Positions 1 through 64,000 of a stretch of 64,000 nucleotides of DNA are shown one piece after another. Both the position numbers and the translations under genes were made by a program. The notes beneath the pieces are model-generated. The model was not told the origin of the DNA. It saw only the letters and a program-made list of their open reading frames with translations, and did not search any database. The stretch is from Methanoculleus chikugoensis (GTDB taxonomy: Archaea > Halobacteriota > Methanomicrobia > Methanomicrobiales > Methanoculleaceae). The stretch is from positions 62,001 to 126,000 of the forward strand of contig NZ_FMID01000024.1 in NCBI RefSeq assembly GCF_900095385.1. Reading direction: 5' to 3'. Positions within the stretch are counted from its first letter, which is position 1. Each line of letters begins with the position of its first letter.

Positions 1-419
1 AGGGAGTAGTAGTCGTTCGCGATCAGGATGATCGGCTGTTGCGCCGCCGCGATGATCTCCACGATCGCCTTCGCCCCGCCCCGGTCGGCCTGCCCGTGCA
101 GGTTGTCGGCCTCGTCCAGCAGGATGAGTTTGCGGCTCGCGCCGGAGAGGCTCGCCGTGGTGGATCCCGAGCCCGCCACCTTATCGAGGGCCGCTTTCGT
201 CCGCTGGTCGGAGGCGTTCAGTTCCACGACCTCCCAGTTCATGTCGTTTGCGAGGGCATACGCGCTCGAGGTCTTGCCGGTGCCGGGTTTTCCGTACAGG
301 ATGAGCGGCTTCTTCTGCCGCGACCAGTCCCGCGCCCACTCGTATATCTGCCTGACGGCGCCGGAGTTCCCCACGACATCCTGAAGATGCTGCGGCCTGT
401 ACTTCTCCACCCAGTCCAT
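1..419 (-). CDS. rfcL: Replication factor C large subunit, N-terminal part (runs off the window start)
   Basis: This is the AAA+ ATPase large subunit of the archaeal clamp loader, which opens and loads the PCNA ring at primer-template junctions during replication. The 139 residues visible begin MDWVEKYRP, the usual RFC start, followed by a Walker A motif GKPGTGKT at residues 43-50 and a Walker B motif LDEAD near residues 101-105. The C-terminal part lies outside the window. The ATG at 419 is the only sensible start because it gives the canonical WVEKYRP box immediately. It is transcribed divergently from the methanogenesis marker genes. The family assignment is secure; only the end is missing. 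Confidence 0.95.
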
Positions 420-640
420 ACAGACTATTCGACGCGGGGTATCAAAAATGCCACCCCGGTGCGGATGCAGAAGGATCCGGGGGTGCGCTGCAAGGAAGTC
501 ATACCTGTTCCGGCCGGATTCCTGCCGGCGGTTCCCTTCCCGATCGGTGCCCGGGACAGAGTGCATAATACCGGTGAATCAAATACATTATCTTTGATGA
601 GGCAGAATACCATAAAGAAACGCGGAGTGTTGGTGTTCTT

Positions 641-1651
641 GTGGTGAAGGATTGCTCCACCGATACGGTAGCACGGGCCGTCAGGGAATACGAAGGCGTC
701 ACCCGGAAGAGGGAGATCGGGGATATGATCCGGTCTCTCCGGATAGAGAGCCCCGATATTGTCGCTTCCTTCGGTGAGGATGCCGCGGTCATCCGGCATA
801 ATGCAGAGGACGCGTTGCTTCTTGCGGCGGACGGTATCTGGAGCAGGTTGATGGAGGCGGACCCGTTCTGGGCGGGGTACTGCGCTGTGCTCGTGAACGT
901 TCACGACATCGCCGCCATGGGCGGAAGGCCGGTTGCGATGGTCGATATCCTCTCCGTTACGGACGACCGGATCCGCGATGAGGTGACCCGGGGTATGGTC
1001 GCAGCATCCGCACAGTTCGGCGTCCCGATCGTGGGGGGGCACCTCCACCCGGAGACGCCCTACAGCGTTGTGGACGTGGCGATCCTCGGGACGGCCAGGA
1101 TGGATCAGCTCATCTTCTCGAACACGGCAGAGGAGGGGGATGTGGCCGTCGCGGCGATTGACCTCGACGGCCGGGTGCACCCGGCGTGCTGCTTCAACTG
1201 GGACTCGGTCACGATGAAGTCGGCGGAGACGGTGCGGGCCCAGATCCGGGTGATGGAGGATCTCGGAAAAGAGCGCCTGGTGACGGCCGGCAAGGACATC
1301 AGCAACCCGGGCGTCATCGGAACCCTCGGTATGCTCCTTGAGGTGAGCGGGAAGGGCGCGGTGATCGACCTCGAAGCGATACCCCGGCCGGATCTCTCGG
1401 CGATCGACCTCTCCTTCGAGCAGTGGGTGCGCATGTATCCCGGCATGGGGTTCATCCTGACCGTCAATCCGGCGAACGTGGAGGAGGTCCGCCGCCGGTT
1501 TGCCGACGTCGGAATCACCGCCGCTGCCATCGGGGAGGTTAACGGGACCGGGAGGCTCTCCGTCAGGTACCTGGGCCGGGAGACGCAGGTCTTCGATCTC
1601 GACCGGAACGGTATCATGGGGATCTTTTCGGACGGAGGGGCATGCCGGTAA
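641..1651 (+). CDS. Methanogenesis marker protein 2 (AIR synthase-like)
   Basis: A 336-residue protein of the PurM/SelD (AIR synthase) fold, matching the methanogenesis marker 2 family found in essentially all methanogens; its biochemical role is not known. FGEDAAVI near residues 44-51 corresponds to the nucleotide/metal-binding start of PurM-like proteins, and NVHDIAAMGG near residues 86-95 is the conserved metal-site segment. The start is a GTG at 641 that is followed by a second GTG, so the exact initiation codon is uncertain by one codon. Its end overlaps the mtxX start by 10 bases, which suggests co-translation. Family assignment comes from recognition of the sequence, not from a search. 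Confidence 0.88.
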   Translation: MVKDCSTDTVARAVREYEGVTRKREIGDMIRSLRIESPDIVASFGEDAAVIRHNAEDALLLAADGIWSRLMEADPFWAGYCAVLVNVHDIAAMGGRPVAMVDILSVTDDRIRDEVTRGMVAASAQFGVPIVGGHLHPETPYSVVDVAILGTARMDQLIFSNTAEEGDVAVAAIDLDGRVHPACCFNWDSVTMKSAETVRAQIRVMEDLGKERLVTAGKDISNPGVIGTLGMLLEVSGKGAVIDLEAIPRPDLSAIDLSFEQWVRMYPGMGFILTVNPANVEEVRRRFADVGITAAAIGEVNGTGRLSVRYLGRETQVFDLDRNGIMGIFSDGGACR

Positions 1652-2415
1652 CGGTCGGTCTTGGTGCGGCGTCTCCCGACGCGAAGATCCTCTCGACCGT
1701 CCGGGCGGTCGGCCGGGAGGTCGATCTCATCCTTTTTTCCCCGCCGGGAACCACCGGAACGTTCGGTGATGCGGTTACGGTCGTCGAGGCCGCGGAACCA
1801 CAGATTGCCCTCATCGAAGCCCTCTATGCCGGCAGGATCGATGCCGCCGTCAGGGGCACTCTCCCTGCATCATCCACCCTGAAAGCCCTCAAGCAGGCTG
1901 CAGGCGTCGATCACCTGGAACGGATTGCCCTCCTCGAGACCGCCGACGGGCATCTCTTCCTCCTCGCCCCGGTCGGGGTCGACGAGGGCTGGACGGTCGA
2001 GGAGAAGGTGCGGTTCGCCAGAATCGGTCGGGATATCGCCCGGAGTTTCGGGCTCCCCGAGGGGGTGGCGGTCCTCTCGGGAGGGCGGTTCGGGGATCTC
2101 GGCCGGCACCCGTCCGTCGACCGGACGATGGCGGATGCCGAGCTCGTCGCACGCCTGACCGGGGCGGAGCACACCGAGATCCTGATCGAGGAGGCGGCGG
2201 GAAGGCACGGGATGGTCGTGGCTCCCGACGGGATCTCCGGGAACCTGATCTTCCGCACGCTCACGTTCCTCGGAGCCGGGGCGGGGCATGGAGCTCCGGT
2301 GGTAAATATCGATAGAATTTTCGTGGATACGTCGCGCGCCTCTGCAGATTATACCAATGCAATAATTCTGGCGAAATCTCTGGTGCAATCGAAAAGTCCC
2401 CGATTATGCCTCTGA
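1642..2415 (+). CDS. mtxX: MtxX / methanogenesis marker protein 4
   Basis: A 257-residue protein resembling phosphotransacetylase-fold MtxX proteins, a methanogen-specific marker family once linked to methyltransferase loci; no catalytic role is established. It begins MPVTVGLGA and includes a glycine-rich stretch VLSGGRFGDLGRHPSVDRT and a C-terminal segment GISGNLIFRTLTFLGAGAGHGAP typical of the phosphate acetyl/butyryl-transferase fold. The ATG at 1642 lies inside the end of the upstream marker 2 gene, so the two probably form one operon. The following 170 bases contain the histone promoter, so the operon ends here. Confidence 0.85.
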   Translation: MPVTVGLGAASPDAKILSTVRAVGREVDLILFSPPGTTGTFGDAVTVVEAAEPQIALIEALYAGRIDAAVRGTLPASSTLKALKQAAGVDHLERIALLETADGHLFLLAPVGVDEGWTVEEKVRFARIGRDIARSFGLPEGVAVLSGGRFGDLGRHPSVDRTMADAELVARLTGAEHTEILIEEAAGRHGMVVAPDGISGNLIFRTLTFLGAGAGHGAPVVNIDRIFVDTSRASADYTNAIILAKSLVQSKSPRLCL

Positions 2416-2543
2416 TTATCAATTGGGGTTATCACGTCAGTTTTTTCAATCGGCACCGTTACCTGCCGGTTATCGGGATGCACTGTCCGGACATACCCTC
2501 AATGGTAAAGAGAAACGCAAATTCCCGAGATTAACCCGAAACG

Positions 2544-2552
2544 TTTAAATAT
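2544..2552 (+). promoter_or_regulatory. TATA box of the histone gene
   Basis: TTTAAATAT sits in an AT-rich patch directly after GAAACG, which fits a BRE/TATA arrangement. It lies about 38 bases before the histone ATG, leaving room for a leader of about 15 nt that contains the Shine-Dalgarno sequence GAGGTGG at 2574-2580. Confidence 0.7.
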
Positions 2553-2589
2553 TAACTGATACACCTCTTTTTAGAGGTGGAATGAGATT

Positions 2590-2796
2590 ATGGCAGATCT
2601 ACCTATTGCTGCGGTTGTACGTATCGCAAAGAAGAATGGTGCTGAGAGAGTCGGCAGCGACGCCGCTGCCGCACTGGTTACCAAGGCTGAGGCGTACATC
2701 GCCGAGCTGACCAAGGAAGCCAACAGGCTTGCCCAGCACGCGGGACGCAAGACGATCAAGGCGGAAGATGTCGACCTCGCGGTTAAGTCCGCGTAA
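2590..2796 (+). CDS. Archaeal histone (HMf/HMt type)
   Basis: A 68-residue single histone fold, the standard length for archaeal histones. It starts MADLPIAAVVRIAKKNGAERVG and ends KTIKAEDVDLAVKSA, the two most conserved parts of the family; the helix-loop-helix core carries the usual AAxALxxxAEAYI segment. It forms dimers that assemble on DNA as extended superhelices, compacting the chromosome. It has its own promoter and a strong Shine-Dalgarno sequence about 9 bases before the ATG, consistent with a highly expressed monocistronic gene; a pyrimidine-rich tract just after the stop (2800-2820) may act as the terminator. Confidence 0.97.
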   Translation: MADLPIAAVVRIAKKNGAERVGSDAAAALVTKAEAYIAELTKEANRLAQHAGRKTIKAEDVDLAVKSA

Positions 2797-3353
2797 ATCG
2801 ACCTTTTCTTTCCTTCTCTTTACCGGGGTTCTTATGGGCCCCTTTTCATATCCTGTTCCGGCAGCGTACATGCCGAACGCCTGGACGGTCTATCTTTCTC
2901 TCCGGGAGCGTGCCGGGTACTGCGTTTCGCTCCTGTGAATCCGGCAGACAGATCGCGGATGCCTGTCAGACGTTCATATCCGTGATTCCAGCCGGGTTGT
3001 CCCGGCATCCCGTGGGTTTTCACGTCTGCTCCGCCGGGCAGGTTTTACGGGCCGTTACAGCGCTCCCGGGCGAGGCGCTCCACTTTGAGACGCCGGGGTT
3101 TACCATCCTATCCTGCATCTATAGGTGTGGGCCGTCAGTTCGGGACCGCAGTTCACCGACCGGCACGACGCACCCCGTCTCCATCGCGTAAGGCCCTATC
3201 GATGGCCCCCCCTCTCCTGTCTCTACCCCACACGGATCTTCTCGTAGCCCCCGCCCCCCTTCCTGACAGAGCAAAACCGCGACCCTCACAGCCCCGCGAG
3301 AGCCAACAATCGGGTGCAACGCACCACTGACAAAAAATTACCGTTTCCGGGGC
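2797..3353. other. Intergenic region without a recognisable gene
   Basis: This gap of about 557 bases lies between the histone gene and the convergent end of hisB. Apart from a T-rich tract just after the histone stop, I see no tRNA, no promoter with a plausible reading frame and no repeat. The open frames present have no family features and no convincing ribosome binding site. A short hairpin GGTGC-AAC-GCACC just downstream of hisB (about 3313-3325) could contribute to hisB transcript ending. Confidence 0.6.
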
Positions 3354-3935
3354 TCACAGCGTCCCCTTGGTGCTCGGAACGTCGCCTATCGAGGGATCGA
3401 CCGCCACGGCCGCCCGGAGCGCCCGGGCGAACGCCTTGAACGCCGCCTCACAGACGTGATGGTCGTTCCTGCCCGAGACCGTGATGTGGGCGGTGATCCC
3501 GGCACGGTTGCAGAGGCTGTAGAAGAAGTGCTCGATGAGGTCACCGGGGATGCCGCCCGGGCCCACCGGGGAGAAGCCGCCCTCGAAGACGAGGTAGCCC
3601 CGGCCGCCGAGATCCAGCGCCACCCGGGCGAGCGCCTCGTCCATCGGGACGGCGGCGTCGGCGAACCGGGTGATCCCCTTTCCATCCCCGACCGCTTCGG
3701 CAAGAGCCGTCCCGAGGACGATCCCGATATCCTCGATGGTATGGTGAGCGTCCACGGCGAGGTCGCCGGTCGCGCGGATAGAGAGATCGAGCCGGCCGTG
3801 CCGGGCAAACGATGTCAGCATGTGGTCGAAGAACGGTATCCCGGTCTCGACGGTTCCTGCCCCGGTCCCGTCGAGGTCGAGGGAGAGCCTGATATCGGTC
3901 TCCCGTGTCGTGCGGTGGATCTCACTCGTTCGCAT
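3354..3935 (-). CDS. hisB: Imidazoleglycerol-phosphate dehydratase
   Basis: HisB dehydrates imidazole glycerol phosphate to imidazole acetol phosphate in histidine biosynthesis. The 193-residue length equals the stand-alone (monofunctional) enzyme. The two manganese-binding motifs are visible: HHTIED at residues 64-69 and [11 protein letters not shown] from about residue 158. It ends with PSTKGTL, the family's usual C-terminus. Its start overlaps the end of hisA by 14 bases, so it is the last gene of a hisG-hisA-hisB transcription unit. Confidence 0.97.
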
Positions 3936-4641
3936 GCGCTGCCTCCATGGCCTCCGAGAGCCGTACCTTCCCGGCGTAGAGGGCGGACCCGAGGACCGCT
4001 CCTGCCGCTCCTGCCTCCCGGAGCGCCGCGACGTCCCCGGGACTCGATATCCCGCCCGAGACGACGACCGGAACCTTCACCCGGCGGAGGAGTTCCGTCA
4101 CGGGTTCGATGGCGATCCCCTGCTGGAGCCCCTCTACGTCCACGTTCGTGTAGAGGAGGGACCCCGCGCCGAGGCTCTCGAACCGCTCCGCCCAGGCAAG
4201 GTAACTCCCGGCAGGGCGCTCCCATCCCTCGATCATCACCTCGCCGGCCCGGGCGTCGATGCCCGCCATCACCCGTTCGCCGCCGAACTCATCGGCAAGC
4301 GTCCGGACGATCTCCGGCTCCCGGACGGCCTGGGTCGAGACGATCACCCGGTCGACGCCGGCCTCAAGCCACCCCGCGGCATCCTCCACGCTCCTGATAC
4401 CGCCGCCGAGTTCGACGAACGTCTCCGTCTCGCGGGTGAGCGCCCGGATCAGGTCGGCGTTTTTGCGCGCCCGGCCGAACGCCCCGTCGAGGTTGACGAC
4501 GTGAAGGCCGTCCGCTCCCTGGTCAAGCCACCGGTGCGCCCAGGCGGCCGGATCGCCGTAGACCGTCGCCGCCTCCGGCCGCCCCTGCACCAGCTGCACG
4601 CACCGCCCGTCCAGGATATCGACTGCAGGATAGATCTCCAT
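3922..4641 (-). CDS. hisA: ProFAR isomerase (HisA)
   Basis: HisA isomerises ProFAR to PRFAR by an Amadori rearrangement, the fourth step of histidine synthesis. The 239-residue TIM barrel begins [20 protein letters not shown], where the catalytic Asp of AVDI is in its standard place; the second acidic residue is in [14 protein letters not shown]. Phosphate-binding loops VELGGGIRS and [12 protein letters not shown] are present. Four bases separate it from hisG and it overlaps hisB, so expression is coupled. Confidence 0.96.
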
Positions 4642-4645
4642 GTTC

Positions 4646-5548
4646 TCAGCGTATGATCCGTTCGATGGGCATGACTAATATGTCTTTTGCGCCGGCGCGC
4701 TTTAACTGATTGATCAACTGATAGACCCGTTCTTCTTTCACGACAGCGTGAACGGCAACCAGATTCTCGTCGGATGCCACGTCCATCACCGTCGGGCCGG
4801 AGAGGCCGGGCAGCACCTCCCGCACGTCCGCAAGAGCGTTCCGGTGGACGTTCATCATCAGGTAGCACTGTCCCTTCGCCCGGATGACGCTCTCGAGGGC
4901 GAGGACAATCTCGTCGATCTTCTCGCGCTTGGCCGTGAGCGAAGCGGGGTTCGCCACCAGAATGGTCGTGGAGGCGAGCACCTCGTCGACGACGCGGAGG
5001 TGGTTTGTCCGCAGCGTCGTCCCCGAGGAGGAGAGGTCGACGATGGCGTCGGCGATCCCGAGGTGCGGCGTCGCCTCGCATGCCCCGCCGACGGTCACGA
5101 CCGTCACGGCAACCCCGTGCCCGGCGAAGAACGCGCGGGTGATCGCCGGGAACTCGGTCGCCACCTTTGCGCCTGCAAGGTCGGCGACGGTCTCGACGTC
5201 CGACTCCTCAGGCACGGCGACGACGAGCGTGGCCTTCCCGGTCTGCAGGTCGAGAACCTGTTCGACCGCGGAACCCCGCTCCATCACCATATCCTTCCCG
5301 GTAATCCCGAGATCGGCGACGCCGCTCGCCACGTACTCCGGTATGTCGATCGGGCGGGCGAAGAGGATCTCCACGTTCGGGTCGCGGGTCCGGGTGATGA
5401 GCCTCCGATCGCTCCCGCCTTCGGCCAGGTGGAGGCCGCTCTTCTCGATCAGTTCGTTGATGGGCCCGGCAATCCTTCCTTTGTTCGGGATGGCGAGACG
5501 AACGAGCCCGGGTCCGGGCACGGGCTGCCGGGGTGACGGTTTACTCAT
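4646..5548 (-). CDS. hisG: ATP phosphoribosyltransferase, long form
   Basis: HisG condenses ATP with PRPP to open the histidine pathway and is the usual feedback-control point. At 300 residues it is the long form: a periplasmic-binding-protein-like catalytic part beginning [14 protein letters not shown], and a C-terminal ACT-like regulatory domain over about the last 75 residues ([21 protein letters not shown]). That domain predicts histidine inhibition and no need for HisZ. It leads hisA and hisB and starts 32 bases after the SAM synthetase stop, so it may share that transcript. Confidence 0.95.
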
Positions 5549-5550
5549 GG

Positions 5551-5586
5551 GTTAGAACAACTCCAAAAATGTTAGAAGGGTTAGAA
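5551..5586. repeat. Three GTTAGAA heptamers between mat and hisG
   Basis: The heptamer GTTAGAA occurs at 5551, 5571 and 5580 in the 32-base gap between the SAM synthetase stop and the hisG start, the last copy running into the mat stop codon. The same word in reverse is found near 6843 between mat and dacZ. Whether this is a regulatory element or a coincidence of the mat C-terminal codons cannot be decided from one copy of the locus. Confidence 0.35.
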
Positions 5587-6783
5587 GGTAGAGAGTTCTC
5601 CCCTGATAACCTTCTCGGTGATGGCGGGGGTCTTCTCCAGCCATTCGTCGATGATGCCCTCGACGTCGGGCTTTATGGACTTGATGTCGTAGCCGGGTTT
5701 CGTGAGGATCTGGGCGCTCGCCACGTGCGGCTGGTCGATTGGGTAGCCGATCTGGGAGAGCATGCGGACGTACATCTCCTCGATCCCGTCGACCTTCGCG
5801 ACGCAGTCCTGCGCGACCTGGGTCGCGAGGAGGTTGTAGATCTTGCCGATGTGGTTGATCGGGTTCTTGCCGCTCGTCGCCTCCATGCTCATCGGGCGGT
5901 TCGGGGTGATCAGCCCGTTCGCGCGGTTGCCGCGGCCGACCGAGCCGTCGTCGCCCATCTCGGCGGAGGTGCCCGAGACCGTCAGGAAGACGCTGGCGGC
6001 CTCGAGGTCGTCGGCGGTGTTGATGGCGACGTTGACCGATCTTGCGGTGAACTGCTTTGCGACCGCCGCGATCTGCTCCGTCAGGAAGTTCTTCTGCTCG
6101 ACGTACTCGGCGATGCTCGAGCAGTAGCGGTCCACGAACGCCATCGCGATCGTGAGAGTGATGGCGTCGCCGTCACGCAGGCACATGATCTTGCAGTCCT
6201 GGCCGATGACGGGATACTTCGGGCGGAGGGTGTCGTCGATGTATGCGGCGACGCCCCTGACAATGCTCTCCGCCTCGCTGAACGGTGCGTGCCCGACACC
6301 GAACGAGGTGTCGTTCGCCCGCGGGACTTTCCCCTCGCATGACCGGAAGACGTCCTGCAGGTCGGTCGAGCCCTTCCCCATCCGGCAGTCGACGATGATG
6401 TCGCGCTCCATGTTGAGGGTGGGGAGGATACTCTTGATGTAATCCCGTGCAGCCTCGACGGCGATCGCGTCCGCGGGGATGTTTATGCCGTTGAAGGTCT
6501 TTGTGGCCCGGCCCGATATGAGGAAGTAGATCGGCCTCGTGATCCGGCCGCCGCCGAACTTCGGGATCGACTCTCCCGCAACGACCTCGCCCTGGTCGGT
6601 GTTGTGGTGCAGGACGCTGCCGCACTCTTCCAGGTACGACCTGCTGAGCGCTCTGCTGATCGACTCCGCGATACCGTCCGCGAGACTGTCCGGGTGGCCG
6701 AGGCACTTCCTCTCCACCAGTTCTATCCGCTGCTTCTCGATCGGGATCTGGTCAAGCCCTTCTACGCTGATGTTTCTGGTCAT
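5581..6783 (-). CDS. mat: Archaeal-type S-adenosylmethionine synthetase
   Basis: This enzyme makes S-adenosylmethionine from methionine and ATP. The 400-residue sequence belongs to the archaeal MAT family, unrelated at the sequence level to bacterial MetK; typical segments are [17 protein letters not shown] near the N-terminus, [12 protein letters not shown] in the middle and [20 protein letters not shown] towards the C-terminus. The reading frame extends 15 codons upstream, but the ATG at 6783 is preferred because it gives the usual MTRNISVE start and has GGTGG 5-9 bases upstream. It follows dacZ after 60 bases and has its own TATA-like element. Confidence 0.95.
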
Positions 6784-6830
6784 CAAATCCACCGTAGTTC
6801 TAAAGTATGATAAGAGAAATGATTGCAATT

Positions 6831-6840
6831 CATATAACCA
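6831..6840 (-). promoter_or_regulatory. TATA-like element upstream of mat
   Basis: Read on the minus strand, TGGTTATATG lies about 50 bases before the chosen mat ATG, which would give a leader of about 25 nt carrying the GGTGG Shine-Dalgarno sequence. The surrounding 60 bases between dacZ and mat are clearly AT-rich compared with the genes. Confidence 0.5.
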
Positions 6841-6843
6841 TTT

Positions 6844-7656
6844 CTAACCGTCACTACGGAGGCGGATATCGGAACGGATGCTGATCTTGCATTGCCCGTC
6901 CCTGAAGATGCGCACCATGCCTCCGCTCTCGGAGACCGTGATGCCGATGACCGGGATCTCGTGGGTGATGGATGCGGTCGCGCGGTGCCGCCCCCCGAGA
7001 CCCCCGGGGAGAGAGATGCCCCGCCCGGTGACGTCCAGGTAGCGGCCCGCCGCCCGCACCTCGCCGGTCTTATCGATGACGAAGACGCCGTCGAGCTGGG
7101 CGAACTCTTTGACGCTCTCCCAGTTGTCCCGGTTCTTGAGGTCCCGGAGTGTTCCGGGCTGCCCCTGGTAGGGGTTGAGGATCGCCTGGTGGGAGTGCCG
7201 GAAGATCTCCTCCGGGTCTCCTATGATGAACGCGGTGCCGATGGCTCTCCCTTCCCTCCCCTCGACCGCGATCTCGAGGGCGAGCGAGAGAGCCGCGTGG
7301 AGCACCTCGCGGGGGACGATGTCGGAGAAGTCTTTGAGGTTGATGAAGTTCTTCCCTTCCTCGATGTCGTAGAGGATGACGGCGTAGGGGAAGACGCCGA
7401 CGACGAGGCCGGTCTCCAGGTTGCGCCGGAGGTAGAGGTGGACGGCGGCGTCGAGCATGTGCCGCTCGCTCACCTCCAGGATATCGTGCATGGTGAGGTC
7501 TTTCAAGACGTCGAGCTGGAGTTCCTGCACCCGGATGATCGGAATATCGGGCACCTTTGCGAGAACCGGGGCCGGTTCGATGAACGAGACGACCGCCCGC
7601 GCCCCGATCTTCTCCGCCACGTCGCAGGCGGTTGCGAGCATCAGGTCGCCGTTCAT
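6844..7656 (-). CDS. dacZ: Archaeal diadenylate cyclase (c-di-AMP synthase)
   Basis: A 270-residue protein with a C-terminal DisA_N/DAC domain that joins two ATP molecules into cyclic di-AMP. The RHR motif is at residues 223-225 in GGLGGRHRATASIT, and the partner motif is DGV (residues 189-191) in place of the usual DGA, a conservative change. The N-terminal 120 residues match the archaeal DacZ architecture (former DUF147). The ATG overlaps the sucD stop by four bases, so it is translationally coupled to TCA genes. In other archaea and bacteria c-di-AMP controls K+ uptake and osmotic balance; a Kdp system is encoded 30 kb away. Confidence 0.9.
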   Translation of the reverse strand: MNGDLMLATACDVAEKIGARAVVSFIEPAPVLAKVPDIPIIRVQELQLDVLKDLTMHDILEVSERHMLDAAVHLYLRRNLETGLVVGVFPYAVILYDIEEGKNFINLKDFSDIVPREVLHAALSLALEIAVEGREGRAIGTAFIIGDPEEIFRHSHQAILNPYQGQPGTLRDLKNRDNWESVKEFAQLDGVFVIDKTGEVRAAGRYLDVTGRGISLPGGLGGRHRATASITHEIPVIGITVSESGGMVRIFRDGQCKISIRSDIRLRSDG

Positions 7657-8519
7657 AAGACCTCGCGGATCAGCCCCGGTATCTCAGATGGACGGGATGC
7701 GACGGGGATGTTCTGGTCGCGGAGCCGCCTGACCTTGGATCGGGCGTCGCCCTCGCCTCCCTCGATGATCGCGCCCGCGTGCCCCATCCGTTTCTCGGGC
7801 GGGGCGCTCACGCCGGCGATGTAGGTGACGACGGGGAGATCGGTCGACCGGACGCCTTCCTCTTCGAGGTTGCCGCCCACCTCGCCGATGACGACGACGG
7901 CCTTCGTCTGCGGGTCTTCCTCGAACCGCGCGAGGACGTCCACGAACGTCTGGCCGATAACCGGGTCGCCGCCGATCCCGACGACCGTGCTCTGGCCGAT
8001 GCCGGCGCGGGTGAGTTCGTCGACCACCTCGTAGGTGAGGGTGCCGCTCCGGGAGACGACACCGACGTTGCCGCGGGTGGCGAGGTGGGCCGGCATGATC
8101 CCGAGTTTGCACTCTCCCGGCGAGAGGAGGCCCGGGCAGTTCGGGCCGATGACCGTGCAGTCGTGGAGTTTCGCGTAGGCGATCGCCTTCATCGCGTCAT
8201 GGACCGGGATGTGCTCGGTGATGACGACGGCAAGTTCGATCCCCGCGTGCGCCGCCTCCATGATTGCGTCGCCTGCAGCGCCGCCCGGCACGAAGATGAC
8301 GCTCGCGGTCGCGTCGTGCTCGCGGAGCGCCTCGCGGACCGTGTTATAGACCGGGACGCCGTGAACCTCCCTCCCGGCCTTCCCGGGCGCAACCCCCGCG
8401 ACGACGCCCCGTCCCCCGACTTCGCGGGCGTAGGCGTTCATCAGTTCCGTGTGAAACGTGCCCTGCTTGCCGGTGATGTTCTGGACGATCACGCCGAGAT
8501 TTTTGTCTCCGTAGATCAT
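7653..8519 (-). CDS. sucD: Succinate-CoA ligase, alpha subunit
   Basis: The alpha subunit carries the CoA-binding Rossmann domain and the phosphorylated histidine of succinyl-CoA synthetase; in methanogens it acts in the reductive direction, activating succinate for 2-oxoglutarate synthesis. The 288-residue protein starts [20 protein letters not shown], and the active-site His is in GHAGAII (about residue 247). The open frame extends about 56 codons upstream but that part is frame-shadow of sucC; the ATG at 8519 overlaps the sucC stop in ATGA and matches family length. Confidence 0.96.
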
Positions 8520-9601
8520 TCTGCGACCTCCATCGCCGCTTTCACGGCAGCATCCATGCTCTCGAGCATCCGGTAGCCGCATCCGGCGAGCAGCCGCCGG
8601 CCTTCCTCCTCGTTCGTCCCGGCCATCCGGACGATGACCGTCGGTGCGACGCCGGCGGCGATGATCCCCTTCGCCACCTCGTCGCACCGGGTGATGCCCC
8701 CGAGGAGGTTGACGACGATCACGTTCACCCCGGGCATGCTCGCGACGAGTTTGACGGCGTGCATCACGCGTTCCTGGTCGGCGCCGCCCCCGACGTCGAG
8801 GAAGTTCGCCGCCCGGCCGTTGTAAAACTCGATCAGGTCGAGCGTCGACATCGTGAGCCCGGCGCCGTTGCCGATGACCCCGATGGTTCCGTCCAGTTCC
8901 ACGTAGGAGAAGCCGTGCTTCTCGGCCTCGCGTTCGCGCTCCGAGAGATCGCGGTTGACGGTTATCCCCTGGCGGGCGAGGGCGTTGTCGTCGACGATCA
9001 GCTTCGCGTCCGCCGCGTAGACCCCCCGTGCCGTCGTCACGAGCGGGTTTATCTCTGCGAGCATGGCATCCTTCCCCTGGAATACGTGGTAGAGACTGTT
9101 GATGACGGGCGCGAGTTCCTTCGGCGCGCCGCCGAGGAGTTCCCGCATTAAAAACGGCGGGATGTCCGTAAGAAGCGGAGATACGAAGACTCTCCGCACG
9201 GCGGACTCGTCCTCTTCTGCCATCCTCTCGATCTCCACGCCGCCGGCGTCGGCGAAGAGCACCACCGGCTGTCTGCTCGACCGGTCGACGGCGATGCTCA
9301 CGTAGTACTCGTGCTCGATGGGGAGCCGCTCCTCTGCGAGGATCTCCCTGACCGGGACGCCCTTGATCTCCCGGGAGAAGAGATCCCGGGCGGTCTCTAC
9401 CGCCGTCTTTGTGTCAGCAAAAAGGACGCCGCCGGCCTTGCCGCGCCCGCCGACGTCCACCTGGGCTTTCAGGACCACGCCGTCGCCGAGGTCCGGCAGG
9501 TGTGCCGCGACCTCCGCCGGCGCCCGTATGACGACCCCTTTCGGGACCGGTATCCCGTACTCTGCAAAGACCCGTTTTGCTTCGTATTCCAGTAGTTTCA
9601 T
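8516..9601 (-). CDS. sucC: Succinate-CoA ligase, beta subunit
   Basis: The beta subunit has an ATP-grasp domain that binds the nucleotide and a C-terminal ligase domain that binds succinate. The 361-residue protein starts MKLLEYEAKRVFAEYGIPVP and shows the ATP-grasp lysine segment VVLKAQVDVGGRGKAGGV, with a C-terminal GGITRCDEVAKGI segment. It lies four bases after korC and overlaps sucD, so it is part of the fum-kor-suc-dacZ run. Confidence 0.96.
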   Translation of the reverse strand: MKLLEYEAKRVFAEYGIPVPKGVVIRAPAEVAAHLPDLGDGVVLKAQVDVGGRGKAGGVLFADTKTAVETARDLFSREIKGVPVREILAEERLPIEHEYYVSIAVDRSSRQPVVLFADAGGVEIERMAEEDESAVRRVFVSPLLTDIPPFLMRELLGGAPKELAPVINSLYHVFQGKDAMLAEINPLVTTARGVYAADAKLIVDDNALARQGITVNRDLSEREREAEKHGFSYVELDGTIGVIGNGAGLTMSTLDLIEFYNGRAANFLDVGGGADQERVMHAVKLVASMPGVNVIVVNLLGGITRCDEVAKGIIAAGVAPTVIVRMAGTNEEEGRRLLAGCGYRMLESMDAAVKAAMEVAE

Positions 9602-9605
9602 AGGT

Positions 9606-10136
9606 TCACGCTCGTTCTCCGAGTTCGAATCCCCGTTTTAGCGCTTTCAAGTTCAGTTCCTCGGTGCCTTTCGGGACGCTGTCGAGCACCGCACGCTCGA
9701 TCGCCTCCCTGCTCACGACCCCGGTTGCGGTCACGAGAGCGCCCATCATCACGATGTTCGCGACGATCTCCCGGCCGAGGGTGCCTTTCGCCTCCGATGT
9801 CGCCGGGATCTCGTAGTAACGGCAGGTCGGCCGCGACCGGACGAGGTCGGCATCGATGAGCATGACCGCGTCCTCTCCGGCACGAATCCCGTACTTCTCG
9901 AACCCCTGCTGGGACATGATGACGTAGATGTCCGGCTCGGTCACTTCGGGGTAGAGGATCGGCGTATCATCGATCACCACCTGCCCCATCGAGGCCCCGC
10001 CCCGCGCCTCCGGGCCGTAGACCTGCGTCTGGACGGCGTATTTGTCGTCGTAGAGCGCCGCCGCCCGCCCGAGGATGACCGCGGAGAGGATGATCCCCTG
10101 TCCTCCGTATCCCGAGAACCGGATCTCGTGCCTCAT
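9606..10136 (-). CDS. korC: 2-oxoglutarate:ferredoxin oxidoreductase, gamma subunit
   Basis: The 176-residue gamma subunit of the 2-oxoacid:ferredoxin oxidoreductase begins RHEIRFSGYGGQGIILSA, the diagnostic GxGGQG motif, and contains VYGPEARGGASMGQVVI. The complex reductively carboxylates succinyl-CoA to 2-oxoglutarate with reduced ferredoxin in methanogens. It overlaps korB by four bases. Identity as KOR and not pyruvate or isovalerate oxidoreductase is inferred from the korDABC order and from sitting between fumarase and succinyl-CoA ligase. Confidence 0.93.
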   Translation of the reverse strand: MRHEIRFSGYGGQGIILSAVILGRAAALYDDKYAVQTQVYGPEARGGASMGQVVIDDTPILYPEVTEPDIYVIMSQQGFEKYGIRAGEDAVMLIDADLVRSRPTCRYYEIPATSEAKGTLGREIVANIVMMGALVTATGVVSREAIERAVLDSVPKGTEELNLKALKRGFELGERA

Positions 10137-10921
10137 CTCTGCACCCCCATCGCCGGCCGGTTCCGCCTGACCAGTTCCCCGACGGTGAAGGCCCCTTCGG
10201 GGATCGGCTTTCCTTCCGCGACCAGCCGATCACGCTTCGCGACGAGTATCGCGTGGCTCCGGAGATGCTCGATCATGGCCGAGACGCTCCGGAGCTTGTT
10301 ATGGCGGCCGTAGTTGGTCGGGCACTGGGTTCTCGCCTCGATGAAGGAGAGCCCGGGTGTCTGCATCCCGGCGGCGACGGCCTTTGTGAGTTCCTTGACG
10401 TGGTAGGACGTCCATCGGGCGACGTAGTTCGCGCCGGCGGCGACCGCGAGTTCCGCGAGGTCGAAGGCCGGTTCGCTCGCCCCGTACGGCGTTGTCGACG
10501 ATATGGCTCCCGGCGGGGTCGTCGGGCTCCCCTGCCCGCCGGTCATGCCGTAGATGTGGTTGTTCATGCAGATCACGGTCATGTCCACGTTCCGGCGGCA
10601 GGCGTGGATGAAGTGGTTCCCGCCGATGGCGGCAAGGTCGCCGTCTCCCGTGAAGACGACGACGTGCAGGTCCGGCCGCGCCATCTTCACGCCTGTCGCG
10701 AACGCGAGCGCCCGGCCGTGGGTGGTGTGGAGTGAGTCGGTGAGGATGTAGCCGGGAGCCCGGGAGGAGCACCCGATCCCGGAGACGAAGACCGTCTCAT
10801 CCCGTTTCCAGCCCATCTCCTCGACCGCCGCGAGGGTGCAGTTGATGATCGTCCCGTTCCCGCACCCGGTGCAGTAGATGTGCGGCAGGCGGTCTTCCCG
10901 GAACCAGTCGGGCGCGATCAT
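10133..10921 (-). CDS. korB: 2-oxoglutarate:ferredoxin oxidoreductase, beta subunit
   Basis: The 262-residue beta subunit binds thiamine pyrophosphate: the motif TGDGDLAAIGGNHF starts near residue 91 and continues to the N-terminal half of the NNxxYGMTGGQ motif that coordinates the cofactor. C17 and C20 in YCTGCGNGT fit the cysteine pair of this subunit. It overlaps korA upstream and korC downstream by four bases each, which is consistent with equal subunit synthesis. Confidence 0.94.
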   Translation of the reverse strand: MIAPDWFREDRLPHIYCTGCGNGTIINCTLAAVEEMGWKRDETVFVSGIGCSSRAPGYILTDSLHTTHGRALAFATGVKMARPDLHVVVFTGDGDLAAIGGNHFIHACRRNVDMTVICMNNHIYGMTGGQGSPTTPPGAISSTTPYGASEPAFDLAELAVAAGANYVARWTSYHVKELTKAVAAGMQTPGLSFIEARTQCPTNYGRHNKLRSVSAMIEHLRSHAILVAKRDRLVAEGKPIPEGAFTVGELVRRNRPAMGVQR

Positions 10922-12018
10922 CGGTACACCTCCAGCACCCGCACGAGTTCGGCGGGGGTATGCAGTTCGCCGCCGATCTTCGGGATGGAGACGACCGGCT
11001 GGTCGACGTGGCGCTGGACTTCCCGCACCACCTGGCCCATGTTCAGTTCCGGCATCAGGAAGGTCTTGGCGTTCGGGAAGACCTTGAGGGCGAACTCCGG
11101 GAACGGCCAGACGATCCTGAGCCGGAGGTGCCCGATCGAGTCGTCGGGACGATCGCGCATCACCTGCTCCACCGTCCGCGACGGCGGGCCGTAGGTGACG
11201 AAGACCGTCTCGGCGTCGGGGTTTACAACCTCGTAGTCGGCGATCTCGCGGCGTGCCGACTCGACCTTCGCGACCAGCCGCCGCACAAGTTTATCGTGCG
11301 CCTCGGGATCGGTCGTGTCCGGGTAACCCCGCTCGTCGTGGGTGAGGCCGGTCACGTGGACGGCCCTCCCCGAGCCGAAGGGTGCGAACCCCGGGACGCC
11401 GTCGTCCCCTGCCTCGAAGGGGAGGCTCCCCTCCGCGAGGGGGCGGGGGCGTTCGACCTCGACCGCGTCGGGGATGGTCACCCGCTCGCGCATGTGGCCG
11501 ACGATCTCGTCGGACATCAGGAATGTGGGGACCCGGTACCGGTCCGCGAGATCGAACGCTTTTGCGGTCAGGTCGAACATCTCCTGGACGGAGTTCGGGG
11601 TGAGCGCGATGGTGCTGTAGTCGCCGTGCGACCCGAACCGGCACTGGAGCATATCCCCCTGCGCCGCCCGCGTCGGCTGCCCGGTGCTCGGGCCGCCGCG
11701 CTGGATGTTGACGACGACGCACGGCGTCTCGGTCATGGCCGCGTAGCCGATGTTCTCCATCATCAGCGAGAACCCGGGCCCGCTCGTCGCGGTCATGGCC
11801 CTCGCCCCCGTCCAGGCGGCGCCGATGACCGCGGCGATGCTCGCGAGTTCGTCCTCCATGGAGATGAAGACCCCGCCGGCTTTCGGGAGTCTCCGGGCCA
11901 TCGTCTCGGCGATCTCGGTCGACGGCGTGATCGGGTAGCCGCCGAAGAACCTGCACCCGGCGGCGAGCGCCCCCTCGGCGCACGCGGCGTTCCCCTGCAT
12001 GAACTCGGTTCTGCTCAA
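10918..12018 (-). CDS. korA: 2-oxoglutarate:ferredoxin oxidoreductase, alpha subunit
   Basis: The 366-residue alpha subunit contributes the pyrimidine-binding half of the TPP site; GNAACAEGALAAGCRFFGGY at its start and YPITPSTEIAE are typical. I chose the TTG at 12018 because its TTGA overlaps the korD stop exactly like the other junctions and because GGAGGTGG lies 3-10 bases upstream; the first ATG (12000) is only six codons in. The longer open frame reaching 12252 is a shadow of korD. Confidence 0.92.
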   Translation of the reverse strand: MSRTEFMQGNAACAEGALAAGCRFFGGYPITPSTEIAETMARRLPKAGGVFISMEDELASIAAVIGAAWTGARAMTATSGPGFSLMMENIGYAAMTETPCVVVNIQRGGPSTGQPTRAAQGDMLQCRFGSHGDYSTIALTPNSVQEMFDLTAKAFDLADRYRVPTFLMSDEIVGHMRERVTIPDAVEVERPRPLAEGSLPFEAGDDGVPGFAPFGSGRAVHVTGLTHDERGYPDTTDPEAHDKLVRRLVAKVESARREIADYEVVNPDAETVFVTYGPPSRTVEQVMRDRPDDSIGHLRLRIVWPFPEFALKVFPNAKTFLMPELNMGQVVREVQRHVDQPVVSIPKIGGELHTPAELVRVLEVYR

Positions 12019-12287
12019 AACTCCACCTCCACTTTGTGCGGTTCGAACGGCTTCTCTTCGACCCAGGAGATGGCCTGGTCGGGGCAGATCATGTGGCAGA
12101 CCCCGCAGAGCATCCTGCCGTAGAGGGCCTGCAGCCTGCAGTTCGTACATCGTTCGGGGCGGTCGAGGACCGGGGCGACGATTCCCCGGCTGTTGAGTTC
12201 CGTTCCCTCCCGAAATATACCGTAGGGGCAGACCAGCACGCAGAGATTGCATCCTTTGCAGCGGCTTTCATCGATGACGAGTTTCAT
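12015..12287 (-). CDS. korD: 2-oxoglutarate:ferredoxin oxidoreductase, ferredoxin-like delta subunit
   Basis: A 90-residue polyferredoxin subunit. The first cluster is bound by C10, C13, C16 and C20 (CxxCxxCxxxCP); the second group C47, C50, C61, C64 and C68 has an unusual spacing with an insertion of about ten residues between C50 and C61, a pattern known for KorD proteins. It passes electrons between ferredoxin and the TPP centre. It overlaps fumB by four bases upstream and korA downstream. Confidence 0.92.
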   Translation of the reverse strand: MKLVIDESRCKGCNLCVLVCPYGIFREGTELNSRGIVAPVLDRPERCTNCRLQALYGRMLCGVCHMICPDQAISWVEEKPFEPHKVEVEF

Positions 12288-12841
12288 GAGACGGTATCCT
12301 GGTTAATATTGAATCGCTGGTGAAATTGTGTTTTCGCTTTCTCCCGTACTGCGCGAAAGAGATCGCCGCCGTGGGCGTCGATCCCGACCGTCAGCGGCAG
12401 GTTATCGGCCTCGATTATCCAGACAGCCTCGGCCATGCCGAGGTCTTCGAAATAGACGCCGGACAGGCGCATGCGGGCGGCGGCGAGCGCGGCGCACCCG
12501 CCCGTGAGCGCGAGGTAGACTCCGCGCCCCCGGAGTTGCTCGACCACCTCAGGCCCCATGCCGCCTTTGCCGACGAGGGCGCGGACGCCCGCGTCGATGA
12601 GGAATCCCGTGAGCCTGTTCATCCGGGCGGATGTCGTGGGGCCGGCGACGACGAGCCGGCCGTCCTGCACCACCGGGCCGCAGTGGTAGACCGCGGCGCC
12701 CTCCGGATCGAAGGGGATACCCTCCTCCATCATCCGCAGGTGAGCCTCGTCCCGGGCGGTGTAGATCGTCCCCGAGAGCATGACCGTATCGCCCGCCCGG
12801 AGGTCGAGCACCTCGTCGCCGAGCGGTGTCGTGAGGTTCAC
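12284..12841 (-). CDS. fumB: Fumarate hydratase class I, beta subunit
   Basis: This is the C-terminal domain subunit of the two-subunit, iron-sulfur fumarase that interconverts malate and fumarate. The 185-residue protein has YHCGPVV, GPTTSARM and LTGGCAAL segments of the substrate-binding swivelling domain. The start is taken as GTG at 12841 (VNLTTPLGDEV) because it overlaps the alpha-subunit stop in GTGA; the 13 codons further upstream are shadow sequence of fumA. Confidence 0.92.
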   Translation of the reverse strand: MNLTTPLGDEVLDLRAGDTVMLSGTIYTARDEAHLRMMEEGIPFDPEGAAVYHCGPVVQDGRLVVAGPTTSARMNRLTGFLIDAGVRALVGKGGMGPEVVEQLRGRGVYLALTGGCAALAAARMRLSGVYFEDLGMAEAVWIIEADNLPLTVGIDAHGGDLFRAVREKAKTQFHQRFNINQDTVS

Positions 12842-13677
12842 CGCTTCACCTCCACGGTCGCCCGGCGGCAGGCCCAGCACTGCACGTTCACCGCCACCGG
12901 GAGGGACGCGGTGTGGCAGCCGGCGCGCTTCACCTTCACCGCGAGCGCCGTCGTGTCGCCGCCGAGCCCCATTGGCCCGATCCCGAGGGCGTTGACTGCG
13001 TCGCAGAGTTCCTGCTCGTAGTCGTCCATGGTGTCGACCGGGAGGAGGAGCGCTTCCTTTGCAAGCGCGGCCGCCATATCGAACGTCCCGCCGATCCCGA
13101 CGCCGAGGATCACGGGCGGGCAGGGTTTCCCTCCCGCAAGGAGCATCGTCTCGGCGACGAACCGGGGAATCTCCCCTGCCTGCGAGGGGAGGAGCATCCC
13201 GATCCTCGAGACGTTCTCCGAACCCGCGCCTTTCGGGAGAACCGTCACCGTGAGCCTCTCCCCGGGCGTCACGTGAACTGCGGGCATCCCCACACCGGTG
13301 TTGTCGTTGGTGTTCTCCCGGGTAAGGGGGTCGACGACGTTCGGACGGAGGGGGATCGCGGCCGTCGCTCTCTGCACCCCTTCCCTGACTCCCTCAAAGA
13401 GGGCGGGTGAGAACGGGACGTCGGGCGGAAGGGTGAGGTAGACCACCGGCACGCCGGTATCCTGGCAGATCGGCACCTGCCGCTCCTCTGCAAGCGCGAT
13501 ATTCTCGAGGATGTTGCCGAGTTCCCGGCGTGCGATCTCGTCCTTCTCGGCCGCGGCAGCCCTCCGGAGCGCCGCGAGCACATCGGGGGGCAGCCGGATC
13601 TCGGCCTCGGCGAGGCCTCTCTCTGTGGCGTCTGCCAGTGCGCTCGAAAGCGCCGGATCTGCCGGATTAACCATCAT
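12838..13677 (-). CDS. fumA: Fumarate hydratase class I, alpha subunit
   Basis: The 279-residue alpha subunit carries the oxygen-sensitive [4Fe-4S] cluster. Candidate ligands are C71 (PICQDTG), C186 (GGKPCPP) and a cysteine near residue 270 (QCWAC). NDNTGVGMPAVHV is the conserved substrate loop. It is the first gene of the nine-gene fum-kor-suc-dacZ series. A TATA box lies about 25 bases before the ATG, so the mRNA probably starts at or next to the start codon. Confidence 0.94.
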   Translation of the reverse strand: MMVNPADPALSSALADATERGLAEAEIRLPPDVLAALRRAAAAEKDEIARRELGNILENIALAEERQVPICQDTGVPVVYLTLPPDVPFSPALFEGVREGVQRATAAIPLRPNVVDPLTRENTNDNTGVGMPAVHVTPGERLTVTVLPKGAGSENVSRIGMLLPSQAGEIPRFVAETMLLAGGKPCPPVILGVGIGGTFDMAAALAKEALLLPVDTMDDYEQELCDAVNALGIGPMGLGGDTTALAVKVKRAGCHTASLPVAVNVQCWACRRATVEVKR

Positions 13678-13696
13678 GTATACTGGTGGGAAGAGA

Positions 13697-13707
13697 CTAT
13701 AAATACC
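13697..13707 (-). promoter_or_regulatory. TATA box of the fum-kor-suc-dacZ operon
   Basis: On the minus strand the sequence GTATTTATAGT is centred about 25 bases before the fumA ATG at 13677. That distance is the usual archaeal TATA-to-start-site spacing, so the transcript should be leaderless or nearly so. Confidence 0.6.
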
Positions 13708-13779
13708 TATATTTCTCCCGGTAACGGATACGCCGCCTGCGGGGAGTTCCCCGGAAAAAAGATGGGAAGTGATGCGGGT

Positions 13780-14292
13780 TTATGCTACCGGTGCCCGCTC
13801 TTCGACGATCCTTGCGGGAGTCGGAAGTTTGTAGGTGCCGCGCTTGAGCGAGACCTTGGCCTTCTCGGCGTACTGGGGGGTCGTCCAGACGGAGAAGACC
13901 TTCTGGCCCTTCGCCACCCGCGCCGCGGTGCCGACGGCCTTCCCGAAGGCGAGTCGCATGCCTTCCGAGACACGGTCCGCACCTGCGCCGGTCGCCTGCT
14001 TGTTCTCGCGGAGAACGTGGTGCGGGAAGGTCCGGATCTTTAAGTGGTAGTTCCCTCTCCCGATCTCTTTCTGGAGTTGCCGGTTGATGCCGATACGAGC
14101 GGCCTCAAGGGCCGTGTGGCGTATCTGGCAGGTCTCCTCGGCGACGATGGAGAGCTCGACCGGGTAACTCTCGGTGAGGTTGCCCATATCGAACTGCACG
14201 ATCTTGCTGCCCGGCACGCCGCCCATGTATTCCCTGCGTGTATATGCTTTCTTTGCGAGATTCCTGTACATCTTCGCTGGTTTTCGTACCAT
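13780..14292 (-). CDS. rpl10e: Ribosomal protein L10e (uL16)
   Basis: A 170-residue large-subunit ribosomal protein, the archaeal counterpart of bacterial L16, which sits near the A site and the tRNA elbow. The sequence [19 protein letters not shown] is the family's N-terminus, followed by the [14 protein letters not shown] segment (about residues 85-98) and [10 protein letters not shown]. It is monocistronic, with AGGAG at 14303-14307 ahead of the ATG and a TATA element at about 14321-14331. Confidence 0.97.
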
Positions 14293-14320
14293 CGTTAAAA
14301 ACTCCTGCCGATCTTTGAGT

Positions 14321-14331
14321 GCTTTATAAAA
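14321..14331 (-). promoter_or_regulatory. TATA box of the L10e gene
   Basis: On the minus strand TTTTATAAAGC lies roughly 34 bases before the L10e ATG, in an AT-rich patch between the ribosomal gene and the end of the ABC transporter operon. AGGAG between the TATA box and ATG suggests a very short leader. Confidence 0.5.
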
Positions 14332-14353
14332 TGGAGATGTCCTCTAATAAACC

Positions 14354-15115
14354 TTACTGGGTGTTTTCAGTCTCGTCGATCATCCGGAGCACCCTTCGCC
14401 GGACTTCCGCGAACTCTGCACTGGTGCGATCCCGCGGGTGCGGCCAGGGGATCTCGATGACCTCCCGGACGGAACCCGGCCTTGGGGAGAGGACGACGAT
14501 CCTGGTGGCGAGGTAGACCGCTTCGTCGACGCTGTGGGTGACGAAGACGATCGCCTTCTTCGTCTGTTCCCAGAGGGAGAGGAGCTCTTTCTGCATCCTG
14601 TTCCGGGTCTGGGCGTCCAGCGCCCCGAACGGTTCGTCCATGAGGAGGACGTCGGGGTCGTTTGCGAGCGCTCGTGCAATCGCCACCCGCTGCCGCATCC
14701 CCCCGGAGAGTTCGTAGGGGTAGGCGTCCCGGAACTGGGAGAGGCCGACCATCTCGATGTAGTGGTCGGCCGTCCGCTGCCGCTCCTCTTTTGCGACGCC
14801 TTTCATCTCCAGGCCGAAGGCGACGTTGTCGATCACCCTCCGCCAGGGGAAGAGGGAGTACTCCTGAAAGACCATCCCGCGTTTCGGGTCCGGGCCGGTG
14901 ACCGGGCGGCCGTCGACGGTCACGCTTCCGGTGGTCGCGGTCTCGAGTCCGGCGATGATCCGGAGAAGTGTCGTCTTCCCGCACCCCGACGGCCCGACCA
15001 GGCAGATGAACTCCGTATCGCCGATCTCCAGGTTGACGCCCTCGAGCGCCTGTGTCGCGGTGCCGTCCTCCTTCGGGAAGGCCTTGCCGAGGCTCGCGAT
15101 CGAAACTCCGCCCAT
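14354..15115 (-). CDS. ABC importer ATP-binding protein, nitrate/sulfonate/taurine type
   Basis: The 253-residue ATPase of an ABC importer (SsuB/TauB family). Walker A GPSGCGKTT is at residues 41-49, the Q-loop VFQEYSLFPW near 82-91, the signature LSGGMRQRVAIARA from 136, Walker B LLMDEP near 157-162 and the switch histidine in VTHSVDEA. It is the last gene of a three-gene operon after the binding protein and permease; one base separates it from the permease gene. Substrate cannot be read from this subunit. Confidence 0.92.
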   Translation of the reverse strand: MGGVSIASLGKAFPKEDGTATQALEGVNLEIGDTEFICLVGPSGCGKTTLLRIIAGLETATTGSVTVDGRPVTGPDPKRGMVFQEYSLFPWRRVIDNVAFGLEMKGVAKEERQRTADHYIEMVGLSQFRDAYPYELSGGMRQRVAIARALANDPDVLLMDEPFGALDAQTRNRMQKELLSLWEQTKKAIVFVTHSVDEAVYLATRIVVLSPRPGSVREVIEIPWPHPRDRTSAEFAEVRRRVLRMIDETENTQ

Positions 15116-15116
15116 T

Positions 15117-15893
15117 CTAGGCCACCTCGCCCGCCCGCCACCGGAGGAGTTGTTTGTCCACGTAGTTCCTGAAGATGCGGTCGATGATGAGCCCCGTAAA
15201 GCCGAGGATCAGCATGTAGACGACGACATTGGGCATCTGGTGGAGGTAGTAGTTATGCCAGAGCTGGTACCCCAGGCCGTTGTTTGAGACGCCGAACATC
15301 TCGGCGGCCACGAGACACATCCATCCGACGCCCATGGCGATCCTGATTCCGGAGGCTATCCCCGGGATGGCGGCGGGAAGGGCGACATGGCGGATCAGTT
15401 CAAAGGAGGTGTCGCAGCCGAGCACCTTACCCGCCTCGACGAAGACCTTCGGGACGTCCCGGAACGCGGCGTAGGTCGCGGTCAGGATCGGGAAGAAGGC
15501 TCCCGCAAAGATGACGAAGCCCGCCGCCTGAGTGGTGAGCCCGAACCAGATGATGGCGAACGGGATCCACGCGAGCGGTGGGATGGGGCGGAGGATCTCG
15601 ATGATCGGGTCGAGCAGGAAGTCCGCGACCCGGAACCATCCCATCAGGATCCCGATGGGGACGCCGAGGAGGAACGCCGCGATGAGCCCGATCCCGAAAT
15701 GTTCGAGGCTGACCATGGCGTCGGCAAGGAGGGTGCCTGAGCCGAGGAGATTGACGAAAGCGGCGGCGACGTCGGTGACGCTCGGGAGGATGAAGGACCG
15801 CCCTACTATGTACTCGGCGATGATCTGCCAGATCACCGCCGCGATGACGAGCGCTGCGGCGCCGAGTAATCGTTTCTGTGTCTGTCGGTTCAT
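15117..15893 (-). CDS. ABC importer permease, nitrate/sulfonate/taurine type
   Basis: A 258-residue inner-membrane permease with about six hydrophobic segments. The coupling (EAA-like) loop is EAGKVLGCDTSFELIRHVALP followed by AAIPGIASGIRIAMG, typical of SsuC/TauC proteins, and contacts the ATPase encoded just downstream. It begins about 128 bases after the binding-protein gene, the only loose junction in the operon. Confidence 0.9.
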   Translation of the reverse strand: MNRQTQKRLLGAAALVIAAVIWQIIAEYIVGRSFILPSVTDVAAAFVNLLGSGTLLADAMVSLEHFGIGLIAAFLLGVPIGILMGWFRVADFLLDPIIEILRPIPPLAWIPFAIIWFGLTTQAAGFVIFAGAFFPILTATYAAFRDVPKVFVEAGKVLGCDTSFELIRHVALPAAIPGIASGIRIAMGVGWMCLVAAEMFGVSNNGLGYQLWHNYYLHQMPNVVVYMLILGFTGLIIDRIFRNYVDKQLLRWRAGEVA

Positions 15894-16021
15894 GTCTATA
15901 TTCCACTGCTCATGACGGGTGCCGGAGGGATCGTTAGCCGATCATCTCCGGAACCTTTTCTATTACTTCATCGGCATCGCCGTAAAAGATACTTTTGGAG
16001 AAGAAATGGAGAGGTCCCGGG

Positions 16022-17008
16022 TTATGCCCGGGCCTTCTCGTAGAACGAGAGGTCGAAGAGGTCGTCCTGGGTCAGGGGCTTGCTGATGTAGCCGAGCTCG
16101 TACTGGAGGTTCGTATACTCGACCACCGAGGTCGTGATGACGTTCGGGTCGGCGGTCCAGGTGCCGTCCCAGTCCCGGAAGGATGCCTTCACGGTCTCGA
16201 CGTTCTGTCCGGTCTTTGCTGCATAGAGAGATGCAGCCTCGTCCTGGTGTTCGAGGTTGTACTCCGTCGCTCTGATGTGCGTCTTCACGATCTGCTCGAC
16301 GATCTCGGGGTGCTCGCGGATCAGCGACCCGCTGGCAACGAGGACACAGCAGGCATGGTCCTTCATCATCTCGCCCGACTGCACCACGGTCCTCCCCGTG
16401 CCCTCCGCTGCGATGACGGACGGGGACGGGTGGGGCAGGAAGACGCCGTCGACCTGGCCGGCGGAGATGGCGGTGGTTGCGGCGCCGGGGTCCATGGCGA
16501 CGATGGTGACGCTTGCGGGGTCGACGCCGTTCTCTTCAAGCCAGGATCGCAGGATAGTGTCCTGGATCGTTCCCGGTGGGAAGGTGGCGATCTTCTTGCC
16601 GACGAGGTCTGCAGGGCCCGTATAGGGAACTTCGTTCCTGAGCACCAGATCGGATCCTTGAGTCTGCACCGCTGCGATGATCTTCGCGTCGAGCCCGGTG
16701 CTCACGGCCGCGATGAACGGGGCGGCGCCGACGTAGGCGATATCAAGGTCCCCGGAGAGCATCGCCTGCATCTCGGGCGCGCCGGTGGGGAAGTTATAGT
16801 CGGTCACCTGTGTGATGCCGAAGGGTGCGAGGTCCTCCTGCCACCATCCCTTCTCCATCGCGGTCACGTGGGCGACCTGATGGGTGCTCGGTTGGTAGCC
16901 GATCCGCAGATGCGTCACGTCGCCGGTATTTGTTCCGGTGCATCCGCTTACAAATGTGAACGCCGCGACCAGGGCCACGGCCAGAAGAATTGCGGTTAGT
17001 GATCTCAT
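16022..17008 (-). CDS. ABC importer substrate-binding lipoprotein (NMT1/SsuA-like)
   Basis: A 328-residue extracytoplasmic solute receptor. After the hydrophobic signal segment a lipobox VSGC gives a lipid-anchored cysteine near residue 23, then HLRIGYQPSTHQVAHVTAMEKG begins the periplasmic-binding fold of the taurine/sulfonate/thiamine-precursor (NMT1) group. I prefer the ATG at 17008 to the in-frame ATG at 17020 because GGAGAG precedes it at normal distance. The ligand is not predictable from the sequence; sulfonates, nitrate analogues or pyrimidine precursors are all known for the family. Confidence 0.88.
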   Translation of the reverse strand: MRSLTAILLAVALVAAFTFVSGCTGTNTGDVTHLRIGYQPSTHQVAHVTAMEKGWWQEDLAPFGITQVTDYNFPTGAPEMQAMLSGDLDIAYVGAAPFIAAVSTGLDAKIIAAVQTQGSDLVLRNEVPYTGPADLVGKKIATFPPGTIQDTILRSWLEENGVDPASVTIVAMDPGAATTAISAGQVDGVFLPHPSPSVIAAEGTGRTVVQSGEMMKDHACCVLVASGSLIREHPEIVEQIVKTHIRATEYNLEHQDEAASLYAAKTGQNVETVKASFRDWDGTWTADPNVITTSVVEYTNLQYELGYISKPLTQDDLFDLSFYEKARA

Positions 17009-17702
17009 GTCTCTCTCCATCCAATGGATATGTAGTCTTTACGCTATCGGTATATAGTATTGTCGAAAATCTAGGGATTTGTTATACTTTAGTATTAATT
17101 TTTGCTTTAGGTTTGTTCTTATGGGGGTGATCGGCTGCGGGGCGGAAGGGCGGTTGGGGATGGATTTCTTCTAGAGTGATTAGATGTGGGCGCCAGGGCG
17201 GCGGGGGGGATGTGTGAGCATCACGGCCTGACTATCAGAGTCCACTGTGGCGCTCGTTCTGATTGCAACTGCTCGAACATAGGAGTTGCCAACAATTCCG
17301 ATGCACTGGACCGTGGGGGTATCGCATTGGGGGGAACGACTGCCGGAACGGCAGGAGTTCGAGATACCCGAAGGGTTTCGCTGTGGGGACAGGGGAGGGG
17401 GGATGCTCCCCCCTTCCCACCTGACGGTGGTCGAGCTCCGGTTCTACGAACCATCGCACTCCCCGTCAGCCCCACCCCCAGTGGCGATATCCGATGGAAA
17501 GCCGTGACCGGGGATGTGTAGTCGAAGGAAGGGTCAATGTCGATTAACTGTTCGAAGTGCGGTATGTCTCTGTGAAGCGAACTGGCATTGTGTTGATAGA
17601 AGCACGCCACTCCCACATCATCGTCTCCGTAACTTGCGGGCATGGGGAGCGTGGTTTTAATCTCTCCCCCGGTCAAACGGTACAGACAGGACTGTTGATA
17701 TA
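17009..17702. other. Long intergenic region between the ABC operon and argH
   Basis: About 694 bases. The part next to the ABC operon (17040-17105) is strongly AT-rich and contains several TATA-like words on the minus strand, so it should hold the operon's promoter. From 17180 to 17640 the composition returns to that of genes, and a stop-free minus-strand frame of 193 codons (17221-17802) exists, but I recognise no protein family and it runs into argH. The last 60 bases are AT-rich (GGTTTTAATC around 17651) and probably hold the argH promoter. Confidence 0.5.
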
Positions 17703-19181
17703 ATGCGTTCGGATCAGATTCGGCAGGGCCGTCTTGCCGGCGAGCGGTCGGGGGATCTCGAGCACTTTCTTGCATCGATGGACGCCGACCGCTGGATTGC
17801 AAGAGCGGATCTCCTCGTGGATATGGCGCACCTCCTCGGCCTCTCGCAGCAGGGGATCATCGACGAGGCTCCGGCACGGGCCCTGATGGCGGCGCTCCTC
17901 GATCTCTACGACAACGGCCTCCCGGAGGAGGCGTTCGACGAGCGGTTCGAGGACGTCCACGCGGGCAAGGAGGCCTACCTCATCGACCGGGTGGGCGAGG
18001 ACTTCGGCGGCCGCCTCCACATGGGCCGGTCGCGGAACGACGAGGTTGCGACCTGCATCAGGATTCGGTTAAAAGAGGAGATCGCCGCCCTCGTACGGTC
18101 GCTCACCGATCTCAGGGCGACCCTGCTCGACGTCGCCGCCGGCCATACGGAGACAGTGATGCCGGGCTTCACCCACCTCCAGCACGCCCAGCCCACGACG
18201 CTGGCCCACTACCTCCTCGCCTACGAGCAGGCCTTCTCCCGCGATACCGCCCGGCTCCGTGAGGCGTATGCACGGGTGGACGTATCGCCGCTCGGTTCGG
18301 CGGCGTTCGCCTCGACCGGCTTCCCCCTCGACCGCGACTACACCGCCCGGCTCCTCGGGTTTGCCCGCCCGGCGCCGAACAGCATGGACGCGGTCGCAGC
18401 ACGGGACTTTGCCGTCGAGGTGCTTGCCGATGCCTCTATCTGCATGGCGACGGCGAGCCGCCTCTGCGAGGAACTCGTCCTCTGGAGCACCGCGTTCGTC
18501 GGGTTTGTCCGGCTCGACGACGCCTACTGCTCCTCCTCCTCGATCATGCCCCAGAAGAAGAACCCGGACGTGGCGGAGATCATGCGGGCGAAGGCCGGAT
18601 CGGTTGCCGGAGAACTTACAGCGGCGATCACGATCACGAAGGGTCTTCCCATGAGTTACAACCGCGACCTCCAGGAACTGACCCCGCACCTCTGGCGCGG
18701 CGTCGAAGCCGCCCGGCAGAGCATCCCGCTTCTCGCCGGGATGCTCGGGTCAGCGGCCTTCGATACCGGGCGGATGGCCGCCGAGGCGGACAGGGGCTTC
18801 TCCACCGCGACGGAACTCGCCGACGTCCTCGTCCGGGAGTACGGGCTCCCCTTCCGCACCGCCCACCGGATCGTCGGGCGGGCGGTCCGGCACGGATCGC
18901 TCGACCTCGCGACACTTGAGGGCGCCGCCCGTGAAGCGGCCGATCTCTCGGTCGTGGAACTCGGGCTGACCCAGGAGAAGATCGACGCCGTCCTCGACCC
19001 GCGTCACGCCGTCGCCGTGCGAAACATCGTCGGCGGCCCGGCGCCCGCGGCGGTTGCCGTTCAGATCGACGAGCAGAAAGAACTCCTCGCCCGGGACGCA
19101 GGCTGGGTGGAGGAGACGGAATCAGCACTAACGAACGCATTCGAAGACCTTATCCTTGAAGCACGGAGGTTTGCAGCATAA
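17703..19181 (+). CDS. argH: Argininosuccinate lyase
   Basis: ArgH splits argininosuccinate into arginine and fumarate, the final step of arginine synthesis. The 492-residue protein has the superfamily signature SSSIMPQKKNPD at residues 278-289 with the catalytic serine loop, and HMGRSRNDEVAT near residues 106-117. Its stop codon overlaps the gatD ATG by one base, so gatD and gatE are probably expressed from the argH transcript. Fumarate released here could feed the kor/suc branch encoded nearby, which is an inference. Confidence 0.97.
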   Translation: MRSDQIRQGRLAGERSGDLEHFLASMDADRWIARADLLVDMAHLLGLSQQGIIDEAPARALMAALLDLYDNGLPEEAFDERFEDVHAGKEAYLIDRVGEDFGGRLHMGRSRNDEVATCIRIRLKEEIAALVRSLTDLRATLLDVAAGHTETVMPGFTHLQHAQPTTLAHYLLAYEQAFSRDTARLREAYARVDVSPLGSAAFASTGFPLDRDYTARLLGFARPAPNSMDAVAARDFAVEVLADASICMATASRLCEELVLWSTAFVGFVRLDDAYCSSSSIMPQKKNPDVAEIMRAKAGSVAGELTAAITITKGLPMSYNRDLQELTPHLWRGVEAARQSIPLLAGMLGSAAFDTGRMAAEADRGFSTATELADVLVREYGLPFRTAHRIVGRAVRHGSLDLATLEGAAREAADLSVVELGLTQEKIDAVLDPRHAVAVRNIVGGPAPAAVAVQIDEQKELLARDAGWVEETESALTNAFEDLILEARRFAA

Positions 19182-20410
19182 TGGAGAGACTCGAGACCGG
19201 AGATCTGGTGCGGTACACAAACGGCGGTACCGCGCTCACCGGCACCTATATCGCCGAACGGGACGGGATGGCCGTCGTCAAACTGGAGAGCGGCTACAAC
19301 ATCGGGACGCCGTTTGAGAAGATCGCGTTCGTCGAGCGCCCGGCCCCGCAGCCGCCGGCAGGCGCGGGGGTCGTCGTCCAGAATCCCGACCTCCCGGAAC
19401 TCGCCATCATCTCCACCGGCGGGACGATCGCGAGCAGGGTGGACTACCGGAGCGGCGCGGTGATGAGCCAGTTCTCGGCGAGCGATATCCTGCGGGCGAT
19501 CCCGGAACTCGGGGATGTCGCCCGCTACCGCGACCGTCAGATTGCCAGCATTCTCTCCGAGAACATGCAGCCGGCGCTCTGGCGGGAACTTGCCCGTGCA
19601 GTCTACGACGAGATCCGGGCCGGCGTTGCCGGGGTGATCGTCACCCACGGCACCGACACGATGGCCTACTCGGCTGCAGCGGTCAGGTTCATGCTCAAGA
19701 CGCCGGTACCGGTCGTCTTTGTCGGGTCGCAGCGGTCCGCCGATCGCCCGAGTTCCGACAACGCGATGAACACCCTCTGCAGCGCCGCCGTTGCCGCCGG
19801 CAACCTCGGCGAGGTGGCGGTGGTGATGCACGCGACGACGAACGACGACCGGTGTGCAATCCACCGGGCGACGAGAGTCCGTAAGATGCACACCTCCCGG
19901 CGCGATGCGTTCCAGAGCACAGGCATGGATCCGCTCGGTTACGTCGACTACCCCTCGCTCTCCGTCACCCTCTCGGACGAGGCGGTCCGGCGGGGCGCGG
20001 AGGAGCCCGAACTCCGCGATACGCTCGAGGAGCGGTGCGCCCTCATCCCCTTCTACCCCGGGATGCCTCCCGCGGTCCTCGACGTCTTCGAGGGTTACGC
20101 CGGCCTGGTTATATCGGGGACGGGGCTCGGGCACGTGGCGACCGGGTGGGTCCCGAAGCTCCGGGAGATGATCGAGGACGGAACGACTGTCGTCATGACG
20201 TCGCAGTGCCTGCACGGCCGGGTCTGCGACCGGGTCTACAACACGGGGAGAGATCTCCTCGCCGCCGGCGTCGTCGAGGGCGAGGATATGCTGCCTGAGG
20301 CGGCGCTCGTCAAACTGATGTGGGTGCTCGGAAACGAACCCGACCCCGAACGGGCGAGGACGCTGATAGAGACCGATCTCGCGGGCGAGATCCGGCGGAG
20401 GTCGGTATGA
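19181..20410 (+). CDS. gatD: Glutamyl-tRNA(Gln) amidotransferase subunit D
   Basis: GatD is the asparaginase-type subunit that releases ammonia from asparagine or glutamine for the archaeal tRNA-dependent amidotransferase. The 409-residue protein has an N-terminal SH3-like domain (about residues 1-65), then the asparaginase motifs STGGTIAS (78-85) with the nucleophilic threonine and VTHGTDTMAYSA (154-165). It overlaps gatE by four bases (ATGA). Confidence 0.97.
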   Translation: MERLETGDLVRYTNGGTALTGTYIAERDGMAVVKLESGYNIGTPFEKIAFVERPAPQPPAGAGVVVQNPDLPELAIISTGGTIASRVDYRSGAVMSQFSASDILRAIPELGDVARYRDRQIASILSENMQPALWRELARAVYDEIRAGVAGVIVTHGTDTMAYSAAAVRFMLKTPVPVVFVGSQRSADRPSSDNAMNTLCSAAVAAGNLGEVAVVMHATTNDDRCAIHRATRVRKMHTSRRDAFQSTGMDPLGYVDYPSLSVTLSDEAVRRGAEEPELRDTLEERCALIPFYPGMPPAVLDVFEGYAGLVISGTGLGHVATGWVPKLREMIEDGTTVVMTSQCLHGRVCDRVYNTGRDLLAAGVVEGEDMLPEAALVKLMWVLGNEPDPERARTLIETDLAGEIRRRSV

Positions 20411-22266
20411 TGGACTACGAGAAACTCGGCCTCAAAGCCGGCATCGAGATCCACCAGCAGCTCGACACCGCCGAGAAGCTCTTCTGCCGTTGCCCCACCT
20501 GCCTCCGGGAGACCGCGGAGCGAACCGGGGAGTTCCACCGCTATCTCCGGGCGACGGAGAGCGAGCTTGGCGAGATCGACCGGGCGGCGCGCGAGGAGAT
20601 GAAACTCGTCCGGAAGTTCTGCTACTACACCTACGACACGGTCTGCCTGGTGGAGCACGACGAGGAGCCCCCGACCCCGATGAACCCCGAGGCGCTCGAG
20701 GTCTGCCTCACGATTGCAAAGATGCTCGGCATGACCCCGGCCGAGCAGGTCCACACGATGAGGAAACTCGTCATCGACGGCTCGAACACCAGCGGGTTCC
20801 AGCGGACGGCGCTCGTCGCGCTCTCCGGCGCCCTCCCCGGCGGGTGCCGCATCGAGACGATCTGCCTCGAGGAGGAGGCGGCGCAGCGGGTGGAGGACGA
20901 GACCTTCTCCCTCGACCGCCTTGGGATCCCGCTCGTCGAGATCACCACCGCCCCCTGCATGCACACCCCCGAAGCCGTCCAGCGGGTTGCCGGGCACATC
21001 GGGATGGTGCTCCGCTCCACCGGGAGGGTGAAGCGGGGCCTCGGGACGATCCGGCAGGACATCAACGTCTCCATCGCCGACGGCGCCCGGGTAGAGATCA
21101 AGGGCGTCCAGGAACTCGACCTGATCGCCGAGGTGGTGCGCCGCGAGGTCGAGCGGCAGGTCAATCTTCTTGCGATCCGTGACGCCCTCCGGGAGAGGGG
21201 CGCCCGGGTCGATCACACCGTCGTCGACGTCACTGCCCTCTTTGCCGGGACGAAATCCTCGATCCTGAAGAAGGCGAAAGCCGTCCTCGCCGTCCGGCTC
21301 TGCGGGTTCGCGGGCCTCGTCGGCCGGGAGATCCAGCCCGGCAGGCGTCTCGGGAGCGAGATGTCGGACTACGCGAAGAAGTGCGGGGTCGGCGGGATCT
21401 TCCACACCGACGAACTCCCCGCCTACGGCGTCACGGCAGAAGAGGTGGCGCGCCTGCGCGAGTTCGTCGGCGCCGCGGAGGAGGACTGCGTCGTCATCGT
21501 CGCGGCGGGAAGAGAGCGTGCCGGGTGTGCCGCCGAGCAGGTGATGATCCGCGCCGAGATGGCCCTCACGGGCGTCCCCGAGGAGACCCGGAAGATGCTC
21601 GAGGAGGGGAGTTCCGCCTATATGCGCCCGCTCCCGGGAGCCGCCCGGATGTACCCCGAGACCGACGTCTTTACGGTCACGATCGACGGGGACCTCTGGG
21701 AGAGGATCGAGATTCCCGAACTCCTCACCGACCGGGCTGAACGGTTCGTCCGGGAGTTCGAGCTCGACGAAGGGCTGGCACGGCAGGTCGCGTTCTCAGA
21801 ACGGCTGCCGCTCTTCGAGAAAGCGGTCGCCGCCGGTGTCCGCCCCACCCTTGCTGCACGGACGCTGCTTGCCACCTGCCGGGAGCTCGCCCGCGACGGC
21901 GTCGAGGTCGCCCGGGTGAGCGAGGAGGAGATCCTTGCCCTTCTCTCGGCGGTCGAGGGCGGCCGGGCGGCGAAGGAGGCGATCCCCGACCTCCTCACCG
22001 AACTCGCGCGGACTGCCGGAGGTGCCGGGACTCCCGGCGAGCGGGTGGACGCGGCGATCGAGAAGATGGGGCCCGCCGTCTCGCAGGCGGACGTGGAGGA
22101 GATCGTGCGCCGTATCGTGGCCGAGCGCGAGGCGTTCGCCCGGGAGAAGGGTATGGGCGCGCTCGGCCCCCTGATGGGCGTCGTCATGCAGGAACTCCGC
22201 GGGAGCGTCGACGGGAAGGTCATCAGCGAGACCCTCCGACGCGAGATCCAGCGGTTACTCTCCTGA
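20407..22266 (+). CDS. gatE: Glutamyl-tRNA(Gln) amidotransferase subunit E
   Basis: GatE is the tRNA-binding and kinase-like subunit that converts Glu-tRNA(Gln) to Gln-tRNA(Gln). The 619-residue protein begins MMDYEKLGLKAGIEIHQQLD, the GatB/GatE start, includes the zinc-type CRCPTC segment near residues 30-35, carries the AspRS-like insertion in the middle (about 280-400) that separates GatE from bacterial GatB, and ends with a YqeY-like tRNA-contacting tail (GPLMGVVMQELRGSVDGK). The ATG at 20407 is inside the gatD stop; upstream codons are shadow. Confidence 0.97.
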   Translation: MMDYEKLGLKAGIEIHQQLDTAEKLFCRCPTCLRETAERTGEFHRYLRATESELGEIDRAAREEMKLVRKFCYYTYDTVCLVEHDEEPPTPMNPEALEVCLTIAKMLGMTPAEQVHTMRKLVIDGSNTSGFQRTALVALSGALPGGCRIETICLEEEAAQRVEDETFSLDRLGIPLVEITTAPCMHTPEAVQRVAGHIGMVLRSTGRVKRGLGTIRQDINVSIADGARVEIKGVQELDLIAEVVRREVERQVNLLAIRDALRERGARVDHTVVDVTALFAGTKSSILKKAKAVLAVRLCGFAGLVGREIQPGRRLGSEMSDYAKKCGVGGIFHTDELPAYGVTAEEVARLREFVGAAEEDCVVIVAAGRERAGCAAEQVMIRAEMALTGVPEETRKMLEEGSSAYMRPLPGAARMYPETDVFTVTIDGDLWERIEIPELLTDRAERFVREFELDEGLARQVAFSERLPLFEKAVAAGVRPTLAARTLLATCRELARDGVEVARVSEEEILALLSAVEGGRAAKEAIPDLLTELARTAGGAGTPGERVDAAIEKMGPAVSQADVEEIVRRIVAEREAFAREKGMGALGPLMGVVMQELRGSVDGKVISETLRREIQRLLS

Positions 22267-22268
22267 TC

Positions 22269-22303
22269 CCCGGCCCGGGTCCGTCCCGGCCGGGTTACTT
22301 TTA
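22269..22303 (+). terminator. GC-rich hairpin with T-tract after gatE
   Basis: The arms 22269-22279 and 22285-22294 pair over ten bases with a single bulged C and a five-base loop (TCCGT), and the sequence TTACTTTTATC follows at once. It begins three bases after the gatE stop, as expected of a transcript end. The T-rich tail also supplies the TATA-like word for the next gene. Confidence 0.45.
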
Positions 22304-22340
22304 TCACCGGTTCCGTACATAAATATAAAGGAGTTTTATC

Positions 22341-22646
22341 ATGGGAAAGACAGGCAGTGTCCAGTGGGCCCAGGTCAAGGGCGTTAAGGGGCAGATTCGG
22401 CTCGTCCCTGCAAGTGAAGGCGAAGTGAAGAAACCCGGCCCGAACCAGCGGTTCAAGCCTGCAGCGGCCATCCAGAAGCGGGCGAGCAGGGAAGGCCAGG
22501 ACCAGCGCCGTGGCGGTCGCGGTGGACGCGGGGGACGCGGTGGCCGGGGCCGGGGAGCAGGCGGCCCGACGGTGGATGTGCGGGTGCGCCGCGGCATACG
22601 CCGCGCGAAGGTTTCGGCTCTCGGGACAAAGCAGAAATCGAGATAA
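22341..22646 (+). CDS. Small basic RGG-rich protein (DUF5350-like)
   Basis: A 101-residue, very basic protein. It begins MGKTGSVQWAQVKGVKGQIR and has a run of RGG repeats at about residues 56-75, then a conserved-looking tail PTVDVRVRRGIRRAKVSALGTKQK. RGG repeats are usually RNA-binding. The N-terminus resembles the methanogen DUF5350 family, for which I know no proven function; the assignment is from memory. It has GGAG 8 bases ahead of the ATG and its own TATA-like word at about 22298-22304. Codon use is like its neighbours, so it looks native and probably well expressed. Confidence 0.7.
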   Translation: MGKTGSVQWAQVKGVKGQIRLVPASEGEVKKPGPNQRFKPAAAIQKRASREGQDQRRGGRGGRGGRGGRGRGAGGPTVDVRVRRGIRRAKVSALGTKQKSR

Positions 22647-22702
22647 GCCGTCTCCCTCTTCTCCTTCAATACTTTTTATACTTGAGAGTTCCAGTATGTG
22701 GT

Positions 22703-23059
22703 ATGGATCTCAAATCCGCCATCAGGACCTATCAGTTTGCCGAACGGGCGAAGTCCGAACTGATTGTGGGGTCGCACCTGACGACAGCCCTGATCCAGTT
22801 TCCGCTCGCGGAAAAGCCCGGCGGAAAACGGATGCTTGTGATGGTGCTCCAGTCGATCCGCTCGGAACTCGATTTTGCGTATGGCGATACGGGACTTTCC
22901 GAGTTTAAGAAGGCCATCGATCACCTCAACGAGGCGATCAGCCTGACGGAGAGTATGGATCTCGGCGCCGCGTCGGAGCGGATAGGGAGGGCCGTCAGCG
23001 CCGCCACGACCGCAGCCCAGATGGCATGGGAGACGCTCAACGAGCATGAACTCCTCTGA
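22703..23059 (+). CDS. Hypothetical alpha-helical protein
   Basis: A 118-residue protein that I do not recognise. It is predicted mainly helical (AIRTYQFAERAKSELIVGSH, LSEFKKAIDHLNEAISLTES), without transmembrane or signal segments, cysteines or nucleotide-binding motifs. I start it at the ATG at 22703 and not at 22682 because TTTTTATAC at about 22673-22681 is a TATA box 25 bases upstream, giving a leaderless message. It overlaps the nitroreductase gene by 14 bases, suggesting a joint role or at least joint expression. Confidence 0.7.
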   Translation: MDLKSAIRTYQFAERAKSELIVGSHLTTALIQFPLAEKPGGKRMLVMVLQSIRSELDFAYGDTGLSEFKKAIDHLNEAISLTESMDLGAASERIGRAVSAATTAAQMAWETLNEHELL

Positions 23060-23573
23060 TCTCCTCCGCTTCCTGAGAGCACGGTCTTCTGTCCGGGAAT
23101 ACTCCGGGGAGCCGCTCGATCCGGAGGATATCGACTACATCCTCGCCTGCGCGAGTACGGCGCCGAGCGCCGGCAACCGCGAGGCATGGGACGTCGTCGT
23201 CGTCACCGACGACGATGTCAGGCTGGAACTCGCGTCGGCGGCCCTGGAGCAGGTGCACATCCGGGAGGCCCCGGCGGTCTTCGTGGTCTGTGCGAACTAC
23301 GTCCGGTCGATGTCGCACTACGGGGAGCGGGGGATCCTCTATGCGCTCGAGGACGCGACGATCGCCTGCACCTACATGATGCTCGCCGCCCACGCCCGGG
23401 ACCTGCACTCGTGCTGGACGGGGGCGTTCGAGGAGAGCGAGGTTCGCGATCTTCTCGGCCTTCCGCAGCATATCCGTCCCGTCGCGCTTCTCGCGGTCGG
23501 GAAGGGGAGGCCGCCGCTCGAACCTATGAAGCGGATGCCGGTGGACGAGCACGTGCACCGCGAGACCTGGTAG
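23046..23573 (+). CDS. Nitroreductase-family flavoprotein
   Basis: A 175-residue FMN-binding oxidoreductase of the nitroreductase fold. [20 protein letters not shown] at the start is the phosphate/FMN-binding RRSxRxF-like segment; [17 protein letters not shown] supplies the second FMN contact; GCW-like [11 protein letters not shown] is also typical. The natural substrate cannot be inferred: family members reduce nitro compounds, quinones or flavins. It starts within the end of the preceding hypothetical gene. Confidence 0.88.
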
Positions 23574-23595
23574 GATTACCATTCTTGGAGAGAAT

Positions 23596-23934
23596 ATGTC
23601 GGATTATTTGGTTACGCTCGAATCAGCGTGGATAATTAAAGACGTCAAGTCTATGGACGACGCCGTGAGCATCGCGATCAGCGAGGCCGGGAAGCGGCTC
23701 AACCCCTCGGCGAAGTTCGTGGAGATCGAGGCGGGGATGATCGCCTGCCCCTTCTGCGAGGGGGAGTTGAACACCGCGCTCGTGGTCGCCGGCACCGCCC
23801 TCGTCGGGCTCGTGCTGCAGATGAAGGTCTTCCGTGCGGAGTCCGAAGAGCATGCAGCCCGGATAGCGAAGTCGGTCGTCGGGAAGGCGCTGCACGACGT
23901 GCCGCTGAAGGTCCAGGAAGTGCAGGAGTTATGA
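23596..23934 (+). CDS. DUF555 (UPF0212) family protein
   Basis: A 112-residue archaeal conserved protein matching UPF0212/DUF555 in length and in the opening [23 protein letters not shown]. It includes a CPFC pair (ACPFCEGEL near residues 50-58) that could bind a metal or be redox active; function is unknown. GGAGAG lies 5-10 bases ahead of the ATG, and the stop overlaps the sugar-kinase ATG (ATGA), so the two are translationally coupled. Confidence 0.88.
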
Positions 23935-24821
23935 TCTCCGTCGTCGGGCATACCGCCATCGACCACCTCTTCCGGGTGCCGAAACTCCCCGGGCGGCACA
24001 ACTCGACCTACATCACCGGTCACGAGATCTATTTCGGCGGCGGGGCGGCGAACATCGCGGCCGGGATTGCGATGCTCGGGGAGCGGTGCCGGCTGGTCTC
24101 CACGGTCGGCGGCGACTTCCCGGGCAGCGACTACGACCGGTGGCTGCACAGCCTCGAGATCGTGCAGGACTTCACCCAGGTGAAGGATGCCCGGACCGCA
24201 ACCGCGTACGTCTTCACGGACGACGACGGCGACCAGGAGACCTTCTTTGAGTGGGGCGCTTCCGCCGCGTTCTCCCGTGCGGAGGCTCCCGCTCTCGACT
24301 TCGTCCACATGGCGACGGCCGACCCCGACTTCAACGTCCGGGTGGCCCAGAAGAGCAGGTTCGCCTCCTTCGACCCGGGGCAGGATCTCCTCTGCTACAC
24401 CCCCGATCAGCTCGAGATCATCCTTGCGAACATCGATATCCTCTTCTCGAACAACCATGAGATGGACCGGATGTGCGATATGCTGGGGCTGGAGCGGACC
24501 GCACTCGTCGCGTCGATCCCGATGACGGTCACGACCCGGGGAGCGGAGGGGAGCATCCTCTGCATGGACGGCGAGGAGTACCACGTTCCGGCCGTCACGG
24601 TCGAGGCCGTCGACCCCACCGGTGCCGGTGACGGCTACCGTGCCGGGTTCCTCACGGCGTTCCGGAAGGGCTACGCTCCGCTCGACTGCTGCCGCGCGGG
24701 GGCGGTGGTCTCTTCCTTCGTCGTCGAGCGGCCGGGCACCCAGACGAACCTCCCCGACTGGGAGCGGATGCTTGCGCGGTACCGGAAGGTCTTTGGCGAG
24801 CCCGGCGAAATTATCATCTGA
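23931..24821 (+). CDS. PfkB-family carbohydrate/nucleoside kinase
   Basis: A 296-residue ribokinase-fold kinase. The N-terminal substrate signature is [16 protein letters not shown] (residues 35-50), and the C-terminal ATP/anion-hole signature [13 protein letters not shown] begins at residue 228 with the catalytic Asp in GAGD. Methanogen members of this family include nucleoside kinases and ADP-independent sugar kinases; specificity is not evident here. It overlaps the DUF555 gene by four bases. Confidence 0.88.
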
Positions 24822-24901
24822 ATTATGGGAAATACAGCGCTGATGGCCGGCATCTCTCTGCCGGCCGCCGTTTCCGGCCCGAGGATACCCGGAGGCGCCT
24901 G

Positions 24902-26641
24902 ATGGAGTCCGGCCCCGACGTGCGTGTCGAGCGGCTCACCCGCTACATCTTCTCCGCTCCATCCTGGCCGCGGTCGCTTGCACTCATCGTCGTGCTCGGT
25001 TTCGTCATCGATGCTGCCACCTACCGGGTGGGGGACGAGTTGTTCCTGGTCGGCACCCTCGGGTTCTCGGTCCCGGCACTGGTCGCTTTCCTGCTGACGG
25101 TGCCGCTGGTGCGGGTCTTCGGCGGCTACATCACCTGGAACCGGTCGGCGCTCCTCGCCCTGGCCTGCACGGTTCTTGCAGTGATCCTGAGCCTTTCCCC
25201 GGTGCTTGTCTTTGGTCGTGCTCTCTTTCCCACGCTTTATGCGGTCGCGTTCGGCCTGGCCTTCGGCCTCCGGCTGCTGGTTCTCGCGGCCGTTGCCGAC
25301 TACCGGATCAGCCGGATGGTCCTCCCCGCGTTCACCCAGAGCGTAGCCGCCATAGCGGTCGGGGCCTGGTTCTTCACCCCCGGTTTCGTCCCCTACGCCC
25401 TCCTGCTCCAGGCGGTCTTCGGGCTGGTCTTCGTCTTTCTGATCTGGCTGATCGAGCGGCCGCTGAAGCGGGCGTTCCAGATCAGCGGGCTCAACTTCCT
25501 CAACACCTTCATCGCCCACCTGACCGACGGGTCGAAGAACATGGAGGACTTCTTCCGCGAGATCGGCGAGGAGGTCTATGTGCCCCAGGTCTCGCTCTTC
25601 TTCTCCCGCGACGCCGGAAAAGACGTCCTCTTCACCGTCCCGAACGTCCACCCCGGCCCGATGGGGGACGTCGGCGGCGGGAACCTCCCCCGGATTCTCC
25701 ACGACACGTTCCCCGAGGAGACGCTCGTCGCCCACGGCTGCGCCACCCACGACTTCAACCTGGTCTCGGAGAGCGAGATCGAGAAGATCGCCCGCGCCGT
25801 CGAGGCGTCCCGGGAAGGGCTCGCCTTCTCCGCCGTCGCGAGCCGCCCTGTCCGGGTCGAATCGGGCTCGGTCTCGATCCTCTGCCAGCGGTTCGGGGAC
25901 GCCCTCCTGATGGTAAGCACCCGGTCGCCGGAGCGGACGGAGGATCTCGACTACTCGGTCGGGATGGCGATCATGGCCGAAGGACGGTGCGCCTTCTCTG
26001 AGGTCGCGTTCGTGGACGCTCACAACTGCATGACCAGCGTGGGCTCCCCGGTCCTCCCGGCGACGCGGATCGCGACGGAGTACATCGCCGCCGCACGCGA
26101 GGGGTTCCGGGTCGCGCGGGACCTGCCTCTTGAGTCCCTCGCGGTCGGGGTCTCGCACGTCCGGGTTCCGTTCACTCGCGAGCAGGGGTTCGGGTCGCTC
26201 GGGGTGCAGGCGCTGGTGACGGAGGTCGAGGGGAGGCGGGCGGCCTACGTCCTCGTGGACGGGAACAACGTGGCCCCGGGCGTCCGGGATCAACTGCGCG
26301 CGGTGGCGCTCGCCCACGTCGACGAGGCGGAGATCATGACGACCGATACGCACACGGTAAACACGATCACCGGGAAGAACCCGGTCGGCTACGTGGTGCC
26401 GGCGAAGGCGATCATCCCCTACATCGAGCAGGCAGTCCGCGAAGCGGTCGCCGATCTCGCGCCGGCCCGCGTGGGGGCGGCGACGGCATCGTGCGAGGGG
26501 GTCGTCGTCTTCGGGTCGCAGCGGGTCTCACAGCTCGCGAGCACCGTGAACGCAATGCTCGCGTTCATCGCCCCGCTGAGTTTCATGATCCTGATGCTCG
26601 CGTTCCTGCTCTCGATCTTTGCCTACATCATGCTGCAGTAA
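24902..26641 (+). CDS. DUF2070 family membrane protein
   Basis: A 579-residue archaeal membrane protein of the DUF2070 family. About six hydrophobic helices fill residues 20-185, a long soluble domain follows (residues 200-540) with conserved polar segments NVHPGPMGDVGGGN, THDFNLVSE and VDAHNCMT that look like a metal or phosphate site, and two hydrophobic segments close the protein. No biochemical function is established. GGAGG precedes the ATG by 6 bases. The HPGP/DxHN pattern hints at a hydrolase, which is inference only. Confidence 0.85.
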   Translation: MESGPDVRVERLTRYIFSAPSWPRSLALIVVLGFVIDAATYRVGDELFLVGTLGFSVPALVAFLLTVPLVRVFGGYITWNRSALLALACTVLAVILSLSPVLVFGRALFPTLYAVAFGLAFGLRLLVLAAVADYRISRMVLPAFTQSVAAIAVGAWFFTPGFVPYALLLQAVFGLVFVFLIWLIERPLKRAFQISGLNFLNTFIAHLTDGSKNMEDFFREIGEEVYVPQVSLFFSRDAGKDVLFTVPNVHPGPMGDVGGGNLPRILHDTFPEETLVAHGCATHDFNLVSESEIEKIARAVEASREGLAFSAVASRPVRVESGSVSILCQRFGDALLMVSTRSPERTEDLDYSVGMAIMAEGRCAFSEVAFVDAHNCMTSVGSPVLPATRIATEYIAAAREGFRVARDLPLESLAVGVSHVRVPFTREQGFGSLGVQALVTEVEGRRAAYVLVDGNNVAPGVRDQLRAVALAHVDEAEIMTTDTHTVNTITGKNPVGYVVPAKAIIPYIEQAVREAVADLAPARVGAATASCEGVVVFGSQRVSQLASTVNAMLAFIAPLSFMILMLAFLLSIFAYIMLQ

Positions 26642-26684
26642 GATACCCGCCATCTTTTCTTTTGAAGCGCTCAATACTGGTTAT

Positions 26685-27863
26685 ATGGAGTACCGGTTTT
26701 CTTCCCGGATGGGGCGGGTTCCGGAGTCGTTCCTCGAAGAACTCTTCCGGGTCTCGGGCGTCCCCGGGGTGATATCGTTTGCAGGAGGGCTGCCGGGCTC
26801 GGCATACATCGACGTCGAGGGGATCCGGGAGGCGGCCCGCGAGGTCTTTGCCGAGGAGGGGCGGACGGCGCTGCAGTACACGACGACGGACGGCTACCTG
26901 CCGCTCCGGAAGTTCATCGCCGACCGTTATCGGAGACGCCTCGGTCTCCCGGCGACGCCTGAGGAGATCCAGATCGTGAACGGTTCCCAGCAGTGCCTGG
27001 ATCTGGTCGCGAAGATCTTCCTTGACCCCGGCGACGCCGTCGGGATGGAGCGGCCCGGCTACCTCGGTGCTATCGAGGCCTTCTCCCTCTACGAGCCGGA
27101 CTTTTATTCGGTTCCCCTGGAGGAGGAGGGGCCGGATCTCGCGGCGTTCGAATCGCTCGTCCACGATCACGCGCCGAAGTTCTTCTACGGCATCCCGAAC
27201 TCGCAGAATCCGTCGGGGACGACCTACTCGGAAGGGAAGCGTCGGGCGGTCGCGGAGATCCTCGAAGGAACGGATACGGTCTTCTACGAGGACGACGCTT
27301 TCGGAGAACTCTTCTTCGACGGGAAGCCGCGGCCGCCGGTGAAGCGCTACCTTCCGGAGCAGACGGTGATCTCGGGATCGTTTTCGAAGATCGTCGCACC
27401 CGGGATGCGGATCGGCTGGATGTACGCACCGGCGCCGGTCCTTTTGGAGTTCAACGTCGCAAAGCAGGCGGCCGACCTCCACTCAAACTTCCTCTGCCAG
27501 GTGATCCTCCACCGCTACCTATCGACCCACGATCTCGACGCCCACGTTGCCCGCGTCGCGGCGGTCTACGGAGAGCACTGCCGGCTGATGTGCGATCTCC
27601 TCGACGACCTGATGCCGCAGGGTGTGACCCACACCAATCCCGAGGGCGGGATGTTCATGACGGCGGCCCTGCCGGATGGGATCTCGTCGATGGAGGTCTT
27701 CCGTGAGGGCGTCAGAGAAGGCGTCGCGGTCCTCCCCGGGGTTCCGTTCTATGTCGACGGCGGCGGGGAGGATACGATCCGCCTGAACTTCTCTGCGGCT
27801 GGCGAGGAGGATATCGCGGAGGGGATCCACCGGCTGGCGAGGGTGGTGCGGCGGCTCGCGTGA
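26685..27863 (+). CDS. PLP-dependent aminotransferase, class I (2-aminoadipate/MocR-like subgroup)
   Basis: A 392-residue fold-type I aminotransferase. The PLP lysine is K235 in SGSFSKIVAPGMRIGW; YGIPNSQNPSGTTYS (168-182) is the N-containing cofactor loop and YEDDAFGEL supplies the Asp that contacts the pyridine nitrogen. It resembles archaeal 2-aminoadipate/aromatic aminotransferases of the LysN type, without the MocR DNA-binding domain. I begin it at ATG 26685 (MEYRFSSRMGRVP); the 22 codons upstream overlap the DUF2070 gene and look non-coding. Confidence 0.9.
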   Translation: MEYRFSSRMGRVPESFLEELFRVSGVPGVISFAGGLPGSAYIDVEGIREAAREVFAEEGRTALQYTTTDGYLPLRKFIADRYRRRLGLPATPEEIQIVNGSQQCLDLVAKIFLDPGDAVGMERPGYLGAIEAFSLYEPDFYSVPLEEEGPDLAAFESLVHDHAPKFFYGIPNSQNPSGTTYSEGKRRAVAEILEGTDTVFYEDDAFGELFFDGKPRPPVKRYLPEQTVISGSFSKIVAPGMRIGWMYAPAPVLLEFNVAKQAADLHSNFLCQVILHRYLSTHDLDAHVARVAAVYGEHCRLMCDLLDDLMPQGVTHTNPEGGMFMTAALPDGISSMEVFREGVREGVAVLPGVPFYVDGGGEDTIRLNFSAAGEEDIAEGIHRLARVVRRLA

Positions 27864-27869
27864 GGGCAG

Positions 27870-28493
27870 TTACGGGCTGTTCGTCATGCTCCACGCCACG
27901 AGCCAGCACCCGATCATGACGAGCAGCCCGTGGGCGATCCGGACTGCCGGGGGCGCGAAAAACTGCGGGAGGAAGAGCGCGAAGCCGAGCGCGAGCGGGA
28001 TGCCGCTCCAACGGGCGAGGATGCCTGAGCGCCAGATCGCGGCCCCGAAGAGGATGCTGCCTGCCGCAAGAGCGAGGAGGCCCGCACCGAAGAGCCAGAC
28101 GCCTGCCCCGAACCGGATAGCGTCCGTGAGCGCGAGGAGGAGATCGACGCTGTTCTGCTCGATCGCCTCCCGGCCCACGGCGGCGAGCGCAAACGTCTCG
28201 GCCCCGTAATAGGGGAGAACCAGCCCGATGCCGACCCAGGTCAGGACGAGCGCCGCGCCGGCCCGGGGTTCGGCCTTCGTCTCGCAGAGACGGCCATAGA
28301 GGCCGAGCAGCCCGAGCACGAGCAGGATGAACCCCACCATGGCGAGCGTGTGCGAGAGGGTCCAGGCGGGGGAGGCGAATGCCCCGGCGCCGGCGAGCGA
28401 CGCCTCATCGGTGTACGGCCGGATCGCGGGATACGCGAAGAAGCAGGCGCCCGCAACCGCGAGCGAGAGCGCCGCAAGGAGTGTTCTGGTCAT
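27870..28493 (-). CDS. Six-helix integral membrane protein, unknown function
   Basis: A 207-residue protein with about six hydrophobic helices and short loops (for example AMVGFILLVLGLLGLYGRL, VWLFGAGLLALAAGSILFGA). It resembles the general layout of DUF4386/DUF998-like proteins but I cannot name a family with confidence. It converges with the aminotransferase gene, whose stop is only six bases away, and sits downstream of the cupin gene on the same strand. Confidence 0.7.
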   Translation of the reverse strand: MTRTLLAALSLAVAGACFFAYPAIRPYTDEASLAGAGAFASPAWTLSHTLAMVGFILLVLGLLGLYGRLCETKAEPRAGAALVLTWVGIGLVLPYYGAETFALAAVGREAIEQNSVDLLLALTDAIRFGAGVWLFGAGLLALAAGSILFGAAIWRSGILARWSGIPLALGFALFLPQFFAPPAVRIAHGLLVMIGCWLVAWSMTNSP

Positions 28494-28525
28494 CGGTCCC
28501 TCTCCGGGTCTGTATCGGTATCCGG

Positions 28526-28987
28526 TTACCCGGGCAGGCAGGGCCGGCCTGAGTCGGGACCCCGCTCCACCTGCACGAGCATCAGCACCGCGGGCTGGTC
28601 ACCTACGGTTCCCGAGCGGTACCCCCGGCGCCCCAGTTCGTCGGGCCGGGTGTTCTGGTCGTTTCCGAACGAGAGTTCCCCCGGCCCCATCTCCACGCGG
28701 GTGCCGTCCATGGTCTCGACGAACCACCGGCCCGAGAGGGGCACGATCCACTGCGGCTCCGGGTTTTCGTGCCACTCCCCCACCCAGCCTGCGGGGAGGA
28801 CGAGGACGAGGACGCGGCGAGCCGGGCCGCCGGGTCTCCCGATCCACGACGGGGCGGCACCGCTCGATATGCTTGCAAACTCAAAGTTGCTCATCCGGCA
28901 GCGGTCCTGCCGGCTCACGCCGTTCTCGTCGGTCCGGACGTGCCAGTAGGGAACTTCGGGCGTGTCTGGGTTCTGGTCTCGCTTCAT
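28526..28987 (-). CDS. Cupin-like single-domain protein
   Basis: A 153-residue protein with a double-stranded beta-helix pattern: GWVGEWHENPEPQWIVPLSG followed by WFVETMDGTRVEMGPGELSF resembles the two cupin motifs, though the first motif has W-H-E spacing that differs from the classic HxH. It may bind a metal or be a sensor. The ATG at 28987 is supported by GGTGGGAAG directly upstream; the frame extends a further 56 codons through the region before the tRNA but without family features. Confidence 0.75.
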   Translation of the reverse strand: MKRDQNPDTPEVPYWHVRTDENGVSRQDRCRMSNFEFASISSGAAPSWIGRPGGPARRVLVLVLPAGWVGEWHENPEPQWIVPLSGRWFVETMDGTRVEMGPGELSFGNDQNTRPDELGRRGYRSGTVGDQPAVLMLVQVERGPDSGRPCLPG

Positions 28988-29131
28988 GCTTCCCACCTTC
29001 GGGGCCGGCATCAAATACCTTTGGCCCCCGGGTTGCAGCGGAGAACGGTTGCCGGCTCGGGTTTTTCCCCGGCGGCATGCGGGCGCTGGACTTAATACAT
29101 GCGATGAAGAATAGGTAATGGCACTTTTTGA

Positions 29132-29216
29132 GCGAGGGTAGCCAAGCCCGGCCAAAGGCGGTGGACTTAAGATCCACTCCCGCAGGGGTCCGTGGGTTCG
29201 AATCCCACCCCTCGCA
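29132..29216 (+). tRNA. tRNA-Leu (UAA)
   Basis: An 85-nt cloverleaf: acceptor arms GCGAGGG (29132-29138) and CCCTCGC (29209-29215) with discriminator A, anticodon stem GTGGA/TCCAC around the loop CTTAAGA with anticodon TAA at 29168-29170, a long variable arm (CCCGCAGGGGTCC region) as in class II leucine tRNAs, and T-arm GTGGG-TTCGAAT-CCCAC. CCA is not encoded. No intron is present. Confidence 0.97.
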
Positions 29217-29282
29217 TTCTGAACTCAGTGAGAATCGAAAATATCTTATATTATTGGGCAGAATGTGTACCTGTTATACGCG

Positions 29283-29312
29283 CTACCGTTCCATTGTGGG
29301 ACGGTAGTTTCT
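29283..29312 (+). terminator. Ten-pair hairpin followed by a pyrimidine tract
   Basis: CTACCGTTCC and GGGACGGTAG (29283-29292 and 29298-29307) form a 10-bp stem with one G-U pair and a five-base loop, then TTTCTTCTTCT. It lies 66 bases beyond the tRNA and just ahead of the NYN gene, so it may end the tRNA transcript or serve as a 5' element of the NYN message. Confidence 0.4.
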
Positions 29313-29338
29313 TCTTCTAAATCGCCCTTTAATGATTT

Positions 29339-29869
29339 ATGATACATCGGGCTGCTGTTTTCATCGATAACGGATATTTGTCCAAAGTGGTCCCCAACGG
29401 TATAAGAGTTGATTTTGAACGGTTTTGTGCGACGGTCTATGGCGATAGGGAGAGATTACGTACTTACTTCTACGACTGCATGCCTTACCAGAGTGAACCT
29501 CCTACCGAGGATGAGAGAATTCGTTATGGAAACTACTGTAAGTTCCGAGAGATCGTCGAGAACCTGCCCCGGTTTCAGATGAGGTTTGGTAAACTCAGCA
29601 AGAGCCGTGACGGTTCGTTTGAACAGAAGAGGGTCGATATTCTCATGGCTGTAGAACTGGTGCGGTTAAGCTGGTCTCACCAGATCGGTCACGCTATCAT
29701 TGTTTCGGGAGACAGCGACTTTGTTCCGGCGATCGAAGCAGCAAAAGACGCCGGGGTGATCACGACTCTCTATTACTCGAAAAAATCTGTCCATAATGAG
29801 CTGCTTTCAGCGGTCGATGAAAGGTATGAGATGAGCCAGTCATTCTTCGAGAGTGTTCGACGGAATTAA
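29339..29869 (+). CDS. NYN-domain protein (LabA/DUF88 type), putative ribonuclease
   Basis: A 176-residue PIN-like NYN domain. The acidic metal-site residues are visible: D10 in VFIDNGYL, D100 in KRVDILMAVEL, and D125/D127 in VSGDSDFVPAIEAAKDAG. NYN proteins cleave RNA or act in RNA turnover, and LabA-type members occur near mobile or defence genes. Its base composition is clearly more AT-rich than its neighbours (many AAA, TAT, AGA codons), which suggests transfer. It stands alone between the tRNA and an orphan gene. Confidence 0.87.
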   Translation: MIHRAAVFIDNGYLSKVVPNGIRVDFERFCATVYGDRERLRTYFYDCMPYQSEPPTEDERIRYGNYCKFREIVENLPRFQMRFGKLSKSRDGSFEQKRVDILMAVELVRLSWSHQIGHAIIVSGDSDFVPAIEAAKDAGVITTLYYSKKSVHNELLSAVDERYEMSQSFFESVRRN

Positions 29870-30018
29870 TTTATCCCTTCTCATCCGGCGTAGCGGTTTT
29901 CTCTTTCTTTTACCCGCACTACGGCGGCAAATCGGTCCCGCACACGGTACCGATAAATCCGATGAGACTAACGCGATGCATCCGAAATTTATTATACTCC
30001 ATTTATACATGAGGCCCC

Positions 30019-30402
30019 ATGGCACCTACATACCGTGATGCAACCATCAACTCCGTCGAAGCGACTGCCACGGTCAGCGGCAGCACGGGCGGCGGCCGCG
30101 ACGAGAAGGGCAACGTGTACTTCTTCCCGAACATCTCGGTGAGCATCGGCTACTGGTTCGACAACGAAGGAGTTCCGTCTTCGGACTGGGATACGCACTT
30201 CAAGGCGCAGTTGTGGATCAACGGCGAGCAGGTCGGCAAGAAGCAGGATCTCTCCGCCGGCGGCCCGCAGACCTACACGTTCTTCGCGCACAAGTTCGCG
30301 GCAGCGGGGACCTACAAGGTGGAGGTTCGCGGGAAGAATTCGAAGTCGGTCGACGTTACGATCAAGAATCCCCCGGTGCAGGAGAAGAAGGCGGCGCAGT
30401 GA
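30019..30402 (+). CDS. Hypothetical beta-rich protein
   Basis: A 127-residue protein I do not recognise. It reads as an Ig-like/CARDB-type beta sandwich (VYFFPNISVSIGYWF, KAQLWINGEQVGKKQDL, TYTFFAHKFAAAGTYKVEV) without signal peptide, so it should be cytoplasmic despite a fold usual for surface proteins. TTTATTATAC about 25 bases before the ATG and a weak GAGG suggest a short or absent leader. The gene has normal high GC, unlike the NYN gene before it. Confidence 0.7.
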   Translation: MAPTYRDATINSVEATATVSGSTGGGRDEKGNVYFFPNISVSIGYWFDNEGVPSSDWDTHFKAQLWINGEQVGKKQDLSAGGPQTYTFFAHKFAAAGTYKVEVRGKNSKSVDVTIKNPPVQEKKAAQ

Positions 30403-30816
30403 TGGGGGAGATAAACTCACATTTTTCACCTAACTGATATCTCGCACAGGTTGTGCGAGTTTTCAGGGCCGGCGTATGCCCCAAAGACAACACGGCAGAT
30501 CCCGGAGTCGGTGCGTTTCCGGCCGGGTCTGCTGGATCCACCGGGTCAAACGAGAGATTGTGCAACGATCCATTGCACTAATCTGATGGTGTAATGGTAT
30601 TAGGGGCCGACGATACCCGGGAATGCGCCAATCCTCCAACCACCGGTTGGAGGTCTGCAGGAGGAGTTTCTGGCATCGACGATCTCCGGCGTATGGGGTA
30701 CCGGCACCACTTTCTGCAGGGGATACCGTGATGACAGGGGCTGATGATCCCACGAAGAACAATAGATTAAAGCAATCCGCGAGCGTAAGAGGACATACAG
30801 CAGGAGCGTTGCGCAC
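30403..30816. other. Hairpin-rich intergenic region before the MntA/HepT pair
   Basis: This 414-base gap holds three clear inverted repeats and no recognised gene: 30441-30459 (8 bp stem, see terminator), 30555-30584 (stem AGATT-GTGCAA against TTGCAC-T-AATCT, 11 pairs with one bulge) and 30633-30653 (perfect 9-bp stem CCTCCAACC/GGTTGGAGG with loop ACC). Small reading frames here have no ribosome binding site or family features. A small RNA upstream of the toxin-antitoxin genes is conceivable but unproven. Confidence 0.5.
30441..30463 (+). terminator. Hairpin plus T-run after the beta-rich protein gene
   Basis: CTCGCACA (30441-30448) and TGTGCGAG (30452-30459) pair perfectly over 8 bp around a 3-base loop, followed by TTTTC. 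It starts 38 bases after the stop codon at 30402, so a transcript end is the simplest reading. Confidence 0.5.
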
Positions 30817-31110
30817 ATGAAAACCCGCACCGAAGTCCTCGAGGTCCTTCGCTCCCTGAAGGCCGAACTCAGAGAGCGATATCACGTCGAGAGCATCGCC
30901 CTCTTCGGGTCGTATGCCCGTGAAGAACAGGGGGAGGGCAGCGATATCGACGTACTCGTCGAGTTCGGTTCCGGTGCGGATCTCTTCGATTTTGTCGGGC
31001 TGTCACAGTACCTCGAAGAAAAACTCGGGTCCAGCGTGGACGTCGTGCCGGAGGCGGCACTTCGCCCGGAGATCCGCAGGCAGGTTACCCGGGACCTCCT
31101 TGTTGCATGA
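30817..31110 (+). CDS. mntA: MntA-type nucleotidyltransferase antitoxin
   Basis: A 97-residue minimal nucleotidyltransferase with the diagnostic GSX10DXD motif: G31-S32 and D43-I-D45 in [18 protein letters not shown]. In characterised type VII systems MntA inactivates the HepT toxin by AMPylating a tyrosine beside its active site. The gene overlaps hepT by four bases (ATGA), the standard arrangement. AGGAG is about 12 bases ahead of the ATG (GCAGGAGCG). Confidence 0.9.
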
Positions 31111-31451
31111 GATCGCATACTCTCTATCTCTCGGACCTTGCTGCTGCGCTTGAGAGGATTGAGGAGTTTACCGCAGGCATGACCTATGATCAGTTCCTGC
31201 ACGACGATAGGACTCAGAGCGCCGTCATCAGGAAGTTCGAGATCATCGGCGAGGCGGCAAAAAAGATTCCTCTGCCCGTCCGGGAGAAGTATCCCGCCGT
31301 TCCCTGGCGTGAGATGGCGGGGATGCGGGATAAACTGATCCACACGTATTTCGGCGTCGACACGCAGCTTGTCTGGCGGACCGTCGTCAATCGCGTTCCG
31401 AAAATCCAACAGGAGATCCGCCGCATCCTCGAGCAGGAGCGCGGGCGGTAA
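31107..31451 (+). CDS. hepT: HepT-like HEPN ribonuclease toxin
   Basis: A 114-residue HEPN protein (DUF86). The catalytic RX4HXY motif is complete: R74, H79 and Y81 in RDKLIHTYF; that tyrosine is the AMPylation target in characterised pairs. [12 protein letters not shown] is the usual central helix. HepT proteins cut tRNA or mRNA when released from the antitoxin. With mntA it forms a textbook pair, likely a stability or anti-phage module. Confidence 0.9.
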
Positions 31452-31568
31452 CTTCGGGATGGCGCTGCCTGACACGCAATACTCGTTCAACGCCGCATTC
31501 CGAACCCGCGGCACTCCTATTGATAAACATCTATCAACCTCCCCCTCCATATTCGCTATGGAGATTCG

Positions 31569-32606
31569 ATGCCCGCGATACGGATAGGCGAAGGGAGCGA
31601 GCTCGCCCAGCAGCCGGAGCCCTTCAGGAACGAGTACGAACTGCAGGAGATCCTTGCCGGGCACCCGGTGCTCCTCGTCGACCGTGGCGATTCCGCGCTC
31701 GTCACGATCTGCCGGGAGTTTCCGCTTGGAAACAGGTTCGCCGATATCTTTCTTATGGATAACAACGGACTGCCGGTCATCGTCGAGGTGAAACTGGCCC
31801 GGAACGCGGAGTCGCGGCACGAGATTATCGGTCAGTTATGCGACTCTCTCTCAGCAATGCGTAACCTTACGCCTGATGAGGCGAACGCGAGGTCGGGAGG
31901 CCTTCTCGAAGAGACATTTCAGTCTATGGCCGGTGCCGAGGGGGAAGAGAATCCCGAGACCCGGCTCGCCCTGGTGAAGAGTACCTTTGCCTCGTATTTG
32001 AGAGCCGGGCAGATCAGGGGCATCATCGTCCTCGACGCTGCCCCGGACGACCTTATCCGGGAGTTCAGCTACCTCAACGAACACAGCGATCTCGATCTGC
32101 GGCTGCTGGTGGTCGAGCGTTACCGGCTCGGCAGGAACGAGTACTTCTATCATTCTCGCTTCCTGGTATCGGGAGAGGCTGATCCGGAGCTCAAGGGGCA
32201 GAGGTTGCGGCTTCGATTGATCGTCGAGAAGTTCTCGAAGATGAAGCCGCCCATATTCTCGACGTGCGCGATCGGAAAGGAGAGCGTCCGGGTATACCGC
32301 GAGGGGTGGCCGGCAGCGGTGCACTACAAGTTCGGCGACCGGGGGGATTCGATCAGCATCGGGATACAGGTCAGGCACAGAGAGTACCCGAAGGTTGCGG
32401 ACTTCCTCTCCAGACTCCGCGAGCACCTTTCCACGGCCATCACAAAGACCCAACGGGTCGAACTGGTTGCCGACCCGTCCGGGTGGACGAGGCTTCAGTT
32501 CTTCTTCGGGGAAGAGATCGACCCGTACCAGATTGCGCAATCGATGGTGCGCCTCTGCAGGACCGAGAAAGACATCTCCACCCTGCTGCAGGAAGGGAAC
32601 GGATAG
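31569..32606 (+). CDS. NucS/DUF91-like PD-(D/E)XK protein
   Basis: A 345-residue protein whose N-terminal ~110 residues carry a restriction-like nuclease core: E24 in YELQEIL, D59 in FADIFLMDNN and E73-V-K75 in VIVEVKLARNAESRHEIIGQL. That pattern matches the NucS/DUF91 group of nucleases. The C-terminal ~200 residues have no known motif and may bind nucleic acid. It lies 117 bases after hepT on the same strand and could be part of a defence cluster, which is an inference. Confidence 0.7.
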   Translation: MPAIRIGEGSELAQQPEPFRNEYELQEILAGHPVLLVDRGDSALVTICREFPLGNRFADIFLMDNNGLPVIVEVKLARNAESRHEIIGQLCDSLSAMRNLTPDEANARSGGLLEETFQSMAGAEGEENPETRLALVKSTFASYLRAGQIRGIIVLDAAPDDLIREFSYLNEHSDLDLRLLVVERYRLGRNEYFYHSRFLVSGEADPELKGQRLRLRLIVEKFSKMKPPIFSTCAIGKESVRVYREGWPAAVHYKFGDRGDSISIGIQVRHREYPKVADFLSRLREHLSTAITKTQRVELVADPSGWTRLQFFFGEEIDPYQIAQSMVRLCRTEKDISTLLQEGNG

Positions 32607-32772
32607 AGGCCGAACATCATCCGTCGACCCATAAATGTCCATGAGGCGCCCGCCTGATGCCGGAGATAGCCCCGGAACGGCACCCGCACCCCCGCCCTCC
32701 TCCAAAGGTATACGTCCCGGTGCATCGAACACCACATATAGACGCTCCGATCTCGACGGGCAGGGATAGAGC

Positions 32773-33240
32773 ATGGACGGCGGCGTGAAGATCCTGGCTC
32801 TCGTTTTCGCATGCGTGCTCCTTGCGGGATTCGGCGTATACGCGGTTCTATCCTCCGCCCCGGGAAAGACTGCTCTCTACACAGAGAACGCGCCGGAGCC
32901 CATCGGACCGTATAGCCAGGCCGTGCGGTGCGGAGACTACCTCTTTACATCGGGGCAGATCGGTCTCGACCCGGCCGCCGGCAACCTCTCCGGCACCACC
33001 GCCGGTGAAGCGAGGCAGGCGATGGAGAACCTGAGGGCCATACTCGCCGAAGCAGGCCTCGACTTCTCCGACGTCGTCCAGACCCGGATCTACGTAACAG
33101 CCCTCGCAGACTTCGATACGGTCAACGCCGTCTACGCCGAATACGTCGACGAGCCTTATCCTGCACGGGCGACGGTGCAGGTCGCCCGCCTCCCGAAAGG
33201 CGCGAGGGTCGAGATCGAGATGATCGCAAGCGTGCGGTGA
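32773..33240 (+). CDS. RidA/YjgF-family protein with N-terminal membrane anchor
   Basis: A 155-residue protein whose residues 35-155 are a full RidA domain (IGPYSQAVRCGDYLFTSGQI, AMENLRAILAEAG, PARATVQVARLPKGARVEIE) with the imine-binding arginine at R132. RidA enzymes hydrolyse reactive enamines/imines made by PLP enzymes in the cytoplasm. Here residues 6-27 form a hydrophobic helix (ILALVFACVLLAGFGVYAVL) that predicts export or anchoring on the outer face, which is unusual for the family. The ATG at 32773 is preceded by a weak GGGATAG. Confidence 0.85.
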   Translation: MDGGVKILALVFACVLLAGFGVYAVLSSAPGKTALYTENAPEPIGPYSQAVRCGDYLFTSGQIGLDPAAGNLSGTTAGEARQAMENLRAILAEAGLDFSDVVQTRIYVTALADFDTVNAVYAEYVDEPYPARATVQVARLPKGARVEIEMIASVR

Positions 33241-33264
33241 TCCGGGCGACCTGAAGGAGGCGCC

Positions 33265-33366
33265 ATGCTTACGCGGGAGAGATCCCATTCTCCCTCTGTG
33301 GGCTTACAGACCCCCTTTAGATCTAAATCTTTCTTAAATTTCTCACAATGCGATAAAATGTCCTGA
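33265..33366 (+). CDS. Possible 33-residue micro-ORF with strong ribosome binding site
   Basis: The ATG at 33265 follows GAAGGAGG with a 5-base spacer, one of the best Shine-Dalgarno sequences in this region, yet the frame has only 33 codons (beginning MLTRERSHSPSVGLQ, ending DKMS). It starts 24 bases after the ridA stop. I see no family, and the codons are poor for this genome, so chance is a real possibility. Confidence 0.25.
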   Translation: MLTRERSHSPSVGLQTPFRSKSFLNFSQCDKMS

Positions 33367-33422
33367 TATTGTCCTGGCAATTGGAAATGTTTTTTATACT
33401 CGTTCCCTCTCATTTAGATATA

Positions 33423-34895
33423 GTGCATCCCCTCACGAACCCGGATCATATCCTCTACGTGGACGACGAAGAGGCGCTGCTTGAGATTGGCCGTGCCTTC
33501 CTCGAGCGAACGGGCGACATCACCGTCGATATAACCTCAAGCCCGCTGGAGGCATGCGAAACGATCATAACCGGCCGGTACGACGCGGTCGTCTCGGACT
33601 ACATGATGCCGGAGATGGATGGGATTGCTCTCTTACAGCATGTCCGGGAGGCAGGGTCCCGGGTGCCCTTCATCATCTTCACCGGCAGGGGACGCGAGGA
33701 AGTGGCAATCGAGGCGCTGAACAGCGGTGCCGACTTCTACCTCCAGAAAGGCGGCGACCCGAGGGCTCAGTTTGCCGATCTTGCCAATGCGATCCGGCAA
33801 CTGACCGGGAGGCGGCGGGCGGAAGCGGCACTGCGCAAGAGTGAAGAGATGCTGCACAGAGCGGAGAGCATCTTCCGTGCCGCCCCCGCCGGTATCGGAA
33901 TGGCTGTTGACGGGGTCGTCATGGAGGTCAACGAACGGCTCTGCGATATTCTCGGCTACACCCGCGATGAACTTGTTGGTCAGTCCATGCGGCTGCTGTA
34001 TCCGGGCGACGCGGAGCATGAATCCACACTGCGGCAGATGGACGTCCAGATCCGGAAGGCCGGAACGTGCACGCTTGAGACCCGCTGTATGCGCAAGGAC
34101 GGAGCGACTCTCGACGTGCAGTTCTCCAGCACACCCCTCGATCCGACGGATCATTCGCGCGGCATGACGTTTACGATTCTGGATATCAGCGAGCACACGG
34201 CGCTGGAGCGCGAGATCGCGTATCACGCCGAGGAGCTTGTCCGGCAGACGAACAGCCTCGCCGTCGCGAACAGGAAACTCAACCTGATGAGCAGCATCAC
34301 CCGACACGATATCCTGAACCAGCTGACGATCCTTCTCGGGAACCTCTGGATTGCAGAGGAGGCCGGGCCCGGCCAGGACATCTCGGAGTATCTTGCCCGG
34401 GTGCAGAGCGCAGCCGACAGGATACACCGTCAGATCGAGTTCACCCGGGACTACACGGATCTCGGCGTCCGGTCACCGGAGTGGCAGCGGGTCTCCGACG
34501 CGCTCGGGACCGGGACGCTTCAAGGGCTGCCGGTCGAGAACGAAGCCGGAGACCTTGTCGTCTACGCGGATCCGATGCTTGCGACGGTCTTTTCCAACCT
34601 GATGGACAACACGCTCCGGCACGGTGAGTCGGCGACCCGGGTCCGCGTCCGGTATCGTTCGGAGGAGAACGGAGATCTCATCCTCATCTGGGAGGACGAC
34701 GGCGCCGGTGTTCCTGCCGGGGAGAAGGAGCGGATCTTTCACCGGGGCGTCGGGAAGAACACGGGGCTCGGCCTCTTCCTGATCCGGGAGATCCTCGCGA
34801 TCACCGGGATCGGCATCGCCGAAACGGGCGAGCCCGGGAAGGGAGCACGGTTCGAGATGCGGGTGCCCCCCGGGGCATACCGGGTTCCGGAGTGA
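33423..34895 (+). CDS. Receiver-PAS-histidine kinase hybrid
   Basis: A 490-residue cytoplasmic signalling protein: an N-terminal receiver domain (acidic pocket VDDEE, phospho-acceptor D59 in VVSDYMMPEMDG, K109 in YLQKGG), a PAS domain (about 150-265), a phospho-acceptor helix with H295 in SITRHDILNQL and a C-terminal ATPase domain (N396 in NLMDNTLRHG, WEDDGAGVP, GLGLFLIREI). I prefer the GTG at 33423 over ATG 33369 because TTTTTATAC at about 33390-33400 is 25 bases upstream, giving a leaderless message. No transmembrane segments. It converges with the kdpD-like gene 128 bases away. Confidence 0.88.
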   Translation: MHPLTNPDHILYVDDEEALLEIGRAFLERTGDITVDITSSPLEACETIITGRYDAVVSDYMMPEMDGIALLQHVREAGSRVPFIIFTGRGREEVAIEALNSGADFYLQKGGDPRAQFADLANAIRQLTGRRRAEAALRKSEEMLHRAESIFRAAPAGIGMAVDGVVMEVNERLCDILGYTRDELVGQSMRLLYPGDAEHESTLRQMDVQIRKAGTCTLETRCMRKDGATLDVQFSSTPLDPTDHSRGMTFTILDISEHTALEREIAYHAEELVRQTNSLAVANRKLNLMSSITRHDILNQLTILLGNLWIAEEAGPGQDISEYLARVQSAADRIHRQIEFTRDYTDLGVRSPEWQRVSDALGTGTLQGLPVENEAGDLVVYADPMLATVFSNLMDNTLRHGESATRVRVRYRSEENGDLILIWEDDGAGVPAGEKERIFHRGVGKNTGLGLFLIREILAITGIGIAETGEPGKGARFEMRVPPGAYRVPE

Positions 34896-35022
34896 AGAGA
34901 TTGCGTCTCAGATCGCCCGTACTTATCCGGGTTTGATCTCCCTCCCTGACATCACCTGTCGTACCGGGGTATTGACCTGCAGCGCCCCTCGATTGTCGGC
35001 GCCGGCGGCAGGGACAGTCCGC

Positions 35023-36957
35023 TCAATCTACCTCTTCCAGGGCCAGGGCCCCCAGGTATGCCATCGTCTGGAGGACATCCTTATTCTCCGGTGTAAGCAC
35101 CTCCTCCGGGTCCCTGAATGCGAACGCCAGGACGCCGAACGTAACCGCAAACGCCTTCATCGGAACGTAGTGCCCTATCCCCATCGGGAGCGTTTCGGTG
35201 CCTCTCCCCGCTGTCCGGCCATTCTCGAAGGCCCACTGGGCGATAGTCCGCTCTTTTTGGGTGAGCGGATAATCGGGATCCCCGACGTTCACGAAGAGCC
35301 CCCCCGCACCCGGCGTGAGAACGGCAAATGCACCTTCGCCGAACTGCTTCATGTGACGATAGAGCGTATCGAAGATCTCCCGGCGGTGCGCGACGTTCAC
35401 CAGATCGCGGGAGAGGACGGCGACGGCCTCAACCTTTGCCTCGCTCCTCCGTATCTGCGGGAGCAGGTAGCGGAGTCTTGTTGCGAGACCGCTGATGATG
35501 AACGCAATGACCACGTATCCCACAAACGAGATGAAGTAATCCCAGTCGTCGATCGTAAGCGTGTAGTAGGGAACGACAAAAGCGAAGTCGAAGATCAGGA
35601 TGCTTGCGATAGCGGTGATGATCGCCGTTCTCCGGCGGAATAAGAGCGCTGCCGCCACCACCGGAACCAACTGGATGATGAGCAGGTTTGACGAACTGAT
35701 GACATTTCGCAGGAAGTAATTTACGATCGTCACAAGCGCGATGAGTATTGCGCTGATGATGAGGTTTAGACTCACAAATTGCGGCAGTTGCCTGTGGATA
35801 GGGATACTTACCGCCGCTTTCGGTTCGTAGAGGAAGATGTCGATCCCCTTTGACCGGACCATGGTGCGGTACACGGGAGAGTAGAAGATGTCCAGTCCGC
35901 GGGGTTTACCGAGCATGATCATGGTGACGTTGTGCTGCCGGGCATACCTGATCAGTTCCCCCGGAACGTCCCCTCCGCGGTAACGGACGATCCGCCCTCC
36001 GAGGCTCCTTGCCGTCTCCATTGCATCGTTGAGCCACCGTCGCTCCTGGTCCGTGAGGTTCTGCTCAGTCTCGGTCCCGATGGAGATCACGATCCAGTCC
36101 GCATGGAACCTGTCTGCAAGGCGGTACGCCGCACGGACCATCTGGTCCGCCGTCGGGCCGGGGCGTATCCCCACGAGGAGCCGTTCCCCGGCAGGCCATG
36201 GCCCCGGGATGGCCCTGGCCCGCATGCGGGTGAGCATCTGCCGGTCGGTGACCTGCGCCATGAACCGGAGAGCGATCTGCCGGAGTGCCAGGAGATTTTC
36301 GACGCTGAAGAACCGCTGGGCGGCCTGCTCGGCCATATCCCGCACATAGACCTTTCCGGCGCGGAGGCGGAGTTGGAGTTCCTCCGGCGGGATGTCTATC
36401 AGGCAGATCTCGTCGGCATCGTAGAAGAACGTGTCCGGCACCGTCTCCGCGACGCGGATGCCCGTGATCTGGGCGACGATGTCGTTCTGGCTCTCGATGT
36501 GCTGGATATTGACGGTGGTGTAGACCGATATCCCCGCGTGAAGGATCTCCTCGATGTCCTGGTAGCGTTTGGCGTGCCGGCTCCCCGGAGCATCGGTGTG
36601 CGCAAGCTCGTCGATGAGGACGATCTGCGGGCGTCGCCTGAGGATCGCGTCGATATCCGGCTCCCGCAATGCGAGTCCCTGGTAATCGACGTGAATCGGG
36701 GGGATTGCCTCGAGCCTTGCGGCGAGTGCATCCGTCTCTGCCCTGCCGTGCGTCTCCACATACCCGATCACGGTATCGAGCCCGTCGCTCCGGTGGCTGA
36801 GCGCATCCTCCAGCATCGTGTAGGTCTTCCCGACGCCGGCGGCGTATCCCAGGTAGATCGTCAGCTGCCCTTTCCCGACCCTCTGTTCCGCCTGCTCTGC
36901 AACGGCGAGCAGGTCTTCGGGCAGGGGGCGGCCTTCCTCGGCGGTCCTTTCAGCCGT
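35023..36957 (-). CDS. KdpD-like sensor without kinase domain (start codon is non-standard)
   Basis: About 644 residues: the KdpD N-terminal domain with Walker A GYAAGVGKTYTMLE (residues 38-51 when counted from 36957) and VETHGRAET, a Usp domain (LLVGIRPGPTADQMVRAA), four transmembrane helices (DUF4118) and a GAF-like C-terminus. There is no HisKA/HATPase, as in other archaeal KdpD relatives. The first ATG (36816) would remove the Walker A motif. Upstream in frame to the stop there is no ATG, GTG or TTG; an ACG at 36957 lies 6-8 bases after AGGAGGGG and would read ACG-GCT-GAA-AGG, so it is the likely initiation site or a mutated ATG. It follows kdpC by overlapping signals. Confidence 0.85.
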   Translation of the reverse strand, partial: TAERTAEEGRPLPEDLLAVAEQAEQRVGKGQLTIYLGYAAGVGKTYTMLEDALSHRSDGLDTVIGYVETHGRAETDALAARLEAIPPIHVDYQGLALREPDIDAILRRRPQIVLIDELAHTDAPGSRHAKRYQDIEEILHAGISVYTTVNIQHIESQNDIVAQITGIRVAETVPDTFFYDADEICLIDIPPEELQLRLRAGKVYVRDMAEQAAQRFFSVENLLALRQIALRFMAQVTDRQMLTRMRARAIPGPWPAGERLLVGIRPGPTADQMVRAAYRLADRFHADWIVISIGTETEQNLTDQERRWLNDAMETARSLGGRIVRYRGGDVPGELIRYARQHNVTMIMLGKPRGLDIFYSPVYRTMVRSKGIDIFLYEPKAAVSIPIHRQLPQFVSLNLIISAILIALVTIVNYFLRNVISSSNLLIIQLVPVVAAALLFRRRTAIITAIASILIFDFAFVVPYYTLTIDDWDYFISFVGYVVIAFIISGLATRLRYLLPQIRRSEAKVEAVAVLSRDLVNVAHRREIFDTLYRHMKQFGEGAFAVLTPGAGGLFVNVGDPDYPLTQKERTIAQWAFENGRTAGRGTETLPMGIGHYVPMKAFAVTFGVLAFAFRDPEEVLTPENKDVLQTMAYLGALALEEVD

Positions 36958-36959
36958 GT

Positions 36960-37544
36960 TCAGCCCCTCCTGTCCAGGCGATCCAGCTCACGGTTGAGCG
37001 AGAGGACATTGACGTAGGGTTCTACGAACGGAACCGGGAGGCTCTCCGCCCGGGCGAGAACGAGTGCACGGACCTCGTCCTCCGGAAGACCGCGCGCCTC
37101 TGCGACGGCGGGGACCTGCACCAGTGCGGCATCCAGGCTGATGTCGGGGTCCAGACCGCTTCCCGAAGCCATGACGAGATCGGACGGGAGCGGCCCCTGC
37201 ACGCCGGTGTTCCGGAGAGCCCTCACCCGTTCCGCGATACGTTCGAGGAGCAGGGGATTTCCGGGTGCAAGGTTCGACCCTCCGGAGGAGGAGGCGTTGT
37301 AGGCGGTGATCGGCGTCTCTGAGGGGCGGCCCTGAAAGTAGAACGGTGCGCTGAAGTTCTGGCCGATCAGGCTCGAGCCGATCACCTGGCCCTGGCCGTC
37401 GATTATCAGGCTCCCGTGGGCCTGGTACGGAAATGCCGCCCCGGCGATGAGCGTCACTGCCAGGGGGTAGGCGAACCCCGTGATGATGAAGAGGACGAGG
37501 AAGAGGAGGAGACCGCTTTTTACTGCCTGTCGTATCTCCGTCAT
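36960..37544 (-). CDS. kdpC: Potassium-transporting ATPase, subunit C
   Basis: The 194-residue KdpC subunit has one N-terminal transmembrane helix (LLLFLVLFIITGFAYPLAVT) and the conserved QNFSAPFYFQGRPSET segment and ENP-like tail (PDISLDAALVQVPAVAEARG). KdpC is an inhibitor-like chaperone of ATP binding in the KdpFABC K+ pump. It sits between kdpB (13 bases upstream) and the kdpD-like gene. No kdpF is evident. Confidence 0.95.
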   Translation of the reverse strand: MTEIRQAVKSGLLLFLVLFIITGFAYPLAVTLIAGAAFPYQAHGSLIIDGQGQVIGSSLIGQNFSAPFYFQGRPSETPITAYNASSSGGSNLAPGNPLLLERIAERVRALRNTGVQGPLPSDLVMASGSGLDPDISLDAALVQVPAVAEARGLPEDEVRALVLARAESLPVPFVEPYVNVLSLNRELDRLDRRG

Positions 37545-37557
37545 GGGTGGTATACCT

Positions 37558-39621
37558 CTACAGGACTCCGGCGATCAGGAGGTCGAGTGCTTTGATGCCG
37601 ATGAACGGAGCGACGAGGCCCCCGAGGCCGAAGATGATCAGGTTGTAGGCAAAGAGCCTCGATGCCGGCATCGGTTTGAACCTCACCCCGGCAAGCGCGA
37701 TCGGTATCAGGAGCGGGATGACCAGGGCATTGAAGATGACCGCAGAGAGGATGGCTGACTGCGGGGTGGCGAGGTCCATGATGTTCAGGATGACAAGCTG
37801 GGGGTAGATCCCGACCAGCGCTGCCGGGATGATGGCGAAGTACTTGGCGATGTCGTTTGCTATGGAGAACGTGGTGAGGGCTCCGCGGGTCATCAGGATC
37901 TCTTTGCCGATCTCGACGATATCCAGCAGTTTGGTGGGATCGCTGTCAAGATCGATGATATTGGCCGCCTCCCGCGCCGGCTGGGTCCCGTTGTTCATGG
38001 CCACCGCCACATCGGCCTGGGCAAGGGCGGGCGCATCGTTGGTCCCGTCGCCGGTCATGGCGACCATGTAGCCTTCATCCTGCGTCTCGCGGATCAGCCT
38101 CAACTTGTCGTCCGGCTTCGCCTCGGCAAGGTAGTCGTCCACACCTGCTTCCGCTGCGATTGCGGCCGCGGTGAGGGGGTTGTCGCCCGTGATCATGACC
38201 GTCCGTATTCCGATCCGGCGAAGGTCGGCAAACCGTTCCCGGATCCCGATCTTCAAGATATCCTTGAGGAAGATCACGCCGAGGATCGTCCTGTCGCGCG
38301 CCACCACGAGCGGCGTGCCTCCTGCCGACGCAATTCCGTTCACTTTCGTCGCCAGGTCAGGGGGCACCGCTCCTCCACGCTCGGGGACGAGCCTCGTGAT
38401 CGCGTCGGCGGCTCCCTTCAGGTACGACGTCCCGTTGCACTCGGCGCCGCTCACGCGGGTGGCGGCCGAGAACGGGATGAACCGTGCATCCGGGGGGCAG
38501 GCCGGCGCGACGCCGGTCTTCTCCCGGACAAGGGCAAGGATGCTCCTCCCCTCCGGCGTCTCGTCGGCGTACGAGGAGAGAAGGGAGGCCTGCATCAGTT
38601 CGTCCCGGGACTGCCCCTCCACCGGGACGAACTCGGCCGCCTGACGGTTTCCGAGGGTTATCGTCCCGGTCTTGTCGAGGAGCAGGACGTTGACGTCGCC
38701 TGCAGCCTCGATCGCCCGGCCGGAGAGCGCGACGATGTTGCGCTGGAAGAGCCGGTCCATGCCGGCGATCCCGATCGCCGGGAGGAGGGCCGCGATGGTC
38801 GTGGGGGCCAGGCAGACGAAGAGCGCGACCAGCACCGTGAGGCTCGCAGGAGCGCCCGAACCGGTGAACGAGGCGCTGTAGGCGGATACCGGGTATATGT
38901 TGCCGACGACCGCCAGGAAGACGGCGGTCAGCGCCAGGAGCAGGATCTCGAGCGCGACCTCGTTGGGCGTCTTGCGCCGTTCGGCTCCCTCGACCATGGC
39001 GATCATGCGGTCGAGGAAGGTCCGGCCGGGCTCCGTGGTGACCCGGACGATGATCTCGTTCGCGAGCACCGTTGTTCCCCCCGTCACCGCGCTCCGGTCC
39101 CCGCCTGCCTCGCGCACGACCGGCGCGGACTCTCCGGTGATGGCGGCTTCGTTGACGAGGGCGGCTCCCCTGACCACCTCCCCGTCGCCGGGAATGATCT
39201 CGCTCTCCCTCACCAGAACGAGGTCGCCCGGCCGGAGGTCGGAGGAGGCGACCTCGTTCGCCGGTGCATCAAATGCCTCCCTCTCGATGCGGCGTGCGGG
39301 CACGCTGGTGCGGGACTGCCGGAGAGACGCTGCCCGCGCCTTTCCCCTCCCTTCGGAGAGGGATTCTGCGAAATTGGAGAAGAGCACCGTCAGCCAGAGC
39401 CAGAGGGAGACGAGGCCGGTGAATAACGACTGTTCTCCGGTGACAGTCGAGAGGCCGACGAAGAACCCTGCCGTCGTGACGATCCCCCCGATCTCCACCG
39501 CCAGCATCACGGGGTTCTCGATCTGCCTGCGCGGGTCAAGTTTGAGGACGCTCCCAAGGAGCGCTTCGCGGACGAGACCCGGTTCGAGGGCGCCGAACCG
39601 GGGATACCGTTTCCTGGCCAT
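37558..39621 (-). CDS. kdpB: Potassium-transporting ATPase, subunit B
   Basis: KdpB is the P-type ATPase that hydrolyses ATP to drive K+ uptake through KdpA. The 687-residue protein has the phosphorylated aspartate D316 in [10 protein letters not shown], the phosphatase loop TGES at 162-165 and the hinge [21 protein letters not shown]. The inhibitory serine loop TGES(A) is conserved, so it could be regulated by phosphorylation as in E. coli. Four bases separate it from kdpA. Confidence 0.96.
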
Positions 39622-39625
39622 CGGG

Positions 39626-41332
39626 CTACCCGCCTCCGGACAACAACAGGTGGTCGACGATCGGCCCCATGGCGAAGAGGGGGAAGAACGTGAGCGCCCC
39701 GACGATCAGGATCACCAGGATCGTCCAGACGGTGAACGTTGCCGATGCTGTGGGCAGGGTCCCCGGTCCCGGTGGGACCGTCTTTTTCTGCGCTATCGAC
39801 CCGGCGAGGGCAAGCATCGCAACCGCCGGGACGAACCGCCCGATGGTCATTGCCGCGGCGCCGGCAAGCGCATAAAAGATCCCTGAAGCGTCGAATCCGG
39901 CAAACGCGCTCCCGTTGTTGTTGGACATGGAGGCAAACGTGTAGACGAGTTCGGAGAGGCCGTGCGGACCGGGGTTGTGCATCGCTCCGGCCGTCCCGGG
40001 AAGGAACAGCGCGACCCCCGTGAGGATGAGGACGAGGACGCCCGGCACCAGAACCGTGAGAACGGCCATGCGCATCTCCTGGACCTCGATCTTCTTTCCG
40101 AGGTACTCGGGAGTTCTTCCGATCATCAGCCCGGCGATGAAGACGGCGACCACGATAAACCCGATAACGGTGTAGAACCCCGATCCCACCCCGCCGAAGG
40201 CGACCTCGCCGAGCAGGATCAGGAGCATCGGCACCATGCCTGCAATCGGCATGAAGGAATCGAACATGGCGTTGACCGCCCCGCAGGACGTTGCGGTGGT
40301 GGAGGCGGCAAAGAGGGCGGTGCCGCCGAGCCCGAAGCGGACTTCTTTTCCTTCCATCGAGATCCCGGTCACGTCGAGCTGCCCCATGAGCGGGTTGCCG
40401 TCCAGCTCGGCAACGTAGAGGGTGCCGAGGGCGGGGAGGTAGATCGCGAGCATGACTATGTAGATGGCCCATCCCTGCCGCATGGACCCGGCCATCCGCC
40501 CGAAGACAAAGGGTAGCGAGACCGGGATCAGGAGGATCAGAAAGATCTCCACGAGGTTGGTGAACGGTGTCGGGTTCTCGTAGGGGTGGGCGGAGTTGGC
40601 GTTGAAGAACCCGCCCCCGTTCGTGCCGAACTCCTTGACGGCTTCCTGGGAGGCGACAGGCCCCATGGCGATCGTCTGCGGTCCGGCCGGACCGTACCCT
40701 GCGGCATGCACGTAGGGGTCGACGTTCTGGATGACCCCCTGCGAGACGAGCAGGAGGGCGGCGAGAAATGCAACCGGGATGAGGATGTAGAGGACGCACC
40801 GGGTCACGTCCACCCGGAAGTTGCCGATCCGGTCGGTCGACCGGCGGGTGACTCCCCGCATCACCGCGATAGCGATGCAGATCCCGGTGGCGGGCGAGAG
40901 GAAATTCTGGACCGTAAAGCCGGCCATCTGGGTCAGGTAACTCGCGGAGGCTTCCCCTGCATATATCTGGTAGTTGGTGTTGGTGACGAAGCTCGCCGCC
41001 GTATGGAGTGCCGTGCCGGGGTCGAATGCGCCGAAGCCTTCCGGGTTCAGCGGCAGGTAACCCTGCAGCAGGAGAAGCGCGAGGAGTGCGATAAACCCGA
41101 TGCCGTTGAAGATGAGCATCTCCCGTGCGTATCCCATCCAGTCTTCCTCCTCGCCGGCAGACGTGCCGATGAAGCGAAAGAGCCGGGCCTCCAGCGTCCC
41201 GGGGATGCCGCGGGAGTAGTCCCCGGAGAACACGTGCCCCATGTACCGGCCAAAGAGCACCCCTGCGATGGTGACTGCTATGAAGAACGCGATGAAGAGT
41301 AACCCGTCGAGGAGCGGTGCAGGTTGTGCCAT
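39626..41332 (-). CDS. kdpA: Potassium-transporting ATPase, subunit A
   Basis: KdpA is the K+ channel-like subunit related to Trk/Ktr. The 568-residue protein has about ten transmembrane segments and selectivity-filter-like segments with repeated TNxGG-type loops ([57 protein letters not shown]). It is the first gene of kdpABC. Such operons are induced by K+ limitation. A TATA box lies about 50 bases upstream. Confidence 0.96.
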
Positions 41333-41672
41333 TGTGGATCGCCGATTTCTATCGATCCTGAAAGATAATTTATGCCGCTATAAAACTAACTCATTCGTGC
41401 AACGGCATTCTCCGTGGGTGACTGCTTCTGTGGCTAAATGGCTGGAGATGCTGGAGAGCAACACCGGGATCCGGAGATCTCGCCCTTCCCCTGCTTGGAT
41501 CTGGAACATCCGGTGAAGTGGCCGAGATCTGCGCCCTGCCCCGCTCGAATCGGTGGAAGATCCCGAACAGATCCCCTGTCGACAGCCTCTGCACCGCTCC
41601 GATAGCCGTTACAGTTCTTCCTCCCGGCAGTCCGATCCCTACATTCATCACCTGCCGGTTCGACATTCTATC
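41333..41672. other. Divergent gap between kdpA and the lipoprotein gene
   Basis: About 340 bases. Apart from the kdp promoter near 41380, I find no further gene; the sequence from 41400 to 41640 has gene-like composition but no frame with a start and family features. A plus-strand promoter for the lipoprotein gene is not obvious. Confidence 0.5.
41378..41387 (-). promoter_or_regulatory. TATA box of the kdp operon
   Basis: On the minus strand GTTTTATAGC is about 50 bases before the kdpA ATG, in an AT-rich stretch (41365-41395). The expected start site would leave a leader of about 25 nt. No obvious operator palindrome is seen. Confidence 0.55.
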
Positions 41673-42119
41673 ATGAGTCGTTCTCAGATTCCGCTCCTTG
41701 CCGTCCTCGTGGTCCTTGCCGCGGTCCTGGCATGCGGCTGCATGAGCCAGGAGATCGTGGTCTCGGGCGAGGAGGCGGCAGAGGTGCTTGTATACGCGGA
41801 CCCGATCGCCGAGAATGTCATGCAGGGCTTCAATGAAGGCAACTATACGGTATACTCCCGCGACTTCAGCCCGGAGATGAAGCAGGCCCTTGACGAGGCC
41901 GCGTTCGAGCAGAACCGCGAAGAAGTCACATCGCGGATCGGGCTCTATGAGTCCAGAAGCGATCCTGTCGTCACCGAGACCGGCGACTACATCGCCGTGA
42001 CCTACCGGGCAGCGTTCGAGGGGGAGGACGGCGTTGCTCTCCGGTTCGTCTTCCGGAAGGGTGACGCATCGCACCAGCTCCACGGGCTCTGGTTCAACTC
42101 CCCGAAACTGCGCAGTTGA
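41673..42119 (+). CDS. Small exported lipoprotein (DUF3887-like)
   Basis: A 148-residue protein with a hydrophobic signal (LLAVLVVLAAVLACGCMSQ) and a lipobox around residues 19-22 (LACGC), then a compact domain (VYADPIAENVMQGFNEGNYTVYSRDFSPEMKQALDE) typical of DUF3887-like ligand- or wall-binding proteins. The ATG at 41673 is chosen because the signal peptide begins there; the frame upstream is not coding. Function unknown. Confidence 0.75.
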   Translation: MSRSQIPLLAVLVVLAAVLACGCMSQEIVVSGEEAAEVLVYADPIAENVMQGFNEGNYTVYSRDFSPEMKQALDEAAFEQNREEVTSRIGLYESRSDPVVTETGDYIAVTYRAAFEGEDGVALRFVFRKGDASHQLHGLWFNSPKLRS

Positions 42120-42266
42120 TGCACGCCCTGGAACGCCGGCGGCAGGTGTTCTCATAGGGCGGCGAACCGGTCCCGATGGCTGATACGCGGGCATGGGATC
42201 GACATCCTCCAGGGCGCAGGCGAGGAACACCTCCCGGCGAGCCGGCCTTTCCCCGGCGATCCTGTT

Positions 42267-42276
42267 CTTTTTATAG
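42267..42276 (+). promoter_or_regulatory. TATA box of the secondary alcohol dehydrogenase gene
   Basis: TTTTTATAGT is centred about 45 bases before the ADH ATG at 42316, leaving a leader of about 20 nt with AAGGAG at 42301-42306, 9 bases from the start codon. Confidence 0.65.
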
Positions 42277-42315
42277 TACCCGATCCCCACTGCCCGGCGC
42301 AAGGAGACAGGGATC

Positions 42316-43389
42316 ATGAAAGGACTGGCAATGCTGAGGATCGGGGAGATCGGATGGATCGAGAAAGAGCGGCCTGCCTGCGGCCCGCGGGACGCCATCG
42401 TCAGACCGCTGGCGCTCGCGCCGTGCACGTCCGACGTCCACACTGTCTGGGAAGGAGCGATCGGGGACCGGCACAACCTCATCTTGGGGCACGAAGCGCT
42501 CGGTATCGTCGACGAGGTGGGCAGCGAGGTGAAAGACTTCAAGCCCGGCGATCGGGTCATCGTCCCGGCCATCACGCCCGACTGGGAGGCCGATGCCGCA
42601 CAGCGCGGGTTCCCGTCGCAGACCGGCGGCCCGCTCGGGGGCTGGAAGTTCTCGAACTTCAAGGACGGCGTCTTCGGCGAGTTCTTCCACGTGAACCTGG
42701 CGGACTACAACCTTGCGCATCTGCCGGAGGGGATGTCGCTTGAGGCCGGGGTCATGCTCCCGGATATGCTCAGCACCGGGTTTATGGGCGCCGAGAACGC
42801 CAACATCCAGATCGGGTCGACAGTCGCGGTCCTGGGGATCGGGCCGGTCGGGCTGTGCGGTGTCGCCGGCGCACGACTGCGGGGCGCCGGGAGGATATTC
42901 GCCGTCGGAACCCGGCCTGCTTCCGTCAGGGTAGCGAAAGAGTACGGTGCAACGGAGATCATCAGTTACAAGGACGGGAACACCGCCGACCAGATCCTTG
43001 ACAGGACCGGCGGGGCGGGCGTCGACGCCGTGATCGTCGCCGGCGGCGGCCCTGATATCATGATGGACGCGATCAACGTGGCGAAACCCGGATCGGTCAT
43101 CTCAAACATCAACTACTTCGGTTCGGGCCTGGGCGACCAGGACATCATACCCCTTCCCCGCGTGGGCTGGGGGTTCGGGATGGCGGACAAGAACATCATG
43201 ACCGGACTCTGCCCCGGCGGGAGGGTGCGGATGGAGCGGCTGGCCGAAGTGGTGATGCACGGGCGTATGGACCCCGCGCTCATGGCGACGCATGTCTTCA
43301 AGGGGTTCGATAAACTCGAGGAGGCTCTCCTCCTGATGAAAGATAAGCCGAAGGATCTGATCAAACCGGTCGTTATTGTGGAGGAGTAG
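42316..43389 (+). CDS. NADP-dependent secondary alcohol dehydrogenase
   Basis: A 357-residue zinc alcohol dehydrogenase closely resembling the Thermoanaerobacter brockii enzyme (MKGLAMLRIGEIGWIEKERP). The catalytic zinc ligands align: C37 (APCTSD), H59 (LGHEA) and D150 (MLPDM). The NADP-selecting residues are conserved as G198, T199, R200 (AVGTRP) and Y218. It oxidises 2-propanol-type alcohols to ketones. In alcohol-using methanogens such an enzyme supplies hydrogen equivalents for CO2 reduction, so this organism may grow on 2-propanol or 2-butanol. Strong promoter and Shine-Dalgarno suggest independent expression. Confidence 0.93.
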   Translation: MKGLAMLRIGEIGWIEKERPACGPRDAIVRPLALAPCTSDVHTVWEGAIGDRHNLILGHEALGIVDEVGSEVKDFKPGDRVIVPAITPDWEADAAQRGFPSQTGGPLGGWKFSNFKDGVFGEFFHVNLADYNLAHLPEGMSLEAGVMLPDMLSTGFMGAENANIQIGSTVAVLGIGPVGLCGVAGARLRGAGRIFAVGTRPASVRVAKEYGATEIISYKDGNTADQILDRTGGAGVDAVIVAGGGPDIMMDAINVAKPGSVISNINYFGSGLGDQDIIPLPRVGWGFGMADKNIMTGLCPGGRVRMERLAEVVMHGRMDPALMATHVFKGFDKLEEALLLMKDKPKDLIKPVVIVEE

Positions 43390-43700
43390 AGACTCGAAGA
43401 TCTTTTTTGGCTCTGTTAAAGCCTCTCCCTGAGACCGAGTCCACTGCAGGATTATCCATACATCTTGACTCGCATAAGGTCACACCGGTACCCTCTCCAG
43501 GTGACTGGGTGTTCTCCAGACGGGTATGAAGCATTTCAACAGAGCACCTTTTTTGCCCGCCGGCCGAGCCGTTGCGGTTCCGGAGGGCGCCATTCACGCG
43601 CCGGCGCAACAGTTAACAATCGCATCGATATATGCTCCCCGGCGACTGCGAGGGCCACGGATGCCGTCTCCGGCAGTTGCAGGCATGAGGGGAGATCCGG
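43390..43700. other. Intergenic region between the ADH and permease genes
   Basis: About 311 bases. An AT-rich patch GATATATGC near 43625-43633 could be a TATA element for the permease gene; GAGGGGAG 8-15 bases before its ATG is the ribosome binding site. I see no RNA gene or reading frame of interest in the remainder. Confidence 0.5.
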
Positions 43701-44969
43701 ATGACGAAAATGACGCCCCGCGGTGCGACCGCGGAGAGCAGGCTCTCGCGAAGGCTGACGACGGGAGACGCCGTCGTCATCGGGCTTGGCTCCATGATCG
43801 GCGCCGGCATCTTCACGGCTCTTGCGCCGGCGGCGGCCGCGGCCGGGGCGGGGCTGGTCGTCGGCCTCGCGATTGCGGCTGCGGTCGCATACTGCAACGC
43901 CTCCTCGTCCGCCGAGCTTGCCCGCCTGTACCCGGCGTCGGGCGGCACCTACGTCTACGCACGGGAACGGCTGAGCGGGTTCTGGGCCTGGGTGGCAGGC
44001 TGGGGGTTCGTGGTGGGGAAACTCGCCAGTTGTTCTGCGGTTGCGCTCACCTTCGGCTACTACCTGATCCCCGGGTATGCACGCCACCTCGCCGTGGGGG
44101 CGGTGATCGCGTTCACCGTGTTGAACTACTACGGGATCGAAAAGACCGCCCGTGCGACGAAATTCATCGTTGCGGTGGTCCTGCTCTCCCTTGCCGCGAT
44201 CGTTGCTCTCGTGTTCGCCGGTGAGGCGGATCCCGGCAATCTACGCCCGCTCATAGGATCGAACGGTGTATACGGGATCTTACAGTCGGCAGGTATCTGG
44301 TTCTTCGCGTTTGCAGGGTATTCGAGGATTGCTACCCTTGCAGAAGAGGTCAGAGACCCGGAGACGGCCATCCCCCGGGCGATCGTGCTCGGCCTTGGTA
44401 TCACACTCTTCGTCTACGCTGCCGTCGTCGTCTCGGCGCTCCTCCTCGTCGGGCCCGTTCTGCTCGCAGAGTCCGACGCGCCCCTGGTGACGGCGCTCGC
44501 CGGGGCGGGTTTTCTTCAGTGGCAGTGGCTCGTCAGGGCCGGCGCGACCGCCGCAACGCTGGGAGTGCTGCTCTCCCTCATGGCGGGCATCAGCCGGATG
44601 CTCTTTGCCATGGCGCGGGACCGGAGAATGCCCTCGTATCTCGCCCGGGTCCACCCGGTGCACCGGGTTCCTCACCTCGCCGGACTGACGGTCGGCGCCA
44701 TTCTGGTCGCGGTGGTGCTGCTCGTGGATCTTCGTGCGGCGATCGGGTTCAGCTCCTTCACCGTGCTGCTGTATTACGCGGTCACGAACGCGTCCGCGTA
44801 CACCCCGGCGGAGCAGGAGAGGCTGTACAGCCGGAAGATCGCGGTGCTTGGCCTTCTCGGCTGCCTCGTGCTCGCGCTCACGCTCCCGGCCGCTTCCGTC
44901 GCTGTCGGGAGTGCGGTCATGCTGGCGGGGATACCGGTCTACATCCTCGCGAAGCGGCGCAATCCCTGA
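43701..44969 (+). CDS. APC-superfamily amino acid permease
   Basis: A 422-residue polytopic transporter with 12 predicted helices. The N-terminal GDAVVIGLGSMIGAGIFTAL is the unwound TM1 substrate site of APC transporters, followed by YPASGGTYVYARERL (TM3 region). Substrate is unclear; the family moves amino acids and amines. Two start codons are possible: ATG 43701 is supported by GAGGGGAG just upstream. Confidence 0.88.
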   Translation: MTKMTPRGATAESRLSRRLTTGDAVVIGLGSMIGAGIFTALAPAAAAAGAGLVVGLAIAAAVAYCNASSSAELARLYPASGGTYVYARERLSGFWAWVAGWGFVVGKLASCSAVALTFGYYLIPGYARHLAVGAVIAFTVLNYYGIEKTARATKFIVAVVLLSLAAIVALVFAGEADPGNLRPLIGSNGVYGILQSAGIWFFAFAGYSRIATLAEEVRDPETAIPRAIVLGLGITLFVYAAVVVSALLLVGPVLLAESDAPLVTALAGAGFLQWQWLVRAGATAATLGVLLSLMAGISRMLFAMARDRRMPSYLARVHPVHRVPHLAGLTVGAILVAVVLLVDLRAAIGFSSFTVLLYYAVTNASAYTPAEQERLYSRKIAVLGLLGCLVLALTLPAASVAVGSAVMLAGIPVYILAKRRNP

Positions 44970-44984
44970 TGGGGGGGCGGGCCC

Positions 44985-45296
44985 TTACCCCCAGATCGGG
45001 TCGTCGCCGAACCGGTCCATCCAGTAGTCGGCGGGGCTCTGCTCCAGGTCTCGTTCGAGATCCTCGAGTCTGAACGAGACGTGACGGTTCGTGCAGTAGT
45101 CGACCAGGAGGTCGTAGGCCGCTTTCAGGCGTATCGTCATCTCGTGGGACTCCGCCGGGTCTTTCTGCGACACGTCCAGGTGCCACTCCTTGATCCGCTC
45201 CGAGTAGCGGGCGCGGATCTCGCTCTGGCTGGCCCGGTCACGGATGCCGAGCAGTTCTGCCCCCTCCCTCAGCCGCCCGGCGGTGATTGTGGCCAT
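44985..45296 (-). CDS. J-domain-like protein lacking the HPD motif
   Basis: A 103-residue protein with the helical pattern of a DnaJ domain: AELLGIRDRASQSEIRARYS, then KEWHLDVSQKDPAESHEMTIRLKAAYDLL. The invariant HPD tripeptide that activates Hsp70 is HLD at residues 39-41, so it may not stimulate ATPase activity or may act as an adaptor. The ATG at 45296 is preferred to the TTG one codon before it. It converges with the permease gene 15 bases away. Confidence 0.75.
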   Translation of the reverse strand: MATITAGRLREGAELLGIRDRASQSEIRARYSERIKEWHLDVSQKDPAESHEMTIRLKAAYDLLVDYCTNRHVSFRLEDLERDLEQSPADYWMDRFGDDPIWG

Positions 45297-45394
45297 CAAC
45301 GGTTGCTATGCGGTGCCTGCAGGATAAGCGTTGTGAACTGCACAGAGCGATCTCTTTTTGGCCGCAGAGGACAGACCCATTCAAATCGAGTCTT

Positions 45395-46564
45395 ATGAGT
45401 GAGAATCCGCCGATCATCTACCTGAACAACGCCGCCACGACATGGCCGAAACCCCCGGAGGTGCTCGAGGCCGCGAGACAATCCCTTGCCCTCCCGGTCT
45501 TCGGGTCGGGAAGGACCACCGGGAGCCAGGGCGAGGATTATATCACGCTCGCCCGGGAGGCGCTCGCGGGCCTCCTCAGCGCAGATCCTCCGGAGCACGT
45601 GGTCTTCACCCAGAACGCGACCGATTCCCTGAACATCCTCATCCAGGGGTTTCTTGCCGCAAACGGGGATGGCTGCCACGTCCTCACCACCGCGCTCGAC
45701 CACAACTCGGTCCTGCGGCCGCTTCACGAGCTCGAGCGGCAGGGTCGCATCCGGCTGACTGTCCTTCCCTTCGAGGACGGTTCCGTTCGCCCCGATGCCG
45801 TTGAAGCGGCCATAACACCCGATACCCGGCTGATGGTCACGGCCCACGGGAGCAACGTGCTCGGGTCGGTGCAGGACGTCGCCGGCATCGGGGAGGTCCT
45901 GCACGATCGCGGGGTCTACTTCATCGTCGACGGGGCGCAGACCGCCGGCCATATCCCCGTCGACCTCGGGGACCTCCCGGTCGACGCCTACGTCTTCACC
46001 GGCCATAAGGGGCTTTTCGGTATTCCCGGCACCGGCGGGTTCTACCTGCGGAACCCGGACTCGATCGCTCCCGTCCGCTACGGGGGGACCGGGACGGACT
46101 CCTTCTCGCTCTACCAGCCCCGGGAGATGCCGGAACGGTTCGAGACCGGGACGCATAACTACCCCGGGCTTGCGGCGCTCGCCGCCGGGGTGAACTACAT
46201 TGCGTCGATAGGGGTGAACGCCATCGCGGAGAAAGCGGAGCGCCAGACGGCGTTTCTCATCCGTGAGTTGAAGGAAGAGCCGAACGTCACGGTCTACAAC
46301 GAGTCACCTACTCTTCCCATCGTCTCGTTCAACATCCGGGGGTTGGAGAACGACGACGTGGGCTTCATCCTCGCCCGTGTCTACGGGATCGTCGCCCGCA
46401 CGGGACTCCACTGTGCGCCTCTCGTGCATCGGGCGATCGACGGCGGAAGAGGCTCCGTGCGGCTCAGCCTCTCCCGGTTCACCACGGACGAAGAGTGCCG
46501 GATCGCCGCACAGGCGATAAAGGAGATTGCACGAAATGCGGATTCTTCGGTCGGTTCGCCATAA
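45395..46564 (+). CDS. Cysteine desulfurase-like class V aminotransferase
   Basis: A 389-residue fold-type I PLP enzyme of the NifS/SufS group. PLP lysine K205 lies in FTGHKGLFGIPG, the start IIYLNNAATTWPKPPEVLE is typical, and the catalytic-loop cysteine is C340 in RTGLHCAPL. It would deliver persulfide sulfur from cysteine, but related proteins occur in methanogens that use other sulfur sources, so substrate is not certain. The upstream frame to 45287 is rejected; GAATCCG context at the ATG is weak, so initiation may be leaderless. Confidence 0.88.
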   Translation: MSENPPIIYLNNAATTWPKPPEVLEAARQSLALPVFGSGRTTGSQGEDYITLAREALAGLLSADPPEHVVFTQNATDSLNILIQGFLAANGDGCHVLTTALDHNSVLRPLHELERQGRIRLTVLPFEDGSVRPDAVEAAITPDTRLMVTAHGSNVLGSVQDVAGIGEVLHDRGVYFIVDGAQTAGHIPVDLGDLPVDAYVFTGHKGLFGIPGTGGFYLRNPDSIAPVRYGGTGTDSFSLYQPREMPERFETGTHNYPGLAALAAGVNYIASIGVNAIAEKAERQTAFLIRELKEEPNVTVYNESPTLPIVSFNIRGLENDDVGFILARVYGIVARTGLHCAPLVHRAIDGGRGSVRLSLSRFTTDEECRIAAQAIKEIARNADSSVGSP

Positions 46565-46907
46565 ATCCTGTGCCGACGGCACATTCATGAAGGAGTTCCT
46601 CTTGAGTGCCCCGGTACCGGCGGGGCTCTTCTCCTACCTGGAGAACTTCGGGGAGGTTGAATCGCTCCCCAATCTCGGCGAGGGCTTCTATAAGTTCGAA
46701 AAGCCCGACTGGTTCTCCATCAAAGGCCTTGCCGGGGACACCACCGTCGAGGTCAGGTTCAAGAAAGAGGTCATGGACCTGACGGTGAACTTCCTCTACC
46801 TCCTCTTCTCCTCCTACCGGGAAGGATCGGTGGATCTCCCGGTGCTGAAGCAGAGGGAGGAGGCGGTCGGGAAACGGGTGAGAGAACACCTGTATGGGCG
46901 TGATTGA
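46536..46907 (+). CDS. Hypothetical protein next to the cysteine desulfurase gene
   Basis: A 123-residue soluble protein with a conserved-looking core FLLSAPVPAGLFSYLENFGE and DWFSIKGLAGDTTVEVRFKKEVMD. I do not recognise it. The ATG at 46536 is supported by AGGAG ten bases upstream and lies inside the end of the desulfurase gene, so the two are coupled; ATG 46587 is an alternative. A role in sulfur handling is possible by position only. Confidence 0.7.
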   Translation: MRILRSVRHKSCADGTFMKEFLLSAPVPAGLFSYLENFGEVESLPNLGEGFYKFEKPDWFSIKGLAGDTTVEVRFKKEVMDLTVNFLYLLFSSYREGSVDLPVLKQREEAVGKRVREHLYGRD

Positions 46908-47490
46908 CGGAAGCAGAATGCCCTGGAACGTATTCGAGCAATTTGCGGAGGAGTACGATCGCTGGTTCGAGGAGCATCGCGCCGAGTACCACGCGGAACT
47001 CGCCCGGTTCCGGCGTCTCCTCCCGCACCCCGACTCCCGTGCCGTCGAGATCGGGGTCGGGTCCGGGCGGTTTGCCGCACCCCTCCGTATCCCGTTCGGG
47101 ATAGAGCCCTCGCTCGCTCTCGGCCGGATGGCGCGGGAGCGGGGAGTCGAGGTGATCCGCGGGCGGGCGGAATCGCTCCCGCTCAGGGACGGGTCATGTT
47201 CGTCCGTCCTGATGGTGACGGTCGTCTGTTTCCTGGACGACCCTGTCCGGGCGTTTCACGAGATCCACCGGATCCTCGTCCCCGGAGGAACGCTCGTCAT
47301 CGGGTTCCTCGAGCGGGATGGAGAGGTTGCCCGGAAATACCTGCACGATGAGGGAAAACACCGGTTCCTCTCACGCGCCCGGTTTTACTCGCAGAATGAT
47401 ATCCTGGAGTTCCTCCGGTGCACCGGGTTTTATGTGGTGGACGTTGAGTCCGGGGCCGGGTTCTCGGTCGTTGCCGCAGAGAGAGACTGA
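46894..47490 (+). CDS. Class I SAM-dependent methyltransferase
   Basis: A 198-residue Rossmann methyltransferase: AVEIGVGSGRFAAPL (motif I), RGRAESLPLRDGSCSSVLMV (motifs II-III) and ILVPGGTLVIGFLE (motif V-like). No substrate clue. It starts inside the end of the hypothetical gene; ATG 46918 with GGAAG upstream is an alternative start that begins exactly at the conserved FEQFAEEYDRWF segment. Confidence 0.87.
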   Translation: MGVIDGSRMPWNVFEQFAEEYDRWFEEHRAEYHAELARFRRLLPHPDSRAVEIGVGSGRFAAPLRIPFGIEPSLALGRMARERGVEVIRGRAESLPLRDGSCSSVLMVTVVCFLDDPVRAFHEIHRILVPGGTLVIGFLERDGEVARKYLHDEGKHRFLSRARFYSQNDILEFLRCTGFYVVDVESGAGFSVVAAERD

Positions 47491-47525
47491 CAAGCAGCAG
47501 GGAGACTATTTTTCCCTGCTGGTCG

Positions 47526-48419
47526 TTATCGGGTATCTCTGTCCTCCGGTTTCCGGAAGCAGAAGAAGCGGTGGCTGCAGGAGATGATCCCGCGGTCGTC
47601 CAGGAAGTGCATCACCCTTGCCGTCAGGTCGTCGCTCGCGATACTTGCGGAGACGATCGAGGGGGCTAACTTCGATAGCAGGTCCGGCAGGTTCCAGCGC
47701 CTTACGGTGTCGCGGACGACAACATACGACCAGTAAAGAGGGGATGCGCTTGAGACTTCGCTCTCCTTCATCACCATGCCGCACTCCTCAAAGAGCGATC
47801 GGTACTGCTCCCCCCTCCGGAATACTGCGGCTCCGCTGAAGTCACCCTCATGTTCCTTGAATTCCGGTTGTCTCCGTGCGACCTTCTCGATGAACGTGAC
47901 ATGCCCCCCGGGCCGGACCACACGGCAGATCTCGTTGACGGTGCGTGCAAGCTCGCCTTCGTCGGTGAGGTACCGCAGGACCCAGACGACGTTGACGAGG
48001 TCGAACGCACCGCTCTCGAAGGGAAGCGGCAGTTCCCTGACGGTGTGGTGCTCGACGTTGCGGATGCCCGCCGTATCCGCCTCCTGCCGTGCCGTCTCCA
48101 CCATCTTCGGCGAGATGTCCACCCCGACAACGCGATGCACCTGCCGGGCGAACCAGAGTGTCCACCGGCCGACGCCGCACCCGTAATCGAGCACCGTAAA
48201 GTATGGCTCCAGGCCGACCGCTCTGGAGATGAGGCGTTTCTGGCTGCCGTCGATATAGATGTTGTTCAGATCGTCGACGCCAATCACCGCCCTGAGCGGG
48301 TGGTGGGGGTGGCGGATATTTACCTCGTCCCACGCATCGCGTTGATGCTTCAATTCCTGCGTGAACTCACCCCGTTGAGGTCCTCTCTGAGCAGAAGCAG
48401 ATATTAATCTTTTCTCCAT
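47526..48419 (-). CDS. Class I SAM-dependent methyltransferase
   Basis: A 297-residue methyltransferase with motif I VLDYGCGVGRWTLWFA, motif II VVGVDISPKMVETA, and the downstream LPLPFESGAFDLVNVVWVLRYL and VRPGGHVTFIEK segments. The additional N-terminal 60 residues and a C-terminal 70-residue tail are of unknown use. The ATG at 48419 (MEKRLISASAQ) is chosen; the frame extends 70 codons further without features. Confidence 0.87.
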   Translation of the reverse strand: MEKRLISASAQRGPQRGEFTQELKHQRDAWDEVNIRHPHHPLRAVIGVDDLNNIYIDGSQKRLISRAVGLEPYFTVLDYGCGVGRWTLWFARQVHRVVGVDISPKMVETARQEADTAGIRNVEHHTVRELPLPFESGAFDLVNVVWVLRYLTDEGELARTVNEICRVVRPGGHVTFIEKVARRQPEFKEHEGDFSGAAVFRRGEQYRSLFEECGMVMKESEVSSASPLYWSYVVVRDTVRRWNLPDLLSKLAPSIVSASIASDDLTARVMHFLDDRGIISCSHRFFCFRKPEDRDTR

Positions 48420-48505
48420 GACGGAACAATAGGCTCGCCCACGGACTTCCGGCGTCTGCCTGCCGCCACCGGGGATGGTGCTTCGGGAAGAAGGGTTCAG
48501 GGGGG

Positions 48506-49348
48506 TCAGTACACCCCTTCGCCCGTCACGAGGATGCCCTTCACCGGGTAGGTGCTGTTGCAGGGGCCCCTGAACGTGTGGCGCACACTCTCGTGGTACG
48601 AGTTCGACTGCCACCCCATGACCCACCACTGGTTCACTCCCTGGAAGTCGGCCGAGAAAGTGAGGACGTTCTCGCCCTCGGCGTCGAACGAGAGGATGAA
48701 CGGCACCTCGACGAAATAGCCTGACGATCCCGGGCTCACGTAGTAATCGTCGACGGGTCCGCCGGAACTGTTGAGGGTGCCGACGATCCGGTAGGGCGCA
48801 AACAGGGGCTCGGTCCCTATCGGCGTTCTGGTATCTATCTCGCCGGGACTGGTGCTGGTCACATGAAGTTCCATCTCTACGAGCACCGGTGTCTCCTCCG
48901 AATACCTGTCGGAGTAAACGTGGGTCGGTTTCGGGAGTTCCGACTCGTTCTGCCCCGGCATAATCGCGATCGGAACGATCCGGTTTTTATAGATGGGGTC
49001 GATCCGGTCGGCCGAGATGTTCAGCATGGGGATTCCCTCGACATACTCGATCCTTACCGATATGTTGTCCCGGTCGAAGTTACTGAAACCTGCCCGGGAG
49101 GGATCGATGGGGGTAACGTTCGCTCCGGTCTCCGGGTCGTAGCACGAGGGAATGGGGATCAGGAGGATCGCATCTTCGATAGGCCCCGATGTGGATATCG
49201 TCAGGTCGTAGTGATACGACGACCTGAAACTCTCCGCTGAGGATTGGCCAAGTATCACTGCGGTCAGCGCTATAAATACGAAGAGAATTGCCGCGAGAAT
49301 ACCTGCCACGATGAGCACGTTCCTGAGAATCTTCGAGCGATCCACCAT
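48506..49348 (-). CDS. Membrane-anchored extracellular protein, unknown
   Basis: A 280-residue protein with one N-terminal helix (VLIVAGILAAILFVFIALTAVIL, residues 11-33) and an outside domain that is Ser/Thr/Pro-rich with several NxS/T sequons, typical of archaeal surface proteins. I do not recognise a family. It converges with nothing nearby and lies on the same strand as the methyltransferase gene, 86 bases upstream of it. Confidence 0.7.
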   Translation of the reverse strand: MVDRSKILRNVLIVAGILAAILFVFIALTAVILGQSSAESFRSSYHYDLTISTSGPIEDAILLIPIPSCYDPETGANVTPIDPSRAGFSNFDRDNISVRIEYVEGIPMLNISADRIDPIYKNRIVPIAIMPGQNESELPKPTHVYSDRYSEETPVLVEMELHVTSTSPGEIDTRTPIGTEPLFAPYRIVGTLNSSGGPVDDYYVSPGSSGYFVEVPFILSFDAEGENVLTFSADFQGVNQWWVMGWQSNSYHESVRHTFRGPCNSTYPVKGILVTGEGVY

Positions 49349-49532
49349 TGTCGGTCAACGGATCTGGGATCCGGCGGTATTTATGTGGATCCTTTTTCCG
49401 GTGCCCCGGTCTCTCACCCCGACCGCGCAGTTCCCCTGAGCCCGGGCAGGTCAACCGGGTGCTGCTGGACGGTATCCGGCAGAGCGTTCAGGCGCCGCAG
49501 ACCCCGCGCAGGAAGGGTGGCGGAACCACCCC

Positions 49533-50732
49533 TCAATATACCGGGACGAGGCCGGCGTTCGCCCCGGTGATGCACCGGCCGCCCCCGCGGGAGACCACGA
49601 AGGTGTTCTCGATCCCGACCATCCCGACGCCTGCAATCCCCTTCTTGGGTTCGAGGGCGATCACCATCCCCTCTTCGAGCGGCTCGTCGAAACCGCGGGC
49701 AATCACCGGAACCTCATCGACGGTGAGGCCGACGCCGTGACCCAGGAACTGCACCCGCCGGTCCCCGAACCCCATGAAGTTCTCGCGGAACCCGGGGTCC
49801 AGGCCGCCGAGTATCGTCTCATAGATCTCTGCCGGAACCATCCCCGGCCGCAGCATCGAGGCCGTCTCGTCCTGGACGTCCACGCACCGGTGATGGGCTT
49901 CGATCGCCTCCTCGGGGAGCGGTCGCCCGAACATATACGTCACCGTCTTATCGGTGTGGTAGCCCTGCACCCCGCACCCGCAGTCGACGAAGACTAAATC
50001 TCCCACCCTGAGCCTCCGGTCATGGTTGCCGAGCACCGGGGCGCCCGGAGCCGCCCCGCGACACCCGCCCGGCCCGTCGAAACCGGTCGGGTAGAGGGAA
50101 CTCTCTCCAAAGCCGAGCTGTCCGAGCACCATCTCCGTCCCGAACCTCCCGAACCGGGTTATCCCGTGGTGCCCCTCCCGGACCATGAGCGAGAAGACCT
50201 CGCCGCCGAGTTCGGCCTCGCTCATCCCTTCGGTGAGCATACCAGGAACAGCATCTTCGAGCACGTGGCGGTGAATCCTCCCCGCCCGCTCCATGATTGC
50301 GAGTTCGTAGGCGCTTTTGACCGACCTGACCTTCGCTGCCTGCACGTCGAGCGGTTCTGTCGCCGTGAAGGGGAAGTACTTCCGGAAGCGTTCGAGCAGC
50401 GCGAGGGGCGCCGTCTCCGCTTCCACGTGAACCGTCTCCGGGCATGCTCCCATCCCGGCTGCGGCGTCCCGGTAACTCTTCATCGGCCGGATCTCGGGGA
50501 AGAACGACTCGTCGAGCGCCCTCTCGTAACTCCGGCGGACCCAGAGGACGGCCTCGTCGGTGCGGGGGACTAGGAGAACAGCATCCTGCATCGTCCCGGT
50601 GAAATAGAACTCGTTCACCCTCCCGAATATTGTGGCAAACTCCCACGATGGGTTCTCCGCATCCATACGGAGCCGGAACCGTTCCATGCGGTCGCGGAGT
50701 TCGGAGGCGGGGGTTCTCTGGTCCATACGCAT
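49533..50732 (-). CDS. M24-family metallopeptidase (Xaa-Pro aminopeptidase-like)
   Basis: A 399-residue pita-bread peptidase. All five metal ligands are present: D250 (FVDCGC), D261 (YHTDKTVT), H332 (FLGHGVG), E361 (ALEPKKG) and E375 (GIENTF). The N-terminal 140 residues form the creatinase-like domain found in prolidases and Xaa-Pro aminopeptidases. The ATG at 50732 (or 50726) is taken; the longer frame to 51107 runs opposite the next gene. No SD is visible. Confidence 0.9.
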   Translation of the reverse strand: MRMDQRTPASELRDRMERFRLRMDAENPSWEFATIFGRVNEFYFTGTMQDAVLLVPRTDEAVLWVRRSYERALDESFFPEIRPMKSYRDAAAGMGACPETVHVEAETAPLALLERFRKYFPFTATEPLDVQAAKVRSVKSAYELAIMERAGRIHRHVLEDAVPGMLTEGMSEAELGGEVFSLMVREGHHGITRFGRFGTEMVLGQLGFGESSLYPTGFDGPGGCRGAAPGAPVLGNHDRRLRVGDLVFVDCGCGVQGYHTDKTVTYMFGRPLPEEAIEAHHRCVDVQDETASMLRPGMVPAEIYETILGGLDPGFRENFMGFGDRRVQFLGHGVGLTVDEVPVIARGFDEPLEEGMVIALEPKKGIAGVGMVGIENTFVVSRGGGRCITGANAGLVPVY

Positions 50733-50897
50733 GATTGGGCGGCGATGGTATTTGGCTCTGGCGGGATGCGGGTTCCGGCAGTTCGGGCCGTCCCGTTCCT
50801 CTCCCACCGACCCCCGGTTCGGCAAGGACGCATCCTCGCGTCGGCAGGAGACAATGCCGACCGTATGGGTTATAGAGCCGCATGGCGCACTACTCTC

Positions 50898-51647
50898 ATG
50901 GACACCCCTTTCGTTTTTACCCTGCACGAGAACCTGCCCCGCCAGGGGCCGGGGAGCAACACATGCACGCGGAAGGCTTTTTCGATGCTTACCGATCTTT
51001 CGGCCCAACCTGAGATCCTGGATATCGGGTGCGGGGCCGGGATGCAGACGGTCGAGGTGGCCCGGGTCTGCCCGGGTTGCCGCATCACCGCCGTCGACGT
51101 CCACCAACCGTTCCTCGACGACCTCGCCCGGAACGCGGCATCGGCCGGGGTGGGCGACCGGATCGTCCCCCTCAGAGCCTCGATGGACGACCTCCCGTTC
51201 CCTGACGGATCGTTCGACGTCCTCTGGGCGGAGGGCTCGATCTTCATCGTGGGATTCCGAGAGGGGCTCGCCTCATGGAAGCGCCTCCTCCGGCCGGGGG
51301 GCTACCTCTGCCTCACCGAGGCTGCCTGGTTCACCGATACCCCCTCACCGGAGGCGGCGGCGTTCTGGAACGAGTGCTACCCGGCGATAACAACAGTCCG
51401 GGAGAACAGGGCGATCGCCGAGAGTGCCGGCTACGAGGTCGCCGCGACCTTTCCGCTCCCGAAGTCCGCATGGTGGGAGAATTACTATGTACAGGTCCTC
51501 AAGCGGATAGAAGACCTGCGGTCGAACTTCGCCGGCAATCCCGATGCAGAGACGCAGATTGAGTTTGCCGAGCGCGAGATCGCCATCTACCGGGAGCATG
51601 CCGACGAGTACGGCTACGAGTTCTTCATCCTGCGGAAGGGAACTTAG
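50898..51647 (+). CDS. Class I SAM-dependent methyltransferase
   Basis: A 249-residue methyltransferase: motif I ILDIGCGAGMQTVEVAR, motif II ITAVDVHQPFLDDLAR, and SMDDLPFPDGSFDVLWAEGS. It is close in organisation to the 52929 gene but not a copy. GGTTATAGAG about 25 bases before the ATG suggests a leaderless message, which supports the ATG at 50898 over the longer frame. It is divergent from the M24 peptidase. Confidence 0.87.
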   Translation: MDTPFVFTLHENLPRQGPGSNTCTRKAFSMLTDLSAQPEILDIGCGAGMQTVEVARVCPGCRITAVDVHQPFLDDLARNAASAGVGDRIVPLRASMDDLPFPDGSFDVLWAEGSIFIVGFREGLASWKRLLRPGGYLCLTEAAWFTDTPSPEAAAFWNECYPAITTVRENRAIAESAGYEVAATFPLPKSAWWENYYVQVLKRIEDLRSNFAGNPDAETQIEFAEREIAIYREHADEYGYEFFILRKGT

Positions 51648-51655
51648 GGGGGCCG

Positions 51656-52750
51656 TCACCTTCCCTTTGTCTTCCCGATATCCCTCTGGATCTTGCCGAT
51701 CGCCTTCCAGCGCTTCCTCTCGAGTCTTACAAGCCCGATCTCGGCTTTCTCCTCTTCGAACGCGAGTTCCTGCACGAGCCTCTGAAAACTCTCCAGCCGT
51801 ACCGCAGGGAGGGTCCCGGCCGCGACGGCTGCCCGCACCGCACAGCCCGGCTCTTCCTCGTGCCGGCAGTCCGAGAACCTGCAGCCCTCCGCGAGCGCGA
51901 GGATCTCGGGGAACGTCCCGGCGATGCCGGTGGATGCTGTACCGATGCCGACCTCACGCAGGCCGGGGTTGTCTATCATGAGCGCCCCGCCGGCGAGGAT
52001 GAAGAGCTGGCGGACGGTCGTGGTGTGCCGCCCTTTCTCATCGTAGTCCCGGGTGTCCGAAGTATCCTGCACCGGGCGGCCCATGAGCCGGTTGATCAGG
52101 GTGGACTTGCCGACGCCCGACGAGCCGATCAGGGCGATCGTCGCTCCCGGCAGGAGGTAGGGGTTGAGCCGGTCGACGCCCTCCCCGCTCACGGCGCTGA
52201 TGGGGATGACCGGTATGCCAGGGGAGACGGCAGCGAGTTCACCGGCGAGCGATGCGGGGTCGTCCGCGAGATCGGACTTATTGATGACGATCACCGGGCG
52301 GGCGCCGGATGCGTGAGCGATCGCGAGGTAGCGCTCGGTTCGGCGGGCGTTGAGGTCGTGCCCGGCGGCGGTGACGATGAAGACCGTATCGATATTCGCC
52401 GCGATGACCTGATCAGCGCCTTCGCGCCCCGGTGTCCCCCGCGAAAAGAGGGTCTTCTGCGGGAGGATATCGACGATCGTCGAGGTTCCGGCCTCCGGCT
52501 GGTCAAGGAGCACGACGAAGTCCCCGACGGCGGGAAAGCGGCCGAGTCTCCGCAGGGCTCCGGAGATCCCGGCCGTGACGGACCCGCTGTCGACGAGCAC
52601 GTCCCACACGGTCTTCTGCCGGCAGACCACGCGGCCGGGGATGTATGGGGCGGTGTACTTCGAGAAGGCCTTTTCGTGCTCTTCCGTCCAGCCGAGGTCT
52701 TCGAGCGTGTGGGGATGCAGCCGTCCGCATCGGGAAGTGGATTGGCTCAT
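51656..52750 (-). CDS. rsgA: Ribosome biogenesis GTPase RsgA
   Basis: A 364-residue circularly permuted GTPase. Order of motifs is permuted as in RsgA: G4 INKSD (156-160) precedes G1 GSSGVGKST (209-217), G3 DNPG (260-263) follows. N-terminal OB-fold and C-terminal zinc finger with C290, C295, H297, C303 are present. In bacteria it matures the 30S subunit; in archaea it is uncommon, so this is probably an acquired gene. GGAGG lies 12 bases before the ATG. Confidence 0.92.
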   Translation of the reverse strand: MSQSTSRCGRLHPHTLEDLGWTEEHEKAFSKYTAPYIPGRVVCRQKTVWDVLVDSGSVTAGISGALRRLGRFPAVGDFVVLLDQPEAGTSTIVDILPQKTLFSRGTPGREGADQVIAANIDTVFIVTAAGHDLNARRTERYLAIAHASGARPVIVINKSDLADDPASLAGELAAVSPGIPVIPISAVSGEGVDRLNPYLLPGATIALIGSSGVGKSTLINRLMGRPVQDTSDTRDYDEKGRHTTTVRQLFILAGGALMIDNPGLREVGIGTASTGIAGTFPEILALAEGCRFSDCRHEEEPGCAVRAAVAAGTLPAVRLESFQRLVQELAFEEEKAEIGLVRLERKRWKAIGKIQRDIGKTKGR

Positions 52751-52928
52751 TGAAACAGTCTTTCCTCCCTAAAATGTGTGGCATGCAAGGTGCCAAGTGC
52801 TTTGTGGTCGCGGTTATCGGCCGCATGCCGCAAGACCCCTTCGTAGAGTACAAGGCGATGCCGGAAGGGATACCCGGCTGCCGCAGATGCCTTAATACAG
52901 GGTTCGTGCTATAAATCCTGCAAGGAGA

Positions 52929-53735
52929 ATGGGCGGCAGGAAGTATGTCCACGGCTACACGGAGCGGGAAGCGGAGCGGTTGAGCGATCAAGCAGAGACC
53001 CTGACCGGGCTCCTCCACGCCGACACCCGGTACCCGGCGGGCTCACGGGTGCTCGAGGCGGGGTGCGGCACCGGCGCCCAGACGGTGATCCTGGCCCGGA
53101 ACAGCCCGGATGCGCGGATCATGTCGGTCGATATCTCTCAAATCTCGCTCGATGCGGCGAAGAGGCGCGTACAGGCCGAAGGCATCACCAACGTCACGTT
53201 CGAGGAGGGGAATATCTTCGACCTCCACTACGAGCCGGGGAGCTTCGACCACATCTTCCTCTGCTTTGTCCTCGAACACCTGGCAGAGCCCCGCGGCGCG
53301 CTCGAGCGCCTCCGCCCGTTGCTCTGCGAAGGCGGCACGATCACGGTGATCGAGGGGGATCACGGCTCGGCGTACTTCCACCCCGACAGCGCCCATGCCC
53401 GTCGGGCGATCGGATGCCTCGTCGACCTCCAGCGGGAGATGGGCGGCAACGCCCTGATCGGGCGGGAACTCTACCCGCTCGTCGCCGGTGCCGGCTACCG
53501 CGACGTCTATGTCTCTCCGCGGATGGTCTACGCGGACGCCTCCCGGCCGGACCTTGTCCGCGGGTTCACGGAACTGACCTTCACCGCCATGGTCGAGGGC
53601 GTCGGGGACGATGCAGTGAACCGGGGGATGATGAGCCGGGAGGACTGGGAGCGGGGGATACGCGACCTCTACCAGACCGCAGGATCGGACGGGGTCTTTT
53701 GCTACACCTTCTTCAAGGCAACGGGAAGGAAGTAG
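52929..53735 (+). CDS. Class I SAM-dependent methyltransferase
   Basis: A 268-residue methyltransferase with motif I VLEAGCGTGAQTVILARN, motif II IMSVDISQISLDAAKR and LCEGGTITVIEGDHG. AAGGAG precedes the ATG at 8 bases and CTATAAATCC forms a TATA-like element just before it. It converges with the radical SAM gene, 190 bases away. It could modify a small molecule or peptide; no target is evident. Confidence 0.88.
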   Translation: MGGRKYVHGYTEREAERLSDQAETLTGLLHADTRYPAGSRVLEAGCGTGAQTVILARNSPDARIMSVDISQISLDAAKRRVQAEGITNVTFEEGNIFDLHYEPGSFDHIFLCFVLEHLAEPRGALERLRPLLCEGGTITVIEGDHGSAYFHPDSAHARRAIGCLVDLQREMGGNALIGRELYPLVAGAGYRDVYVSPRMVYADASRPDLVRGFTELTFTAMVEGVGDDAVNRGMMSREDWERGIRDLYQTAGSDGVFCYTFFKATGRK

Positions 53736-53925
53736 TCTCCTACCCGTCCGGCGCCATGAGCCGGAAGAGTGTGGGGTAGACGATCGGCCTCTCCAGTCCA
53801 CCGGGGCCGGACCAGAGAGGCTACCGCGATCGTTCACGGCATACGCGACGAGGAAGACGAGGCCGGGCCGCCCGCAACAACCGGGTTCGCGCTCAAGGCC
53901 CCGTACTATCCCTGCCCGGCCTTCT

Positions 53926-55086
53926 TCACTTCGTCGCCATCGCCTGCAGGATCGCCATGATCCCCGGCTTTGCCCTCCGCCCGAACGGCGAGCAAAATCC
54001 GTCCATCTCCTCATCATCGGAGCCGAACATCTCGTTGTTCAGCCGTTCGGTGATCTCATCGAATATCCGTTTGTATGCGACGCAGTGGGGATCGACTCCA
54101 TGGATCTCGCCGTTCGTCGGCGCTATTGCGTTGTAGGGGCACCCGCCCCGGCAGTATTTGATGTGGGCGCACTCTTTGCAGGCGCCGTCGACATACTCCT
54201 TGAATGCGTGCATGAGTTTCCAGGCGTCCGATTGGGCGAGATCGTCGCGGGTGGGCCGGTCGTAGACGTTCCCCATCACGTACTCCGGCATCCCGACGAA
54301 GCGGTAGCAGGGGTAGATGCTCCCGTCCGGCCCGAAGGCAAGGGTGCTTCCCATGCAGTCCACAAACGTGCAGACGGTGCCGTGCCGGGTGAAGATGCCC
54401 TTGCAGAGGTCGTTGATGTTCATGATCTCGATCCGTCCGAGGTTCTCCAGGTAAGTGTCGAGGAGGTAGACCAGCAGTTCCCCGTACTCCTCCGGTTCGA
54501 GCGCCCACTCTTTCGGGTCTTCGCTCCTAAGCGACGGCAGTGCCGGGTGCAGTTTGAGGGGAAAGCCGCTCGCGAGGAAGAAGTCGACGATCTCCTCCTT
54601 GCGCCTGACCGACTGGTTGGTGAACGTGCAGATGAACCGGACATCAAGCCCGTTCTCCCGTGCAATCTCATAGCCCCGCATCGTCTTCTTGAAATAGCCC
54701 ATTCCACGCTGCACGTCGGTGATATCCTCGGGGCCGTCGATGCTCGAGCCGATCGGGATACGGTATTCCGCGAGGATCTTCGCCATTTCCGGGGTGAGCA
54801 GCCAGAGGTTGCTCTGCAGGGCGAACGTCGGTTCAAGGTGTGCGAGTTCCTCCGAGAGGATGGGGAGCGCCTGCCGGTAGAACTCCGCTCCGGCAAGGAG
54901 CGGCTCGCCCCCGTGGAAGGTGATTGTGACCTGGTCGGACCGGTAGTCCTTGAGCCACGCTGCTATCTCCCGGAGGGTCTCGATGCTCATCCGCGGAGAA
55001 CTTTCATCGGAACTCCAGCAGTAGTGGCATTTCGATGGACAACCGAGGGTGGGGATGATCATGACGTGAAACGGGCTCTTCATCAT
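53926..55086 (-). CDS. Radical SAM/SPASM enzyme, putative peptide modifier
   Basis: A 386-residue radical SAM enzyme with cluster motif CX3CX2C at C16, C20, C23 (GCPSKCHYCWSS) and a C-terminal SPASM domain with further cysteines (CRFVG region through KECAHIKYCRGGCPYNAI) for auxiliary Fe-S clusters. This layout resembles methanogen-restricted enzymes thought to modify small Cys-rich peptides (the Mhun_1560-like group), from memory. No precursor peptide was recognised in the flanks. Start uncertain by one codon (MMK). Confidence 0.85.
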   Translation of the reverse strand: MMKSPFHVMIIPTLGCPSKCHYCWSSDESSPRMSIETLREIAAWLKDYRSDQVTITFHGGEPLLAGAEFYRQALPILSEELAHLEPTFALQSNLWLLTPEMAKILAEYRIPIGSSIDGPEDITDVQRGMGYFKKTMRGYEIARENGLDVRFICTFTNQSVRRKEEIVDFFLASGFPLKLHPALPSLRSEDPKEWALEPEEYGELLVYLLDTYLENLGRIEIMNINDLCKGIFTRHGTVCTFVDCMGSTLAFGPDGSIYPCYRFVGMPEYVMGNVYDRPTRDDLAQSDAWKLMHAFKEYVDGACKECAHIKYCRGGCPYNAIAPTNGEIHGVDPHCVAYKRIFDEITERLNNEMFGSDDEEMDGFCSPFGRRAKPGIMAILQAMATK

Positions 55087-55334
55087 ACCGAGTTCTCTTT
55101 GAGGAGGTTAAAACCTATTCATCCGGATACCCACAGCCCGGGTGCGCATCCGGCGTGCAGGCACGGGGCTCTCACAGAGACCGATGACGGCCCTGGAGAA
55201 CCGTCCCCCTCCGCCTTCAACCGGCAGATCCCCCGGCTCCGGCCGCAGCACGGAGAAGCAGGATCGGCCGGCCCGCGCGGCGTTCCCGGAACAATTTTCT
55301 ATCACCTCTTCGTATCGATATACGAGGGAGAAGG

Positions 55335-55763
55335 ATGGACTTTTCCGACTGCGTGAAGTTCGCAAACGAAAACCCCGTGACCTACATCGCGACGATGGAC
55401 GGCGACCAGCCCCGGGTCCGGGCGTTTGCCATGTGGTTTGCCGATGAGACCGGGTTCTACTACCACACCGGGACCCCGAAGGCCGTCTGGAAGCAGCTCA
55501 CCAGAAACCCGAAGGTCGAGCTCTGCTTCTACAACCCCGAGGGTAAAGGAATGATGATGCGCATCAAGGGAGCGGTCGAGTTCCTCGATGATGCGGCCCT
55601 GAAAGAGCGGCTCGTCAAAGAGCGGTCGTGGCTCCTCCAGATCGGGGTCTCGGGCGCGGACGACCCGAAACTCGCCGTCTTTCGTGTGGCGCACGGGGAG
55701 GCGTACTTCTGGACCCTGGAACAGAATATGCGGGAGGCCGAGGCGCCCCGGATCAGGTTCTGA
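55335..55763 (+). CDS. Pyridoxamine 5'-phosphate oxidase-family protein
   Basis: A 142-residue split-barrel flavoprotein (PNPOx-like) beginning MDFSDCVKFANENPVTYIAT, with the FMN/F420-type segment DGDQPRVRAFAMWFADETGFYYHTG. Related archaeal proteins bind F420 or FMN and reduce unknown small molecules. GGGAG is 6-10 bases ahead of the ATG. Divergent from the radical SAM gene. Confidence 0.87.
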   Translation: MDFSDCVKFANENPVTYIATMDGDQPRVRAFAMWFADETGFYYHTGTPKAVWKQLTRNPKVELCFYNPEGKGMMMRIKGAVEFLDDAALKERLVKERSWLLQIGVSGADDPKLAVFRVAHGEAYFWTLEQNMREAEAPRIRF

Positions 55764-55811
55764 ACCACCCTGCGCCTTCGCATGAAGTGAAGTGCAGGGA
55801 TAGCGATAGAA

Positions 55812-55895
55812 CCTCACGCGAAGAGCGCGAAGCCGCGAAATAGCTCAAAATTACCCCTCTACCTGTCTTCGCGTTCGTCGCGGCTTCGCGTGAGG
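55812..55895. repeat. Inverted repeat with GC-GAAG arms
   Basis: CCTCACGCGAAG at 55812-55823 and CTTCGCGTGAGG at 55884-55895 are perfect 12-base inverted arms around an 84-base unit. A second GCGAAGCCGCGA-type pair lies inside. It sits in the 133-base gap between the PNPOx-like gene and the alkylation-repair gene and resembles a short palindromic (REP or MITE-like) repeat, but one copy cannot prove mobility. Confidence 0.5.
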
Positions 55896-55896
55896 C

Positions 55897-56610
55897 TTAC
55901 CAATCCTTTTTCATCGCCTCCGCCTTCAGGTCCTTCGGCATCAGTTCGATGGCGTAGCGGAGCGCCGTCCGGGGCATGCCCCTCTTGTTCGCCATGACGT
56001 AGGAGAAGACATCGTCCGTGTGCTTTCGGCTTGCTTCCTTGAGGAGCCACCCGTAACCCTTCTGCACCAGATCGTCCGTATCCATGAGGAGGAGGTCGGC
56101 GATCTCGAGGGCGTCGCTGAGGAACTCCCCGCGCCTCGCCGGCACGATCAGCGAGACCGCCGCCGCCCGGCGCATCCAGCGGTTCTCCGACCGCGTCCAG
56201 CGTTTCAGCTCCTCGATATGTTCGGGGTACCGGACGATGAAGTCCCCGACGGCATGGTTGCAGAGACCGTCGCAGGTTGCCCAGTTGGTGATGTAAGTCT
56301 CGATCCAGCGCCGGAAGACGGCGATGTCGCCGGATTCGTAGCGGCCGGCGAGCAGCTGCGCCCACTGGGAGACCACGAACGCCTCCTCCATCATCCCCGA
56401 CGAATAGAGTTCTTCGCAGAGGGAGAAGATCTCATGTTTGTCGCGGCCTTTGACCTCCTTCCAGTATTTTTTCGCGATCGCGATTCCGGTTGCCGTTTTC
56501 ATCCCATAGCACCGGACCTCCTCCTTGAAGAACCGCTGGCCTTTCTCCCGGATCTCGGGGTCTGCGTGCGCCGCGAACTCCTGCCGTATCGCTTCGATGA
56601 CCGTGTCCAT
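55897..56610 (-). CDS. AlkD-like DNA alkylation repair protein
   Basis: A 238-residue HEAT-repeat protein of the AlkD family, which removes bulky or cationic alkylated bases by binding around the DNA. The candidate catalytic aspartate is D114 in TNWATCDGLCNHAV. The ATG at 56610 is preferred; upstream in-frame codons run beyond usual N-termini. The C-terminal part (RTALRYAIELMPKDLKAEAMKKDW) is standard. Confidence 0.87.
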   Translation of the reverse strand: MDTVIEAIRQEFAAHADPEIREKGQRFFKEEVRCYGMKTATGIAIAKKYWKEVKGRDKHEIFSLCEELYSSGMMEEAFVVSQWAQLLAGRYESGDIAVFRRWIETYITNWATCDGLCNHAVGDFIVRYPEHIEELKRWTRSENRWMRRAAAVSLIVPARRGEFLSDALEIADLLLMDTDDLVQKGYGWLLKEASRKHTDDVFSYVMANKRGMPRTALRYAIELMPKDLKAEAMKKDW

Positions 56611-56795
56611 ATGCAGGTGTACGGGGGGAAGGGGAATAAACAATACGGTACTCGTATCCCTCTGCCGCTCAATCCGTGCGCGGAGCATGCTCGACGGCGG
56701 CATGCACCCCTCGGTCGGACTCTGCTCCAGCGGCCCTGCGGGCGAATAAAAACGCGGGGTTTATCGGAAGATCATGGCTGCCGGCCGGGAGAATC

Positions 56796-57302
56796 TCACG
56801 TCTCCGGCCGCTGAGGGGGTGCGCTCCCTCGCACCTGTTCGAGCACCGTTCGGCGGGGATAGAACCCGAACTTTCGGTAGAACGGGAAGGCCTCCTCATT
56901 TCCTTCCGCGACCGCCACCCGGTTTTCGACCGAGCCGTTCTCGTCCAGCCATGCAAGTGCCCGGCGGACGAGTGCTGTGCCGATACCCTGCGAGCGGTAG
57001 GCCTCGTCGACGTAGAGGGACTCGATCTCCCCGATCTGATCTGCCGAGAGCGAGGTTACGCAGTACCCGACGCACCGGCCCGCTACTGGATCACAGGCCA
57101 GGTCGACCCGCAGGTCTCCTGTCTCTGCACACCGGACAAAGTACACCTTCCGGTCGTCGAAGGTCGTGTGCTCGAAGAAGGCCCGGAACGTCCGCGCACG
57201 GATGCGGTGGTGGTCGCAGATCCGGTTCCAGAGCGGGCGGATCACTTCGATCCCGGTTATATCCGTGGTGCGGTACTCGACGGGAGGCACCGGTGCAGTC
57301 AT
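56796..57302 (-). CDS. GNAT-family N-acetyltransferase
   Basis: A 168-residue GNAT domain with the acetyl-CoA loop YRSQGIGTALVRRALAWLDENG (motif A) and the usual beta-bulge FYRKFGFYPRR. Target unknown. The ATG at 57302 overlaps the stop of the small upstream ORF by ATGA and has GGAG-type purines before it, so translation is likely coupled; the alternative start at 57332 has a poorer ribosome site. Confidence 0.86.
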   Translation of the reverse strand: MTAPVPPVEYRTTDITGIEVIRPLWNRICDHHRIRARTFRAFFEHTTFDDRKVYFVRCAETGDLRVDLACDPVAGRCVGYCVTSLSADQIGEIESLYVDEAYRSQGIGTALVRRALAWLDENGSVENRVAVAEGNEEAFPFYRKFGFYPRRTVLEQVRGSAPPQRPET

Positions 57303-57436
57303 GCCTCCTCTCTCCCTGTCTTCGCCGGGCATCCCGGTGCGGTCGCGCCGTCGATGCCGGGGTACTGCATCCCCCAGGCGTTGAGCGCTGCTTCAACCGG
57401 ACAGCGGAAGGTCCTGCCGTTCTTTGTGTTGGTCAT
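57299..57436 (-). CDS. 45-residue ORF coupled to the GNAT gene
   Basis: A short frame of 45 codons, MTNTKNGRTFRCPVEAALNA at its start and CPAKTGREEA at its end, with C12 and C36 as the only cysteines. Its stop TGA overlaps the GNAT ATG (ATGA) exactly as in other operons here, and CGGAGC lies about 6 bases ahead of its ATG. I recognise no family. It could be a partner or substrate of the GNAT enzyme, which is an inference. Confidence 0.55.
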   Translation of the reverse strand: MTNTKNGRTFRCPVEAALNAWGMQYPGIDGATAPGCPAKTGREEA

Positions 57437-57592
57437 AGTTGCTCCGATGAATATTGGTTGCCGGATTACCCGTACCTCCTATATTCCCAAAGGGCACATT
57501 TTATCTTACCGTTCGGTTCGTCACAAGCAGAGAAACCGTCGGTTCTAATGCATATCGCGTTCTGCCGTAGGAAGGTGCGCCATGTGTGACGG

Positions 57593-58495
57593 CTACCTGA
57601 CACCGTTTCTCGACCGGGCCGCCGGGGTGGACGGCCTTGCCCTCCTCTTCCCGAGGTACCGCTCGATATGCGTCTTTTTAATCCCGAGGCCGAGCAGACG
57701 CCGAGAGACCTCCTCCCGCCCGAGTGTTGCGACCTCCCGCTTCGCCCTTTGCAGCACCTCGACTTCGTCGCGGTAGGAGAGCGCTCCCCGGCCCTCCGTC
57801 AGGTCCCGGAGTTCGTTCGGGTCGCAGCCGGTCGCAGCGCCCTCCTCCGCCGGATGCAGTTCGATCCGGCACGATCCTGCGGCATACCCGATCCGGCGCC
57901 ACCCCTCCTCCCAGTCGATCACCGCGTAGGAGGCCGGGGAGCAGTCGAGGGCGACATACGCCTTCCCGGCGATCCGGGCAATCATCATCCCGTAGTGGCC
58001 GGTGAGGATGCACGCCGCCGGGAGGTCGAAGAGCCATATCCGGTCGGCGAGAGGGGCGTGGGCGACGACGATATCGACCGGCCCTTCGGCCGACCGGGCC
58101 ATCCTCCTCTCCTTCCCGGTGGGAACGCCGAGGAAGCGGATGCCCTGGACGGTCTCCGCCTTCCCCGAGATCTCGTGGATGTGGGGTTTTTCTTTTGCCG
58201 CATCCCGGACGCGGCCGTAGGTGCCCATCGTGTCGTCGTTGTTCCCCTCGACGACGACGCAGTGCCGACCTCCTGCCGCGATCTCGCGGAGGAGTCCGAG
58301 AAAGAGTTCCGTCTCGTCGAGCCTTGAGCGCGAACACCGGTCGTAGGCGCCGTCGCCAGCGAAGATGACGATTGCCGGATCGGTCTCCTCGATCGGCCGG
58401 AGGAACGAGCCGATCCCGACCCGGCCGCCGGCTGACCCCTTCTCCCGCGTCCCCCACGCGAGATCGCTGAACGCAAGTATCCTCGTCTGCGGCAT
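57593..58495 (-). CDS. Calcineurin-like metallophosphoesterase
   Basis: A 300-residue phosphoesterase with the metal-site motifs in order: D11 in FSDLAWG, D48 in FAGDGAYD, the GNNDD pair near residues 84-88, HAPL near residue 150 and GHYG. The C-terminal ~100 residues are an extra helical part. It likely hydrolyses a phosphodiester or phosphomonoester, but the substrate is not known. Confidence 0.88.
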   Translation of the reverse strand: MPQTRILAFSDLAWGTREKGSAGGRVGIGSFLRPIEETDPAIVIFAGDGAYDRCSRSRLDETELFLGLLREIAAGGRHCVVVEGNNDDTMGTYGRVRDAAKEKPHIHEISGKAETVQGIRFLGVPTGKERRMARSAEGPVDIVVAHAPLADRIWLFDLPAACILTGHYGMMIARIAGKAYVALDCSPASYAVIDWEEGWRRIGYAAGSCRIELHPAEEGAATGCDPNELRDLTEGRGALSYRDEVEVLQRAKREVATLGREEVSRRLLGLGIKKTHIERYLGKRRARPSTPAARSRNGVR

Positions 58496-58592
58496 GACCC
58501 GGTGTTGCTCACCGGGGGTGATAGGTCTCGCGGTCGGTTCTGGCCGCGCCGCTCACGCGTCCCCGGCGCGTCTCAATGTCGCGCACTCCTCC

Positions 58593-59945
58593 TCACGGAA
58601 GATACCCGTCCACGTACTCGAGGAACCGCTCCACGACGGCCGTCGAGTAAGGCCCTTTCTCGTAGGCCGTGCCGAGAGTCAGGCGATCGCGGAAGGTGGA
58701 GGCGATCATCAGAAACCCGTACGGCCAGCAGACGCAGGGGAGGTACTGGATATCCCGGATACCGAGCGTCGCACCGTCCTTCCCGGGGACCGGGAGATAG
58801 TCGCCGGGATCGAAGACACCGAGGTTTGAAAAGACCGGGTTTTTGTGGCCGGACGCCCCATACCGCTCGATCATCTGATCAAAGAACGTCCGCACCGCCG
58901 GTATCCCGCCGGCCATGATCTCTTCGTAAAAGAGGATGGTCGCGAGGCCGAGGCTCCCTGATTTTTTGCGGGCCGTTATTGCCGTCACCGGGCCGACGAT
59001 CTCCGGGAGCTGCGCCCCTTCCCCGGCAGAGAGGGTGGCCTCGTAGGCGATGGAGAGGTTCGTGAGCAGAGCATCATCGTAGAGGCCGGGATACTTCCTC
59101 CGCAGATCGGCCGAGGTCAGGAACGACCGGGGCGCTCCCCGGTCTGAGGGGTCGTCCCGGATCTTCTGGAACGCAAGGAAGAACGCACCGATCAGGACGT
59201 CGTTCACCGTAGCCCCGTGCTCTCTCCCGAACGTCTTTATGCGCCCGAGCCGTTCCGGCGCGAGCGTCCGGCGGGCGACACGGGGCGTCCCCCTCCCGGT
59301 CCGCTCGATGGGGAAGCGCCACCGGTCGACGAACGGCTCCTCCTCCGCGAGCGCCTGTCGCCGCTCCTCCTCCGAGTAGAGCGCAAGGACCCTGTCCGTG
59401 TTCCGCTCGTAAGGAGCACGGGACGGCGGCCGGAACCCAGGGTCGTCCACGATTCCCCGGTAGACGGCAAAGAGGTCCCGGGCAAGGGTGAGGGCGCCGG
59501 TGGCGTCGCAGAAGCCGTGGTGGCAGGTGACGGCCACGATATCCCCCTCCTCCCTCCGGTAGAGGTTGACCCGCACCTGCGGCCCGGAACGGACGTCGAG
59601 GGGCGGGGGAGGTGTCGTGAGAGGCTCGTCGTCGCCGGCCGGGACCTGGACGAACGCTCCATCCCACAGTTCTTCCGGGATCTCCTCCCAGACCGGCCGG
59701 CCGTCAACCTCCGCGTAACGCGACCGGAGGTAGGGATCGGACGCAACGAGCCTCATCGTCGCCTCCCTCATGGCTTCGGCGTCGACTTCGCCGTCGAGTG
59801 TAAAGACGACGTGCATCGTCGGGTCGTAGATGCGCTCGAAGTAGACGTTGAAGACGTCGAAGGCGGGTGCGGGGTGGCGGACAGGCGGGGCAGACATCAC
59901 CTTAACCATCTCCTGGTTGCGGGATAACTGCTTCTTATTCGGCAC
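58593..59945 (-). CDS. Condensation-domain/PapA-like acyltransferase
   Basis: A 450-residue chloramphenicol-acetyltransferase-like fold with HHGFCDA at residues 142-148, a close match to the HHxxxDG active site of condensation domains, polyketide-associated (Pap) and wax-ester acyltransferases. The first 90 residues (FDVFNVYFERIYDP, LRSRYAEV) fit the N-lobe. It likely esterifies an acyl group from an acyl carrier or acyl-CoA to an alcohol. The TetR gene is upstream by 23 bases and RND exporter genes are divergent. The start GTG 59945 is uncertain; ATG 59897 is an alternative. Confidence 0.75.
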   Translation of the reverse strand: MPNKKQLSRNQEMVKVMSAPPVRHPAPAFDVFNVYFERIYDPTMHVVFTLDGEVDAEAMREATMRLVASDPYLRSRYAEVDGRPVWEEIPEELWDGAFVQVPAGDDEPLTTPPPPLDVRSGPQVRVNLYRREEGDIVAVTCHHGFCDATGALTLARDLFAVYRGIVDDPGFRPPSRAPYERNTDRVLALYSEEERRQALAEEEPFVDRWRFPIERTGRGTPRVARRTLAPERLGRIKTFGREHGATVNDVLIGAFFLAFQKIRDDPSDRGAPRSFLTSADLRRKYPGLYDDALLTNLSIAYEATLSAGEGAQLPEIVGPVTAITARKKSGSLGLATILFYEEIMAGGIPAVRTFFDQMIERYGASGHKNPVFSNLGVFDPGDYLPVPGKDGATLGIRDIQYLPCVCWPYGFLMIASTFRDRLTLGTAYEKGPYSTAVVERFLEYVDGYLP

Positions 59946-59968
59946 GCCCTCGTGCGGGAGAGGCTGTG

Positions 59969-60550
59969 CTACTCCAGAATCTTCCGGACGGCGGCCTCCC
60001 AGACCCGGTGCGCCTCGTCCCGTTTGAGTCCTGCCGCCGATCCCATCCTGATCCCGAGAATGACGGAGATGATGATCCTTGCAGAGAGGTCCGTATCGAG
60101 GTCGCCGGAGAGGCGTCCTGCGGCTTTCTCTTCTTCGAGAACAGCAGTGAGGAGATCGTGGATGGCCCGATAATTCTTCCCGACGGCATCATGGAGGGAG
60201 TCGTCTCGCACGGCACCGGCGAAGAGTTCGATGACCGCTTTCATTCCTGTTTCGTCTTCGGGGTAGATGACGTGATCAAAGATCGCGGAGAACATGCCCT
60301 CGGGAGTATTTTTAGAGCAGGCATCATGCAGGCTCTCCGAGAGCCGGGACCGGATGTAGGCGAGGGCGGAAGAGATCAGGTCGTCCCTGCTCTTGACGTA
60401 GAGATAGAGCGTTGCACGCGAGATGCCGAGCCTGGCGGCGACGTCCTCCATCTTCAGGTTGGAGAACCCCTTCTCGTCCGCCTCGGCTATCGCGGCCTCG
60501 ATGATCCTGCGCCTTGCTTCGTCCTTGTACTCGGGCACGACCTTTGGCAT
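59969..60550 (-). CDS. TetR/AcrR-family transcriptional regulator
   Basis: A 193-residue regulator with a helix-turn-helix at residues 31-54 (NLKMEDVAARLGISRATLYLYVKS) and a C-terminal ligand domain. The ATG at 60550 is chosen because the longer frame would start inside its operator. It is divergent from the small protein and RND exporter genes and three operator-like sites separate them, so it is very likely to repress both sides until an effector binds. Confidence 0.88.
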   Translation of the reverse strand: MPKVVPEYKDEARRRIIEAAIAEADEKGFSNLKMEDVAARLGISRATLYLYVKSRDDLISSALAYIRSRLSESLHDACSKNTPEGMFSAIFDHVIYPEDETGMKAVIELFAGAVRDDSLHDAVGKNYRAIHDLLTAVLEEEKAAGRLSGDLDTDLSARIIISVILGIRMGSAAGLKRDEAHRVWEAAVRKILE

Positions 60551-60555
60551 GATAC

Positions 60556-60640
60556 TAACACATGTGTCAGTAATCTTATATACGATCGATCCGTACTCTG
60601 AATAGTGACGCATGTGTCAGATTTTATTACGTATGTGTCA
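60556..60640. promoter_or_regulatory. Three TetR-type operator copies in the divergent promoter
   Basis: Three 14-base sites share the pattern TNAC-NNATGTGTCA: TAACACATGTGTCA at 60556-60569, TGACGCATGTGTCA at 60606-60619 and TTACGTATGTGTCA at 60627-60640. The first contains the perfect palindrome ACACATGTGT. A TATA element reads in both directions at about 60577-60583 between the first and second sites. The pattern strongly suggests binding sites for the adjacent TetR protein. Confidence 0.75.
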
Positions 60641-60892
60641 GGGGCGGGGGAGCCGCAGGAGGGACCACATATCGGCTGTAAGGGCCTTCTGGAAGAGAAA
60701 GAGGAGTTCGCGTTCTTCGAGGCTCTGGTTCGCGAGTACTGCGGGATAGGGTTCTTCGAGTGTCTCCGCTCTCCGGAGAACGGTTACCTGACCTCGGCCG
60801 TCTGGGAGGAGAGCGGCGACAGACCGCCCGCGCTCCTGTGCACCGTCGTCGAACTGCTACACCGGGCGGTCGAGCGGGAGGGCGAACGATGA
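60605..60892 (+). CDS. Small acidic protein ahead of the RND exporter
   Basis: A 95-residue acidic protein of unknown family (GEPQEGPHIGCKGLLEEKEE and ECLRSPENGYLTSAVWEESG). Its stop overlaps the exporter ATG by ATGA, so it is translationally coupled to it. The GTG at 60605 lies about 25 bases after the TATA box, so a leaderless start there is plausible; it overlaps the operator, so GTG 60635 is an alternative. It may be a partner or regulator of the exporter, which is inference. Confidence 0.65.
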   Translation: MTHVSDFITYVSGAGEPQEGPHIGCKGLLEEKEEFAFFEALVREYCGIGFFECLRSPENGYLTSAVWEESGDRPPALLCTVVELLHRAVEREGER

Positions 60893-63144
60893 AGGCGGCG
60901 TTCGGGTCTCTCGGCAGGCTCATCGCCGGCCGCCCGTACCTTGTCGCGGGCCTGGTCGTCTCGCTGCTGGTCTTCTCGCTCTACGGCGCTTCCTCGATCC
61001 GGATGGAGACGGGCATCGAGACGTTCGTCGACGCCGACTCTCCCGGGGGGGTGTTGCTCGACCATTACACCCGGACGTTCGGAACCGAACTGGTCATCCT
61101 GATCGTCGAGTCGGAGAACGTGCGGGACCCCGCACTTCTCCGGTACGTCGACACCCTCGGCATGGATATCGCTGACGAACGTTACGTGGACGGGATACGG
61201 TCGCTTCCCGCGGCGATACGATCGGTGACCGACGGTCGCATCCCCGGGACGGAGGCAGAAGTCGTCCAAACGATCTCCCGCCTCCCGCAGGCAGCCCGGG
61301 CACGGTACGTGCCTTCTGGGACGATGACCCTCCTCTTCGTCACCCTCGAGCCCGACCTCTCCGACGACGCAAAAACCCGGGTTCTCGATACCATCGAGAC
61401 CATCGTCTCAGTCTCGTCCCCACCCCCCGGCGTGAGCGTCTCGATCTCCGGCGATCCCGCGTTTGATGTACAGATGCAGGAGGCCATGCGCAAAGAGATG
61501 GGCCTGCTGATAGGGATTGCCCTCGCCCTGATGGTCGCGGCAATCGGGCTGCTCTTTACCAACGTCCGCCACCGTTTCCTTCCCGTGGGGATCATCCTCT
61601 GCGGGATACTCATGACGTTCGGCACTCTCGGGTTCTTCAACCTCCGGGTGACCTCGCCGGTCATCGGATCGTTCCCCGTGATCATCGGTCTCGGGATCGA
61701 CTATGGGGTGCAACTCCACTCACGGTTCCATGAAGAAGTTCAGGACAAAAGTCTGCACGACGCGATCGTCGCCACGCTCTCCCACGCCGGCCCGATCCTG
61801 ATCGCCATGTGCACGACCGCTCTCGGGTTCGTAGCCCTCCTCTCCGCTCCGCTCCCGATGATCAGGGACTTCGGGACCGCGTGCCTTATCGGGGTCGTCT
61901 CGTGCTTCCTGCTCGCGATCGTCATCATACCTGCCTTCTTCGCCATCTTCGGCTACGGCAGGGGGCCGAATGGTCGGCCGGGCCCGGCGGAGGCTCCGGA
62001 GACGGGAGCGCTCGCGGGCTACAGCCGGTTCCTCGGCGATCTGGCGGTCAGGGTGGCACGGCATCCCGTTCCGGTTATTCTTCTCTTTGCGCTCCTCGCT
62101 GTCGCCGGGATCCAGTACGACGGCGCCATCGGGATCAACGTCGACCAGCAGTCCTTCGTCCCCGAGACCATGCCTGCACGGGTCAGCCTCGAGAAGGTGG
62201 AACGGGCGATCGGCGGGACGTCCACTGTGCCGGTGATGATCAGAGGGAGCGATATCCTCGATCCGGAGGTCATCGAGTGGATCGATGCGTTCGGAACGTA
62301 TGAAGCGGCGCACCGGGACGAGATCACCGCTCATGCCAGCATCGCCACCCTTATCCGGGAGTATAACGGCGGGTCGCTGCCTGCATCAGCAACCGGGATA
62401 AAAGCGGTCGTCGCGCGTATCCCCGCCGAAGTCCGCGGCGCATACCTCTCGGGCAATACCGGTGCGGTGATCGAGTTCGCGACGGTCGATATGGAGATGG
62501 ACGCGGTGAGCGCCCTCATCGACCGGCTCAGGAGCGACATCGTCTGGCTCGAACCGCCGGCAGGACTGGATATTCAGCCCACGGGCAGATCGACGGTCTA
62601 CGGCGATCTCTACGACGGGATCATCCACTCAAAGAACCAGATGACCGTCCTCGGCCTGATCCTGATCGCCGCCTTCATGATTGTCGTATACCGCCGGTTC
62701 GACTCTCTCGCGCCGCTCCTCCCTGTCGTCATGATCATCGGGTGGAACGATCTCATCATGTACGCCCTCGATATCGCGTACACTCCGCTCACGGCGTGCC
62801 TCGGTTCGATGACCATCGGCCTCGCGATGGAGTACACCGTCCTGATCCTCGAGCGGTGCCGGGAGGAGATGGAGAGAGGCCTGGAGCTCTACGAGGCCAT
62901 ACGCGAGGGCGTGACCCGGAACGGGATCCCCATCACCATATCCGGGCTGACGACGATATTCGGGTTCTCGTCCATGCTCGCGTCCTCGTTCTCCCTTGTA
63001 GCGGGGTTCGGGCAGACGACCGTGATCACGATCTTCTTCTCGCTCGTCGGCGGCATCATTGTCATGCCTGCGGTCGTCGCCCTGGTGCTGCGCAGGGCGC
63101 CGGAGCCTTCCGGGCACCGGAGCGGGGCCGCGGCCGAGACATAA
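60889..63144 (+). CDS. RND/MMPL-family exporter
   Basis: A 751-residue RND superfamily transporter with a paired architecture: a first helix at residues 15-35, an outside loop, then a sterol-sensing/SSD-like cluster (residues 190-370) and a second half with another helix near 400 and cluster near 590-740 (IGLAMEYTVLILERCREEME). MMPL-type members of bacteria export lipids. The chosen ATG 60889 is in ATGA with the small protein gene. Confidence 0.88.
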   Translation: MKAAFGSLGRLIAGRPYLVAGLVVSLLVFSLYGASSIRMETGIETFVDADSPGGVLLDHYTRTFGTELVILIVESENVRDPALLRYVDTLGMDIADERYVDGIRSLPAAIRSVTDGRIPGTEAEVVQTISRLPQAARARYVPSGTMTLLFVTLEPDLSDDAKTRVLDTIETIVSVSSPPPGVSVSISGDPAFDVQMQEAMRKEMGLLIGIALALMVAAIGLLFTNVRHRFLPVGIILCGILMTFGTLGFFNLRVTSPVIGSFPVIIGLGIDYGVQLHSRFHEEVQDKSLHDAIVATLSHAGPILIAMCTTALGFVALLSAPLPMIRDFGTACLIGVVSCFLLAIVIIPAFFAIFGYGRGPNGRPGPAEAPETGALAGYSRFLGDLAVRVARHPVPVILLFALLAVAGIQYDGAIGINVDQQSFVPETMPARVSLEKVERAIGGTSTVPVMIRGSDILDPEVIEWIDAFGTYEAAHRDEITAHASIATLIREYNGGSLPASATGIKAVVARIPAEVRGAYLSGNTGAVIEFATVDMEMDAVSALIDRLRSDIVWLEPPAGLDIQPTGRSTVYGDLYDGIIHSKNQMTVLGLILIAAFMIVVYRRFDSLAPLLPVVMIIGWNDLIMYALDIAYTPLTACLGSMTIGLAMEYTVLILERCREEMERGLELYEAIREGVTRNGIPITISGLTTIFGFSSMLASSFSLVAGFGQTTVITIFFSLVGGIIVMPAVVALVLRRAPEPSGHRSGAAAET

Positions 63145-63221
63145 CGCGGCCTGCTCCCATCCTTCTGCTGCAAATCTATTTGATTGATAAGCGGCCAGGA
63201 GGTGGATGCAGGAGACCCAGA

Positions 63222-64000
63222 ATGAAGCGAAAGATCATCGATATCGACGAGGAGAAGTGCACGGGGTGCGGGCTCTGCATACCCGACTGCCCGGAGGGAG
63301 CGCTTCAGATCATCGACGGGAAGGCAAGGCTCGTGAGCGACCTCTTCTGCGACGGGCTCGGCGCCTGCATCGGGACATGCCCTGAAGGGGCGATCTCCGT
63401 CATCGAACGGGAGGCCGGGCCCTATAGCGAGGAGGCGGTGATGGAGAAGATTGTCCCGCAGGGGATGGGTGTCATCAAGGCGCACCTGGAGCATCTCCTC
63501 GGCCACGGGGAGGAGGCCCTCTACCACCGGGCGATCGAGTATCTCGCCGCCCACGAGATCCCGGTCCCCGCGCACGGGGTGGAACCGGGACACGCAGCCC
63601 CGGCAGCGTGCCCGGGCACCGTGGCAAGGAGCATCCCGGAGAGAGAGGTCGCGGAGACAGGGCGTGCCGCAGGAATAGAGTCGGCGTTGCGGCAGTGGCC
63701 GGTCCAGCTGACGCTCGTCAATCCCGCTGCGTCCTACTTTGATGACGCCGACCTCCTCGTCTCCGGAGACTGCGTCCCCTTCGCCTACCCGGAGTTTCAC
63801 CGGGACTTTCTGCAGGGGAGGATCCTGATCATCTTCTGCCCGAAACTGGATGCGGATATTGAGGGATACATCACAAAACTTGCCGAGATCTTCTCGCGGC
63901 ACACGATCCGGTCGATCACCGTCCTGCACATGGAGGTGCCCTGCTGCAGCGGGGTACGCTACATCGTGGACAAGGCCCTGAACCGTGCGAAGAAAGAGAT
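63222..64000 (+). CDS. 4Fe-4S ferredoxin-domain protein, C-terminus outside the window
   Basis: The N-terminal 60 residues carry two [4Fe-4S] sites: C13, C16, C19, C23 (CTGCGLCIPDCP) and C43, C49, C53 with CP, the second with an unusual CX5CX3C spacing. A domain of about 200 residues follows with conserved CPKLDADIEGYI and PCCSGVR elements that hint at a further cluster or metal site. Similar methanogen proteins of unknown function exist. GGAG precedes the ATG. The gene runs off the window end. Confidence 0.85.
   Translation, partial: MKRKIIDIDEEKCTGCGLCIPDCPEGALQIIDGKARLVSDLFCDGLGACIGTCPEGAISVIEREAGPYSEEAVMEKIVPQGMGVIKAHLEHLLGHGEEALYHRAIEYLAAHEIPVPAHGVEPGHAAPAACPGTVARSIPEREVAETGRAAGIESALRQWPVQLTLVNPAASYFDDADLLVSGDCVPFAYPEFHRDFLQGRILIIFCPKLDADIEGYITKLAEIFSRHTIRSITVLHMEVPCCSGVRYIVDKALNRAKKE

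What the first reader, a model, noticed from the sequence alone, without database searches (positions are those of the whole stretch)
36816..36974. KdpD-like gene has no ATG/GTG/TTG before its Walker A motif
The frame is open back to 36957 and beyond and encodes the Walker A GYAAGVGKT region, but the first standard start is ATG 36816, which would delete it. An ACG at 36957 follows AGGAGGGG at the right distance and reads like ATG-GCT-GAA with one base changed. This is either a rare ACG start, a start-codon mutation that lowers the sensor level, or a sequencing error.
Basis: seen in the sequence. Interest (0 to 1): 0.6.

Follow-up and report, generated by a model that had tools for sequence, protein, structure and literature searches.

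The report
Conserved ACG start of archaeal kdpD
In a group of related methane-producing archaea (Methanoculleus), the gene for a potassium-pump regulator has no normal start codon in six separate species, and every one carries the same ACG where relatives have ATG, so the cell very probably starts this protein at a codon that textbooks do not count as a start.

Summary
The kdpD-like frame (35023-36987, minus strand) has no ATG/GTG/TTG before its Walker A motif. ACG 36957 lies 2 nt after the kdpC stop and 8 nt after a GGAGG that matches this genome's own 16S 3' end. The only five other Methanoculleus genomes in the set with a close kdpD (91-97% identical) also lack a standard start and all carry ACG, with the same GGAGG and spacing. 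More distant archaeal orthologs have ATG at the matching place. The ACG genes form one well-supported clade, so ATG was probably lost once, before these species split. The gene stayed functional: 644 codons intact, dN/dS 0.15, and the 46 codons between ACG and the first ATG are under purifying selection (17 synonymous versus 6 nonsynonymous variable sites, p = 3e-6). Best explanation: translation starts at ACG by SD-assisted, kdpC-coupled initiation, making a histidine-kinase-less KdpD that probably acts as a serine kinase on KdpB, for which Walker A is essential. CTG 36963, overlapping the kdpC stop, is the main rival start. The start codon itself needs N-terminal proteomics. Lower expression of the regulator is plausible but untested.

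The parts
36955..36957 (-). ACG, probable start codon of the kdpD-like gene
   Evidence: ACG in all six genomes of the clade; same position as ATG in outgroups
36964..36971 (-). Shine-Dalgarno AGGAGGGG (GGAGG core 36966-36970), 8 nt before ACG, inside the end of kdpC
   Evidence: anti-SD ATCACCTCCT in own 16S; GGAGG kept in all six
36961..36963 (-). CTG in the kdpD frame overlapping the kdpC stop (CTGA); rival start, only 2 nt after GGAGG
   Evidence: also present in all six
35023..36957 (-). kdpD-like CDS, 644 codons plus stop: KdpD domain (36253-36873), Usp-like (35899-36183, below Pfam cut-off), DUF4118 (35449-35760), GAF (35035-35247, below Pfam cut-off); no HisKA or HATPase_c
36823..36849 (-). 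Walker A GYAAGVGKT (G-X5-GKT), upstream of the first standard start
36814..36816 (-). First ATG/GTG/TTG of the frame; a start here would lose the KdpD-domain N-terminus including Walker A
36960..37544 (-). kdpC; its stop is 2 nt before ACG
   Evidence: PF02669, 209 bits
37558..39621 (-). kdpB, with the TGES motif that carries the target serine in E. coli KdpB
39626..41332 (-). kdpA
   Evidence: PF03814, 712 bits

Best explanation
The kdpD-like gene is a functional, translated gene whose start codon changed from ATG to ACG once, in the common ancestor of at least six Methanoculleus species, and has stayed ACG. Ribosomes finishing kdpC stop at TGA 36962-36960 with GGAGG 36970-36966 under the 16S 3' end. 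That holds the small subunit over ACG 36957, 8 nt from the SD, where initiator tRNA-Met starts despite one mismatch. The product is a 644-residue KdpD without histidine kinase, probably a Walker-A-dependent serine kinase that shuts off KdpB when K+ or c-di-AMP is high, and probably made in small amounts relative to the pump. Shown here: the missing standard start, the conserved ACG and SD, the single ACG clade, and purifying selection on the N-terminus. Inferred: use of ACG, coupling, low level, and the kinase role.
For: ACG in 6 of 6 close orthologs and no ATG/GTG/TTG upstream of Walker A in any. GGAGG and the 8-nt spacing to ACG are unchanged in all six, while bases around them vary. Orthologs outside the clade have ATG about 33-37 codons before Walker A; ACG is 36 before, and the N-termini align (TAERTAEEGRPLPEDLL against MAPGEREEEGRPLPEDLL). 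In L024 and L025, grouped with the ACG clade at moderate support (89/81), ATG lies 1 nt after the kdpC TGA. The ACG genes are one clade, support 100/99. Codons 2-47: 17 synonymous and 6 nonsynonymous variable sites, p = 3e-6; whole-gene dN/dS 0.149, compared with 0.212 for kdpC in the same genomes; from Walker A on, 0.152 in the ACG clade and 0.234 in the ATG sister clade. In E. coli, Walker A is essential for KdpB-S162 phosphorylation while deletion of the HK domains is harmless to it (PMC11018627).
Against: ACG is a poor start in E. coli reporters: 0.1-1.5% relative efficiency for a group of codons including ACG (PMC6925171). No archaeal case of a natural ACG start turned up in the literature searched. 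CTG 36963 is equally conserved. No protein or ribosome-profiling data were available. The six genomes are close (dS up to 0.35), so conservation of the three bases alone is weak evidence.
Confidence: 0.72

Rival explanations
1. The start is CTG 36963, which overlaps the kdpC stop as CTGA, in the manner of the common ATGA overlap. ACG would then be an ordinary Thr codon.
For: CTG is in frame and present in all six. One sister gene, L007, has an ATGA overlap. CTG has been proposed as an atypical start in Haloferax HVO_1510 (PMC8305020).
Against: Only 2 nt from GGAGG, against 8 for ACG. It is 38 codons before Walker A, outside the 33-37 of relatives. The CTG bases can be explained by the last kdpC codon plus its stop.
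Confidence: 0.13
2. kdpD is made without its own start, as a kdpC-kdpD fusion, by -1 frameshifting at the end of kdpC.
For: The kdpD frame is open for 10 codons upstream of ACG in five of six genomes (more in L006), so a shift there would join the frames.
Against: No X-XXY-YYZ slippery heptamer, and the last kdpC codons change between genomes (AGG AGG GGC or GGG AGG GAC before TGA). A strong SD in place would be unexplained.
Confidence: 0.05
3. Translation starts at ATG 36816, giving a protein without Walker A (the annotation an automatic pipeline might choose).
For: First standard start in the frame.
Against: Codons 2-47 are under purifying selection (p = 3e-6), RPLPEDLL and Walker A are kept in orthologs, and the solved KdpD domain 2r8r begins with the strand before Walker A.
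Confidence: 0.03
4. The gene is a decaying pseudogene that lost its start.
For: Loss of ATG; 23 of 35 genomes of the genus have no match at this threshold, so the gene is dispensable in the genus.
Against: Frame intact in six species, dN/dS 0.15, no relaxation compared with kdpC or the ATG clade.
Confidence: 0.05
5. Sequencing or assembly error.
For: None found.
Against: Same ACG in an isolate (Methanoculleus sp. Afa-1) and in MAGs UBA430 and BL5_bin.18 from separate projects, and in further genomes.
Confidence: 0.005

Closest known systems
KdpD of the truncated-HK type with atypical serine kinase domain (PMC11018627)
   Same: KdpD domain with G-X5-GKT Walker A and DE Walker B, Usp-like region, DUF4118 membrane region and GAF-like region; DHpCA missing; encoded with kdpABC; no KdpE-type output domain found in the genome. 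The paper reports this form for Archaea.
   Different: The start codon is ACG. Kinase activity was not tested here.
Haloferax HVO_1510 ortholog set (PMC8305020)
   Same: Archaeal orthologs lacking ATG/GTG/TTG before a conserved N-terminus, with peptides upstream of the first alternative standard start in one species; atypical start proposed.
   Different: There the candidate is CTG or slippage and the start region differs among orthologs; here one ACG with an SD is constant in six species.
ACG starts in eukaryotes, viruses and chloroplasts (Sendai virus P/C, cited in PMC9845219; chloroplast ACG edited to AUG)
   Same: ACG used, or edited to serve, as a start.
   Different: Different machinery; no C-to-U mRNA editing of this kind is known to me in archaea.

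Membership tests
KdpD, truncated (HK-less) form | N-terminal KdpD domain PF02702 | tested here: met
   302.5 bits against cut-off 26.1
KdpD, truncated (HK-less) form | Walker A G-X5-GKT and Walker B DE | tested here: met
   GYAAGVGKT and VLIDELAH in the translation
KdpD, truncated (HK-less) form | Membrane region DUF4118 present, HisKA and HATPase_c absent | tested here: met
   PF13493 74.4 bits; no HK domain; aligns to positions 3-644 of the 895-position PRK10490 model
KdpD, truncated (HK-less) form | KdpE absent | tested here: met
   No PF00486 in the own genome, with positive controls
KdpD, truncated (HK-less) form | Phosphorylates the KdpB TGES serine | not testable with these tools
   TGES motif is present in kdpB
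NCBIfam NF038185 KdpD-like non-kinase potassium sensor | Score above curated cut-off 550 | tested here: not met
   333.9 bits; that model covers a shorter 373-position form
Genes with non-AUG/GUG/UUG start codon | No standard start compatible with the conserved protein | tested here: met
   Six genomes
Genes with non-AUG/GUG/UUG start codon | SD at proper spacing to the proposed codon | tested here: met
   GGAGG 8 nt before ACG; 16S 3' end checked
Genes with non-AUG/GUG/UUG start codon | Protein N-terminus maps to the codon | not testable with these tools
   No proteomic data

The most novel reading that the evidence does not exclude
A natural ACG start codon in archaea, fixed in a clade and kept by selection as a built-in brake that sets the dose of the KdpB-inactivating kinase far below that of the pump, working through termination-reinitiation at the kdpC stop.
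Probability: 0.3. Interest if true: 0.7.

Novelty: new variant of a known kind. Interest (0 to 1): 0.52.

Why it matters
Gene finders assume ATG/GTG/TTG, and in these species they would truncate the kinase at 36816, losing the catalytic P-loop, or call it broken. A clade-wide ACG start with intact selection gives a clean natural test of how loosely archaeal ribosomes choose start codons, and of whether operon coupling lets them use codons that fail in isolation. It also suggests a way to keep a regulator scarce inside a polycistronic pump operon.

Tried and rejected
Sequencing error: rejected by five other genomes. Pseudogene: rejected by dN/dS. Frameshift fusion: no slippery site. A local scan of 145 open frames in the window that have at least 30 codons before a standard start left kdpD and four others with third-position-dominated change. 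Those four have no Pfam match and overlap or oppose other long ORFs, so they look like shadow frames. SD-spacing statistics over the window were too noisy to use. One alignment call included a wrongly placed stretch of L001, and that row was not used. Literature searches for ACG starts in archaea found no case. The Hecht 64-codon paper and the Deinococcus non-canonical start paper are not in the library.

Full report
Observation. On the minus strand the kdpC-kdpD junction reads GACAGGAGGGGCTGAACACGGCTGAAAGG. kdpC ends with TGA 36962-36960. The kdpD frame is open from 36987 to its stop at 35023, and its first ATG, GTG or TTG is ATG 36816. Walker A GYAAGVGKT lies at 36849-36823, upstream of that ATG. 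ACG 36957 is 47 codons upstream of ATG 36816 and in frame. GGAGG 36970-36966 is 8 nt before ACG, and the 16S rRNA gene of the same genome ends in ATCACCTCCT.

Relatives. Among 35 genomes of the genus, 12 have a kdpD match; records among the close hits name it as Methanoculleus. The five closest besides the window's own (91-97% amino-acid identity) have no standard start before Walker A, and all have ACG at the same place, with GGAGG at the same spacing. They include an isolate (Afa-1) and MAGs from other projects, so sequencing error is excluded. The next relatives, at 63-71% identity, have ATG: L007, L008, L009, L019, L020, L024 and L025. The fragmented G020 gene also has ATG there (L017). 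In L019 the ATG is exactly 36 codons before Walker A, as is the ACG. In L024 and L025 it lies 1 nt after the kdpC stop. More distant orthologs of the same order (L010-L012) have ATG as well. A tree puts the six ACG genes in one clade (support 100/99), grouped with L024 and L025 at moderate support (89/81), with all ATG genes outside. The simplest history is one ATG-to-ACG change on the stem.

Is the gene alive, and is the region before ATG 36816 translated? All six frames are intact at 644 codons. Mean dN/dS is 0.149 over the gene, compared with 0.212 for kdpC in the same genomes. From Walker A on it is 0.152 in the ACG clade and 0.234 in the ATG sister clade. In codons 2-47 there are 17 synonymous and 6 nonsynonymous variable sites, where neutrality predicts about 1 to 3 (p = 3e-6). 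The region is therefore read as protein, and ATG 36816 is not the main start. The p-value uses site patterns across the six genomes, not pairwise counts, so shared ancestry is not counted many times over.

Which codon starts? Only three codons between the upstream end of the SD and the conserved RPLPEDLL differ from ATG by one base in the window: CTG 36963, ACG 36957 and AGG 36948 or thereabouts (read). ACG has the right SD spacing and the right place relative to the ATG of relatives. CTG is 2 nt from GGAGG. Conservation of ACG alone is not decisive, because 65% of fourfold codons and 23 of 31 Thr codons are identical in the six. I give ACG 0.72 and CTG 0.13.

What the protein does. The domain content is KdpD, Usp-like, DUF4118 and GAF-like, without HisKA or HATPase_c. 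No KdpE-type output domain was found in the genome. A diadenylate cyclase is present on the same contig. This is the truncated archaeal form discussed in PMC11018627, where the KdpD domain of E. coli is shown to be a serine kinase that inactivates KdpB, with Walker A essential and the HK part not needed. The kdpB here has the TGES motif. So the residues that a start at ATG 36816 would delete are the catalytic ones. That this archaeal protein is such a kinase is inferred, not shown.

Mechanism. The SD lies within the last codons of kdpC and the stop is 2 nt before ACG, so a terminating ribosome is already placed for reinitiation. ACG is weak in E. coli reporters (PMC6925171), so low output is likely unless coupling compensates. 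A low dose of an inactivating kinase relative to its pump would make sense, but relatives with ATG show it is not required. Tolerated weakness is as likely as a selected brake.

Novelty. Non-standard starts in archaea have been suggested, for example for HVO_1510 of Haloferax (PMC8305020), and a review names AUG, GUG and UUG as archaeal start codons (PMC7531240). I found no report of a conserved archaeal ACG start in the open-access library, which does not hold most subscription papers.

Noticed in passing
window 6892-7272, minus strand: Diadenylate cyclase domain (PF02457, 65.6 bits) on the same contig as the kdp operon; c-di-AMP stimulates the HK-less KdpD of Deinococcus geothermalis in PMC11018627.
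   Followed up: partly
window 33369-34895, plus strand: Response regulator-PAS-histidine kinase hybrid, convergent with the HK-less kdpD.
   Followed up: partly
window 36913-36997, minus strand: The SD of kdpD is predicted to pair with the C-rich codons of RPLPED in four of six genomes; may only reflect G/C-rich composition, but would fit opening by ribosomes translating kdpC.
   Followed up: partly
genus-wide: Only 12 of 35 genomes of the genus have a kdpD match, so it is patchily present; in G020 it is split over two open frames on a short contig.
   Followed up: no
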